The position numbers were made by a program, and so were the translations under genes. A stretch of DNA of 64,000 nucleotides from Diadema setosum. Lineage: Eukaryota; Echinodermata; Echinoidea; Diadematoida; Diadematidae. The notes under the pieces are model-generated. The model was not told the origin of the DNA, made no database searches, and was given only the letters and a program-made list of their open reading frames with translations. This document shows positions 1 through 64,000 of this stretch, piece after piece. The first letter of the stretch is position 1; each line of letters opens with the position of its first letter. Location: positions 12,569,327 to 12,633,326 of the forward strand of contig NC_092697.1 of the NCBI RefSeq assembly GCF_964275005.1, read 5' to 3'.

Positions 1-575
1 GAAAGGGGACCTCCTGCTTGCTTTTTATCACTAAAAGTGTCATATTGGCCATATTTGATTTATAATAAAATACAATCAATATTGTTTTTTATTACAAACA
101 AGGTCATCACAGGTAATGAGAGCATGGCCATGTTAAGGGGCATGATCTGTGATAGATCACATAGCTTCTTTGATGTTGATCATATGACACTGTAAGAAAG
201 GAAATGTCATTTACATACAAATATAGCACTACAGCAGGGCTGCCAGGCTTCACCAATCAAAAATCAGGGAAATTCCTCTCAGCAATCTGAGAGATGTTAA
301 ATGATATATGCATCTCAATGGACCAAAATAATTCTTTCCAGAAGGGAGAGTTTTCTATTATCTTAATATCTGGACATGACAAGATATTGAAGTTTTCTGG
401 GAGCTTCTGGGAGAATCAGGTAGACTTGGCAGCTCAGCTAAATTCAAAATATTTTTGCTTTATTAGGTTTGTCTGTAAATAAAGAGTGTCTCTCTAGTTA
501 TGCATTTCAGGAAACCGAGTTCTCTCTGATATGCATAGTGCTGAGGGTTTTAAAGGCGAGGTTGTGGTTACTTAC
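1..575. other. AP3D1 intron 11, left edge
   Basis: AT-rich intron DNA. I see no exon, transposon end or RNA gene. The 62-codon open frame at 294-482 has no recognisable similarity and I take it as chance. Confidence 0.6.
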
Positions 576-3500
576 GGTTCTGGTCAGAGTCCTCTATCAA
601 TATCCTCAGCTTCTGGACACACAGCTGCAAGAGTAGCAGTCAAAAACCAAAGAGGCATATGATGTTATCAATATCACCGACAACACTCACTTGGTCAAAA
701 GATACAAAACACTGCCTCAAAGGAGCTAACACTTTTTTTTTCTTCAAACAAATTACCATCCTTTAAAAAACAAACATACATACATACATACATACATACA
801 AACTTCATAGAATTGAAGTAGCTTTACAATAAAGCTAGTGTGCTCAAAAAGAAATACATGTATGAATCTCCATTCGATACTTTCATGTTAAAAGCTAAAT
901 TTTCTTGGAAAAAGTGCTTCTGTAAACAAAAAGTGAACTCTCTCCTGTCTTTTTACCTTTTTTATAACACAAGTCTGCTTATAGAGAAATATATTTCTTC
1001 AGCGCTTGTACAAAAAAGTTCTGTTTTCAATACTGTTTATATACAACAGTGAACTCTCCCTCTTCTTTTTGTACTTTTTTCCCTCATCTACTAATTTCAT
1101 GACTATCATTCCTCATATGAACATGGGAGTTTAATTGCTGTCAACATTTCCCATATACAACAACATACAAACGTACATTGCAGCTTATATCATTGACTGA
1201 CACTGATTCAAGTTGTGTTTACAATATTACAGATGTAGCTTATTGACGGCAACCTCATACAAGGGAAGACAGTCTACAATTGCTTGGACTTTCCTCAGTT
1301 TTGCCAGTGGAGTACATGATAACGGCACATGAATATAAAATCCCAGAATGCATGCTACTGTCCACATGTCATCGCCAATATGCTCATATAAATCTGTACC
1401 AACACCATATACATATAAAGAGGGGGAGAGAGAGAATTGGGGGGAGAGCTCATAACATTCTGGAAATCTTATAGTTGAGTTAGAACGGAAATTACAATGA
1501 GACCAATTGATGGAACCTAGGAGAGTGCCGTTAGGTCTAGATCCCATTTGGTCTTTCCCGCCTGGTCTATCTCATTTGGTCCATTTCCCAATTTGTCCTT
1601 CCCTTGCACACCTGGATTTAGTATGAGTCTAGGGCATTGAGGATTATGACTTGTTAGGATCTGGATCTGGATCAAGTGTAAGGATTCAGAGTGCGGATTG
1701 AAAGTATGGTTGAGGATATGGATTCAGTTCTGGGTCGGGGTATGCACTCATACATGTATACTCCAGGCACAAATATTCGACATCATGTAGAGAAGACTAT
1801 GTGGCATTGGACAAAATGGCAGCAAACTTGAAAATGGATGATCACTACACCTTGGCAAAGACTATATCAATTGAGGATAAAAAGAAAGAAAGAAAAAAAA
1901 AGAGTGAGTGAGTGAATGACTGTGCCATGGCCCAAGGTTTTACTAAACATGCATGGAGACCCGTTTGTATCGGTCATGCAGCATGCATGGCATGAAACAA
2001 GACTATGACTCCGCCCACTCTTCCGTGGTGCATGTCAATCATGCATGGAACCTTCCTTTCTTTACTTTTTTTTTTTTGGGGGCGGGGGGAGCAAATGCCA
2101 CTAGAGTCCAGGGGCATCTGTTTCTTAAAGCACCTTTAAAAAAAGGGGAAAAATGCAGTAACTACATGTACGACTCCCCTCTGGAATATTTTCGGCAATA
2201 ACGATGTAGTCATATGCATCGGAGATGCGAAACTGTAGTTTTGACTACAACAATCATTACACAGGTTTCAAAAACTTTTCTCATCTAAAGATATGTTCAT
2301 GGTGATTTGCATTTATTATTACTACTACAGCAAAAGCTGATTGGCTGAAGCATTAAAAGCATTTCTAGTTGTTGTCTTGGTGATAGCATTTAATCACCCT
2401 GAAATTTTTAAAGCACAGAGTTCCACATTGCCAAATGAGGCAAACTTTACCAACTTCCTCCCCCAGTCCAGTCTAAATTGACAGGTTGAGCAATTTACCT
2501 TTTTCTGGAGTACACCTGCGAGTTTTTTGCCTTTGGTTAAAGAGTTAATACTACTTCTTTCAGTGCTTTGTATCATTCTCTTTTCCTTTAGAATCTCTTG
2601 TAAACTACATGTATCATTTTATGGACAGATTCCTTGACATGTAAAGCCAGGTGGTCAATAAAGCAGGCGTGACTGTAACATTTATGTTGCACACACTGTT
2701 TAGTTCCTCTCAGGAAATGTACAGAGTATACATGTATCTACAGCTGGCAACATAAACAGATTTCTTATGGAACTACATAGTTAATCTCTATAAAACAACA
2801 AACATGTGTATATGCCATGATCTAACGAGCAACTTTTCCCAATGATTACAATACTTCTCATGAATAAAAGAGCAAAAAAAAAAAATGGATAACAATAAAA
2901 AAAAACTCATTATCACACTAGGTTATTGTCTGCAAAAGACAGAACTACATGTAAATGTTTCACACCTCAGTTAGTGATGGTGAATGTGTTAACACACTCT
3001 GGCTCACTACAACATTGCAATGATTTGTCACCATGAATTGTGAACACAAACTAGTTGTGTTTATACTATTCAGCTTTATGGCTTCTAGTAATTAGTTACT
3101 GTCTGGTGTCAAAAGTTTCACTCCACACTGAATCAAATCATATAATGAATGAATCACTCCACTAGATTAATCAAATTGATGGGGAGGTGGAGGTAATACT
3201 ATTGACTTTAACCCTAAAAAGACTGGGGGGGGGGGGCCTAAAAGGCCCCCCCCTCGACATTTTGCGCGATAACTCTGCAACGCGCAATGCTCTCGCCGCG
3301 ATGCTCTATGACTTTTTTCTTTCGAGTTTCCCGCACATTTTGACACCAAATTTGTGACGCCCGGGGGTACGGTTCTGAAGTTACATAACTTTTTGTACAT
3401 GCACGTGAGGCCAAAAATGGCTCAAAAATGTGATTTTGTGTACAAAGTCAATGCAAATTGAGTTTTTTCACATGGTTCATATAAATATGCCTATTTTTAC

Positions 3501-5109
3501 TCTCAATGGCTAAAATTAATTTGTTTTAGGAGTATTATGCTTCAAAAAGTGTCTGCCACAAATTTTGTTTAAAAAAACAACAAAAACAAAAGGTCGAAAA
3601 AACAAAGAAATACATAAGAAATTCATAAAACAATAAAAAAAATAAGAAATTAATTTTGATACCGAATTTTTTTTCAAGTACATTTGCTAAGAATGCCACA
3701 AAGAATAATTAGACCAAAAATTAGCACTTTTGGAGCTTTATTTACTGATTTAGATCAAAGAGTCTGATTTCTCGGATAAATTAGCATAATTAATCAAAAT
3801 AAAATAAAAGAAGACTATTTTGTAAAATTTAAATATACGATCTTGTAGATTACATCGCACACTACCATTGTGCAAATTTCCGCGGCGATCGCGCGATCCA
3901 CGGCCGAGATCTTAAGGGGGGCCCTTTAGGCCCCCCCCCCCCCCCAGTCTTTCGAGCTACCAAAATAGCCCAGTCTTTTTAGGGTTAACCCCCCCTGACC
4001 ACACCCCTTCTCAGACAATCTCTGGTGTTCTGGTATCACAGATGTACATGTAACTCTACCAAGGGAGGGCTGATCTGTGAGATTTTGGGCCAACCACAGG
4101 TCAGTCTTGTAAAAAGTGCTTTACCCACTCCAGATACCCTATTTGAGATTCAGGCTGCCCACATGATATAAGATCATAGTAATCAAACTTTTTGATGGTT
4201 CATGCATGAACAATTTCTTCAATACTATCCTGATCTTGGCATTTTTCAGGTCTTTTTGGAGATCATATATCAAACGGACGTTTAATTTACATACATTTGT
4301 GATCAATTGGTGTAAGATCTGATTCAATTAAAACCAGTAAGTCCAGATGAATTTATTGAATTTTGTACCTTAACTACACATTTGTGATGCATACTTCCAT
4401 ATCTGAATGCATTACAAGATCAGCCCCTAAACTACTGGAATTAGCAGGTGGTTCAACAAGCAAGTTATCAAACTGCTAAAACAGTTTGTAAGTAGCTTTA
4501 ACACAATATCAAAACTTTTGGCACTGTTAATCAGCTTTAATGATATTGCTAATATTTGGAAGCAGGAGCTTGGTATGCTTGTGCTTTAAGGTACAGCATG
4601 TACAATCTTTGAAACAAGTGAAGTGTTATTTGAAGGCATGTCAAGTGTATAACAACCTCACACAGAAAATTTGACTTGTGCAGCTGCATCAACATGGCTT
4701 AGTTGTTAGTAATATTATAAAGTTTGGATTCTTTTCTTTGCTTTTGCAGTAATGAATCTGCATACCACAGGCTGTTACCTTTTTTTACTTCTTATTTGGG
4801 GAGGGGATTTCCTTTTATGGATACATTCCAAATTTTACTAAAATGTGCCAAGATCTGTACAGGTGTATGAGCAAATGATATATGCTCATAAAAAGAAGCA
4901 TTCTACTACGCAAACTCTTGGTTTTGATTACTATTAAAGCATCAAAATAAACCAAAATGAAAGAATTATTCAGCAACTCATACTGGTTTTGATTTGAAGC
5001 AAAATTTGATGTACATTACGTTGGAAAATAAAACAATTTCATGTGAGCAGAGTGAATGCAACAAAACTAATTTTTACCCATTTGGTACTGCACTATAAGC
5101 TCATCTACA

Positions 5110-5142
<33 letters not shown>

Positions 5143-8100
5143 ACTAGTCACTGAAAGTGTAAGAGAGCTCTCCTCTGAGCTGATCATTTTTCCCCTCTAA
5201 TCAAGGTAGTACGTTTTAGAGTTGTCTATGAGCATTTACCCACAACTACTTCCTGCATGTCCGGTGCCCTGGCATCATATTGTAAAAGTTGCAGCATTCA
5301 ATCTGCAAAACCTCATTTGGGAAGACCTGTTTTCATTCTTTAACTGCTTACCACCGGGTCAGATGACACCCCAGCCCCTCTGTGGAAGTTTAGCAAAAAG
5401 GGCTCGCTGATCTCTAACTCACATTATGGGTGAGAGTTGGAACAAATGCATGTTAAAAGATTAGTTAGCATGCTCAAATCATGGATGTCATTGATTCAAA
5501 AAAAAAAAAAAGAGAGAGAAAAGAAAAAATATGGTGGCATGAGAGTTAAAGGAAGTGAGCTCTCTGAAGGGAAAAGACAACAAAATATTTTGCATTCGCA
5601 TTTCAAAGTGCAAGCATCTGGTGAAAGTTTGGGTTGGAAACAGAGATCAATGACAAGAAATTCTGAAATGTAAGCATCAAATGTACTGGCAGCCCTTTAA
5701 ACAATAATTAAAACTCTGCTTGATAAAGATTTACAAATGTTTATGGATGGTATTAAGACTCCAGATTGCAGTCCAGAGAGGTATATGTTTTAGAAAATTA
5801 AGTTGGACATTTCACCTCTCAAACCAAGAAACTTTGTTAAAGCGTCACACATTTTAGAGAAATTGGAGACTACACGCATTGTATTAAAGCCATTGAGGCC
5901 TGTCTGCTGGATTCAATTATTTCATGTTTTACTTTTCTTGCAGGATCTTTGTTCAAAAATCTCCCAAGTTTTTGAACTAGTTTCTGCCACAGAACAGTTT
6001 ACAGTGTAAAGGGAAATGCTGATCAATAGCCCCACATATAAGTGGATGCACCGGAAATTTGATGAAAATTCAGAAAGATTTGGACTAAAATTGACTCAAT
6101 TCAGATAAAAAGTCCTGACAACATGTGGTTTTAATGCCACAGTAGACACTTGCCACATAGCAACCTACTACAGTAAGACTTTGGCATAATTTTCACACAG
6201 GACTGGACCAGGTCTAACACTTGTATGTCATGAATAGCCTCAATTGCTTTCCTTCATTTCTGATGATAAACAGGTAATGATATTAGCCCCTACTTAGAGA
6301 TACGATTCGATTCCCATCCAAATAGTGACTTCCCTTGATTCTTGATAGCCATTAATCTCTGTTTTCCAAAAAACCAACACCATGCGGCACCTCATAAACA
6401 CACACCTGCTTACATGCACATGTGGGTGCACACTTGTAAATGCCTTTGACACGGATCTGTCAACTGCAACACACTTTTTTTTTTCCTCATTACAGAACAG
6501 GTTCTGTCGGGAAAGCGGACCTAATACAATCATATGTGACGTTGTGCATTCTATCCACAAACCGTCTCAAGACTTTTATATGAACACACACCCATTTGTC
6601 TTGATTCATAGATAATTCTAGTACCCATCCAGCTACCACACACATCTTAAATGAAGTGTGGGACTGCAGTTGCACGTGTGGGAAGTTGGCAGTGGTCCAA
6701 ACTTTTCTAAGGCATTTACAAATGAAAACTGCACACACACATCCACACACCCACACACACTAAATATGAATGGCCTTCAAACTACCCTGAGAGAAAACAA
6801 ATGTGTAAAATGCAAATTCATTCTGAATAATGTAAGATGGTATACCTGAATGGACGCAGAGTGGTCGGGTATTCCTGAAGACAACGAAATCAAAACTGCA
6901 GGTTATCAAGGGATAGTCCAATAAAAACAGAGAGAGAGAAGGAGAGAGGGCAGTGGGGAAGAGAGAGGGAGGGAAGGGTGGAGAAACGGAGAAGAAGGAA
7001 AAGAAAAGAAGAATGGAAGTGGGGGAATGAAACAAAATGTCGAAGCTTCAATAACACTTTAAAAGCCCCCACACTAAAGGCCCACTCACACAATACATCC
7101 TCCTCCAAGATACAGAATAAAGAAGATAAAGAAGGATGTACCCTCATCCACACTTTTTTTTTTTTTTTTGGATAAAACAGCTCAAAAATAACTCTTCCTG
7201 ATAACTCTGAGAACATATATCGCCTGCACTCCACAGAATGAAAGAGTGCGATTGGTTTAGAAAATCAATCTCATGTGATATCTAGAAAGAGGTATGACAT
7301 TTCCCCTTAGCTCAAAATACTATAATCAACACAACCCACGCCTTCTAATCTTTATTTGCAAGAGTGTAGAGCTCATTTGCCATAAAAGGGCAGTGTTTTG
7401 ATTTATGCAATCGGTGGGGGTGGGGGAATGTTTTGCCATTATTGCCAACTATCTTTCTACACTGTGCATTGAATGACTCAATCAGCTGAACTCATTATGT
7501 GTCTGTTGCACTGTATGCATCTACTGACAGGTACCTACCTGGGGTCATGCACCTAAAAACTTTTATTAATTTATTCATAATAGCCAACTTAGAAAGAGAT
7601 TTTTAACAAAGTGACTCCTGGTAACTGCAGACGCGGGCATTGGTCATGTCTCTGCTAAATACTAATCCTGATGTTGAGGATGAGCTGATTATTGGGTGGT
7701 AGAAGGCTTCACGGTGCACCACGTACAAGTATTCTGCTGATTTTGCTATAACATGCATTTCCCACGGAAACCTGCCCGAGTATACTCGGGACTGCTGTTC
7801 AATTGGATAAGCTGCTCACATAACATAGGACTGAAGCCATGAATGATTGACTAAACATCAGGAAAGATCACCAAAGTCCCACTGCGTGGCATGCAACCAT
7901 AGACTTACATCCTGGTGAATCCCACAGCACACAGTACACCCAAGGATAATGCAACTGATAATGGTTAAACAAATAATATATGTCACCACGTCCTCAACCA
8001 ACAATAAACATATGGAATCAATACAGTTGTAGAATATCAAATTTATGGTCATCTACTGACTCAGAGATTGTAAACCATCTTTGCATGATCAAGAGCATAG

Positions 8101-11100
8101 ATTGTTGCTTCATCATGTTTTCATGTGATCAGTGATATACTTTACAGCTCAACCAGAGCATTCATACATAGACATTCTTCATCCATTACATGCCATCTCT
8201 GCAAGCCCTGAAAGGTAAATTTGCTAAACATATTTCAGAGAAACTTTTATAATGCATACACACTTTAAATGACACTTGTACCAGTTGTCAGGTTTAGGTA
8301 GAAATATTCTCTGATATTGCACGGTTTAGGTCTCCTTTGTTCATGTAGGTAAAGAATACTCACAGATCACATTATACCAATACGCATTTTACTCAACTGA
8401 ATCTACACTAGCCCAATCTGCAGTATCACACTATGTTGGTCAATCTGTTAGCCATGCATTATTTCAAATGTATGGGACTATTCAGCAATGTGGAATGATC
8501 ACATGTTCTAATTTCTTAGCCAAGTATATGCATTCAACAATCATTCAAATTTAAATAGATCTTTCACGCAGAGTCATTTACTAGAAGATTTTACTTTATG
8601 AAACCAATGGCCTTGCATGATTCCTATATGTAAAATTTGCATTAAGTTTCATTAAAATACAATACAATCTGTAGCAAATCTCTACATTTATTATGCATTT
8701 CAAAGAATGAGGAAGAAAAGGTGACATACAGCTTGCATCTCCTACTCACCTGAAATGACTGTGTTGATACACTCATAGAGCAGTGACATAGCAGAAGTGC
8801 TGTGGATTAATGAAAGCAAAAACATTCAAATTTCATTTCGTTTGAAATCAATTTTATTCACTTAGAGATTTCACTCGTAGGCAGAGTTGATGCTGGGACA
8901 TAAGGAGAGCATCCATTTTGTTTTATTTTGTTTTTATTTCTTTTTCCCCAAATGAGAGATGCCCAGATTGGAAAAGGCTATGATGTCATCATCTCAGCAT
9001 TCTCCCATTAAGTTGTACACCAAAATATTATATAACACATGTTTTGTTTTGTTTTGGTTTGGTTTTGGTTTTTGTTTTTGTTTTTGTGTTTTTTTTTTAT
9101 TTGGGGGGGGGGGGGGGGTCAATGCCAATGGCAACTTCATCCCCTCTCCCCTTGTCAGTCATAACTGCCAGCTTTACAAGAACATAATGATTTGAGGCGA
9201 AGGGCACATTTTTCCCCTAAAGATTCCCCTGATTTCTTGTGGCTGTAACAAATATCACTGATTTACGAGAACATGGGAAAACTTTACAATTCCTCTACCA
9301 TCCTACTCATCTGATGTTACTGTATTCCTACGAGGCAACATGGAACATGAAGTGGAATTATTATATATATGAAGATCTTGAGTTAGACTAGCAGGACTCT
9401 AAATGGCTCTGATTCAAGTTCGCATGACCAATACGTACAAGTGTATACATCCTTTAGGTCTGTGTGTATCTCCATCTTGAGCCAAGTGATACAACAGCAC
9501 TATGACATAAGGTGTCACTGCTAAATTTTTAAAGAGGCTGTCATATAAAAAATAGATGTAACAGGGCATTTTGTAGAGTATGCATCATCAACACATTACA
9601 TAATTGCAGTATGATCATTCAATGTGCATTTTTTTTTTCTACACTTGAGTATTCTTTCAGACTCATTATGTCTTGAAAGCAAAACTCTCTCCAGAAGGTA
9701 TTTCTGAGACTATCGATACAGCCATAAATCCAGCAGCATTGCCGTGAGACTAGTATGGCCCTACCTGTGGATGAGATTGGTGAGTGGTTCCAGCAGCTTC
9801 TTCCCTAGTCTTGGTTCCAGTGGTGTCAGGGCACCAAACTGGTGAGAGAAGGAAAAAAGAAAAGATTATCAAAAACCAAATAAACAGAGCAAAACAAATA
9901 ACAGGAATTGATAGGGCAGCATCTGCATTCTTGTTTTCATGGTAAAATTAGGTGGTAGTGGAGAGATGGATACAACGTAGCAGTCATATTCCTTGAAACC
10001 AACAAATTGACAATTGGTCGCATCATCTTCCAACTAGAAAATCGAACAGAATTTCCCATGTTAGCACAACAAGCAACTGGAAAAACAAAAAATTTGCTCA
10101 TTAATTTAACAAAAATTCATTGAACAGTAACTGCTACATGAGGATAAACTGTACCACATACGTATCAGTATCCACTGTATGTAATTAATGTATACTATTA
10201 AAACCAATCATACATTCATATCTGTAATCAACAGTTACTGTCATCAAATGTCAGCGATCTTATTCGTGTTTTGAAATAACAGAGTCCATACTTGAGGGGT
10301 AATTTCGCATTTTGGCCAGGAAACCTGTATCATGCTCTACCACGAGATTCAGCTTAAGAAGTAAAACATATGATAATACGCCTTTCTCTCTAACACAGCC
10401 CCTTCTATGTATGGCCCATGAGAGCGAGGACCAATACTTTCTGAGATCAGTAGACTGACAATCCATGAGGGGGACTCCTCACCAGTTTGATTATCTTGAT
10501 CAGCATCCAGTTGTTGGTGGACGACGTCATGAGTTTGAAGAAGAGGGGCGCCAGGGAGAGATAGTTCTTGGGATTCTTTCTCGCCAGCTCACAAATCACG
10601 TTCACGGCCGCCGACTGCACTCCTATTGTCACAATCCAGGAATAGAGCGAGCAGGGGGAGACAATTTAGTACGACTTTAAAGGTACATGTATTGTTTACC
10701 ATTGGGAGCAGTGATTTAAAAATGCTCGCGTTATCACATTTGATGCATATGTCTATGTTAGTTGTATCACAAAGCATTTTACCATATAAAAACTTTGCAA
10801 TAAAGCCTTGAATATAAGATGTCACTATTTTTCTCAATAAACCCTAACTATAGACGTTTATTCTAGAAACAATCTTATTAAAACTATTGTTCATATTTTG
10901 TATATCTAACGATACTTAACATTGATTATACTGATAATGATTTTTGCATTGGTTGTTTCTATCCCCAACTCACATTTTAGTAACTATTTTGAAGCACTAA
11001 AGCTGGGTTTTTGTATCATCTGCAAATGGTATATAATGCCTTTAATACAAAAGAGCAAAATCACTGACAGCTTGAAATATCTAAAGTTCATTTGTTTGCA

Positions 11101-14100
11101 TGAGCTTGAAATTTGATGTCTTGTACACACCATGAGATACAATGTATGCCTGACTAAAACACCAATACAAATGTATCTCAGTAATGAGTTGGCGTCCGTA
11201 GGTGACAGTGTATTGTGATTGTAACTTTACCCGCACTGTACAAACTATCAGAAAGTGATATGTATGATGTCCATTGATTTCAGGTGTACCGATGTCACTG
11301 AGAAGCTATTAGTATTAGTTGCAGTACATATCACATGGTATCAATAGATCATAAAATGTTCTCTACCTGGGTCTGGATCTTCCAGTTTCTCTTTCAGTCG
11401 AGGGAAAGCTGGCCTCAATGCATCTGGAAACTGCAATAGAGTCCATCAAACATCACAAATGAAACTTGTGACATACCTACAATGTAGGTATACATGTACA
11501 TATATACAACAGTATCATATCACATATGCCCGGCCTCATAATGGCAGCATTCATCACACGGTCTGTGTCCTTCTTTTCATTAAAGTGTAAGTGCTAGTGT
11601 AATCAAAACCGCTGATGAGGTACCAAAACACATCATATTCATAGTGATAGTGAGGGGAAAAACAAAACAAAACACAGTAGCTGCAAATCTGATTTAAATG
11701 CCTGAAGGATGAGTTTTAAGTTGTTGATTGTCACGTATCGTTCAGGTGGAAAATATTTACAGTACAATCTAAAGTTGAGCATGAATCAAAATCAGGTTTA
11801 TTGGGCACTTTCATACCATGTGCCCTGAAAAGCATCACTCTGCAAAAACATTGATAAGATATTCTTAACACATGTATCTCTGATGCATTGTATACTGGCA
11901 TTAATATTTTGATTATATTATATTTGATTTGATTGACAGGGCTGACAGAAATAGAAGATACAATACGGACTACCTTGATGAGTGCACAAAGAAACATTCT
12001 GAAGAACTACAGTACCTTGAGAAATATCTTGTACATGAGGAGCACAGCCTTCTTCCGGATGTAGGGTTTGGTAGACGCCATCTTCAAGTCCCAGCAGACA
12101 GAAAAGAACCAATATGAATCCATGCACAGAGATCTCTCACTCACATATCAATCACATTACATAATAATTGTACATGGCATAAAATTTAAATCTTACTCTT
12201 GATTGTAAGTTCACATGTCACTCATGCATTGCCTTTAGTATCTATTCTACCCATTTATGTATGATTCAGTTTGAATTTGTTGCTACTGGTTTCAGATCCC
12301 TGATTTGTAGAACTCGGTATCAATGAACGCTCATGCTGTACATTATCCCTTTGTGCAGGAAGAGTGGTGGGAGGTGATTCTGCACGTCAGTCATATATCA
12401 CATACCTACAATATAGACATGGTGACTCACGGCATAACACTGTCTACATCAAAACAAAAACAAAAACAAAATCAAGTAGAAGACATGTTCCTGTTCTATA
12501 CTTGATAATTTGGAATGCACATCTCTTGTCAAAGTATAAATTGTTCAGAGCCACAACACCTTTGCTGTACCCATTTTGGAAAAGAATCAAGCATTGAACT
12601 TACAAGAAAAATATTTCATTTATACAATAAACTAACACTGAATATCTTGAGCCACTTCTATAATTTGTGCAGCAACTTTTTAAATGTTTTCTACAACAAT
12701 GATCCAGCAAATTTTTTAGATAATTTCATTTAAGCTAGGATCTCCACTATTCACGTCAATGAATAAACATTAATGGTGAAATCTAATCTCCACACTGGCA
12801 TAAAGTACAAGAATATAAGGAACTGAATTTAAAAAAGAAATGCCGCAAACAATATGACAGCAGAGCAAATAAACACACGCAATAATGATGACATTATCAA
12901 CTTATCAAATTCTTATCTAGGCTAATATGAAGAGTTGGGAAGGGATGGAAATAAAAGGGTTTGCAGGGCACCTCTAGATAAAAATCATTTGTTGGCACAT
13001 ACAAGGGATGAAATGCAGTTTCTCTTTTGAACCACCAAATCAAAAGTACATGTGATCACAGACAAGACTGAATACACCACTTTCATACACAATATAAAAA
13101 TGTCACACAGGGATAAACTGGGACAGGAAAGGGGTGACATGTACTGAGGATTTACATTTACTCTTACATCTGCATGTTGTACATGCTACTCTTAAAGGTA
13201 CTGTTTACAATTGGGAGCAGTGATTTTTAAAAATGTTTGAGTTATCATATTTGATGCATATGTGTAGGTCAATTTATCTCAAAACATCCTACCATATGAA
13301 AATGTTGCTATAAAGCCTAAAACATAAGGAGATATCACTATTTTTCTCAAAAGATCATAACTGTGGATGGTTTATTCTAGAAACAATTTCATTATGCATG
13401 AAACTGTCGTTCACATTTTGTATATTTACGTAACAATACTAAACACTGATTATACTGATTAACATTTTTACATCTGTGGTTGTTTCTATCTTTAACTCAC
13501 AATGCAGAATTATTTTGATGCACTAAAGCCGGGTTTTTGTTATCTGCAAATGGTAAATAATGCCTTTAAAGCACACTTTGCAATTGGGTGTCTAGGTAAA
13601 CAGCACTGATTTCATGAAAAAAAAAATAATTCTGCATCCTGTAAAACTTTAAGAAGCAGAAAGATACACTATGTACAAAAAATGTACAGTTTATTAAGTA
13701 ACTACATTGTAAGCTTCACTTTTGTTTGATTTTAAGTTTGATCATTTTTCAGTTTATACTCCACACTGTAAACATACACACAAGTGTAATGATAATATTA
13801 TGGTAAATCATAATCATTGATAACTTTTTAAGTTTTCTTCATGAAGTGCAGTCTGTAGCATTAAATTTCAATTTTCCTGCAATTTACAATTTTGGACTAA
13901 ATGCCATATCTGCAGCTTGTGCCTTCCAAATAAAGCTAAAGAACAGCATACACTCCTGAAATAATTTTAATCAGATACATAAAACTAGTCATGTTTTCAT
14001 GATGAAAAACTAAACTCTAACTCTAACTCTCTAAACTCTAACCACACAAGCCTGTAGCAATCAAGTGTTGAGAGGGATGGAGACCATGAAACACAGTGTT

Positions 14101-17100
14101 TCCTTTAAGCCATTGCCCACATGAACCTGTTTGGCTACATGCAAAGTCTATGGGGATGTCAGACACTTGTTGCAAATGGTTAATAAAACCAAAATTTGGA
14201 TGCAGACTTCTGAATTGATGGTGTCTTTAAAGCACATCTTAGCAATAATGGCTTCTATGATTTTCTCTTTCATTTATGCTAGAGTGGTACCTACAATGTA
14301 TATTTTTGTACTTCAGATTTTCAGTGCAGGTAATTCATTTTTCGGTTCAAAACCAGAGAGGAAATTCTGCTTGCCTCTTTCAAGAAAAGAAATAATGTAC
14401 AAATGGTCAACAGGATTGTAAAAAGAAAGAAATATTTCCATCCAGCCTGATAAGCAAACTTAATGATAGCTCCAGACAAAGGCAAATCATTTTCACTGCA
14501 TTTTTTTTTTTAATTCATCCTAACATTCTGTAACTTTTTGTCTAAATATTCTCACTTCTAGGAATTCACTGCTAATCATGCCTTGCAAGCAACTTCAAAT
14601 AGAGTGGTTCTTTATTGATGCTGTTGCTTCATCCTGTGGTTGTCCCTGTACTGAACTTCTCAAAGTTGGATCTCCTGTTTTTTAATCTTTGGGTTTGGAG
14701 GTGGTTTTTAATGTGATCGAAAGTGAAAGTTGCCAACTGTTTGAAATGAGGTCAGTACAAGGGAAATTGAAAAATTCATCCTTGTGTATACATGTAGTCG
14801 TACATGGCATTCTGTTGGGACACCACAGCACAAACAATTGTGTGTCTAAAATGTAGATCATGACTGTAATATTGCATACGCATTTCTAAAAGTTTTCACT
14901 TGTTTTCCACACAGAAAGATCAGTACATATATATATTTTTCTTGATTTTGTACACTGTACAACATGATCAACTTCCTCTAGACATTTTTTTTTTCTTATA
15001 GAATAGCACTAAAACTATTTCAAATAAAAATAGAATGAGTGAATTTTAGATGCCAGCGTAATGCAGCATTTGGTGACGAGTCAACATTCAAACCGTTATA
15101 ACTTCAAAATATCTGTCTAATTTTGCTTGAACCATAACTTCATTGTTGCTTTGGTCTCATTTCAACCACTGAAATAAAAATCACTCCTGATCTTTGATTT
15201 TCCTTCAGGTACACAACCGTACCTATTGCAATTGTGCATGATAGAACAATGTACAGTATGATTTGAGGGCAAGGGAATAGTGCACAAATTTGGCTCCATA
15301 ATTTTACCACTACACATGGAATTACAGTAGTTTTCCCACTTTAAAATAATAACAACACAACACAGGATAAACATTCAGAATACAAAAAATCTGGCACGGC
15401 AAGGTGGATGTAACATTTCTGGTAGTATTTGGACAGAAGATTAGAGGTCTTCTATGAAAAGTAGCCTGCTGAAGTTGAATTTTAACAATTAATGACAAAT
15501 GGACCACTAATTGACAAAAGATAGACTGCACTGGTAGATCAATAACATCAAATCACAACAATACTAAAATGGAAGTTACAGGGAATAACAAGTACATAAG
15601 ACTGTTTGCATCATACATGTAAAAAGGGTGTGAAAGGTCACCTGGAACAGAGGCCAAAAGGTCAAATGGGGTCACACCACTCACCAGACTCATGAGGTCA
15701 TTGGCCAGGTCTCTGGCAAGGTCAGGGGAGGTGAAACATGCAAGTCCCGCCATGGCGACGCCCGCATCATACTGGCCGATACTGTTAATGTCCTACATGG
15801 GTGCAAGTTGGAGGGAGGTGGGATGGGACAGGGTAGGATGGGGGGGGGGGGGGGGGCAAGGCAGTGAATATCCCATGAAGGAAACAGGGTGGAGCAATGT
15901 GGCAAATATTGATGGGGGAGAAAAATTGATGAATGGAATGTTGAACGGTCAGGTGTCACACAGTGTGAACCCAGTGTAGAAGGGCGAGGGATGAGATGAA
16001 GGCAAAAATATCAATTGACAAAATGAAAATTGGACAGTGGGGGGTAAAAATGGATCCACAACAGACCAGGGCAGAAAGGGCGCAGTGTTATCATGACAGG
16101 TGAACACCAGAATTAATGTGGTATGATACCGTGAAGGGAGTATTAGCATGTCGTGTGAAGCAAGATGGTTCAGTGGGTATGAAAGAACAGATGAATATTT
16201 TCAATTGTTAATGAATGTGAAATATGGTATCAATCAGTGGAATAAAAATAGAGGTGATTTCATTAAAGGGTAAATTTAACAGTATACCATGCAAGGGGAA
16301 AAAAAAGTCAAAAAATAAATTATGATGGCAAATCCATTTTCCAGAATAAGGAATGTGGGAAAATGCAGAAAAATGAAATATCGAGAAGGGACAAAATTTA
16401 AATTTTGTATTCAAAAGTGAAAGAAAAAAAGAAAATGGGTTTGGCCAATAAAATAATTTTGTGGGGATTTGCACAATGAATTATGGAAAATGATATATTT
16501 ATGGAAGTGGCATTTGGGGGAGTTGTTCGTGTGGGATGAGATCGGTGAGTGGTTTACACAAAGGAAACAAACACAAAGGGTAAAAACAAAATAAATCAAA
16601 ATAAAACACAAAGCATGGTGGGATGTTTTCAACATGATACGAGCAGGGATTAGGTATGAAATCATATCATACAGCACATGATGGGGCGGGAGCAAATGAA
16701 GAATGTAATCATGGTACATGGGAAATGTATTTTCAATGATGATTCAAAATGATTTCAGTGCATTGGTTTGATGATGATGATGATTGCAAAAGCAATGTGT
16801 TGTAAAAGTCGATACAAAATTCAAAGTGGGCAAATGGTGGTTGAAAAAAATTATGTATTTTTTTTTAGTTTAAAGGGATGTATGAAATATTGGGTCATAA
16901 TATGCATCATGAACAGATAAATATTTGGAAGTATCAAGTGGTGTTCGGTGTGGTTTTTAGTATTGTTTGAATTATACAGCAAATGATGGCAGGCAATTTT
17001 GGGGGGAGAAATTAGTGGGACCATGGCAAGGAGGTAAGGAAAGGAGAGAAGGGAAACAAAGAACAGAAATAACACAATTACACTTTTCACCAAATAACAA

Positions 17101-20100
17101 CCATGATATTGATAATAAGTACACAGGAGGAATGAGAGGAGGTCAATTGGACACTTGGCAGACCAGCAAATGAGGTTATGTTGGCAATGCAACATACCAG
17201 TGATCATGCGACTTGCATGTCCCAAAATTCAATGTAAAATACACTCACTTTGTGCCTTTGACATCGGCTCGTAAGAGCACATCTCAGATTTAGGCTAATT
17301 GTATGGACTTCATAAACTTGTATGGGGGGGGGGGGGGGAGGAGGAAAATTATGAGAAGATTGTGTTCACAGACACGGGTTTGCGAGCATTGTCAAAAGAT
17401 CACGACTGGTCAGAATACATTGCAGTCATACCTCACTCTGCCAACTCCAAATGCCTCCCAAATAAAACATCAAAGTGGGCATAATCTGTGTGCAGGCTTT
17501 GTTTAGCATCTACACCAAGTCAGGTTTAACGCCACTTCTAAAAGAGTACATACATGTATCGAAGGGGTGAGAGCACATAATTGGTTATTCCATTTATGAT
17601 CCACATCGCGTACCACTACTCGACCAACACCACCTGTGTACTACTTGAACCAGAGAGATACCATGGAACGGCCAGCACAAGTGACAGATGGGGTATGTAC
17701 TGTACGAAAGGGGGGCGGTAGTGTCACTGTCCACACGAGGGGTTACGCCATGGAAGAGGAAGAGGCCAACTCTGTGGGGGTAGCGGCAGTCCGCCCTGCC
17801 CCCTCACTGCGCGGGTACTTACCAGTGCCATGATGTCATTGGCCAGATCATGTGACAGGTCAGAGGTCAAGATACATGACAATCCTGTCATGGCCACCCC
17901 CGTCTCATATTGGTTCTGGCTATGCAAGTCCTGTTCAGTTTTACGTTATCACAACAGATTACATGTGTTAATAATATGTTGTCATGTACATTGTGCAATA
18001 TTGAGAGGTTCACATGTATGACAATGCACTTCTTCATTGTGTAGCATTACAAATAATATAATAATAATAATAAATAGAGAGACTCTTATAAAGCGCTCAT
18101 TCTACCTAAAAAGATACTCATAGTGCTCTAAATGTATAGTGGTCTAATACAGGCAACTAGAAGCTAATCACTGGGTCTCATTTAACAGTACTGTTTACCA
18201 TTGGGAGCAGTGATTTAAAAAATGTTCGAGTTATCACATTTGATGTGTGTAGGTCAGTTGTATCACAAAATATCCTACTACTACATGTACAAGGATTTTG
18301 CAATAAAGCCTAAAATGTATGGAGATACACTGTATAACTATTTTCTCAATAAACCATTACTGTAAATGGTCTATTCTAGAAACAACTTTATTATCATTAC
18401 TGTACAAATTTTGTATATTTAATAATACTTTTAAACACTAATAGACTGATTAACCTTTTTACCCTGGTTGTTTCTATCTCTAACTCACATTTTAGAATTA
18501 TATTGATGCACTAAAGCTGGGTTTTTGTTTCATATCTCCAAATGGTAAATAATGCCTTTAAGGGCAGAATACTTGCACTATATGTACATTGTACATGTAT
18601 GACAGGGCACAAAATGACCCTCAGTATCAATACAGGTTTGTACATGAGTGCGAAAAAGCACACACCCAATAAATGTACAATGTACAATGTGAATACATGT
18701 AGGTCAATGCAATTTTAATAGTGCAAAGACTGACCAGTAAGAAAACGTGAAATTCATTAAAGGGTTGGCCTTGAAAGTGGTGTTACATGTAGATAGTAAA
18801 TCTCTAGTACAAGCCCACCATAACATGCATAATATTACTGCATCTATCACCTCACACACAGCTAATGGCAAAAAAAAATATATGACGAAGGTGGCTTGCT
18901 ACACGGTGTATCATTCATGACAACAAGAATCCTTTCTGGCAACAGGAATTGCTGAGGATAATGAGACAGATCAAAACTACAGGGGATAGGAACTCCTTCT
19001 GCAATACTTCCTGGGAGATCGGGTTGGTCTGTTCTTGCAGGTATGATGCACTTTACTCATGCTGACAGCTCGTCCACAATACATACATGATACAGAGCTG
19101 TGTACACTGCAGTCATGATGTAAAATCACCTACTAATTACAGCACAGTGCATTTAAAGTGTTCCATTCAAGGTTACAGTATACATTCCAACAGATGTTTT
19201 TGGGTGGGAAAGAGACAGGGTTTATCAGAAAGGATATGACAGAAAGAAATCACACAATATACTCCTCTGTACTAGAAGCACATAAAATTGTAGGCCTAAT
19301 ACTGAAGAAAAAGCTCTTATGATCACTAGTTTGATATCATTTCTATTTTGTATACACTGCAGTGTAACTATGTATGAGTAGACCAAACATTCATAAATCA
19401 TGTACAGGATGTAATACAACTTCGATTGGGAATGCACCATGATACAATTTTGTAATTCAGCACGTTTGGTTCAACCAGAGTAATGCATACAATCGAATAT
19501 ACAGTATGGGTTGCACATTGTACATTCAGTATCTGCATGTAAATTGTAATACATTTATGAATAAACCGAATTAGAACTCTCCATATTGCAGCGTTCAACT
19601 GCATAGCCAAGAGGAAGGAGGCTACAGGAGGATAAGAGAGAAGAAAGGAGAGACAGAAGGACAAACATAAGAATAACAAAGGAGGAGAGAGAGAAAAAAA
19701 GATAGAGAGACAGCAAGTCTGGAGAAAGCATCTGCACATCTCTCCCTCAAGTATCCTACCCATAAATATCTGAAGGGCATATCTACACTTCTCACTCTAC
19801 TCGACATAGATCTGAGCGCACACACAGGATGTAAACGAGCTGAACATTGTGCTGCAAGCATACATGTACAGTGCATCTGAAGACAGCATACAGTAAATGA
19901 TGTCTGCCACATTTTTTTCCCATCTCCTGTCATGAAAACACACAAGAATAATAACCAGAAGAAGAAAAAAAAAAATAACCAGGCTGTATCCCAATTTCCA
20001 CAGGCCAAGCAAGAGAAGCAGATGCAATTATAATGACCTTGCTCTTTAGAAGGCCTGGACCAAACCAAGCGAGGCTGGATGAAAAAAAAAAAAATGATTA

Positions 20101-23100
20101 CTTGAGGTGAGGCCCACACAATTCTCTTATGGGCTCAGGCGGAGCAGTATGTGCTGGAAGTCTAATGGTAAGAATTTACATTATTCATGCAATATTCCTC
20201 TACAATGAACTTGCAGTTTGCTGTACTTGTAATCTTTGAATAGTCACTGGGGCTCTTTTTGACAGCATGCAAATGCTCGCAGACTGCTTTGAGTGGATTT
20301 TCCGGCGTCCACTTCTGGGATTCTATCTAGCCCGTGCTCTCATTAACTGATTAGAAGGTATACTCTTCAATTAGTAATGGTTTGAACGACGTCAACTGAA
20401 GGGATCGGATTTCCAGAGGCAATCTGGCTGCAGAAATCATCACCATGCATCATTAATCTGGCAACTCAGAATTTCACTGCTCATCTTTAATATAAAGAAT
20501 GATTGAATAGAATGGGTTGAATTCATTAACTCTACACAAAATCAGAAACAGATTTAAGAAAATTGGCCAATTTAGGGGGAGGGGGGTAGGTAAGCAGAAA
20601 TTTTTTGATGAGGTATCATATTTCAAACAAATTTTTGAATAGAAAAAATTAAATTTTCGGAAATTCTCCAACCAAAGCATGTTAATGACAAAAAGCTGAA
20701 ATTAAAGGACAAGTTCACCTTCATATACATGTGGATTGAGTGAAGGCAACAATGTAAGTAGAACACATCAGTGAAAGTTTGGGGAAAATCCGACAATCCG
20801 TTCAAAAGTTATGAATTTTTAAAATATCTGTGCAATCACTGCTGGAGGAGAAGACTACTACAGTGTATGATGTCACATGCGTACAACAATATGAGGAAAA
20901 TAAAAAGAGAATTTCACAAAACTTGACTTTTTGAAAAAAGTGCACATTTCCTCGACTTGTTACTGACTTATGTTAGGGGTAATATTATTCCCCTTGACTT
21001 CTGAAAGAGAGAAGTCAAGCGTTCTTTTATCATGTGAGAAAAGTTAATATATATTGAATTTTCTTTATACTTTCTTTATATAGCTGTACTCATATGACAT
21101 CACAAGCTATAGTAGTCTTCTCATCCAGCCGTGACTGAGTAGAAACTTCAAAAATTCATAACTTTTGAACGGATTGTCCGATTTTCCTCAAACTCTCATT
21201 GATGTGTTCTACTAAATATTACAATGTACTCCATTCACTCAACCCACATGTCTATGAAGGTGAACTTGTCCTTTAAAGTGAATATTTCAGCCTACCTCAG
21301 GAAATATCATTATCAACAATGAATAGCAAAATCTTAACATACTAAGAAGATATATGGCACCAAACCCCAGAAATGTAGTCTGTGGAATTTAATTCCAGCT
21401 GCCAAACATGACAATCCTCCATAATTTATCATTTCTTCTGTCATTTGAATGAAAACATCGAACATGGGTATGTCTGAGCTATGTAGGTGGATGATTGTGT
21501 GAAAACTGAGGAATGGACAAAGGGAGGACATACCTTTCTGATCATATTGGTGGTCAGCATGAGGACATCCGTCCCCTCATGGAAGCTCTGGGCGGCGGCC
21601 AGGTAGCCAATCCGCTTGAAGGTGAACTTTGGCGAGCTCATGACCTCGATGATGTTGAACGCCGCCCAGCTGATGTCGTAGCCCAACATATTCAGCTGTG
21701 GCAAGGAATGAAAAGACCCATGATGCAAATTAATCACATGAAATGAGAGACGGAGGAATTACTGTATTTTGAAGCAATTGCATCGAGACTCCAACCCAAA
21801 GTATCTTTCAAATGGGAGATTCGCCTGCTTGGACCCCTAAGCAAACTGAAGTCTCTGATCGCATGAACACACACACACACAGCATTTTGCGCATGGACCC
21901 ACAACATCCGCTTGCGGCTGGGGTCTAAGGCCCACATCATCATCAGGTTCGTGAGAGCTCCTGGGTTATAGATGCTCTCTTGTGGTATCTCAGCCTTTAA
22001 ATTTTGGATGAACCTACATGTACTACGACTCATTACATTACCCATTATCAAAATCATTATCAAAATCTTTTCTGCTCATTTTGGAAAGCCCCCCCCCCCC
22101 CCCACCCCCATTTACATGTATGACTGACACAAGTTATGTACATGTACTGTGGTTTAAGACCAAATAGGTGATACATGCATGAAATGCTTTACTTTATATG
22201 GTTGGACCTACTACTCATCGACCGCCTAATGTTTATTTGCTTGATAAGAATATTTAACACTGAAATTCACGTAAAAAACTTGACCTACGTGATTGAGAAA
22301 ATCCAGCACTATCAAATGCCGTTGTTCCCTTTTCGATTCGAAGTTTCAGTGCAAAAATATCGCCGTCGAACTTGCGTGGCCCCGTTTCAGCTCCCCGCGG
22401 TAAAGCTCCTTATTGAGATCGACCATTGTTTTTGCATTGACAATGCACGCAAACCGAGTTGTATTGAACACCGTGTTGTACGAAGCTTTTTAGAAACTTA
22501 GACATTACATTACGAATCGGTGAAAATATTCATTTGAAATTTTGTCCTTGATTAAAACCATTAATGAACAGTGAATTTTCGCGTTTTCCCACACCATCCT
22601 CATCAACGGTCAAAGCCAATCCATTTTTATGTGCTCTGCGCGCAGTGAAGTGCGTACAAAGCGTTCTGTGTGCCAATGTATACGCGGTCGGTTTCAAAAA
22701 GGGTGGTCGATATGTAGTAGGGCTACCATACTGCCTCCTCCCCCTATCTCTCAGTATATACCGCAGTCATGCCTGAATAAAGGCCACCGTGTATGGGATT
22801 GCACATGCCTGCATGTACACATGTAGTATTATCATGAGGACCTGACACACGAGTGTCAACAAAGAAGGTTTCTTATCAGGTACTCAGGGGAGGCAAAACC
22901 AGCGTTGTTTACTCTAAATCACATGGTACTATTTGCACTCTCTTTTCGCACTTTTTTTCTTTAGCCTATAACCAATCTCTGGTATGACATTGGGAAATAA
23001 TGCACTTTAATACCTGGGCTAAACATTCATTAACAATTTTTCAAAATGGAGGCTACCACAGGTAATAGCAACCTAGCCGATGGTACTGAATTCTTTTCTT

Positions 23101-24028
23101 CTTTTTTTAAAGTAAATCCAATCTACACTAAAATAATAAGTAAAAAAAAATATATATAAAAAAATCACAATCTTTTCTTCACACTCAAAATGTTTGGCTC
23201 AAAACTTCAAGACCGGCACATTGTTAATAGAAAAACTTTGAGATTAAAACTTACAGATTAAAACTACATATTTTGTAGTTACTGTCATTCCCTTGGGGAA
23301 TGAATGGTAATCATTTGAATTGGATGCAGTATACAGTAAGTAGCCACTAATTCACTTGCCATTTCATTTCACTCTCGGGACTATGGATTGTTTAAGGTCA
23401 TATATTAATGTACATAATGCAATATTGCAATACTACACATGACCATGAAACTTGAAATATTTTCAACAATGCCTTTAAATGAGCGTTTAATACAGTTTAA
23501 TATGTTTCTGCAACTTGAGTTTGTGTTCACAGAAAGAACAGACAAACACAAACACACAATTTCTTCAAATTGCATTTTACATGTACAAATGTAGATACAA
23601 ATGTGTGTACTGTACACCACAAATACTGTAAAAGTGGAAATTTTCGCGGTGTTGAAATTTTCGCGCATTTCGCGCAACCAGAAACTAGCGCGAAAATAAA
23701 AACACGCGAATATTTTTGCTTGCCATACGTTCCTGTGCGTGATGTCTTGATTCCGCGGAATTAAAAACACGCGAAACTCTTCTGACCCGGCCTAGCGCGA
23801 AAAATTAGTCGCGCGAAAATATCCACTTTTACAGTATTGAATTAAACACAATTGTGAGTTTCAAGACATGATTCATATGCACAACATGCATACACTCCAG
23901 TGGAAAACCACAGCAAATTTTAATATGTTCACCTAAACAGTAACATTTTCAACCACTCAAAATAGAGTACATACATGTATGCACTGCTAACAGTGACACT
24001 GACAAAAAAAGGAACTTTCACAGATCAC

Positions 24029-24067
<39 letters not shown>

Positions 24068-27000
24068 ACCCAAAACTCAAATCCTGAGAAAAGTATGTTA
24101 TTCCTCAACACATTTCCTCATACCGCATCGGAACCATATGGTGACTGAGCAGGTGTCTTTTGGACAGCCAATTTACTTGCACAAACCAAGCATCATAGAT
24201 TTCAGCACCAGCAATATCAATTTCAGCCCTGAAAGGTCAGAGTTATTACCTTGTGGTGCATGAAAATTGAGACAAAATGGGGACTGATGCTGACGCAAGC
24301 TCAGATTCCATCACAGTCTGGCATTCATTCGGTCAACAATTTTTGTTGTTGATGTTCACTTTTCTTTTTTGTCTGCCTCCACAGGGACTTTTGTACATGG
24401 CATGTTACATGTACTTACAAGTATGATATGATATGATGCATCATTTGACCCATCTTGAGAAAGATGAGGTTTTCAAGACAGCCATAAATCATATACAAAT
24501 AAAATTTTCCAGCTCATATTCAAGAATGTATAGGAAATTACCTTCATTCTATCTTAACTTATGAAAAGTAAGAAAGTTACAGTGTATAAGCATTATGAAT
24601 ATCAAACCAAAGATTACTGTAAAATGAGGAATGTTCGTGTGCATTTTAATTTCGCGAATTTTGCAAGCACCACGATTCGCGAAATTAAAATGCAAGAGAA
24701 AGTTCTAGTCTACACTACATATGTACAATGTATGCATTTAATGTCAGTGGCAGTTCGTCAAAATTTCAAGCCGCAAAAAAAGGCCGTCGGCTCCTATTTG
24801 CGAAAAATTCATGCCGCGAATACAGTGTACCTGGGACAGGCTGAAAAGAAGCTGGCCTTTCTTATTCTAATGCTGCACTCTGACCCTGAATACTGTGTGT
24901 CGTACACTCGTACATGGCATGTTCACCTCATGAGTCATCAATCAAACTTGTCAAAGCCTGTACAACTAGGTCACATTCTGCACTGACAGATCCAATGATG
25001 TCTTCAGAAATATATATTTTCATGAATTTTGTGAGTCAGGAGACAGCTCCCTTAAATCTCTTGCTTTTGTTTTGCTCATTTGATATCAAAGCAACATTTT
25101 TTCCCCTCTCATTTTCTTGGTCCTCACAAGGAGTGTGAATGTTCAGTATCGTTTCTGCGCTCAGGTAAAAAAAAAAAAAAAATTGCATGTTCCTTAAATA
25201 CTGGTATTCAAAATTTAGTTGAGGATTTATTAATTATAATTCCTGCTTTACAAACATTGAACTCTTTTCTCTCTTTTTTTTTTTAGTAGACAGGTAGTTG
25301 CTGTTGCTGGTACATGCAAGTATATTTCACTTCAGAACCCCCCCCCCCCCCCCCCCCCCAACACACACAGCCACGTGGTTGAATACTTGTACGTACATGT
25401 ACAGGTCTACATTATAAACCCTCAGGTGCAGAAGTACATTTCATTTACAGTACAAAGCATGTGATAATGGTAAGAGGTAGGGCCTTCTTCAAATAGGACA
25501 TTTACTGACGTACAGTTTTGTACACATGTACACTGTACATGAACACTACTGTATGTACCCTGGTAGAAAATATGATTCTTCTGATGGCTCACATGTTCAA
25601 GAAAAGTAAACAAGAAATTTGAGGGAACTACTATTTCTCATCACAACACCAGGAAATGAACATCACCAAATATCAGATTTCATCGGAAACCCCCCCCCCC
25701 AACAAATATCGGCATTCTGATGACATACAAGGTACAAATGCATGTAAGACAATTTGTACATTGTAACATACAATTGTGTACATTACAGTGTAATGTATTC
25801 ACAGGCAATATCAAAAAGTAACACTATTTTCAACACAAATTAATGCGAGGTAAACTCAGGGTACAGCCTACTGTGTATTTATGCCAGTAAAACCAAATCA
25901 CGGTCTTTTCAACCCAGTGAATCACCTGCTTAACTGACACAGATTTGCAATCATATTTGGGACTATGCAATGTGCCAAGGAGCAACTCGATATCATCAAA
26001 TGAATTAGGTACGGTAATCTTACAGACGATGTTACATTCTGCAATTGTAAGCGAAAACTTCGTTTTTCTCATCACTTACTAATCGCTGTTTTTTCCATAC
26101 CAATTTTTGAGAGATTAAAGAAAACCTTACAAACAAACACAATGCAAACAAGTTCATTAGTGAAAAAGTAATTATAATTATTATAGTAATACATCTGTAG
26201 TAGTAGGTTTGTGTAGCCATAGCGATGATTGCAATATCCACCCTGCAGGCATCACACAATAGTGCTATTGCCTGTATCTAATCCAATTCTCGGCTATTGC
26301 ATAACAAGCTACCATTGTACATGGCAAGAAGGAATAGAATTATTCTTTGCATTACACTCTCCTTGACTGGAATTAAATCCCTCTTCTTCTTTTTGGTGCC
26401 AATGTCTGGATGTGCCTTAAACGGTGATGCAACCTTTAATTGCCATCAAATTCAGCACTGTCAATAATATTACTAAACACTTTATTGTAGAACAAGACAC
26501 CAATCTGACTTGTCCATCATGGATGCATACTTTCCATTTGTATGCAACATTGCTGTCCTCTAAACACAGATAAAATGAAAAACAAAAAATTGACAGGAAA
26601 TGGCAAGAAATTGATTTTGCTCACGTGAATACTGCAATTTGTGAACAGGAACATGGACATTGAACATTGACCACTGAACAATGTCCCTGCTATATAAAGG
26701 TCTACCCTCTTCTTGTCAAAGAAAAAAAAAAAGAAGAATAAGTGTACATGTATAACTTGTATTCTGCATATCAGGGTATGACAGATGTACACTTCTGTAG
26801 TGTCTTCTATTGAAATGAGAACATGTACAGGTCATGAGAGGTCATGACTTTTAGGTACACATTATACAAATGTAGGGTAGAGTCTTCGACCCCGTTTACA
26901 GTGTGGGGCCGGGCTCGGCCGCGGCTCGGCTGCAGGGCAAAGCCTCGCAATTTTGTCCGTTTACACTGCTGGGCTCGGCTGCGCTTTTAATTCAAACCTT

Positions 27001-29652
27001 TCAATATTTTGTCGTAGTGGCGCTCTGCTTGTAAACAAACGCAATTTGGTATAGTCTGGTTTTCAGACCCTTTGCCAACTGGATTCCGTTGCGACAAAGT
27101 CGCCGTTCGGGCAAAGGCCTTTGCCGAAGGAAAAATCCTTTGCAGGACAAAACCACCTTAAACTACTAGTTGTCGACATTGAGGGGGTTAATATCATGAA
27201 TAGCGAAATAGTACGGGCAGAGGGTCTGGAAGGCAGACTAAAATTGGCCGCACGTTTGGCCCAGTTTGCGTTTACACCAAGAAGAGGCCGGGCTCGGCCG
27301 CGGTTTGGCCGCGGCCGAGACCACCTCCAGAGCGAGGCCAAATGCGAGGCCAATTTTGGCCTTGCATTTGGCCTTTCGTGCGTTTACACTGAAGCGGGGC
27401 TGGGCTCGGCCGCGGCTCAGCCGCGACCGAGCCTCGCACTGTAAACGGGGTCTTGATCATAAGTAGCAGAGCCAACCAGCAAGAGGTTAAAATCTACAGT
27501 AGGAGTAATATGTACGATGTCTTCTCCTTTTTTTCTGTCTGGTTTCAACAGCTATAAATCTCTGTGGTTCGTTCTTGAGAGGCAGATGTTTTCGGTTTGC
27601 CCATTAACATGATTATATTGTACACGGTGGATGGTGGAAGAACCCAGTTTCTGTCTGAGCCCCAAAATCAAATTCCTAATTTTACAAATACCACAAAGCA
27701 TACTGCACTCTATGCTGGGGAACACTAAATTGATGTTGCCTATTGGATAGGGTGGGTGCCTGTGCAGATTCAGCAAACCACTGTGTCATCTTGCTGTCTC
27801 CTAGATGTTGTTATTTCCCATAATAAGAGACAGTACATTAATATGGACAAGCATGTTTCTGCAAATAATGGGTTAATCCATATTAGAACTAGTGTATGTT
27901 TTACTTGCACATCACATCTGCATATAAAATGTGTGTTTGCACTGCCTTGATGAGCTAGGCTAAACCACTGCAAATTCATGTAATTTGTTTTTTAATTTGC
28001 CTGGTGAATTAACTATCCAGAATACAAGCAAATTTCAGTAATTTTAGCCAGTGAGAACCGAATGTGTGGATAAAACTGTTTCATATAGATTTGCTATTCA
28101 ACTCTTTTTAATATGTGCCAAGCAGTTTACTAGTACATGTACAATTTGTACGTACATGTACAGTACCTTCACTTGCCAAGCTTTTTCACCAACATTCAAA
28201 AATCCATCCAAACTTGACCTACATGTAGTTGTGAAGTTAGTAAGCCCACTCAGGTGAAAACATAGCAATGTGCCTCAGACCAACAGAAAGACCATGGTGA
28301 CACAATAGGGATTCTAAATGGGGATTTATAGGTTAGGCCAAGTAAAAAAAGAAAGTAGTTTCTCGTCCGGGTTTTTTGAGCAAGGCGATGAGGGAGGTCC
28401 TTACTATTTGATATCTTACTATTTTTTTGAGGATTGTCAAAATGAAAGTAATATGTGTTTCTCGTCCGGTAATTCTGAGAAAAGTAACGAGAGAGGGCTT
28501 TACTATTTTCTATATCCAATTTATGAAATGAAATATCACTCTGTTAAGTGGTAGCTGTGTTATGAGAGACCAGGTCCCAAGTGTATGTCTTGCCTGCACT
28601 CTCAAACATTTTCAAACAAATAGATATATGTACCATACTTGAAATGAAACTTCATGCATGCAGAAATACATTTGCTTTTTCTTTCCATTACAGATGTCAA
28701 GGGAAAATGACCATCTTAATACTGGTATTTAGTGTTGTAATGGCGTTTCTGATACCAGTGTACTTGCAATTCTGATGTATTGTGCTATTAATTGAAACAG
28801 GTATAAAACATGTCTTTCAACAAATGTACGACTGAAATAAATTCCATGATATTCAAAACACTGCTTTATTTATTATTGTGTTTGTGACATTTTGTGTCCA
28901 CACAGCTGGTACAGTGTATGTATATGCATTTCTTCACAGTACAATTGTAGCACATTCAACTGGAAACTGGCTTGTACAATTGCAGATGGATGTCAAAATG
29001 ATACGATTTACGGCATTATAGCATTAAACAAAGATGTTTCTTCATGTTCTAAAAAGACATTTGATAATCACTCATCATTTGGATGATGATTGTACAAGTG
29101 GAAACTCGATATAACGAGATGGTCGGGACCGAGTCGTGTTCCTCGTTATAGCCGATATCTCGTTATATCAGTAGACATAAAAAAAGGCATAACATAAAGA
29201 CATTAATTTGCACACGTGGGACTACCCATCATCTTTCAATCAATACTGATAACTTGCTAATATGTGTGAGGTAATTACTCACCTTTATGGGTAAGGAGAT
29301 GTTTTTTTCGCCAATGAAATCCGATATCAAGAATGTTTTTCTTATCAATTGTAGAACAGATGTTTGAATTTGTAAATCTACATAGCTTGCGATTGTGTGA
29401 AGATCGTCTGTGGATTGGTATGTGGTTATGGTATGGGTGTTGTGTGTGGAAAGCTTGAATAATGTGGTCTGCACAATGCTGTGTGTGTGTGTGTGACACA
29501 TTCTGTATGTACATTATGACTGCATGTGTGTGTGTAGATTGGGAATTCCCTACGTAGAAAGCCAATCACAGCATCAGATTGCCTCACACTTGCTAAACGT
29601 CATGATGATGTCATGTATACGGCCGTCCCACCACATTTTCTGCATGTATCAG

Positions 29653-29683
<31 letters not shown>

Positions 29684-32600
29684 GTACACGTACAACATCC
29701 GGTGCTAGCTGTAGAGTGAACTGTCATGAAGAAAATGTGTGTGTACAAGACAGTTTTTGGCGCATCGAGCTTTACAATCTCGGACCGTGATAGCACAGGC
29801 GAAGTTAAGCTTTACCCGACGACATTTTGCTTTACCTCGCTATATATATATCAGGTTTAATTGGCTATGTTTTTCTTTGTTTGGAAATCACAAAATTTAT
29901 CTCGTTATAGCAGTTATTTCATTATAGCCGATCTCGCTATAAGAGTAGCATTTTACATGAACTTGTTTGGAGGGAAATTTGGGACCGGGAAAATTTCCTC
30001 GTAATAACCGATATCTCGTTATAGCAGTGTTCGTTTTATATACCGAGCTTCCCCTGCCCTGTATACCACACTACAGATGTTACGATTCACGGCAGTGTCC
30101 GTGAATTTACGTCGTAAAGAAAAGTATCCCGCAGAAATACGATACAAACCAGAATCCGTGGAAAAGTTATTTATTTTGTAGATACACCCATTTTATAATT
30201 CCACATTTGCTGGAAAAGCGCATTCATTTTCTCTCCAAAATACATTGCCGTCAGGTGCAACATTTTGGAGCAGAGTGTATACGGGCCTCTACACATTCGA
30301 ATGTGTTCATGCGTGCGATGGCCTGGGGAGCCGATTTGGACAGCTAGCAAGTTACAGACACGGCCGAAAAAATAGTAAATATCAAAAAAGTCGATGCGGC
30401 AACTGAAAATCGATGCGGGCGGGGAGCGGGCTGGGACGAGAATTATGAATTTCTTGGTATTTTCAGCGCCATTTTGAAAATAGTAAATAGTAAAAAAATC
30501 GATGCGGCGGCCAAAATCGATGCGCGCGAGGACGAGAAACTGGTTTCTTTTTTTACTTGGCCTTATTTATTTTAACTGACAATTAGTTTCCAGTTATCAG
30601 TGCCAATCAAAAGAAAAAAAAAAATCTGCTGGGGTGCTTATTTGCAAACAATGCATAGTAAAGCATACTAATAGAGAATTCATAGGAGAAATTATCCAGA
30701 TCCCAAAATCTTACATTATGTAAAGGAATAAAAGCTTTGATAATAATGCAGCCACACAATGAATAAATACATCTTGACGTCATCTAAAATGACCATGGCA
30801 TGACGTCATTTTCACAAATACAGTGTACATTGTACCTGTAGACAATACAGTTGAACCTCTCGTATCCGGACAAGTCGGGACCGGGGCTCATCCGGATAAG
30901 GGATTTGGCCGGATACGGGAGACCCAATGCTTTATATATTATACATACACATGTACTGATGTAGCCCATTCTACCACATGTAGTAATGTGTATACTGCAA
31001 CCTTTTCATTGTTACACTCAGTAACAGACCCCAAAATAGAGGTGTATGTTAATGTTGGAAGTAATATGTAATTCATGTGTGTTTGTGTAGGAGTTCTCAA
31101 GGAGTTGGGAATCCCCCTTTCCTCCCTTAATAATTAAAAAAAAAAAAAAAAAAAAATCACGGCGAGATTGCGTCCGTATAATAGAGAGGTCCGGATAAAG
31201 GGAGGCCGGATAAGAGAGGTTCAACTGTACTCTGAGTTTTCTTGGTACAACCTGTCTTCTCTATTATTTGCTTTACTCAGTTAGTTGCAATTCCACCTGC
31301 AACATTTCATATTACCTTACTGCTTTTACCTTTCACACACTGATGGTTTTAGATACTTTGCTGCCAAGATTATTTTGTAATTTCCTGTCCATCAATTGCC
31401 ACATTAAACCCCTGGTTCCAAAATACAGCAAGATATGCTGATAGTAGTATACTCACACAGTATGTCACAACAAGAACACTTTCTCTTTACAGTAGGGCAG
31501 TGTTTGTCTGTAATAGGATGCTTTAGAAATTTCTGGAGCACAACCACTGGCACGTGGGTTAACATTTAGGACCTGTCTGACTTCTTTCAGTTTCATTACT
31601 GCTGGTGATACTCACATAAATTAGCTTGGCTACTGCATTGGCTTTGACTGCAATGTTGTCCTGCCTCAGTTCCTGTTTGATTTCTTCCATGGATGATGAG
31701 ATGTATTTGGCCTGCAAAAAAAAATAAATAAATACAAAAATAATAAAATAAACAAAGCACATTACAGCCTGTGATTGAATCTGAGAGGAAAAAAATGAAG
31801 AGATTTGCTCATCTTTCACTACCTCATAGAAAAGAGTACCAATTTGTGTATAAAAATCTACAATAAAACAACACACACGCATTATGCATGGCCACAAATT
31901 TAAGTCATTGGCAGTTGTTTGCATATAAAATGTAATTGGGGTTAAAAAGATTCCAATTAATCAATTTCACACTAAAACTGATTGCATTTTTACCTACATG
32001 TTATTGTAGTGCATGATTTGTCCACTTTGTTTTTATTCATCTTGCAAGAGAGAAAATGTTCAGGCAATACTAAAGGCTGTTATTTTCGCAAGGGTTTAAC
32101 TTCTGTGAATCTTGCAAATCACTATCAGGCTGCGAATTTAACAACGTGCATTCATATTGCCATTTACAGCAAAGTGTCATGCCCTTTACAATAGCCTTGG
32201 TGTCAAATCGTGAAAACATCTTGCGAAAATGTCTGTGGCCTCATTTGCGGGAGTATCTGTACATGTAAATTACAGCTCTTTCATGGTACATGTACATGTA
32301 CTTGTACATACCAAAATTTACAAAACAAGAATCAACAAGGAAAAACATAAAGATAATCTTTTTTCTTTTATGATAGAGGACTGATAAGATATAAAATGAT
32401 TCATTGAATGCATCATTAACAATGAGCCACTGACACCTACATGTAGAACACACCAATAAGCACTGGTTTATGAGTTTAATATATTAACGCTGAAATTACA
32501 GTGCAAACATTTGTACAAATTCATCATTGTCGTATTAAAAGTGTATAAAAATAGAATTAGTTTTTGCATACATAACTCCTCAGATCACAATAGAATACCT

Positions 32601-34161
32601 GAAAATATCTTTTTGGAAATTATGCAGCCTTGTGCATGATGGGCTTTAAACGATTTTGTACACTGGAGACTTAAATATGAATGCTTGTTCACATACAGCA
32701 CGAGAGAAATATTTCAGTATCTTCTTCTTCTGTTTATTCTGCCTCCTTATGAATGAATGAAAGGAATGAAAGTAGGATCTTTGAGAAAAACTAAAAACAG
32801 ATGAATGTTTGTCACAAGATCGAAAAGACAGGAGTAAAGATGAAGAGAATGAATTGGAAACCGTTTTGAGAAAATTATGGGCACTGCCTACAATGGTGTA
32901 GCAAAAAAAAAAAAAAAAGAAAAAAAAAAAGAGTGACGCATGCCTGCTACTAAGTGCTAGTAGCCAAAGTCCGATATGGATGTACCACTAATGTTAGGAC
33001 TCTGATCTGCCTTAGCATTTCAATCGGAAGTCCCCTAATCAATTGTAACTTTGCTATATGATTTTAAATCCATCTATCAAACAAATACGATGAGAATTGA
33101 GTGAAAAATAAACATTGTTATTTGCAAGAAAATAACATTAGAAAGTATGAATATGATGCATGAGGGAGTAGTCTATATTTTGATCGCTTTGTGAGCGAGG
33201 TGGTCGTGTTCATGTGGCCAACAGCGCGGCGCACTGCCATAACCACTGGTACCCCCATACATACACAATATTCAGCTTCTCCGTGTATGGACATGGAGAC
33301 CGTACGCTTTGTACCATGGAGGCCGGGGTACAGTACCTCCATGGTATGGATACAGTACACATGAGTGTGGCCGTATCCAGCGATTCGGGCCATGGCTACA
33401 ACCACACAAGTGTGGCTGGGGGCTGGCTGGATGGTAAAGACAGATGTATGTCGTATGTGGCTGTATACACTGCCTTATAAGACCTACACTCCAGTCTACT
33501 CATCACTCATACCGAGATAGTCGCTCCATCATGTCCATAGAACCCGTTCTATCCAACAATTATCTATAGAGTCTACTATAGTGGTCAGTGTAACTTGTTT
33601 GCTGCAGACAGCTAGGAGAACTGGTTGGCAGTACACCCAAGCCTATGGCTATGCCATGGGCCTAGTACAACTACAGACAGATGGCCGAAGTACCGGTACT
33701 GTGCAAGCAAAGTCTCAGGGCTCGGGGCTCTGCCTCTGTACAAAATGGGTTCAGCCATACGGCCCGAGCGCCCCTAATACCTTCCTTGTGATGCATGCAT
33801 GGTAGCATAAGCAGCAGGCAGGCAGGAGCGCAGGCGTACAGATTGCGATGCGATGCCTTTACAGTGATTTCAATAACCTTGAAAAGTTAACATTTCGACC
33901 CCTTATTTTCAGTGATGAAAAATAAGTACGGTATTTGCAAAATATGAACAAGGTGATAAAAATGCAACCCAGCCATAAGAACATCGGTACTGACTTTTGG
34001 CATTAAATTAAATTGATTTAAAAACGAGAGAAAAAGAGTTAACGTTAGAAAATACTCACTTCGTTATCCTTGTTACTGCGGATTCCTCGAACAAGATCCT
34101 GCAAATTCTTCTCGAAAACCCTCTCAAGGCTTCCCTTCACCTTTTTTAGAGCCACCGACAT
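1..34161 (-). CDS. AP3D1: AP-3 complex subunit delta (5' part of gene, 11 exon positions, runs off left edge)
   Basis: Large delta subunit of the AP-3 adaptor complex, which sorts cargo at endosomes and the trans-Golgi to lysosomes and related organelles. Exons on the minus strand, in transcript order: 34060-34161, 31616-31711, 21534-21695, then 17823-17930 and/or 15685-15792, 12016-12081, 11367-11430, 10483-10622, 9765-9838, 8750-8799, 6846-6895, 576-624. Every junction is GT-AG and the phases agree. With one copy of exon 4 the visible coding is 961 nt (about 320 residues), all from the N-terminal alpha-solenoid trunk. Family hallmarks seen include LQDLVRGIRSNKDNE, LGYDISWAAFNIIEVM, KPYIRKKAVLLMYKIFLK, MTSSTNNWMLIKIIKL and VQKLRILIEDSDQN. 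The hinge and ear domains (the full protein is usually 1100-1200 aa) must lie beyond position 1. The promoter is just right of 34161. The introns are large (up to 9.9 kb) and carry many transposons. The duplicated exon 4 is the odd feature. Confidence 0.97.
576..624 (-). CDS. AP3D1: AP3D1 exon 11 (49 nt, last visible)
   Basis: Forty-nine nt, reading LCVQKLRILIEDSDQN plus the first base of the next codon (leucine expected from the family). The acceptor is ctactcttgcag and the donor gtaagt. I see no further exon between here and position 1, so the conserved KYLGLLAMSKIL segment lies outside the window. Confidence 0.94.
625..6845. other. AP3D1 intron 10 (6.2 kb)
   Basis: It holds a short CATA microsatellite (773-801), a piggyBac-like MITE (3212-3984), a poly(A) run (5111-5138) and low-complexity text around 1530-1740 (repeated TTTGGTC and GGATCTGGAT words). 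I found no other exon on either strand. Confidence 0.6.
3212..3984. mobile_element. piggyBac-like MITE, copy 1 (773 bp)
   Basis: Flanked by TTAA on both sides (3208-3211 and 3985-3988). The ends are inverted: CCCTAAAAAGACTGGG on the left and CCCAGTCTTTTTAGGG on the right. TTAA targets with CCC-type ends are typical of piggyBac, so this is probably a non-autonomous member; no transposase frame is visible. Next to each end is a G-run/C-run hairpin around GGCCTAAAAGGCC. The right end has an extra stretch of about 26 bp (CGAGCTACCAAAATAG between two AGTCTTT boxes) that the left lacks. Copy 2 is at 63189-63990 in the same orientation. Confidence 0.85.
6846..6895 (-). CDS. AP3D1: AP3D1 exon 10 (50 nt)
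   Basis: Fifty nt, completing valine and then reading LISLSSGIPDHSASIQ; the human protein, as I recall it, has LISLSSGMPNHSASIQ at this place. The acceptor is aacctgcag and the donor gtatac. On the minus strand it is preceded by an unusually long C/T-rich stretch (plus strand about 6926-7025, nearly pure purine). Confidence 0.95.
6926..7025 (-). promoter_or_regulatory. Extended polypyrimidine tract before AP3D1 exon 10
   Basis: The plus strand is almost pure purine (gagagagagaaggagag, gaagaaggaaaagaaaagaag), so the transcript carries about 100 nt of C/U ending about 30 nt before the acceptor of a 50-nt exon. Tracts like this bind PTB-type and U2AF factors and can help define very short exons. 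The regulatory role is inferred. Confidence 0.4.
8750..8799 (-). CDS. AP3D1: AP3D1 exon 9 (50 nt)
   Basis: Fifty nt: the last base of a serine codon, TSAMSLLYECINTVIS, and the first base of a valine codon. The acceptor is ttaatccacag and the donor gtgagt. It is the first of three very short consecutive exons (50, 50 and 49 nt), each of which breaks the frame if skipped alone. Confidence 0.95.
9765..9838 (-). CDS. AP3D1: AP3D1 exon 8
   Basis: Seventy-four nt, phase 0-2: FGALTPLEPRLGKKLLEPLT, then NLIH and the first two bases of a serine codon. The acceptor is tctctcaccag and the donor gtaggg. EPRLGKKLLEPL is a conserved trunk motif. Confidence 0.96.
10483..10622 (-). CDS. AP3D1: AP3D1 exon 7
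   Basis: One hundred and forty nt, phase 1-0. It reads GVQSAAVNVICELARKNPKN, YLSLAPLFFKLMTSS, then TNNWMLIKIIKL. The acceptor is gacaatag and the donor gtgagg. It is nearly identical to the vertebrate protein as I remember it. A 361-bp TTAA-bounded MITE sits only about 60 bp upstream of this exon in the gene's direction (10681-11041). Confidence 0.97.
10681..11041. mobile_element. TTAA-bounded MITE, family C copy 1 (361 bp)
   Basis: Flanked by TTAA at 10677-10680 and 11042-11045. The left end reads AGGTACATGTATTGTTTACC and the right, inverted, AGGCATTATATACCATTTGC. The inner TTTACCATTGGGAGCAG and AAAGCTGGGTTTTTGT words recur in the copies at 13196-13565 and 18186-18557. No coding capacity. 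Confidence 0.75.
11367..11430 (-). CDS. AP3D1: AP3D1 exon 6
   Basis: Sixty-four nt, phase 0-1: FPDALRPAFPRLKEKLEDPD, then P and the first base of a glycine codon completed in exon 7. The acceptor is tattgcag and the donor gtagag. The LRPAFPRLKEKLEDPDPG motif is diagnostic for delta-adaptin. Confidence 0.96.
12016..12081 (-). CDS. AP3D1: AP3D1 exon 5
   Basis: Twenty-two codons in phase 0-0, MASTKPYIRKKAVLLMYKIF then LK. The acceptor is gggacttgaag, with a poor pyrimidine tract, and the donor is gtactg, so both sites are weaker than usual. KPYIRKKA is a signature of adaptin trunks. The methionine at its start is internal: in the protein it follows the leucine that ends either exon 4 copy. Confidence 0.95.
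12082..15684. other. AP3D1 intron between exons 4B and 5 (3.6 kb)
   Basis: It contains the family C MITE at 13196-13565. The rest is unremarkable AT-rich intron. I looked for a third copy of the duplicated exon by its conserved LAND codons and found none. Confidence 0.55.
13196..13565. mobile_element. TTAA-bounded MITE, family C copy 2 (370 bp)
   Basis: TTAA at 13192-13195 and 13566-13569. The left end is AGGTACTGTTTAC and the right end TGGTAAATAATGCCT. It is clearly colinear with the copies at 10681 and 18186, in the same orientation, with scattered substitutions. It lies in the intron between AP3D1 exons 5 and 4B. Confidence 0.78.
15685..15792 (-). CDS. AP3D1: AP3D1 exon 4B (downstream copy of a duplicated exon)
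   Basis: Thirty-six codons in phase 0-0: DINSIGQYDAGVAMAGLAC, then FTSPDLARDLANDLMSL. The acceptor is acccatgtag and the donor gtgagt. It has the same length and phase as exon 4A and is identical to it at 20 of 36 residues, so it encodes an alternative version of residues 121-156. The two are separated by 2030 bp of intron. Including both would add 36 residues in frame; skipping both would delete 36. Mutually exclusive use is inferred from the homology, not shown by the sequence alone. Confidence 0.93.
15793..17822. other. AP3D1 intron between exons 4A and 4B (2030 bp)
   Basis: The plus strand is G/A-rich, so the transcript is pyrimidine-rich, with G-runs at about 15840-15857 and 17322-17339. 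No transposon is recognised. At 2 kb it is far too long for simple steric blocking of 4A-to-4B splicing. Confidence 0.55.
17823..17930 (-). CDS. AP3D1: AP3D1 exon 4A (upstream copy of a duplicated exon)
   Basis: Thirty-six codons in phase 0-0. The peptide runs DLHSQNQYETGVAMTGLSC, then ILTSDLSHDLANDIMAL. The acceptor is aactgaacag and the donor gtaagt. It covers residues 121-156 of the trunk. It keeps the core pattern QY..GVAM.GL.C...DL..DLAND.M.L shared with exon 4B and with known delta subunits, but carries TSDLSH where 4B and vertebrate proteins read PDLAR. The frame is open and both sites are good, so I see no sign of a pseudoexon. It is the first copy met by the polymerase. Confidence 0.93.
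18049..18135. repeat. Fragment of an interspersed repeat with an ATA-repeat tail
   Basis: An (ATA)n run followed by ACTCTTATAAAGCGCTCATT and a second half with the word AGTGCTCTAA. AAAGCGCT next to a trinucleotide tail is common at the ends of invertebrate retroposons. The family is unknown to me. Confidence 0.35.
18186..18557. mobile_element. TTAA-bounded MITE, family C copy 3 (372 bp)
   Basis: TTAA at 18182-18185 and 18558-18561. The left end is decayed (CAGTACTG instead of AGGTACTG); the right end is TGGTAAATAATGCCT. Inner words match the copies at 10681 and 13196. It lies 250 bp from exon 4A, in intron 3. Confidence 0.72.
20706..21272. mobile_element. TTAA-bounded foldback MITE, family A copy 1 (567 bp)
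   Basis: TTAA at 20702-20705 and 21273-21276. The terminal inverted repeats are long (well over 100 bp): left AGGACAAGTTCACCTTCATA, right TATGAAGGTGAACTTGTCCT, with a second matched pair around TTCAAAAGTTATGAATTTTT. It could form one long hairpin. A second copy lies at 36257-36816. I have seen this family type in sea urchin DNA, which supports an echinoderm source (recollection). Confidence 0.85.
21534..21695 (-). CDS. AP3D1: AP3D1 exon 3
   Basis: Fifty-four codons in phase 0-0, starting LNMLGYDISWAAFNIIEVM and ending TTNMIRK. The acceptor is ttgccacag and the donor gtatgt. It encodes the helices just before the duplicated segment, so both versions of exon 4 must join to the codon AAG at its end. 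It is more GC-rich than the surrounding intron. Confidence 0.97.
23626..23834. mobile_element. TTTTCGCG-type MITE (209 bp), TA-flanked
   Basis: TA at 23624-23625 and 23835-23836. The inverted ends are CTGTAAAAGTGGAAATTTTC and, on the right, TATCCACTTTTACAG. The body is full of TTCGCG/CGCGAA words. A near-identical copy lies upstream of PNKP at 46763-46966. Confidence 0.82.
24614..24832. mobile_element. Decayed TTTTCGCG-type element
   Basis: It begins TTACTGTAAAATGAGG, carries AATTTCGCGAATTTTGC and an inverted ATTCGCGAAATTAAAATGC, and ends near GCCGCGAATACAGTGTA. Ends are degenerate, so boundaries are approximate. Confidence 0.45.
26888..27452. mobile_element. GC-rich foldback element (565 bp) containing a nested element
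   Basis: Terminal inverted repeats GACCCCGTTTACAGTG (left) and CACTGTAAACGGGGTC (right), followed inward by GGGCTCGGCCGCGGCTCGGC and its near mirror. GC content is far above the surrounding intron. GTTTACACTG and GTTTACA words recur inside. I cannot fix a target duplication and so do not name a superfamily. It is split by the element at 27054-27238. Confidence 0.72.
27054..27238. mobile_element. Nested MITE (185 bp) inside the GC-rich element
   Basis: TA at 27052-27053 and 27239-27240. The inverted ends are GTCTGGTTTTCAGACCCT and AGGGTCTGGAAGGCAGAC. The base composition differs sharply from the GC-rich host, and the host sequence resumes on both sides, so this insertion is the younger one. 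Confidence 0.65.
28336..30562. mobile_element. PIF/Harbinger-like element (2.2 kb including an insertion)
   Basis: TTA at 28333-28335 and 30563-30565. The inverted ends are GGCCAAGTAAAAAAAGAAA and TTTCTTTTTTTACTTGGCC, extended by GTTTCTCGTCC on the left and GGACGAGAAAC on the right. A 3-bp TTA duplication with GG-type ends is typical of PIF/Harbinger. No transposase is seen. The element at 29095-30061 is inserted in it; without that it is about 1.26 kb. Confidence 0.7.
29095..30061. mobile_element. TA-flanked element nested in the Harbinger-like element (967 bp)
   Basis: TA at 29093-29094 and 30062-30063. The left end is CAAGTGGAAACTCGATATAA. The right, read inverted, is CAGGGCAGGGGAAGCTCGG followed by TATATAAAACG. 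Repeated TCTCGTTATAGC and CCGATATCTCGTTATA words lie near both ends. It resembles pogo/Tc1-type MITEs. A GT/CA microsatellite occurs inside (about 29480-29540 and 29656-29684). Confidence 0.6.
30848..31227. mobile_element. pogo/Tigger-like MITE (380 bp)
   Basis: TA at 30846-30847 and 31228-31229. The inverted ends are CAGTTGAACCTCTCGTATCC and GATAAGAGAGGTTCAACTG. A TA duplication with CAGT ends and ATCCGGATAAG words is typical of pogo/Tigger-derived MITEs in the Tc1/mariner group. A poly(A) run is at 31137-31156. Confidence 0.78.
31616..31711 (-). CDS. AP3D1: AP3D1 exon 2
   Basis: Thirty-two codons in phase 0-0: AKYISSSMEEIKQELRQDNI followed by AVKANAVAKLIY. The acceptor is tttttttgcag and the donor gtgagt. 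This is among the most conserved stretches of AP-3 delta (human IKQELKQDNIAVKANAV, from memory). Confidence 0.97.
31712..34059. other. AP3D1 intron 1 (2.3 kb)
   Basis: It holds a degenerate TTTTCGCG-like patch at about 32070-32265 and a poly(A) stretch at 32902-32931. At 33200-33800 the DNA is more GC-rich, with an imperfect palindrome CCATGGAGG...CCTCCATGG (33317-33347). No exon is recognised. Confidence 0.5.
34060..34161 (-). CDS. AP3D1: AP3D1 exon 1 (coding start)
   Basis: Thirty-four codons, from MSVALKKVKGSLERVFEKNL to NKDNE, ending at a gtgagt donor in phase 0. The start is the ATG at 34159-34161, preceded by AAGCAAG (A at -3). It gives the N terminus expected for delta-adaptin (human begins MALKMVKGS, from memory). 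The amphipathic first helix and LQDLVRGIR are family-typical. Confidence 0.96.
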
Positions 34162-34400
34162 CTTGCTTTGTCTTGCAGATGCCTTGTGACGATAAAATGT
34201 TTACCGTAAGGGGTCAAAAACACGTTTCCACCCCCGAAGTCTGTCACAGTCTACCACAATTTATGTACGGTTTGCTATCTCGGCTGCTTGTGCTAGTAGC
34301 CAGCTACACTGCACTGCATGCACTGTACATCGATCGCCTAGATTTGCATAGCTAATTGTCACGTGACAAGTCCAGTGGACACGTCACACGATGGACTGTA
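34162..34400 (-). promoter_or_regulatory. Probable AP3D1 promoter and 5' UTR
   Basis: This DNA lies directly upstream of the AP3D1 ATG. It contains CpGs and a CACGTGAC E-box-like word at 34361-34368, with a second ACGTCACACG word at 34380-34389. I see no TATA box at a fitting distance. The assignment rests on position. Confidence 0.4.
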
Positions 34401-35226
34401 AATCTCAAAGACAGCGCTCTTTTGAGATAGAAAGTTTACATACACTATTATTCAAACAACCATCTAAGATTTTGCAGGGAGATAGAATTAAAGAGGTTCA
34501 ACCTCGCTGATTTTACTATACGATAATGGAATACATATATGGTACTCCAAAGTAAAGGGAAGAACATTTGCATTCAGCAGATTGATTCAAAAGTAGCAAA
34601 ATGATTTAATATGTTCTATTCAATGACACTACAGTAATACCAGTACTGTACATAGCATTATATCAAAGTCACTGTAGATTAAAGTTTGTACACGTGTATA
34701 TCTGTATACAAACATATGTGTATAGATATTTCACAGGTGTATACATATATGTATACTGTGTATGTACAGATGTAAGTGCTAGATATACATGTACGTATTG
34801 TATTCTCATAGTTGTTCCTCCTGTAGGCAAAGAAAAAAAAACTTACAAATCATATATCTTTAGCTAAAAAATAGTTCGAGCAAAAAAACAAAACAAAACA
34901 AAAACATGCAGAATACCGAGTAGTGAGAGTTTCATTAGCCTATTCAGACTATTCATCAAGACTACCCCCATATTTATACTCCAGCAGGTGTCTATGAGAA
35001 ACGTGTGTTGGTAGTCATGATTGTATATAGTATAGCAGAATAAGCTCGTCCTCAACTGGTTAAGACCATACAAAAGGTATTACATTTTTAACCTTATCTC
35101 AAATACTGTAGCAAGATCTACAAATCAGATTTAAGTTAGAAATTCTGTAACTTTCAAGTCTTTTTGACTTTTAATTTACGTGCTACTCATCTGTTTGCCA
35201 GTAATTTGGCTTAAGATTCAACTTAA

Positions 35227-35823
35227 AGGGGAAATCCAGTCCAAATATAAGTTAGTCTTATAAAAAAGAGTAATATCACAGGAGTTCAATGGTATGAAAT
35301 TTGACAGATATCGGATGAAAACTAAGGAAGATATGACATTTTAAAGTTTTGCTAATTTCTGAAAAACAGTTCTTGTACAGTGGATATGAATATGCAAATG
35401 AGAGAGCTAATATCCATGTCATAACCTCAGAATTTTCCATTGATAATGTACAAAAAAATGATGAAAATTCAATGTTTCTGTCATTGCAGTCTGAAACATG
35501 TTATTCCTGGTTGAATAATTTCAGAATAGTAATTAGTTAGATATACCAGGATTTGAGCCTCGGGCATATAATTGGGTTTGAATGAAAAACTGGAAATTTC
35601 AAAATTTTATGTACATGTACAAACTAAATGGGAAGTTATGAGGGAATGACATGCTCACTTTGCCATTTGCGTATTCATATTGTTTCCTGAAAAATTCGTG
35701 AAACTTCAAAATGTCATAACTTCCTTATTTTTCACCCAATTTCCATCAAAATTTTACCGTTGAACTTGTGGTATTTTACTCTTTCTTAAAAGACTAAGTT
35801 TTAGTTGGACTGGATTTTCCCCT
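35227..35823. mobile_element. TTAA-bounded foldback MITE, family B (597 bp)
   Basis: TTAA at 35223-35226 and 35824-35827. The inverted ends are AGGGGAAATCCAGTCCAA and GGACTGGATTTTCCCCT. Inner arms pair AAACTAAGGAAGATATGACA with TGTCATAACTTCC. It has the same layout as family A but a different sequence. Confidence 0.78.
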
Positions 35824-35842
35824 TTAAGGAACATATTTCCCC

Positions 35843-36870
35843 TTTAAGGGAATATCTAAAGTGTCAATTGTGTGAATGCAGCAAATTGCAGTAGTGCATG
35901 TAGGTAGCATACATCAGTGAAGTTTGCACGAATATCTGACAATACGTTCAACAGTCATGAATTTAAAAAAAATTAGTGCCATCACTGCAGGACAATAACA
36001 TAACAAAACAAAAATATATAATTCCAAAAAAATTCATACAATCATGATGATACAAATTCGCTTGGGTTGTTACCAACATGATGTTATGGGTAGTATAGTA
36101 TTATTTCCCAGGGCTGCTTCCTAAAAAGAGGTAAGTTAAATGCTCCAATACAGCTGTATTATGCTAGAAAAATGAACTACAGGTGTACTGTAGTCTTTTC
36201 ATCCAGCAATGGCCTCAGAACTTTTGAATTGATGGTCTGATTTTCCTCAAACTTAAAGGACAAGTTCACCTTAATTAACATAAGGATTGAGAGAATGCAG
36301 CAATATCAGTAGAACACATCAGTGAGAGTTTGAGGAAAGTCGGACAATTGGTTCAAAAGTTATGAATTTTTGAAGTTTCTGCTCAGTCACGGCTGGATGA
36401 AAAGACTACTATAGCTTGTGATGTCACATGTGCACAACGAAATAAAGAAAGAATAAAGAAAATTCAACATATTTTCAATTTTCTCACATAACAAAAGAAC
36501 ACTTGACTTGTCTCTTTCAGAAGGCAGGGGGAATAATATTACCCTTAACATATGTCAGTAACAAGTCGAAGAAATGAGCACTTAATTCAAAAACTGAAAT
36601 TTTGTGAAATTCTCTTTTTATTTTCTTTATTATCATTGTACGCATATGACATCATACACTTTAGTAGTCTTCTCATCCAGCAGTGACTGTGCAGATACTT
36701 TAAGAATTCATAACTTTTGAACGGATTGTCCGATTTTCCCCAAACTTCTTCTGATGTGTTCTACTAATATTGTTGCATTCACCTTACCCACATGTATATG
36801 ATGGTAGACTTGTCCTTTAAGTAATGTGCTCTACTACAGTAATATTGCTGCATTCACTCAATTCACATAA
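35843..36870. mobile_element. Old family A foldback copy, split by a younger copy
   Basis: The left part (to about 36252) is a worn copy of family A: GTGTGAATGCAGCAA, CAACAGTCATGAATTT, GTCTGATTTTCCTCAAACT. Its right arm resumes after the younger element at 36821 with GTAATGTGCTCTACTACAG, then TGCTGCATTCACTCAATTCA. In the intact copy at 20706-21272 these two pieces are adjacent. The outer boundaries are approximate. Confidence 0.65.
36257..36816. mobile_element. TTAA-bounded foldback MITE, family A copy 2 (560 bp), nested
   Basis: TTAA at 36253-36256 and 36817-36820. The left end is AGGACAAGTTCACCTTAATT; the right end is GGTAGACTTGTCCT. It is clearly the same family as 20706-21272, including AACACATCAGTGAGAGTTTG and the TTCAAAAGTTATGAATTTTT arm. 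It is inserted in an older copy of its own family. Confidence 0.83.
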
Positions 36871-37225
36871 ATGTTTGGGTATACGTGTACATCCCCTCTG
36901 ATCTACCATTTATCTTTAACATACGCAACCCAATACTAAGAAACATCAACGACATGACATACATCAGAATTCAGTGTCTGAGAGTTTAATTAACTGCAAA
37001 ATCTTTTTTTTTAGTACATTGCTGCTGACACATTATAACTTATGACATTCAAAATCAACGCATTCTAACAGATAGATAGATAGATTGATTGATCGTTAGA
37101 CAATTGGATGTCCTTTCTGCAACTGAAAACGTCTGTTTTTTTTTGAAGGAAAAAAAAAAATATATATATATAGATACACTGTATTTGTGTCATCTATCCC
37201 TTACAACACAGTTATCAGCATAGTA

Positions 37226-37411
37226 CAGTGGACTCCCATTATAATGAAGTCATCCGGTCCGGCAATTTCCTTTCGTTATATCGAAATTTCATTATAACCA
37301 AATGAATTAACAATTGAAATACATAGAGTTGATAATGTTGCAGCCCTAAATTTCACTCCGTTGTAACCGGAATTTCGTTATAACCGTGTTCGTTATAACA
37401 GGAGTGCGCTG
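37226..37411. mobile_element. TA-flanked MITE, 186 bp, copy 1
   Basis: TA at 37224-37225 and 37412-37413. The inverted ends are CAGTGGACTCCCATTATAAT and, on the right, ATAACAGGAGTGCGCTG. The inner word TCGTTATAACCGTGTTCG type occurs near both ends. A second copy of exactly the same length is at 53517-53702. Probably a pogo/mariner-type MITE. Confidence 0.82.
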
Positions 37412-38218
37412 TACAAATGCATGTGAATTATTGTTGATTTTTCACAATTGCATCAAAATATGGATAGATAATGTGCATCATGTTCATTTACACATACAAA
37501 TTATATCAAACATCAGCATCATGTGGTCTGATGAACTACATTGGATGGCTACTCAAGAATTGCCATAATCATTCACGCTACATGTATATTGAAAGTACAA
37601 AGGTATCTTATCCAAACATTCATTTACAGAACTACAAATCTTCATATTTCGGTGATTATTAAAATCCCCTTCCACCAAGAAAGGACAAAAATATCTCGAC
37701 AGTAAATGTATATGCATTTCCAAATATTACAGTATTACAGGTTTATTTCATATCATAAGATAAAGGCAAGTTATTTGTCAAAGTGTGGTGTCTCAAATCT
37801 GTGTAGGTAACTCAAAGTATTATCCCCAGTGGTTTATTTTGCATAATGTCATCGTACAATCCAGCTGGATTCTTTAGTGCAGGACAGATGGTCAAACTGT
37901 TGTTATCACAATCATCATTATTGTTGACATTATTGACATTACTCTTGATGGTATTTCAAACACTATCTTAAAAAGTGTTTCAATTTGAAATTGTTTATCT
38001 GGTAACTTGTCCACATCACAGCACCAAGCTTGGACCTTGTTAAAAAGGTTAAACAAATGCAATAATGATATGGTGTAGTACTGTCACGGAGTTGTATTAA
38101 GTTTCATAAAGAAATGTAGAATTACACTTTCATATCTGAGATCGATCAGACACAGAAGCCCTGCTATCAAAATAAAATACATCCTTTTCTGGATTTCTAA
38201 CACACACTCACACACACA

Positions 38219-38346
<128 letters not shown>

Positions 38347-39399
38347 TGATATATATGTATGCATGATTAAAAGATATATGTTCTAGAAGAAGTTAAAAAG
38401 AAAAACCCAGAAAACAAGCAATTGAATACAATGTAGGTATAAAGTGAAAAGACACATTATATGACAGCAATGCCATATCCGTTGAAACAACAGAAAACAG
38501 GAGCAGTCTGTTGCACACATCTGCAAAATTTGTTGTATCCACTAAGTACAAATTACTTAAATAAACAGTATATACCTGACAGCTGCACAAAAAAAAAAAT
38601 ACGAAGTTAGATAACATATGAAGAAGTTGACTTAATCTTACACATGAAGGTTTGCTCAAAACATAGTGTTCTTACAACTACATGTATAGCAGAGTCACAA
38701 GTTTTTGGACATTGGAGAGATTTCACGCTCAATCCTTTGACCATGAGAGTACAGGCTGTATAATATTACCTGTGTGCTGGCATACTAGCCTTCATAATGG
38801 ATGATATCTTGACAACCCTTATGACAGTTTTCCATCACCCTTAACACATCTCTTCACAGTTTCCTGCATGACCTCTTCCTTATGATAGCTCTTTGCCCAT
38901 CATGTCACAATATTATTACTTGGATATTTTCATCATTAACTATTGCTTTCAAAATCAATCAGATGACCATGACATTCTGGCAAAAAGAAGACCCAGTACT
39001 AGAAGGCATTTCTTGATATGGAAACGAGGAAATCACCAAGTCATTAATAAAAAAACAACAACAACAATGTCATCACAATCAAATACAAAACTTTCTTTGT
39101 TTACTTTCTACAGGCAACAAAATTGAAATTCACCATACAGTGTACTATATACATGTACTGTATATGTACTTTCTTTTTTGCAAACTAAACAGCATTTTGA
39201 ATGAACCTCATGCTCCACAATGAGCACAATCAATAACTGGTATAAAAATCTATCTATTGGTACACATATTTCACAAACAGAAGAATTGTTCACACTCAAA
39301 GTACCACTTTGTATCACATTCTATAATATAAAAGACAAATTTTACCCTTTGAGGCACATAATGATTTCTAGTAGTTTCATCTTGACACAACATTATTAA

Positions 39400-39907
39400 C
39401 TCTTTATGTGCCACGTTCGCACGTCCGGCTCAGTCGACGGAGTGCCAACTTCGCATATTCTGCTCAACAAACAAAGCCGCCAAAACCGATCGATAAATCG
39501 CTAATCACTGCTAATCCCGAGGCACAATGAAAGCGTTTTTCGTGCTTTTGTTCCTCTCATATACGGCTTGCATTCTATGTGGTGAATGACTATGAAGCGG
39601 TGTTCCCAACTAGATTTGCTCGTACATTCTAAGTTTCTGTCACGGTTTTATGTGCAAAAGTCATGCCTTTACAGTAATGTAGCAACTGGTCATTCGCAAG
39701 AGAAATTGAAAATAGATTCTTTATACAATTTATATCGAAACAAAGTTTGCATTCCTCTTTAACTTTGCCTACTATTATGCCCATCCTAACAGAAATTTGT
39801 AGAGGTTATACAAATTTGAAAAACAGAATTCTTTCTGAAAGTATGACTACCTTCGTGCCTCGGAATAATGTGGCACACAGGGGGTTTCCACCATGGCACA
39901 TAAAGAG
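39400..39907. mobile_element. TTAA-bounded MITE, family D (508 bp), 3' of PNKP
   Basis: TTAA at 39396-39399 and 39908-39911. The inverted ends are CTCTTTATGTGCCACG and CATGGCACATAAAGAG. The inner region carries CCCGAGGCAC on the left and GTGCCTCGG on the right. It lies 164 bp downstream of the PNKP stop and may form part of its 3' UTR or replace its original poly(A) site. Confidence 0.78.
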
Positions 39908-40071
39908 TTAAAAGGCTTTTGCAAGGTTTTCCAAAGTGCAAGAGGAATATGAAAGACATTCAAAAAATTCCACAAATTTAAAGCTTTGAAAGACAGAGTT
40001 TTACAGACCTACATGCATCACTATGAAGAATATTCTATGAAATAGATCACAAGTCAGTGGCACAAAACTGT

Positions 40072-40322
40072 TCAGCTCATATCTGTCCATTTCAAGAACA
40101 TGGATTTGTCCGCTTCACTTTCAAAATGAGGCATGAATGAGATCTCCCGGATCTCCGCGATACCCTCGCTGGTTTTCGGCATCTCAAAATTCTTCTTGTA
40201 CATGTTGTAGGCCACCGCTGGGATGCGCCGTGTGTCGCCCTCTGTCAGCGATTGTCGGTACATGTTCATGTGGAAGGCCAGCTCTAGTGGAGTTTGCATC
40301 ATGAAGCAACGAACAGTGTAGC
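40072..40322 (-). CDS. PNKP: PNKP exon 5 (last, with stop)
   Basis: Two hundred and fifty-one nt ending in TGA at 40072-40074: completes glycine, then YTVRCFMMQTPLELAFHMNM, YRQSLTEGDTRRIPAVAYNM and YKKNFEMPKTSEGIAEI, ending FLKWTDMS. It forms the C-terminal half of the kinase domain. The acceptor is ctcaccatcag. Confidence 0.96.
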
Positions 40323-43300
40323 CTGATGGTGAGAAAGGACACAACATGATAATGAAACATAGTTTGCATTTGTCAAGTCCTTGGTTTATATTCATTTTAT
40401 AAACTTGCACAAAACGCTGCTGCTGCTTTCCACACAGTTTAACTTATTTACATTTATAACATACTTAAATTCATAATGTACAATATTCATTTTGCCTAAA
40501 ACATAATTTTGCTTATGACTGGACATATGTAAAGTGTATTGAGTGGTAGTTAGCACCGTCATATCGCTATCAATGGTGACCAAGCGATATTTTATCATTT
40601 TATTTTTATACACCTCTGTGAAAATGGCTGCTGCAGAATCTAAAATGCCTATACATTTGAAATTCTTTTGACTACAAGGATCTGCTTCATCATTTTATAA
40701 AACATATAATACACATCACTGTAGTATGATTAATACCCACACTAGGTATATATGGTGTACTTCTGAAACAGTCTAAACACTCTCAGCTATCACCTCAGGC
40801 ATGTTGGACTGTTCCAAGAACTTTGTGTGAGTGATTTTTGCTCATGCCTTTACTGATGTGTATTATTTGCAAACTATACCATCAAAGTAAACTGAAATGA
40901 ATCTGACTATAGCATCTCTGCTAAATTTTATCAACTACATATCAGAAAGTCAATCACAAAGGTTGTTCTTCGGCCATGCATGCACTGCTCATCTTTGTAT
41001 TTACGTCTTTTGGTTATTGCTGTTGCTCTGGAAATTTTTTGTTAGTTGAAGAGCACAAAATATGAAATGATTTTACGTGTTGCTTGAAGGTTTGGATGGT
41101 GAAGTAAATGAGGGAGAAAGGTTTGCACTAGCACCATGTGTACGTAGTCTTTGTAGCCTGTAGGGATTGAGGCTTGACCAAAGAAAAGCCTACAAAGAGG
41201 AGAGTTGAGGAGGGAAGCGACATACAGTGTAGGGAGAATGTAAGGAAGGCAAATAGTATTAAACAAGTAATAACAGGGGTAGCAGAGAGCTGAAGCTGAA
41301 ATTGCACTAGAGGAGATGGGAAAAAGGGGGACAGAAGGAAATGATATTGTGTGATGGCTTCTGACCTGCTTCCTTCGCCAGGTCAATGTAGTCTCCACGG
41401 GCAGATTTAGACGGGTTGGTGTTATCCACAACCACACACTTCCCCGCCTGAATCGCATCTGCCGTGGCCTTCAGACACTTGGCAGGCGTGTTCAGGGTGT
41501 CCCGGTTCACCCAGGTGTAGCCATGAGGGACCAGGAACCGCTTGGCAAAGAAGCTCTTTCCTGATGCGGGTGGTCCCACCATCAAGACCAGGTCTTTGCT
41601 CTGCAATAACATCCAGTAATGGGATATTAGAAATGATAGTGTCTTCACTCACAAGTTCCAATGCAAACAACTGATAAATAGTTTTTGATGAAATGAGAAT
41701 GATAAATATGATTTAGCTTTATATTCATCTTCACTATTCTATATGTTCCATGTGAATCCATTCATGTTTGCTATTAAAACTATCATAGGCTCAAGTGTTT
41801 CTTCCAAAATTATCATACTTCATATTTAAGTTTTAAAATGCTTCAACATAAACATAAGCCCTACAAATGCAGCTTGCTTCCCAGCTAATTTCATGACTCC
41901 TTCTTTTTTACTCTTCTCAGCTCTGTGAAGACCTGCAAAATATGAGGTATTGTCTTTTTATTTGCACTATTTTCAAATTTTTCAACAATGCTGTAATGTA
42001 ATTTTCAAGATTATTGCAATTGACAGTTCAGTATCCCTCCACAGACCTCCCTCCTCCAATTAAAAAACATTCTGAGACCCTCAAACACTACTGTCTCTGC
42101 AGCCTTACCTTCTTGTGGTAGTCACTTGCAGGCTTTTTATTCTTGGCTTCTTCCAGTGCCTTCTTGGGATCACAGGAATGCCAATCAAATGGGACTGCCT
42201 TCTCGCCGAGGAACAACTCTTCCGGTGTATAGAACTGGACTCCAATGTTGATGGCAAACATGCGGTCAGAGCAAGAGAAATCCCGCGGTTTGCCCGGGGC
42301 CCAGTTCTTGGGCCGGCCCGCCGCATCTCCGACGTACATACACTTTGAGATGTCGAGTTTCACGCCATCGTTCTCCTTCTCAACCATGTAGTCCCACATG
42401 AGAGTGGCTGGCTTGCGGTAGTGATTTTCTCCAGTTGCAGCAAAGCACTGTAAAATGAACAAAACAGATTAACCCTTCAAAAAGCACACTTACAGCCAAG
42501 TTCAGGTTACTTGCAATGTCAACATAATACCAAAATAAAAGATGGAAGCAGCAAATTTCACTAAACATGGGGTTGAACCTCATTACAATGAGGAGATGAA
42601 AATCACAATTATCTTGTTACTGTATAATACTACATCAGGTTTCTCATTATATCAGGGTACAACAACAAAGAAATGTTTAAAGTTGGGAGCTGTAATATCA
42701 CCTCGTCCAAGAAGGGTTTTGGCATATCAGCGTTGGTGGAACCTGGGGGCCCGGGGGGCTCATCCCCCCCCCCCCCCAACTTTTGTAGTTAAGTTTTTGA
42801 TGTGTGCCAGCTGATGAGTGCAGGAAACAGCCTTTTTCTTTTTCTTTCTTTTTGTTTTTTGCTTGTCAGCTGATGAAACCGGAAAGTGGCACCAGAAAAA
42901 TAAAGTGGGCCCCCTCACTTTTCAAAATGTGGCGCAGGCCATGTATATGATGCCCAACCTCTCGATAACAAGGTTTCCCTGTATCATTGTAGATGCAGCA
43001 TGATACTGTACGAGCTGAAATTTTCGCGAATTTCGCGAGTCGCCTTTGAAACGCGAAAATAACAACACTCGAAAATAACAACAAATAACAGCAAATACTT
43101 ACGTTCAGTTAAACCGTCGCAACCGCAAAATTAACAACACGCGAAAATGTCCTCCAAGTAGCAATTCGCGAAAATATCTGTACGCGAAAATTTTAGCTCG
43201 TACAGTAGAGTGGAGTTATGCATGAGTGATTTGAATTATGAAAGTGAGGAGGCACACATACAAGTATTTATACCAACCCACACCCAGACATAAACACATA

Positions 43301-46300
43301 CACAAAATAAAATATAGATACAAACATTCTCTCTTTCTCTCTCCTACAAATACAAATGTAAAGGTAGGAATATACTTGCACCATGGAGGTGCTCCAGGGG
43401 GATTGCATGCTACATGTATGTCATAATTCAGGTCCCACATATAAGCTGCATTCATCTAGCCATCTCTGTATTTTGGGCAATATCTCAGCCGTTCCTGGAT
43501 GAATATCCACCAAAATTTCACTCTTTTTTTAGCAGTTTTTATGTTGTACTTGAAACTTACTATACCAGAAGTATCAAGAACACAATAGTACATTGAAGTT
43601 TACAATGGCATCACATGAGGTGGAAGAAAATAATCATCTTTGGAGCAAAGAATGTTGGCTGTAGAACTGGGGAGCAAAGTAAAAGTTTTTTCTTCTTCTT
43701 TTTTTATTTTTTTATTTTTTTAGATTAAACAGTTGCTTGACAGTGACGATAAGTAGGTCAATTGACGTTGGGCTAAAAAAAATCAACTTGCTCCCACCTC
43801 TTTTAAGAACAACAACAACAACAACAACAAAAATAAGAAAGGTGTTGATTGAAATGAAAATCAATCTTTGCATGATAAGCATATAATCCAAGCTTTCATT
43901 GATGAGGGATACAATTAAACATGGAATGCTGATTCTTAATTATATTCAGACAATTAATGTTTCTGTGTATATCCTGGTAACGGACAAATTTGAAAGTTCT
44001 TTTTTTTTTTAAACCATGACTTACGCAGATATTATGAAATAACCTGTTCCATCCATCCCATCTTCTAAAAATATGAGATATACAGTGAAAATCCAAAGTT
44101 GCCAATCTAGCAGGTAATGATGACAAAATGATAATTTCTGCATCAAACTTCCCTCAGGACTGGATGAGCTATTAAAGAGTTCATGTGAACTCACAATTTA
44201 CCTGAATAGGTAGTTGCAGATGGTTGGCAATTTGATTGATCTTTTTCTGAAAGTCAGTTGGCTTGGTGTGACCCTTCTCCATTCCACGCTGGTTGCTTAT
44301 GATGACGATCTTGTATCCATCCTTGTGTAACTCCTTTAGTTTTGATTCTACCTTGTCAAGCAGCATCCAGTCCGATGGACCTAGTGCGGGTGGCCAATTT
44401 GAAATCGCATTCATGAAAAATGGCACAAATAGCAATTAGTATTAATCATAATCTGTTCTTTCATGATTTAACAATTGTAGTCCCTATATATCAAGAGCTG
44501 AGGAAAGAGACAAGGTAAGCAAAAACGGGGGACTGTGGTCCTGCAAGGTAAAATCTTTTTAAACACGAGGTTAGGGCTCGCTGCTTGTTCAGCTCCCCAC
44601 CCCTTCACTTAGTAGCTATTTCACTCTTTTCTTTATCCCTAGAGCTGTTACTCAATATCTTGTTTGACGTTGCCTCCCTATTCATCCTTGTCCTTCACAG
44701 GTTGCCCCCCCCCCCCCCATGATCCTTGGGATCATCACTCACCTTTCTCTGCCTTTTGTCTGTCCACCCTCCTGTTTTAATTAATCCCCCTCCCTTTAAG
44801 TAGCCTATGATTGTTAAATTTGAAGTCATTAATGTAGTTATCTCAGTAGTACTGGTAATTCTGACCTTTTATGTATGTTTAAGAAATAGTTATTGTAAAG
44901 TAATATATTGTTGGTAAATTGTAATTTTTGTTATATTCTGTATCATGGTATAGTTTGTTTGTTTGTTAAGCGCATTGAAATTCTTTTCAAGTCTGAAATG
45001 CGCTATATAAGAATCTGTTATTATCATTATTATTATATACTTGTACGGCTCCTTGCCCATGACTTCCAACCAGTCCCTTTTGTTTTCTTTGTTCTGTGTC
45101 CCTAGCCCTCCCCTGACTGCGCTTGTTGTGTGTAGTCCTTATGTGATTGCTTTCCCTGCCTATTTGTCATTTTGCCTCTGATGAAGATTCTGCTAGGATC
45201 AAAAGCTCAGGCCCCTTTTGACTCCATCTTTGTAAACAACTCAAAAGTAATTATAAATTGGCTTTTGTTTTCTATTATTTTTCAATTCTGAAATTTAGAA
45301 ACTACATTTCCATATATTTCTTCCAGACTACTTGATGATATGCAATGTGCAGCAGTTTGCTCAGGGAGAGAGGGGGAGAGGGAGAGAGAGAGAGAGTTGT
45401 TGTGGATGAAGTAAGATTTATGATACATAGAAGAAAATGTAATATACCACAAAAATAAACAATTATGTATCAAACAATTATGTATCAAAGATAACTCTGA
45501 AAGTTTAAGTGTATGAGAGTTGTTAGATTTAATGTTCTGAGCACACCTCAAAGTAGTCCTCAGAAATGCAACCTCACATGTTGTTAAGCTAATTGTATAC
45601 CCGGTACATGTCCTAGTCTTTAAGGTCCTTTTTATGAAACTACCAGTAAATAAAGTTATGAAAATGGTTCACATAAAAAGCATGAATTTAGAATTTAAAT
45701 ATTACTGTCAGATCAATTTTATTATTGATTTCGCCTACATGTAAGGCTGAAACTGCAGTCAAATCATAAAAACATTGGTCTTTAATTCTCATATCACACA
45801 GTTTATCTGCATGCATGCTCTTTCACCACATCCAGTGATCATCCATATAATAGGGGATAACTTTGTCATTTTCTGTTAATTGCAGGTTCAATCTCCTTAA
45901 CCAACTTATAATGCCTGTACTGGTGTTTGCAGTGCACAAATCATCTAGAAGTTATGTCATTCGTTATCTCTTCGATTCCACCTTTTAAAAGTTGACACAT
46001 CCATCCCACCTAACGTATCGATCACACGACACTCCCGGCTCCCTTAGCCCTTGGCCCTTCCCTGGCCTAGACGGACACGCCCACCTGTACCTGGGAGCTC
46101 CGTTCAATCCTAAACCCCCACCTCACCTCCCTGTGTACTGCTTGTACCCAGTTTTAACGAGCAAATCAAACTGATCATGAATAGCAACACGTTCAGAGTT
46201 TTATTCCATTGCACACTTACCTGTCGGCCATTTCTTGCCACTTTTGGGCTTGATCAGTGTGTAGTCTAGATCGAATCCAGCCACTTTGCTCGATCCTTTC

Positions 46301-46506
46301 ACACCTGGCCCGGAGAGCTTGAACATTGGTGGCAGCCCCTTGGAACCTGTCTCTCCCACGGCGCTCCAGTCCGCATCGTAATACACCTCCATGTCAGAGG
46401 CTGCGGATTTCGCTGCAGCGGCTCGACGCGGTTTTTTCGCTTCAGATTCATCACTTGTAGCTGCTTTCTGCGACGCTTTCGGAGCTCCTCTCTTCTTAGG
46501 TGGCAT
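40072..46506 (-). CDS. PNKP: Bifunctional polynucleotide phosphatase/kinase (complete, 5 exons, no FHA domain)
   Basis: A DNA end-processing enzyme that removes 3'-phosphate and adds 5'-phosphate at strand breaks, so that they can be ligated. Exons: 46221-46506, 44202-44380, 42109-42447, 41366-41600, 40072-40322 (1290 nt with stop, 429 aa). All junctions are GT-AG with matching phases. The N-terminal 40 residues are Lys/Ala-rich (MPPKKRGAPKASQKAA, KKPRRAAAAK), probably a nuclear localisation signal. The phosphatase domain (about residues 70-260) shows DLDYTL, ISNQRG, YRKPATLMWDY and VGDAAGRPKNWAPG. The kinase domain (about 275-429) shows the P-loop GPPASGKS, WVNRDTL and VVVDNTNPSKSARGDY. Human PNKP has about 521 aa with an FHA domain of about 110 aa first; that domain is absent here. 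The ATG has A at -3. I am sure of the family. Confidence 0.97.
40323..42108. other. PNKP introns 4 and 3
   Basis: Intron 4 (40323-41365) and intron 3 (41601-42108) flank exon 4. Both are AT-rich with no transposon end I can define. Confidence 0.5.
41366..41600 (-). CDS. PNKP: PNKP exon 4 (kinase P-loop)
   Basis: Seventy-eight codons plus one base: SKDLVLMVGPPASGKSFFAK, then FLVPHGYTWVNRDTL and CVVVDNTNPSKSARGDYIDL. GPPASGKS is the Walker A motif; the aspartate in NRDTL is the expected kinase general base. The acceptor is gttattgcag and the donor gtcaga. Confidence 0.97.
42109..42447 (-). CDS. PNKP: PNKP exon 3
   Basis: One hundred and thirteen codons, phase 0-0, starting CFAATGENHYRKPATLMWDY. 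It has the motif III lysine in YRKP and the motif IV aspartate in YVGDAAGRPKNWAPG, then DFSCSDRMFAINIG and YTPEELFLGE. The acceptor is cattttacag and the donor gtaagg. Confidence 0.97.
42448..44201. other. PNKP intron 2 (1.75 kb)
   Basis: Apart from the MITE at 43006-43205 it has a C-run near 42766-42780, a T-rich stretch (43688-43722) and an AAC microsatellite (43807-43831). No other feature is seen. Confidence 0.5.
43006..43205. mobile_element. TTTTCGCG-type MITE with GAGCT ends (200 bp)
   Basis: TA at 43004-43005 and 43206-43207. The inverted ends are CTGTACGAGCTGAAATTTTC and GAAAATTTTAGCTCGTACAG. The body has many CGCGAAAAT words, like 23626-23834, but the terminal 12 bp differ, so it is a separate subfamily. 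It lies in PNKP intron 2. Confidence 0.8.
44202..44380 (-). CDS. PNKP: PNKP exon 2
   Basis: One hundred and seventy-nine nt, phase 1-0: completes glycine, then PSDWMLLDKVESKLKELHKD and GYKIVIISNQRGMEKGHTKP, ending HLQLPIQ. SNQ is HAD-phosphatase motif II. The acceptor is cgcactag and the donor gtaaat. Confidence 0.96.
44381..46220. other. PNKP intron 1 (1.8 kb)
   Basis: It contains the possible retroelement remnant at 44500-45240 and a GA-rich microsatellite at 45364-45397. A C-rich stretch at 46000-46140 has no recognised function. Confidence 0.5.
44500..45240 (+). mobile_element. Possible Penelope-like retroelement remnant
   Basis: C/T-rich DNA (44590-44770) followed by AAGCGCATTGAA, ATGCGCTATATAAGAATC and a TTATTATCATTATTATTA tail (45000-45035). 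Then comes GCCTCTGATGAAGATTCTGC with AGGATCAAAAGCTCAGGC (45174-45212). The TGATGAAG-stem-AAAGCTC arrangement resembles repeats at Penelope-type element ends. No reverse transcriptase is present here, so the class is a guess. Confidence 0.3.
46221..46506 (-). CDS. PNKP: PNKP exon 1
   Basis: Ninety-five codons plus one base. It begins MPPKKRGAPKASQ, has two basic clusters (PPKKR, KKPRR), the linker DADWSAVGETGSKGLPPMF and the phosphatase nucleophile motif AGFDLDYTLIKPKSGKKWPT. The donor is gtaagt. The usual motif is DxDGT; here glycine is tyrosine while both aspartates and the threonine remain. Confidence 0.96.
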
Positions 46507-46762
46507 ATTGATGACTGTATTAGATTGCAGTATCCACCAAACAGACTTGATTTCGCCAATAATTCTGGGTTTTGGTAACTGGTGGGTTTGTCGTATTTAA
46601 CGTCGTATTTATACACTCGCTCGAAACAACGCAAGTACGAGCATGTCAGTCGTTGGCGAACTTCGCACCCATTACCACCGGTCCGAGAATACTGAGCTGG
46701 TGTAGGTGGTTACGTACACAACGAAGCCTGCAAGCGACAACATGTCCGTCTACTAAGTACCC

Positions 46763-46966
46763 CTGTAAAGTGGAAATTTTCGCGGTGTTGAAATTTTCGC
46801 GCATTTCGCGCAACCAGAAACTAGCACGAAAATAAAAGCACGCGAATATTTTTGCCTGCCGTGTTCTGGTAGTTGAGGTCTTGATTCCGCGGAATTGAAA
46901 ACACGCGAAACTCTTCTTACCTGACTGAGCGCGGAAAAAAGTCGCGCGAAAATGTCCACTTTTACA
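46763..46966. mobile_element. TTTTCGCG-type MITE (204 bp) upstream of PNKP
   Basis: The left end is CTGTAAAGTGGAAATTTTCG and the right end AAATGTCCACTTTTACA. It matches the element at 23626-23834 almost throughout, including GCGCATTTCGCGCAACCAGA. It starts 257 bp upstream of the PNKP ATG, so it may lie within the promoter region and adds many CpGs there. Confidence 0.8.
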
Positions 46967-47269
46967 TGTGTACTACTGTAGTACCCGCTGGTTCAACGGC
47001 TGAACACAGCGCAATAGAACTACATGTATACCCGTGAACAATACTCGTAGGGCCTACATCTAATATTTAGTGTTTTATAGAAAATAAACCACATTTTACC
47101 AAAACATTTTGCTATCGATCGTTCAAATGCATGCAATCCTGCTGGTCTGTAAACCATTTTGTGAGCTTTACTTTTCTTGAAGACTTGCTGCAAATAGACA
47201 AAAAAGAAGACTTTTTAAGTGGATCTAAAAAAAAAGTACATATGTAGATATTCATTATACCATTAGGCC

Positions 47270-48060
47270 CTAATCATTTTTTTTTTCATTTTATTTATTT
47301 TCATTTATTTTCACATTAAAAACAACAATCAATATACAGTTGTAGTTGTAGTCCGTAGTATAAACATAATCATTGTGGACCTTTCAGGCTTGTTGGGAAT
47401 AGCCCCGAAGTAAATACAAGACTTTCTCAACTTAAAATGTACGGGTACAAAATATATAGAACACAAATGGTATACAATCAAATCAGGCTGAAGAAGGAAA
47501 AGAGTAAAATACTGGTAGAATATACAAAACTATTTGTTGCTGTTAAATACGGAATATTAATGTGCGTAAGTTGTTTCTGAACTGCTGCAATGATTTGCAG
47601 TTTTTCAGTTAATTTGGTAAACAAAATAGGACGTGTACCTTGATAAAAAAAAAATGTTGACTTGGCTAATTCGGTTCGGTAGAGGGGAGGATAAAAATTT
47701 TGTTGGTTTCTTGCATTATAAGAATGAATACTGCTGTTGAGATGAAAACATTGTTGTAAGGGGGCTGGTGGATAATGCGCAAAATAAATACTGTTGCATA
47801 AAAATTCCTGTTTGGAAGCAGACTATAATATATTGAATTGGTAATATCTTCATTGTTTTTTTTTAATAATGCACAGGTTTGCGACGAGTAATGTGAGTGG
47901 GTTATAATACTAATAGCTTTCTTGTGCAACAAAATAAATGAATACGCATTTCACCTTCTTGTTAGTTGAATGGCCCCAGACGAGAGTATAACTCAAATGA
48001 GATGAAATAAAAGAATGAGATAACAATTTCAATTTCACAATCATCACCATAATATCACCA
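47270..48060 (-). mobile_element. Decayed non-LTR retrotransposon 3' end (LINE)
   Basis: On the minus strand, pieces of a reverse-transcriptase C terminus are legible through stops and frameshifts: SYTLVWGHSTNKKVK near 47970-48010 (compare WG....N...I in LINE RTs) and SHYSSQTCALLKK near 47860-47900. The 3' end is a simple-repeat tail of AAATAAATGA type at about 47275-47315, as in L2/CR1-like elements. No intact domain. Confidence 0.5.
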
Positions 48061-48593
48061 CCGCCACGTCCACCATTAACACTCACAATCATGATATCAT
48101 CGAGTCATCACCCCCAACAATGAAACATCGACTGTCCTGTATACAATCCCGCCTATAAATTCATCACATATCGGGCTGGCCATGCATTCCTTCACAAACA
48201 AATTACGAATGTAACGAGACATTTTTCCCCCACACAATATAGATCGAAGTGCATGTATGACAATGAGTCAGACGAAAGACTAAGAAAAAAAAATCTTAAT
48301 GAATTGTTAAGTTGTTTCACTGCGCGAAAGTGAGATTTCCACTTAGACAGCAAAATCATACAGTCTGTCCTGAGAAGTTTTTGAATCATATTTGTTCTCT
48401 TTTACGAGAGTTTTTGTTGTTGTTTTTCATTCGAGGAAGGGGGGCTTATTGCAAAATTTGAAAACAAAAATAGGAACCACTGCCAATTTCATACATGGAG
48501 AATGCAGTGATATGCTACCTGAATTCAAAGGCACGAAATACGCGCGCGTCTTTATCCTCCATTGTGTCACGGGCTGCAGTCCCCCACTCCCAC

Positions 48594-48694
48594 CCCCCCC
48601 CCCTTCTTTACACACACAAACACACACACGCGCGCGCGCACACACACACAGACAGACACACACACACACACACACACACACTGTCACACACACA
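48594..48694. repeat. CA/CG-type microsatellite
   Basis: Dinucleotide run, mostly CA with CG and GACA variants (cacacacacgcgcgcgcgcac), after a C-run at 48592-48603. Confidence 0.95.
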
Positions 48695-48837
48695 TTCTCG
48701 TAAGATGCCTCAGCCGGAGATATGGTTTGTTCAAAGTAACAGCGGGCTGCAATTCCATTACTTTTGTTGTTTAAAAAAGAAAAGAAAAAAAAGATTGACT
48801 ATATTGAAATTGGAAACCATAGAAAAAGACACTTTAA

Positions 48838-49177
48838 GGCCCCAAAGGGATGGGATAGTTTTGGCTGAGGTGGGATTCAGATTATAACTTTTTGCGAGGT
48901 ATATTATTGTTAGAAAGCACTTATGAATGAAGAGAATATCATTCTATAAGGAGTTCAAAGTTTGATGAGAATCGGTTTTGAAATGGCCACAGATTTCCCC
49001 AAAAGATGGGTCCCACCTTCTATTAGGATCTATTTATTTTTGGATATCTCAGGAATTACACAAGTAATTTCATCAATATCCTTGAAGTCCTTTTAGAATA
49101 TTATTGTATGCTCATTAATATCTTTTTCATAAGTGATTACTATCTCGCCCCACTTCGACCAAACCTATACCATCCCC
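48838..49177. mobile_element. TTAA-bounded MITE, family E (340 bp)
   Basis: TTAA at 48834-48837 and 49178-49181. The left end is GGCCCCAAAGGGATGGGATA; the right, read inverted, GGGGATGGTATAGGTTTGG. The arms continue as GGCTGAGGTGGGA and GTCGAAGTGGGG. No coding. Confidence 0.7.
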
Positions 49178-49212
49178 TTAAATTCAGCTTAGTATAAGTA
49201 AAAAAAAAAATC

Positions 49213-49490
49213 AGGCTGCATGTATAAGTGAACAGTTTGTTTGCAAAAACCGATAAGTCCATATTTGTCAAATGGAGATATTTGCGATTAAAGGTCAAGA
49301 AAAATACAGAGAATAATAAGAAAGTTTTTGCTTCTTTTGACCATAACTTCAAAAATATACCTTTATATGTAGTGACCAATATATCATTTAAAAGGTTTTA
49401 TTTTGTACTTTATGACAGAGGCCGTACTTCAAAATCTTCGAAAATGGACTTATCGGTTTTTGCAAACAAACTCTTCAAGTGTATAGGTGC
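49213..49490. repeat. Foldback repeat (about 278 bp)
   Basis: Inverted arms of about 45 bp: GTTTGTTTGCAAAAACCGAT with AAGTCCATATTTG on the left, and CGAAAATGGACTTATCGG with TTTTTGCAAACAAAC on the right. It could form a strong hairpin. A target duplication is not evident. Confidence 0.65.
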
Positions 49491-49721
49491 ATACACAACA
49501 ATCCAGAGTCGGGGATAGGGCCTACGTGTACAACTTTTCAAATTCCCCCGTTCAGTTTGAAAAGTGTGAAAAACTATCCAGATCCTGAATACTAGAGTAT
49601 GCAGAACGGCCATGCGAGAGGGCGCTTTTTCATTCTGAACAAACGGGCGATTATATGCCCGATGTGGAATATATCCCTGGTTATAATATGGCGTGAAACA
49701 CTACAATATCCCCGATTTAAG

Positions 49722-49722
<1 letters not shown>

Positions 49723-49759
<37 letters not shown>

Positions 49760-49785
49760 CACACACACACATACACTCACAAATT
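49723..49785. repeat. CA microsatellite
   Basis: CA run with a CG interruption, followed by a shorter CA run at 49810-49822. Confidence 0.95.
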
Positions 49786-50359
49786 TGCACTTAAAAAAAA
49801 AGAAAACAAAACACACACACACAAAAAAAACGTTCCGTGCCCCTCTGCATACCAAAAATTGCATCATACCTTTCCCCAGTCTCCTAAAAACGGACCAGAA
49901 TGACAACTTCCTAATTTTCATTCCAACCCATCAAGTCCTTGGAGAATTAGATGTTGGAACTATCATCTTGCTATCTCTATATTAAAAATTCTTAATTTTA
50001 TTACATAAATAGTATATACATCAGATGGAACTTGGAAAACTAATGCATTGACTCTGTACAAAATCAGAACAACAACAAAAAACAACAACAACAACAAAAA
50101 ACAACAACAATAACACACAACTGTCCATTAAACAAAATAAAAACGCAAATTTTTGCTTGCCAATTTATGGATGTCACAGATAGAACAATTAGTTTATAAG
50201 AAGATCCGAAAATTAAATAAGGCTTGTTATCCAAACATTCATTATTCCCAATGCTGTGTAATCCAAAAATGAAAAAAAAAAAAAATCGCTATTGTGAAGG
50301 TCCATTAATCTGAAAACATTATATTATAGGGTTTGTAACTATTCTACGGACTCTTTAGT

Positions 50360-50560
50360 AAGCACATATTCTAATTTTCAGATTGACAAACCTTGTTCCA
50401 CTTACGAACTAATGAACCTTATTTCATTTTTGGATTACTGAACCATCATGATTACAAACCTCATTTCATTTTCAGATTAACAAACTTTCGGAACAGTGTC
50501 AAAAAGTTAATATTCGGATTAACCAACCCTATTGCATTTTTTGGATTAACGTACATCTAG
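50360..50560. repeat. Degenerate tandem repeat
   Basis: About four imperfect units of the type CAAACCTTATTTCATTTT-GGATTA (for example near 50380, 50430, 50465 and 50525), each with a TTTTTGGATTA or TTTCAGATTA core. The period varies between 40 and 60 bp. Confidence 0.45.
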
Positions 50561-52336
50561 GTAAAAGGAATTCGTGTGTTCTTGCACCAGGCAATAAAGC
50601 AGCTTTTTGACAATTCTTGCACCACAACCAAGAACAATTGTGAAGAAACAAGGATTTCAAATAAGAGATAAACTTCCACTCTACCTTATGACACTTGCAA
50701 AAAAAAAAAAAAAAATGGTAACAGCCCTTAACCCGTTTTTCTTTGTGGGAGCAACTGATCGGGAACCTGGTTTACCAGGTTCCCAAAATGAAGACAAGGG
50801 TGCCTGCTTCAGTGGCCTAAATTCATGTTTCTTTGTGTTAAAATGCTAAGAAAAGTGGGTTTGATAAAAAGATCAGAGTTTATTCTATCAGGATTTGTTC
50901 TCCTGCTGTTTAAAAAAAAAGGGGGGGGGGGGTTTACAGTGTTATGTACCTTTTCCTGATTTAGTTTTTTGCTTGTTCTGCTGTAAACTCGTACATAATG
51001 ATCAAGACTGAGATCAGTTAGAAATGCGGATTAGCTGACCCCAGTCACCTCATTCAGGTACCTGGTTTTGTGTAGAACAAAAGATTCTGAGAGCTCATCA
51101 CGCTCTATTCATACCTCGCACCCGATCGATATTTCCATTGTTCACGGGCACATGTAGTTGACCGTAGAAAGGGGGACACAATGAACCGCTTGACTGCCTT
51201 CACACAGCTGGATTACCAACCTGTGTGCCTCTCTGTCGACGGGCGAAAAGAATCTTGTTTGGGGGCATTAAAGGCACTCAGAGAATTGCGGAAGGAACGG
51301 GTTAAGATACAGCACAAAGCTAGGGAAATGATTATCAACAATCATTTTTTTTTTTCTTTCTTTTGTTGCTGTGCTCACAAAAATGTTTTCACCTGGAACT
51401 ACAAATCAGACAATTTGATGCAAAGACACAAGTGCCTGTTTTTCACCTTATCTTAGCACGGATTTTTTTTTTTTTTTTTTTTCATGGAAAATCGCAGGTA
51501 GATCACAGAGTGACATTTGAGGCTAAGATATCATCACTTCACTTAATTTCCATGTGGTTGCACTTAATTAATTAGTTTCATGATGTTGGGAACTTTTTGA
51601 ATATCATTTATAACCTTCCTTCATTTACATCATGCCCAATTTTATGTCAAATAATTTGCATACATAGGGGACTCACACAAGATCCAATATAGATTTCACA
51701 ATAACATACAAATCTGCACCGAGATCAATTCATACTCACAAAATGTATATATACATATATACATATACATATATGTACATTTATACATATATTTTAATGG
51801 TCCATAGGGCAAATATACGTCTGAAAACAATTCACTCCAAAGGGGAAGTTTTTGATTCCCCTTATAAGGTTTTGAAAATGCTTTTCAATGCCTTATCAGT
51901 GATCTTAGGTCGAAGGACTACTCCACAGTAGGACACAGATGGCGTAGTGTGTGTAGATTGAGGACTGTACCATCAATACAATCTAGGGGAGATTGCCAGC
52001 AATGCAAAAAATAAAACATTAAAAAAAAGAAAATGGGTGTATGTATTAGATGTGCATAGAAAATGGATAATTGGGGGAATGTTGGTATATCTGCATTTTC
52101 TCAAAAAAAGTTGTACATGTATTTTCTCATAAACATCCAGAATTTAGTGGTATTAGATGCATTTTGGGCTCCTGTCAATTCAATGCTTCACTGAGCCCAT
52201 ATTAACACATAATTTTTCAAAAAAAAAGAGGCAATATTTGCATTTTTTATGAATATTATGCTTTTTATCAAAATTCCCCCAATCATCTACTTCGCATTTC
52301 CTCTTATGGCTGGAAATAGCATTGTACATACATCTG

Positions 52337-52354
52337 TATATATATATATATATA

Positions 52355-52423
<69 letters not shown>

Positions 52424-52434
52424 CATATATAATA
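52337..52434. repeat. TA microsatellite
   Basis: TA dinucleotide run with one AAATAA break. A CA run follows at 52499-52531. Confidence 0.95.
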
Positions 52435-52496
52435 TAGATTACATACTTCCTGAAGCTTTACAAGTTACTACATGTAATAAATATATGCTTGTTTCC

Positions 52497-52532
<36 letters not shown>

Positions 52533-52940
52533 CATTCATGAATTAAGCTAGTGGCAACTTCATCAGAACTCATGCATTTTAATACACACTTGTACTCGTC
52601 ACACACTCACCAGAACTCTTCATCAAGATGACACGTGTACACTTAGCAAAACATGAAGACATTCTGGAATTTGAATATGACTCACAGCATATACATTACT
52701 TTTCTTTTGTTTTTTGTTTTAATATTCTCAGGTATCTTAGTATTTACATGAACAATTACTCCACTTTCGTCATTTGCAGACCTTCTGAACAGTGTGATGT
52801 GGCAAACAAAGACGACTGTTTCTGTAACAACTTTTCAGTCCCATAAGTCATTGTAAGAAAATGCACACTTAATTTTGAAAAGTTTCTCAGTACATTGTAA
52901 GAATAAACATATTTGAGTCTCCAGTAACTTACCACAATAA

Positions 52941-52946
52941 TTTATT
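52941..52946 (-). terminator. Probable NDUFA7 polyadenylation signal
   Basis: The minus strand reads AATAAA here, about 320 nt after the NDUFA7 stop codon. It is the nearest canonical signal I see. The cleavage site is inferred to lie 10-30 nt further left. Confidence 0.45.
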
Positions 52947-53266
52947 ACTGCTGAGTATCCATAAAGGAAAAAAAAAAGCCCTTCTCATCTGCTCTGAGGC
53001 AATGTTATCCATACGTGATTTCCCACAATCATTTAGGGTTATACTGGCGTACCGGTTGGTTCATCTCAAACTTTGGTAGGCGTGATATTTATCAAGTAAA
53101 CTTATCCCGTTTCCTTTAAAATTATCAAATCTCTAGTGACTTTGTACAGGACAGATGAGGTTCCTGCACAGAAATGAACTGATTGCCACATGAAAAAAAT
53201 CTGTTCAAACAAGTATTTTGGTTTTAAAATAAGACATCTCTTCTTCATAAGTTGTTGTTTTGTTGA

Positions 53267-53360
53267 TCATAAGTATGGTTCATCAGTAGAGAGTTTCATT
53301 TCCGGAGGAGGCAATCCAGGTGTTACTGGCTTCTTGACAGGTGTTCCAACAGCTGTTTCC
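53267..53360 (-). CDS. NDUFA7: NDUFA7 exon 4 (with stop)
   Basis: Ninety-four nt: completes glycine, then [20 protein letters not shown] and [10 protein letters not shown], stop TGA at 53267-53269. The acceptor is tctttttcag. The C-terminal SxDxPYL ending is conserved in the family. Confidence 0.94.
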
Positions 53361-56300
53361 CTGAAAAAGAAAAAGAAACAAAAAATCAAATACAAAACAA
53401 AATGCATCATCGTGACTCTGCTGACTTTTACAGTATGCATAAATGAGATCAGTGAATATTGATGCAAATACTTTCAAGGATGCATGTAATAAGCTTGTGA
53501 AGAAGGTTTCCTAATACAGTGGACTCCCGTTATAACGAAGTCCTTGGGACCTCCAGTTTTCTTTCGTTATATTGAAATTTCGTTATAACCGAACAAATTA
53601 ACAATAGAAATACATAGAGTGGATAATGTTGCGGCCTGAATTTTTACTACATTGTAACCGGAATTTCATTATAACCGTGTTCGTTATAACGGGAGTGCAC
53701 TGTAAACAAGAAATAAGTCTTGTGTTCACAAATGGTGTCAATCTAAATGGCACATGCCTGGCCAGATGATGATAATAATAATGATAATAATAATAATAAT
53801 AATAACTAGACTCGGAATTTGTCAAGACTGACAAATTAGGTGATCCGATCTTTTTGGAAATCAATATTTGAGTCCTGATCCCAAAAGGCATGACCATACA
53901 GTTTTCATCTGAGATTAGGGACATTGGTCGTGGTATGTTTGGATTCTCATTTAGAAAAGGGAGTCAGACCTGCCATCTTTGATAAGTTTGATTTCAACCA
54001 AGTTTTTTGACGTGATCTCGGCGTCGTATGAAATAACACATGAGATAACACGTCATAACGAAGATAAAGAAAGAAGTACATTATGACCTTTGACCCCGAT
54101 CTGCACAGATAAGATAGCATCTGAGCAAAAAGTGGTTATTTTGTGAAATGATCCTTGTAACACGGTCTTTACGTGTGCAAAATATGGGGAAGATATAACA
54201 TGTATTCACCAAGATACAGGATGAAACATTTATGACCTTTGACCCTAATTTACATACCCAAGATGGTGTCTGATCAAGTAGTTGTTATTTTATGAAATAA
54301 TGTACGTGACATGAGCTAAACATGTGCAAAATATGGGGATGATAGGGGCTGTTTTTCTTGAGTTATTGCAAAGAAAGTTGCAGAGAGAAAGAAATATCTC
54401 AATACATCGAAGATAAGTTTGATTTCAACCAAGTTTTTTGACGTGATCTCGGCGTCGTATGAAAAACTGGAGAAACATTGACGATAGCCCAAAGTCTCAG
54501 CTACAACATATTAAAATCTGGGAGAAATTCACAGAAGAGTAAGTGAGCTAGTGCTCGATAAAGACCGTCATGTCAATTTTCATTTCCAGAAAAATTCCCT
54601 CCCATAGAGATAACACGTAAACTGGTTAAATTTGACATGGTTACATTATATCCATTTTAACGAGGTGAAGACATCATCCGATTAAAACTTTGATAAATAA
54701 AACTTAAAGAGTGTTAATTTGGCTACAACATACTAAAATCTGGAAGAAATTCACCAAAGGGTAAGTGAGCTTGTCGTCGATAAAGACAATCATGTCAATT
54801 TTCACATCTAGAAAAATTCCCTCCCATAGAGATAACAAGTCATAACGAAGATACAGGAAGAAGTACATATGACCTTTGACCCCACTTTGCACAGACAAGA
54901 TGGCATCTGAGCAAAAAGTGGTTATTTTGTGAAATGATCCTTGTAACATGGTCTTTACGTGTGCAAAATATGGTAAAGATAAGACATGTATTCACCAAGA
55001 TACAGGATAAAACATTTATGACCTTTGACCCTAATTTACATACCCAAGATGGTGTCCGATCAAGTAATTGTTATTTTGTGAAATAATGTACGTGACATGA
55101 ACTAAACATGTGCAAAATATGGTGGTGATAGGGTATGTTTTTCTTGAGTTATTGCAAAGAAAGTTGAAAAAACAAAGACATATTTCAATACATCGAAGAT
55201 AAGCTTTAATTTCAACCAAGTTTTTGGACGTGATGCCGACTCCGTATAAAAAAACGAAGGGCACATACCCGATAGCCCAAAGTCTCAGCTACAACATACT
55301 AAAATCTGGGAGAAATTCACCGAAGCGCAAGTGAGCTAGTGCTCGATAAAGATAGTCATGTCAGTTTTCATTTCCAGAAAAACTGCACTCCCATAGAGAT
55401 AACACGTAAACTGGTCAAATTTGACAAGGTTACTTTCAATCCATTTTTACGAGGTGATGCCGACATCCAATCAAAATGTTGTTATCACATTAATGAAAGA
55501 GTATTTAATAAGCTACATCATACTGAAATCTGGGTGAAAATTGGCAAAGGATTAGTGCGATACGCTCGAGTGAACTTGAAAATTGATGACGTCATTTTGA
55601 AAATTTACTTTTTTAGTTTTATTAAGAAATTTGATATCTTTTATTCATTTTTTCAGCATCGCCAACCCATGAAATGACATGTACAACTCATCAGCTTTCA
55701 GAATATAAAAAGAAAATGGGGGGTCACCGTCCATTCTGACGAGTAATATCGGATTTAAAATTGGCAGTTTTTTGGCATTGTTGCACTGTATATCGCCATT
55801 GACGCGCGCGCGGAATTTCAACTTTGACGGGCCCGTATGACGTCACATTGAGTCGGATTGACTTGAAACTTGGTAGAAATATTCCTTGACATTTCAGGCA
55901 TCCGATAAACGTAAAAAAACGGTAAATTTCTGTTGCATATGAGCTATGCATGCGTATATGTGCGCGCGCGTACGCGTCCGTCCGATTTTTTCAATTTTTC
56001 AAAAAATGCTCCAAATGGTCTGATACGTGTGCAAAAAAAATTTGAGCTCGATTTGAGCATACAAATATTTCAACGCGCGCGTACGCGCGCGTTTTAAGAG
56101 AAAATATGAATTTTGAGAATATGAGTAGAATGCGCATAACTTGAAATATATGTGACGTAAATTTCATTGAAAAAGTCCATTCCATTGAGGAGATATGATT
56201 GAGAATGTGTTTTCATATAATGACGTCATAGTGACGTCACGGTCGACTGATCACTATGATTTTATTTGACCCGTTGTCTTTGGGACATGATACATATATG

Positions 56301-59300
56301 GTATAAGTTTGAAATTGATAGGAAGAACACTTTTTGAGCTAATCGATACACAACTTTTGTCCAGAAATAAAGAAAGAAGAAGAAGAAGAAGAACCACCAA
56401 CAAAGAATCCGTACAGATACAGAAGGTGATCCGAGAGGATACTCGGATCACCTAACAAAAACAACAACAATAATATGGTCTTATTTATCCAGGGTAGCCT
56501 CTTCAGTGTTGCCACTGCTCTACCAGAGGGTCCTGACATTATTACATTACCCTAGCATAGACAGGTACCCATTTAATACACCTTAGTCAAGAGGGACATG
56601 GTGGGTAAAAACATCTTGTCCAAGGAAGTATGCACTGGGCGGGAATCAAACTCAGGTCCTCCAATTGGGAGTGGGGAGTCTTATCCACTACGCCAAAGCG
56701 CCCTCACACATCGACGTTCTTGTGAGGATGAAACTAATCGCACACTCTTCACTCTTACCCCTCTTCTGCCTGAGGAGCTGGCAGCCTCTGAGTGGTGGAG
56801 AACACTTGCGTTGGAGGAAATGTCTCCCTCCGCCCATCCCTTGTGCAGTAGTAATTAGCTGCTAGTTTGTGGGATGGTCCATCAGGAAGGATAGGGTCTG
56901 GCTGGGTTCTGGAGAAACAGGGTACATAAAATAAGTATAACAGTTACATGCAGAAAATAAATCAATGGGAAGAAAAATGCCATGTCATAAAAGAAGCCTA
57001 ACAAACATAGCCCATACATGTTGCAATTGTATTTTCAAATATGATCACAAGAATGAAGTGAATTATCAAAAGAACACTGGTTTGTCAAACAATCCTTTGG
57101 GCACACTGTTGATAATCAATTTTTCTGTTTCCTCATTACGAAAGTCTTTTTGAATAAGTTATGAAAGAATCCCACTGTAAAAAACAGTATCTTGTGGGAA
57201 TAAATTCTATTACTTGCACTGCAATTTCTTCACCAAAATGTACAATAAACTACGTTAAATATAATTGAACTTGACTCATTGACAATGTAGTCATATTCCT
57301 GTAACTCACCGTGGAGACTGTCCATATGCATAGCGATTGTTTAGTTTTGCTTGTAAGTCTCTCTGTAGGCAAAGGGGAAATAGAATGCAAGGATAATATT
57401 CACGTAAGGCCAGACAAAACAGAGTTGCACTTGCAGTGAAATGAGATTTCACTGAAAGAAATAGAATTGGGCATTTCCACACACAGCATAAGGGCACATT
57501 TCAGGGATGTTGCTTTATTTTCTGTTTCCAATGTGCACTACCCCCAATACAATACAATACCGGTACAATTTTTTATTTTTTTTTTATTTTTTTTTTATTT
57601 TTTTAGAACAGTTGTTTGAGAATAACTTTGCCCCAAACAACAAAGTTGCTTCAAAGAGGCGATTAGAATTTTTGCCAAAATGAAAAATTTAGGGTGAATG
57701 TATGTATTCCAAACGCTGGACAGTATGTAACAAGGTAGGATAGGAAGGTCAAAATAATTATGTCCATTGAAAATTTGTTGTTTTTCAGCTGAATGGCCTA
57801 ATATTGATTAGAAAAGAAAACTACACTAATCTATAGTAACACTCAAATTCTGTTGAACACTGTATTTTATATCATTTCTAGACTTAAAATAGCGGTGAAT
57901 AATGCACTTGTCAATGTAATGACGCACCCCACTACCCCCGGACATGGGTGCGTCATGGTCATTTTTTGACTGACCACATGGGGTTTTTGACGGACACCAC
58001 AGTCACTTTTTTGACGGACAAAATGCTGCAAGTGACGAACACCACAGTCACTTTTTTGACGGACAACACGTTGAAAGTGACGAACACCACAGTCACTTTT
58101 TTGACGGACATCCTCGGTACATTTGACGCACCCCCGAAAATACTGAAACGATTTTTGCATACGTTTTATTCAAGCAATTTCATTTTCTTTTGGTTCGTAA
58201 ACATAATTTGTCAAAGTTTCGGCAAGTTTTCCTTACCCTGGCCCTGTGAGCACCGTACCGTCATTCACCATACATCACGCTGCTGCATGCTACGATACTA
58301 AGTATTCCGTACATTTGTAGTGTGTATTCTGTGCATGCAATCCACATGACAATCACAATCAGTGTGCAGATGCGCTGTGTGTGCGCGGCCATTGCTAGTC
58401 CGGTGGATGCATACTGCAGCGCAGTGTCGCGCGTCTCGTCGGGCTTATCCCGCGAGCAGAAAATGGCATGCGACAGGCAGTTTCTTCTGCTGCCGCTTCT
58501 TTTACTGTCAAAAATTTGCCTTTGTCACCACAGAACATTATTTAGAAAATGTGAGGAGAAAGGGTGGCTTTTAAATTATTTGTTTGCCAGATTCTGGCAA
58601 GCATTTTCCCCTCTTATTCCAAAACGCTTCCCGACTTTCACTTGCCGCGGGAAAACGCTCACTGTAATTTCACTCGCGGTACGTGTATACGGTACTGGTA
58701 GCGTGCAAAAATGCGTGCAGTTTTCCATAGCAAGTGACGCACCCCTCGGTTCAGAATAATGCGTGTTATTTTCCATAGCCAAGTGACGTACCATGACGCA
58801 CCCCTCGGTCAAAAATTTGACCGACAATGATGGGATTTTGACGCACCCCTCGGTCAAAAATTTGACGGACAAAGCTGGTAAAATGACGAACACCTGGGTC
58901 ACAAATTTGACGGACCAAACGAGGAAATGACGCACCCATGTCCGGGGGTAGTGGGGTGAGTCATTACATTGACAAGTGCATAACCCTGGACAGACAAAGA
59001 TACGATTATGAGTATATGATCATGCCACTGTATTGACACCATACATGTACCTCACAATCAAGTAAAGAAAAGCTCTACAAGACACTGACTAGTCCGGCCT
59101 CTTGTATGCAACGTCAGCCTGGGCTGGGTCGGGACCCTTTCACCTCCAAAAACATCAAAGAGCTTGAACGAGTCCAAAATGCTGCAGCCAGGTTCACCAC
59201 ATCAACTTATGCTTATGGCAAGGACACAAGTGTCTCAGCGCGCAGCGCTTAAGGACTCCCTTGAATGGTCGCCACTTCAAGAGAGACGACGGGCAAATAG

Positions 59301-60045
59301 ATTAACCTGTTTCTACAAATACCATGTCCATGGGACCCTCGCGTATTGACCATCACAAATACATAAAAACCCAAAGACCCACACAATAAAAAGAGGACAC
59401 GACAGGCAATTCCAGTTGAATCATACAAGAACTGATGTTTACGCAAATTCATTTTTTCCCAAGAACTGTAAGGGAATGGAACGACCTCCCTTCTATTACT
59501 GTAGTCTCTGCAAACACAATACAATTGATGCTTTTATGCGCAAACTATCCAACCAACTAACCACACAAATTCAGCTAACCGAAAGTAACGACCACGCACT
59601 GTATAAAGCCACACCTCCACTCCAGTTAAAATTCCCTAGTGGAATGTTCCGGAGGCTACCTATCCAAGATCCAAGATCCAAGATCCAATTGATCTTCGCT
59701 TCGGACGTCCGACAGTCGGACAAACTCCTGATGAGCCCCGTATACGCGTCGCGTAGAGTCTATTACAGCGCGGCGTAGGCTACGGTAAGGGTAGTAAATA
59801 AGACTGACCGCATTACATAAATATGAACATATGGGACTGAGGCTCTCCCAATTGCAAGCATCAAGTAATCGTACATTTATAAATTATCTGCCAATTCAAT
59901 TTACAAATCAAACGTGATAAGTCTTATATGTACCTTTATCCATAAGAAAAAAAAAGCTATCATAGGAGTGTTACAGAAACGGAAAGCATCTTACCCCAGC
60001 GAAAAAGTTCCGCACTCTTTGAATAATTTTTGACGCTGTCGCCAT
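53267..60045 (-). CDS. NDUFA7: NADH dehydrogenase 1 alpha subcomplex subunit 7 (complete, 4 exons)
   Basis: An accessory subunit (B14.5a) of mitochondrial respiratory complex I. Exons: 59995-60045, 57310-57362, 56759-56908, 53267-53360 (348 nt with stop, 115 aa; the human protein has 113). All junctions are GT-AG and the phases chain correctly (0, 2, 2). The protein starts [17 protein letters not shown], has the family motifs [14 protein letters not shown] and [19 protein letters not shown], and ends [10 protein letters not shown]; from memory human reads [19 protein letters not shown] and ends SSDQPYL. There is no membrane segment, as expected for this peripheral subunit. Introns carry a LINE fragment, a Harbinger-like element, a SINE and other repeats. 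It is head to head with RPS28 and probably shares its promoter. Confidence 0.96.
53517..53702. mobile_element. TA-flanked MITE, 186 bp, copy 2
   Basis: TA at 53515-53516 and 53703-53704. The inverted ends are CAGTGGACTCCCGTTATAAC and GTTATAACGGGAGTGCACTG, better preserved than in copy 1 at 37226-37411. It lies in NDUFA7 intron 3. Confidence 0.85.
53769..53806. repeat. ATA/ATG trinucleotide repeat
   Basis: A run of ATA units with one ATG, directly before the composite repeat. Confidence 0.85.
53836..56455. repeat. Composite repeat with matched ends (2.6 kb) in NDUFA7 intron 3
   Basis: The outer words are inverted: TTAGGTGATCCGA at 53836-53848 and TCGGATCACCTAA at 56443-56455. The right end is a hairpin, GGTGATCCGAG / CTCGGATCACC, with loop AGGATA. 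Just left of the left end is another, AATTTGTCA / TGACAAATT. Inside, a segment of about 375 bp (near 54045-54420) recurs at about 54830-55205, and CAGCTACAACATA..AAAATCTGG recurs near 54500, 54720, 55290 and 55510. A GAA microsatellite is near the right end. No protein is recognised. The class is unclear (Helitron-like or other). Confidence 0.55.
56457..56706 (-). mobile_element. tRNA-derived SINE
   Basis: On the minus strand it begins TGAGGGCGCTTTGGCGTAGT. The A box TGGCGTAGTGG is at 56685-56695 and a B-box-like GAGTTTGATTCC at 56642-56653, spaced as in a tRNA. The body contains AAATGGGTACCTGTC and GAGGCTACCCTGGATAAATA, and the tail is ATTATTGTTGTTGTTTTTGT. It lies just downstream of NDUFA7 exon 3, in the sense orientation. 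Confidence 0.7.
56759..56908 (-). CDS. NDUFA7: NDUFA7 exon 3
   Basis: One hundred and fifty nt, phase 2-2. It reads [49 protein letters not shown]. The acceptor is gtttctccag and the donor gtaaga. It carries the diagnostic [10 protein letters not shown] motif. The tRNA-derived SINE ends about 50 bp past its donor. Confidence 0.95.
57310..57362 (-). CDS. NDUFA7: NDUFA7 exon 2
   Basis: Fifty-three nt: [17 protein letters not shown] plus two bases of an arginine codon. The acceptor is tttgcctacag and the donor gtgagt. It corresponds to human HDLQGKLQLRYQEISK (from memory). Confidence 0.94.
57903..58980. mobile_element. TAA-flanked DNA transposon with subterminal repeat arrays (1078 bp)
   Basis: TAA at 57900-57902 and 58981-58983. 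The inverted ends exceed 50 bp: left TGCACTTGTCAATGTAATGA, right TCATTACATTGACAAGTGCA, with ACTACCCCCGGACATGGGTG and its mirror further in. Both flanks carry many copies of TTTGACGGAC and TGACG(C/A)AC. On the left is a tandem array with a period of about 41 bp (GAACACCACAGTCACTTTTT, three units). The 3-bp TAA duplication suggests PIF/Harbinger, but the TGCA ends are unusual. No transposase is seen. Confidence 0.72.
59040..59780 (+). mobile_element. Decayed non-LTR retrotransposon 3' end (LINE), CR1/Jockey-like
   Basis: The plus strand reads, across frameshifts, [40 protein letters not shown] and [19 protein letters not shown]. These match the well-known ends of LINE reverse transcriptases (VQN.AAR, LEW..L..RR...L..FYK, WN.LP). 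A CCAAGAT repeat (about 59662-59684) follows. Frameshifts show it is dead. It is antisense to NDUFA7. Confidence 0.75.
59995..60045 (-). CDS. NDUFA7: NDUFA7 exon 1
   Basis: Seventeen codons, [17 protein letters not shown], donor gtaaga, phase 0. The ATG is at 60043-60045, directly preceded by an A-run on the transcript. The basic amphipathic start fits the family. Confidence 0.94.
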
Positions 60046-60315
60046 TTTTTTTTTTTTCCGGCAACTTTACATCCTCGTTCACAAAGCTTATTTGTTAAAG
60101 CATTATTCGACTTAGTATGATGCCAAATATATACTAAAATTAAGAATTTTCAGGCACTTTAATTTCTTTATGCGGCAAATTGTTATTCAAATTCAATTTT
60201 AAGGAATCAATTACTGGATTATTTCCAGTTAGGCACAATTAATATTACTCTTTCTTGATCGGCGACGGCCTCTTTTTCGTTCTTTTCAGCGGACACGAGC
60301 TGCCAGAACTACACG
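60046..60315. promoter_or_regulatory. Bidirectional promoter region of NDUFA7 and RPS28
   Basis: Only 270 bp separate the two start codons, which point away from each other. On the RPS28 side is a pyrimidine tract CTCTTTTTCGTTCTTTTC (60270-60287), a candidate 5' TOP motif as found at the start of ribosomal protein mRNAs. I see no TATA box. Shared control is inferred. Confidence 0.6.
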
Positions 60316-60342
60316 ATGGACAAGCCAGTCAAACTTGCAAAG
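60316..60342 (+). CDS. RPS28: 40S ribosomal protein S28, first coding exon (partial gene)
   Basis: Nine codons, MDKPVKLAK, then a possible donor, gtcctt. RPS28 is a small-subunit ribosomal protein of about 65-69 aa; other animals begin MDKP or MD....IKLARV (from memory), and the next residues VTKVLGRTGSQG should lie in exon 2. The ATG has A at -3. A pyrimidine tract typical of ribosomal protein mRNAs precedes it. The divergent NDUFA7 neighbour matches the vertebrate arrangement. Weak points are the short match, the non-consensus donor, and that I could not find exon 2 before 64000. Without splicing the frame runs on to 60479 with no family resemblance. Confidence 0.68.
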
Positions 60343-62340
60343 GTCCTTTTATCCCTTCTTTTCCATACTGATGCAAAAATGAGTAACAATTTCGTAGCTT
60401 TAGATGTCACCATGTTCTCATGTTTTGATATTAATCAAGTCTCGAAAGGCTGGTTCTCAGAAAAGGGTGTAAATTGTGAGTAGGGTTTGGGAAGAGAGTG
60501 CGAGTGCGACGTACGTTTACGTGTGTAATGACAATGTACGCATTAGCCCAAGGCATGCATGGCATGAGAACGGTTTGCATGCATGCGTTTGGCATGAGAC
60601 ACTGCGAGGGAGCGGAGCGACCTCCTGGCTAGCGCCTGGCGGCCTGCTGTGCGGCCATACGTACGTATACGTACTACGTACACAGTCAGTGTATGTAAAA
60701 CGATGTAAAGCACACGTCATAGCCATACATGTACTGTAATTTGCCAAAAGTACAAGCTACGCTCACGTGGTATAGGTAGAAACCAATCGTAATCCAATAG
60801 CTTATCTTTGAGCGCGAACGGAAAACGATTATTATTGGTTAAGCTTTATACCCGCGCGGGAAAATCTCGAAATTTTGGGCTTGGGCATATCGATTTTCGG
60901 AATATCAGAAAATTTAGAGATATATTTATTTTTGTAATAATGTACATTCCATTTTGGGGGTTTAGCGTGAGATTTCGTTTATCAGAGTGAGACAGTCAAA
61001 ATTGGTTGAATTGCGTGAGTCTCACGCTCAATGCGTGAGAGTTGACAGCCCTGTAACTTATTACAGTAACTCCGCCAAGGAGGTTATGTTTGTCGGTGTA
61101 CTATTATCAACTTATGTAGGCCTACAATGTACAAGTAAATTTACTTACAAGTGTAGCTCAGAATTCCCAACAAAAAGTTGTGAATGTATTTCGTGGACAT
61201 CAAACCCCACATGCACATGTCTAACGTTAAAGTTACAGATAAACCCATGTTCAGGTCTATGGCATATAGGCCTAGATCTAGAATAAGCCCTACTCATCTT
61301 TATGCACCCATTCACCTTGTGTAAACAGACATCAAAAAAATATAAAGTGTTTATAGAGTTTCTATATAATTTCCTGATTATTAGAATAGAAAATTGTAAG
61401 TAACGTAGGCACCTAGTTCTAAATCTAAATGTGTCTAACCAAAATGGGTAAATTAACATGCTGAGCTGATAAGCTTCATGAGAAAAAAAAACAAACAATA
61501 ATACAGAGATACCTTGTACGTAGGCCCCTTATCGAACAATTTTTAACATTTAACACTGTAGATTAGTATTTAATTTGTACATTTAAACAAAATTTTAAAG
61601 GCATTCAGTTTTTCAATTCTGTAACCAACTTCAATTATACTTTTGTTCTTGGCTTTATTATGCAATTCTATCTAACTTTGTGTAAATAGATGTGTGTTAT
61701 GCATTTCATGAATATAGGTCTACATAAGAAAATATAAATAAATCCATATGCCAATATTATATCTTTCTTAGTATTTTCCCCAGTGACAAAGTTCAGTGAG
61801 TACCTACACTGTACATACACATTCACACACAATTGCCTAATATTATACTAAAACCCTCTCAACCAATTAACTACACATATCTCACATATGCATTCAATTT
61901 TCTGAATACACACACAAAAACACTCACATTAATATGCACTTTTCACAGCATTTATACCACATAGGACCACACTCGTCTACACAAAAGCAATCTCTCAAAT
62001 CATGGTTAACACATAAACTATCAAATATAGAAACAATTTCATCCAATAGGCATTAATTTTCTAAACCAATACTGCCAACACTGACAAAATTAAATGACTG
62101 ACATAACAAATTCATCCATTATTAAAGATCTATAAAACTTCAGTAATAACCATACTGGTAATTAAAATCACCATAAGACGTGATTTGTTAAATATACTTT
62201 TTGAATTTCAGACAGTGTCCTATCGAGAAAATGATCTGATTCTTATAGTACTGTTGTACTGTAGATGAAATGAATACAATAAAAACATGTTGCTTCCTTT
62301 TGTCAGTTTACAGAACGATGTTAAATCCACATATACAGGC

Positions 62341-62382
<42 letters not shown>

Positions 62383-62409
62383 AATATTGACATGGATTTT
62401 GATTGGAAC

Positions 62410-63081
62410 ATATGTGACCCGCTACAACAAAAGGATCCGAAAGTCGGGGAGGACAGTTTTCTGAAAATGGCATGACATTATTCCCTTACTCTTCTACTTT
62501 TAATTTCATATATAGCACAACCCATAAAAGTACTCGGTTGCGGAGATATTGATGATTTTTTCAGCGCATGTCAAGTGGTTGAGGAAATCAGTTTTGAGAA
62601 AAATGCCTTCAAAGTTTTCCTTCCGACGCTATCATGATCATGGGGAGGCAAGAGAGTTTTCACAGCTTGACAATAGAAGGCATGCTCCTAGCGACCTCCA
62701 CGATGTTCATTCGAGCTTAGCGCCAGCGGTCTACGCACGACCAATCAGTAATCAGGATGCCACGCACTGACCAATAAGATCACTCCCTTTTTGCTAGGGG
62801 CGGAGTCAAGCTGCAGCGCTAAATCCAAATCTTCGGACACGTTTCTGTTACATTGAAAGTCGAAAAATCATGTCCCAGAAAAACGATGATTTCTTGCCTT
62901 TCCTTTAATCATTTAGATTTGAAATTTCGGCAGATGATAGACAAAACATTAGACTACAACATTATGCCGAAAGCAGAAATCCGATTGTTTTGACAAATTT
63001 TGATGATGTGACTTCAAACTCGATTTTCTCAGCAAAGCCGTCAGCGACTTAAGGATCCTTTTGTTGTAGCGGGTCACATAT
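62410..63081. mobile_element. Inverted-repeat MITE with GTGACCCGCTACAAC ends (about 0.67 kb)
   Basis: The inverted ends are ATATGTGACCCGCTACAAC, extended by AAAAGGATCC, and on the right GGATCCTTTTG with TTGTAGCGGGTCACATAT. The ATAT next to each end may be the target duplication or part of the repeat. No coding capacity is seen. Confidence 0.75.
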
Positions 63082-63188
63082 ATACCAACAATCTGGCATA
63101 ACATGATTTAGGTAAACATAATGACAATGAAACTAACACATCAATGCAAAAAAAAGTAATAATAATAATAAAAAGATCACTTGATTAA

Positions 63189-63990
63189 CCCTAAAAAGAC
63201 TGGGGGGGGGGCCTAAAAGGCCCCCCCCCTCGACATTTCGCGCGATTACTCTGCAACACGCAATGCTCTTGCCGCGATGTTCTATGACTTTTTTTTTTCG
63301 AGTTTCCCGCACATTTTGACACCAAATTTGTGATGCCCGGGGGTACGGTTCTGAAGTTACATAACTTTTTGTACATGCACGTGAGGCCGGAAATGGCTCA
63401 AAAATGTGATATTGTGTACAAAGTCAATGCAAATTGAGTTTTTTCACATGGTTCATATAAATATGCTTATTTTTACTCTCAATGGCTAAAATTAATTTGT
63501 TTTAGGAATATTATGCTTCAAAAAGTGTCTGCCACAAATTTTGTTTAAAAAAATAACAAAAACAAAAGGTCGAAATAACAAAAACAAAAGGTCGAAAAAA
63601 CAAAGAAATACATAAGAAATTCATAAAACAATAAAATAAATAAGAAATTAATTTTGATACCGAATTTTTTTTCAAGTACATTTGCTAAGAATGCCACAAA
63701 GAATAATTAGACCAAAAATGAGCACTTTTGGAGCTTTATTTACTGATTTAGATCAAAGAGTCTGATTTCTTGCATAAATTAGCATAATTAATCAAAATAA
63801 AATAAAAGAAGACTATTTTGTAAAATTTAAATATACGATCTTGTAGATTACATCGCACACTACCATTGTGCAAATTTCCGTGGCGATCGCGCGATCCACG
63901 GCCGAGATCTTAAGGGGGGGGGGGGCCCTTTAGGCCCCCCCCCCCCCCCCCAGTCTTTCGAGCTATCAAAATAGCCCAGTCTTTTTAGGG
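63189..63990. mobile_element. piggyBac-like MITE, copy 2 (802 bp)
   Basis: TTAA at 63185-63188 and 63991-63994. The ends are CCCTAAAAAGACTGGG and CCCAGTCTTTTTAGGG, as in copy 1 (3212-3984). The two copies differ at few positions, by G/C-run lengths, and by one extra unit of about 22 bp (AACAAAAACAAAAGGTCGAA) at about 63551-63597. Same orientation as copy 1. Confidence 0.86.
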
Positions 63991-64000
63991 TTAAACCATG

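Follow-up and report, generated by a model that had tools for sequence, protein, structure and literature searches.

An AP-3 delta gene with two versions of one exon

Two neighbouring exons in the window (the whole stretch of 64,000 nucleotides of Diadema setosum DNA that was analysed) raise the question of whether one gene makes two versions of a core trafficking protein, and if so, how one exon is chosen over the other. The identity of the gene is clear. Its translation carries an Adaptin_N trunk (PF01602, 2.2e-85), the best PDB matches of this trunk are AP-3 delta chains (481.6 bits, versus 105 for AP-1 gamma), and the translation with exon B is identical at 251 of 251 residues to the D. 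setosum database protein P0124. The product is subunit delta of the AP-3 complex. P0124 was the sole D. setosum model found; it contains exon B only and its cluster has one member.

The sequence-only reading had described two 108-nt exons of phase 0-0 with good splice sites and 20 of 36 identical residues, and all of this was confirmed. The two exons (Table 1) lie between exon 3, which ends at 21534, and the next exon, which starts at 12081; each is directly preceded by AG, and the donors are gtaagt (A) and gtgagt (B). At the DNA level 71 of 108 positions are identical, the differences being distributed over the three codon positions as 16/5/16. Exons A and B are adjacent, homologous and equal in length and phase (tandem duplicated homologous exons; repeat family D1). 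With a segment profile built from database relatives and exon A of D. setosum, exon A scored 68.0 bits (i-Evalue 5e-21) and exon B 67.0 bits (1e-20), and the only other significant match in 264 kb read in six frames was an exon of another adaptin (19.8 bits). When exon A and its flanks were compared with the whole 913-Mb genome, the matches were A, B and the exon that follows them at this locus, plus a weak match to an adaptin (E 0.11). The similarity exceeds chance, and A and B alike represent the delta segment.

Table 1. Features of the AP-3 delta locus (positions in the window)
Feature	Position	Strand	Remarks
Exon 3 of AP-3 delta	21534..21695	minus	upstream exon common to both versions
Exon A	17930..17823	minus	108 nt, 36-residue alternative DLHSQNQYETGVAMTGLSCILTSDLSHDLANDIMAL; strong donor CTG|gtaagt, weak acceptor tract
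First part of A-B intron, from A donor to the AG bounding the zone	17083..17822	minus	ordinary AG content
Predicted distant branch-point region of exon B	17012..17082	minus	most pyrimidine-rich 40 nt of the zone; prediction only
AG exclusion zone, 1,288 nt	15795..17082	minus	ends exactly at the 3' splice site AG of exon B (15794-15793)
Exon B	15792..15685	minus	108 nt, 36-residue alternative DINSIGQYDAGVAMAGLACFTSPDLARDLANDLMSL; version in database protein P0124
Downstream exon, MASTKPYIRKK...	12016..12081	minus	common to both versions; aligned to start of ARF1 site 2

The reading frame is kept with none, one or both of the exons, and the A-B intron measures 2,030 nt, so that neither frame nor a short intron disfavours double inclusion. 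Pyrimidines make up a fraction of 0.35 at positions -23 to -4 of the exon A acceptor, the lowest among 21 acceptors of the gene. A putative third, dead exon copy in the A-B intron (LQCILTSRDLLTMLAN, 17425-17378, tblastn E 0.67) was rejected: it was absent from the best profile hits, and against the surrounding 739-nt stretch the score of exon A was reached by 26 of 300 shuffles and that of exon B by 232 of 300. Between 12083 and 21533, a search for inverted repeats of at least 24 nt returned two pairs, both within one element of intron 3; with no pair outside that element, intronic pairing of this kind was discarded as the enforcer of the A/B choice.

Position of the segment in the protein

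The residues proposed to be swapped, 121-156, match the exon junctions of P0124 at 120.0 and 156.0. The 36-residue segment consists of a loop and two helices, the helices ending at the exon end; it is one helix pair and constitutes a HEAT-type repeat at human residues 119-154. Two ARF1 sites have been published for AP-3 delta (PMC13178560), and by the residues given in excerpts of that paper the helix pair is placed between ARF1 site 1 and ARF1 site 2. The earlier suggestion that the segment neighbours Arf contacts thus held up, as it is one helix pair next to Arf-binding residues.

Age and spread of the exon pair

An old, retained duplication with two possible delta forms had been suggested, along with a search for the same pair in other echinoderms. 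The pair was found, in the same order and within one protein, in isoform X2 of the crinoid Antedon. This is the one exception among the 11 recognised echinoderm proteins, the other 10 of which carry a single version, and a single copy was present in 279 of the 280 segments found. The models of Acanthaster and Anneissia are A only and eight proteins are B only. Two B-only proteins, P0125 (1,258 aa; contig of 4,707 nt) and P0243 (1,044 aa; contig of 3,677 nt), come from contigs too compact for intron-bearing DNA, which therefore look like spliced mRNA with B only.

Between the A-types (n=4) and B-types (n=9) of echinoderms no residue is shared at 10 of 36 positions; the residue sets are distinct across echinoderm classes and, with both versions present in Antedon, bear out the proposed old duplication. 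The B-type segments form a single clade (96/92). The A-types form none in the best tree, where they are grouped with the hemichordate Ptychodera, although one A clade is allowed (p-AU 0.29). A sister relationship of A and B was rejected for Antedon (p-AU 0.000125) and disfavoured, without being rejected, for Diadema (p-AU 0.091), so that a recent duplication is rejected as a crinoid-only event and disfavoured as a Diadema-only event. The same codon is used at 13 of the 20 residues shared by A and B, against an expectation of 10.1 derived from seven further exons of this gene, and the synonymous codons of the two look near saturation. The A-types diverge more between species, Diadema and Antedon being identical at 24 of 36 residues for A and at 30 of 36 for B, and Diadema A carries H at human position 145, where 95 of 101 other unique sequences have R. 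The crinoid split is the deepest among living echinoderms. As one part of an explanation that we consider rather probable as a whole, the pair would be an ancient tandem exon duplication older than the split between crinoids and eleutherozoans. No title or abstract describing the pair turned up in literature searches that combined AP3D1, AP-3, adaptin or HEAT repeat with terms for mutually exclusive exons, echinoderms or sea urchins, in a collection from which most subscription journals are absent.

The AG exclusion zone preceding exon B

The intron between the two exons contains what may be the best clue to the mechanism of the A/B choice, a zone that the sequence-only reading did not mention. 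Throughout the zone not a single AG occurs against 30.0 expected from the zone's own composition (Poisson P about 1e-13), and GG, GA and GT are near expectation. Composition is otherwise unusual: G accounts for only 9.5%, CG occurs 12 times where 34.5 are expected, CT and TA are likewise low, and one 575-nt run is without GG. Before the other acceptors of the gene the AG-free stretch is 20-82 nt (n=19) and before exon A it is 96 nt, while the next longest AG-free runs in 528 kb of strand are 475 nt (a microsatellite) and 229 nt. Directly upstream of the zone, in the 739 nt that separate its start from the exon A donor, AG is found 34 times with 37.9 expected. The zone qualifies as an AG exclusion zone, being at least 100 nt long, far above the next AG-free run upstream (69 nt) and not a repeat. 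An origin as a transposon or dispersed repeat is unsupported, as its sole match in a genome search that skips simple repeats and very common words was itself. The 739 nt upstream likewise matched only themselves, and as a control intron 3 yielded in the same search an element of ~570 nt with dozens of copies at 92-95%.

Two short motifs were also counted. TGCATG shows no enrichment, with 1 site per 1,289 nt in the zone against 4 in the 3,603 nt of intron 3. The motif CCCCC is more frequent in the zone (19) and in the 739 nt upstream (14) than in intron 3 (3) and the intron after B (0).

The AG-free zone bears the signature of a distant branch point, possibly more than 1.2 kb from exon B. Candidate branch points are the A of CTTAC at 17035 and the A of CTAAT at 17012, which lie beside the best pyrimidine tract at 1,243 and 1,220 nt from exon B and 787-810 nt from the exon A donor. 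No YTNAY motif is found 12-60 nt from exon B and two are located at 73 and 84 nt; as 2 of 20 other acceptors of the gene also have no YTNAY at 12-60 nt, a nearer branch point for B is possible. Steric mutual exclusion of the OGDH type, with a branch point within ~50 nt of the upstream donor, was rejected at the distances of these candidates, and since the zone starts 739 nt from the A donor such a block does not explain either/or use. Alternative splicing is more frequent among exons that follow large AG exclusion zones (PMC1431707), and exons that use distant branch points tend to be skipped more often (PMC2991248).

Interpretation

The explanation to which we give better than even weight combines an ancient duplication with an exon B whose distant branch point makes it a regulated switch of one helix pair. 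It is backed by the coding constraint seen in the exons and by their precise anatomy. One gene would give rise to two AP-3 delta trunks that differ in the single helix pair between the ARF1 sites. For the splicing of exon B, the branch point and pyrimidine tract would lie towards the 5' end of the zone, over 1.2 kb away from its 3' splice site. Exon B would be the default that can be skipped when factors bound in the long zone repress it; upon skipping of B, exon A with its strong donor and weak acceptor would be used. With two forms, ARF1-dependent recruitment or the packing of the coat could be tuned. Any exclusivity probably reflects strong regulated bias rather than a physical block, and the data suggest an A-B choice that is unusually long-range and probably regulated. 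The fuller reading, in which splicing of B across a branch point-acceptor gap of 1.2-1.3 kb is the switch and provides echinoderm cells with two AP-3 coats that differ in ARF1-dependent recruitment or packing, a device retained from the time when living echinoderms arose, is put forward tentatively, as a possibility of somewhat less than even weight.

The zone could have another cause, such as odd base composition or another RNA element, with B using an ordinary nearby branch point. The low G content, the depletion of CG, CT and TA, the long GG-free run and the YTNAY motifs at 73 and 84 nt fit such an origin, and one human zone of 369 nt has been attributed to a repeat (PMC1431707). We nevertheless regard it as unlikely, since AG is missing even by the standard of the zone's own composition while GG, GA and GT are ordinary, the zone halts exactly at the 3' splice site of B, AG content is normal directly upstream with an AG-free run of just 69 nt, and the zone is single-copy in the genome search.

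It is likewise doubtful that exon A is a fading relic in Diadema, rarely or never spliced beside an effectively constitutive B, both having been used in the echinoderm ancestor. Lineage-specific loss of one copy would also yield A-only and B-only proteins, P0124 with its one-member cluster uses B, the acceptor tract of A is the weakest of 21, and A is less well kept than B between Diadema and Antedon and has the deviant H at position 145. However, exon A has an uninterrupted reading frame, a strong donor and a profile score as good as that of B, and 24 of 36 residues are still common to Diadema A and crinoid A; an unconstrained stretch so old should have lost its frame and splice sites. That some or all mRNAs hold both exons, with an extra helix pair between the ARF1 sites, appears more improbable still. 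Antedon isoform X2 does have A and B in tandem, each exon is a whole in-frame helix pair, and there is no steric bar between the A donor and the predicted branch point, but all except one of the 11 echinoderm proteins and all except one of the 280 segments have a single copy, which speaks against it, and an added repeat would be expected to alter how far apart the ARF1 sites lie.

AP-3 delta belongs to the core of a vesicle coat, and a natural swap of one helix pair between ARF1 contacts amounts to an experiment already set up for asking how the AP-3 coat is organised by ARF1. The intron in turn bears on the distance over which the spliceosome searches from branch point to AG: 1,288 nt without AG that end exactly at an acceptor suggest selection for a very long search. 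As a distant branch point is apparent here without steric geometry, the locus separates two ideas that are often tied, distant branch points and steric mutual exclusion.

Comparison with known systems

The comparisons draw on excerpts of the papers cited. As in the tandem duplicated exon substitutions of human genes (PMC9741552, PMC5740500), homologous exons stand in tandem in AP-3 delta, and their protein products would differ in a single short stretch; AP3D1 is absent from the main texts of both papers. U2AF1 exons 3 and Ab are also duplicated, and their choice is set by the organisation of branch point and pyrimidine tract; there, however, NMD lowers double-exon transcripts (PMC5224494), whereas double inclusion in AP-3 delta is in frame. 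A large AG exclusion zone before an alternative exon is shared with alpha-tropomyosin, alpha-actinin and PTB, whose mapped branch points, unlike the one proposed here, lie 100-400 nt from the 3' splice site (PMC1431707). Zones longer than 500 nt are given for Fugu PTB exon 11 (590) and PTPRS (1,126, predicted; 229 in mouse) (PMC1431707). If the tentative fuller reading is right, the proposed gap would exceed any mapped case in the text compared from PMC1431707 and related papers. OGDH exons 4a/4b provide another parallel, being duplicated either/or exons of which the downstream one is preceded by distant branch points, a long pyrimidine tract and an extended AG exclusion zone, about 280 nt in fish (PMC7969005). 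In OGDH only 25-41 nt separate the branch points from the upstream donor, which they block sterically (PMC7969005), whereas the AP-3 delta zone extends over 1,288 nt and starts 739 nt from the donor.

The AP-3 delta gene and its exon pair

The exons of the minus-strand gene of the window, when joined, match the adaptin domain Adaptin_N (PF01602, 2.2e-85) and score 481.6 bits against human AP-3 delta chains as opposed to 105 bits for the best non-delta adaptin, AP-1 gamma, which identifies the gene at the sequence level as AP-3 delta. With exon B included, the window-derived residues are identical at 251 of 251 positions to the D. setosum database protein P0124, a model that contains exon B only, and P0124 matches the DNA downstream of the window in 15 blocks at 94.9-100%. 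The minus strand also carries, upstream of AP-3 delta, an open frame that encodes a polynucleotide kinase 3'-phosphatase domain (PF08645, 6e-28) and probably belongs to a PNKP gene.

A sequence-only reading had described a duplicated, probably mutually exclusive exon in the AP-3 delta trunk. The pair itself was confirmed in coordinates, length, phase, splice sites and residue identity (20 of 36 residues). Exons A and B score alike against a profile of the segment (68.0 and 67.0 bits), and a search of the 913-Mb genome with exon A and its flanks returned this locus only, plus one weak adaptin match. Between the two exons, 16 differences affect first, 5 second and 16 third codon positions; the shortage at second positions is what constrained coding sequence would show. 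Mutual exclusivity of the two exons is plausible.

Features of the window around the AP-3 delta exon pair
Feature	Position	Strand	Description
Exon A	17930-17823	minus	108 nt, phase 0-0; preceded by AG, followed by gtaagt
Exon B	15792-15685	minus	108 nt, phase 0-0; preceded by AG, followed by gtgagt
AG-free zone	15795-17082	minus	1,288 nt, ending exactly at the 3' splice site of exon B
Long C-run	15833-15859	minus	A-B intron, ~40 nt before exon B
Long C-run	17317-17343	minus	A-B intron, upstream of the AG-free zone
Inverted-repeat element	20702-21276		intron 3 (between exon 3 and exon A), ~570 nt
Direct copies	13192-13569 and 18182-18561		same orientation, flanking the exon pair
Similar third stretch	near 10690-11050		resembles the direct copies
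Probable PNKP open frame	42091-42468	minus	PF08645

The inverted-repeat element occurs in dozens of genome copies at 92-95% identity. The direct copies, ~83-91% alike in pieces, belong to one element that looks dispersed.

Position of the segment in the protein

For the relative P0003, which is 87% identical to the query, an AlphaFold2 model (mean pLDDT 89.1) places the segment at residues 122-157, comprising a loop and helices 128-141 and 144-157, the second of which stops at the exon end. In this model the swapped segment is one HEAT-type helix pair. Alignment to 9c58_D puts the segment at residues 119-154 of human delta. According to the part of PMC13178560 drawn on here, ARF1 contacts delta at site 1 (F77, M110, L111) and site 2 (H157, K159, R163, R187), and mutation of either site renders delta cytosolic in cells. 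On these positions the exon is framed by the two ARF1 sites, its segment ending three residues ahead of site 2 in human numbering.

Distribution and age of the two exon types

Three protein searches, of which the best 120 each of 429, 3,574 and 1,847 matches were taken, yielded 319 database proteins. A flank pattern located the segment in 280 of these (39 lacked the pattern), and its length was 36 residues in 278, 37 in one and 72 in one. The 72-residue segment belongs to isoform X2 of the crinoid Antedon mediterranea (P0123) and consists of an A-like followed by a B-like unit in tandem, the order of the exons in the window; judging from this model, A and B can be joined. Eleven echinoderm proteins were recognised among the matches listed, nine by name and two (P0125, P0243) by sequence. 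A B-type segment is present in eight (Diadema, Strongylocentrotus, Lytechinus, P0125, Patiria, Asterias, Apostichopus and P0243), an A-type segment in two (Acanthaster, Anneissia) and both types in one, Antedon. The survey covers cluster representatives, with isoform names from the database listing, and same-species isoforms outside it may carry the other exon. The contigs of P0125 and P0243 (4,707 and 3,677 nt) leave no room for the introns of such a gene; both probably represent spliced mRNAs with B only.

The proposal of an old, retained duplication was supported: the duplication is real and ancient, with A-types and B-types distinct across echinoderms and both found in Antedon. Residue comparison of four A-types (the window's own exon A counted) and nine B-types revealed no common residue at ten human positions (120, 121, 123, 128, 136, 139, 140, 141, 151 and 153); at 128, 136, 140, 141 and 151 each type is uniform. 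A tree of 25 segments, built on few columns (36) and without Ciona, which the flank pattern missed, joined all nine B-types (96/92). Antedon A and B as sisters were rejected (p-AU 0.000125) and Diadema A and B as sisters were disfavoured (p-AU 0.091). The A-types formed no clade in the best tree, a single A clade not being rejected (p-AU 0.29); they group with isoform X2 of the hemichordate Ptychodera flava (P0135; 90/95 for the five). On the simplest reading of these sequences, the duplication would predate the divergence between crinoids and the remaining echinoderms (Pelmatozoa/Eleutherozoa), and exon A would be nearer the ancestral state. Given the grouping of the Ptychodera segment with A-types, the duplication may predate echinoderms and perhaps occurred before hemichordates branched off.

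An AG-free zone ahead of exon B and the choice between exons

The AG-free zone, absent from the sequence-only reading, is a more striking feature than the exclusivity of the pair. AG-free length is 20-82 nt at the other resolved acceptors of the gene (n=19, excluding three poorly resolved junctions and exons with unresolved ends) and 96 nt at exon A; the AG-free stretch that precedes the zone measures 69 nt. A comparison over 528 kb of strand took in both strands of the window and of 20 stretches of 10 kb (three adjoining the window, six adaptin loci and 11 arbitrary); of the 29,928 AG-free runs there, none exceeds the zone in length. The second-longest run, rich in TCTA microsatellite, reaches 475 nt and the third 229 nt. 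From the zone's own base composition 30 AG are expected and none is observed (Poisson P ~1e-13), while GG, GA and GT are near expectation. The zone is low in G overall (9.5%), with CG, CT and TA under-represented and TG and CA over-represented relative to expectation, and this low G and dinucleotide skew count against a simple story. Genome searches with the zone and with the remainder of the A-B intron returned self-matches only. The A-B intron also has a concentration of CCCCC sites.

As described in the cited portion of PMC1431707, a new AG downstream of a branch point tends to become a splice site; long AG exclusion zones therefore mark possible distant branch points, and they are associated with alternative splicing. 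Pyrimidine content within the zone peaks over a 40-nt stretch at its 5' end, where the candidate branch motifs CTTAC and CTAAT lie 1,243 and 1,220 nt from exon B. No YTNAY motif was found at 12-60 nt from exon B, but this is a weak point, since such motifs occur at 73 and 84 nt and YTNAY is likewise missing from that interval at 2 of 20 other acceptors. Skipping is more frequent for exons with distant branch points, as stated in the portion of PMC2991248 cited. On the reading proposed here, exon B would be the default exon, with a skippable and regulated acceptor, and exon A, which combines a good donor with the weakest pyrimidine tract among the 21 acceptors of the gene examined, would be the alternative exon.

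A steric mechanism was also considered. In OGDH, as reported in the cited part of PMC7969005, only 25-41 nt separate the branch points from the upstream donor, which enforces exclusivity sterically, whereas the zone described here starts 739 nt from the donor of exon A, a distance at which exclusion of the OGDH type fails as an explanation for the choice between A and B.
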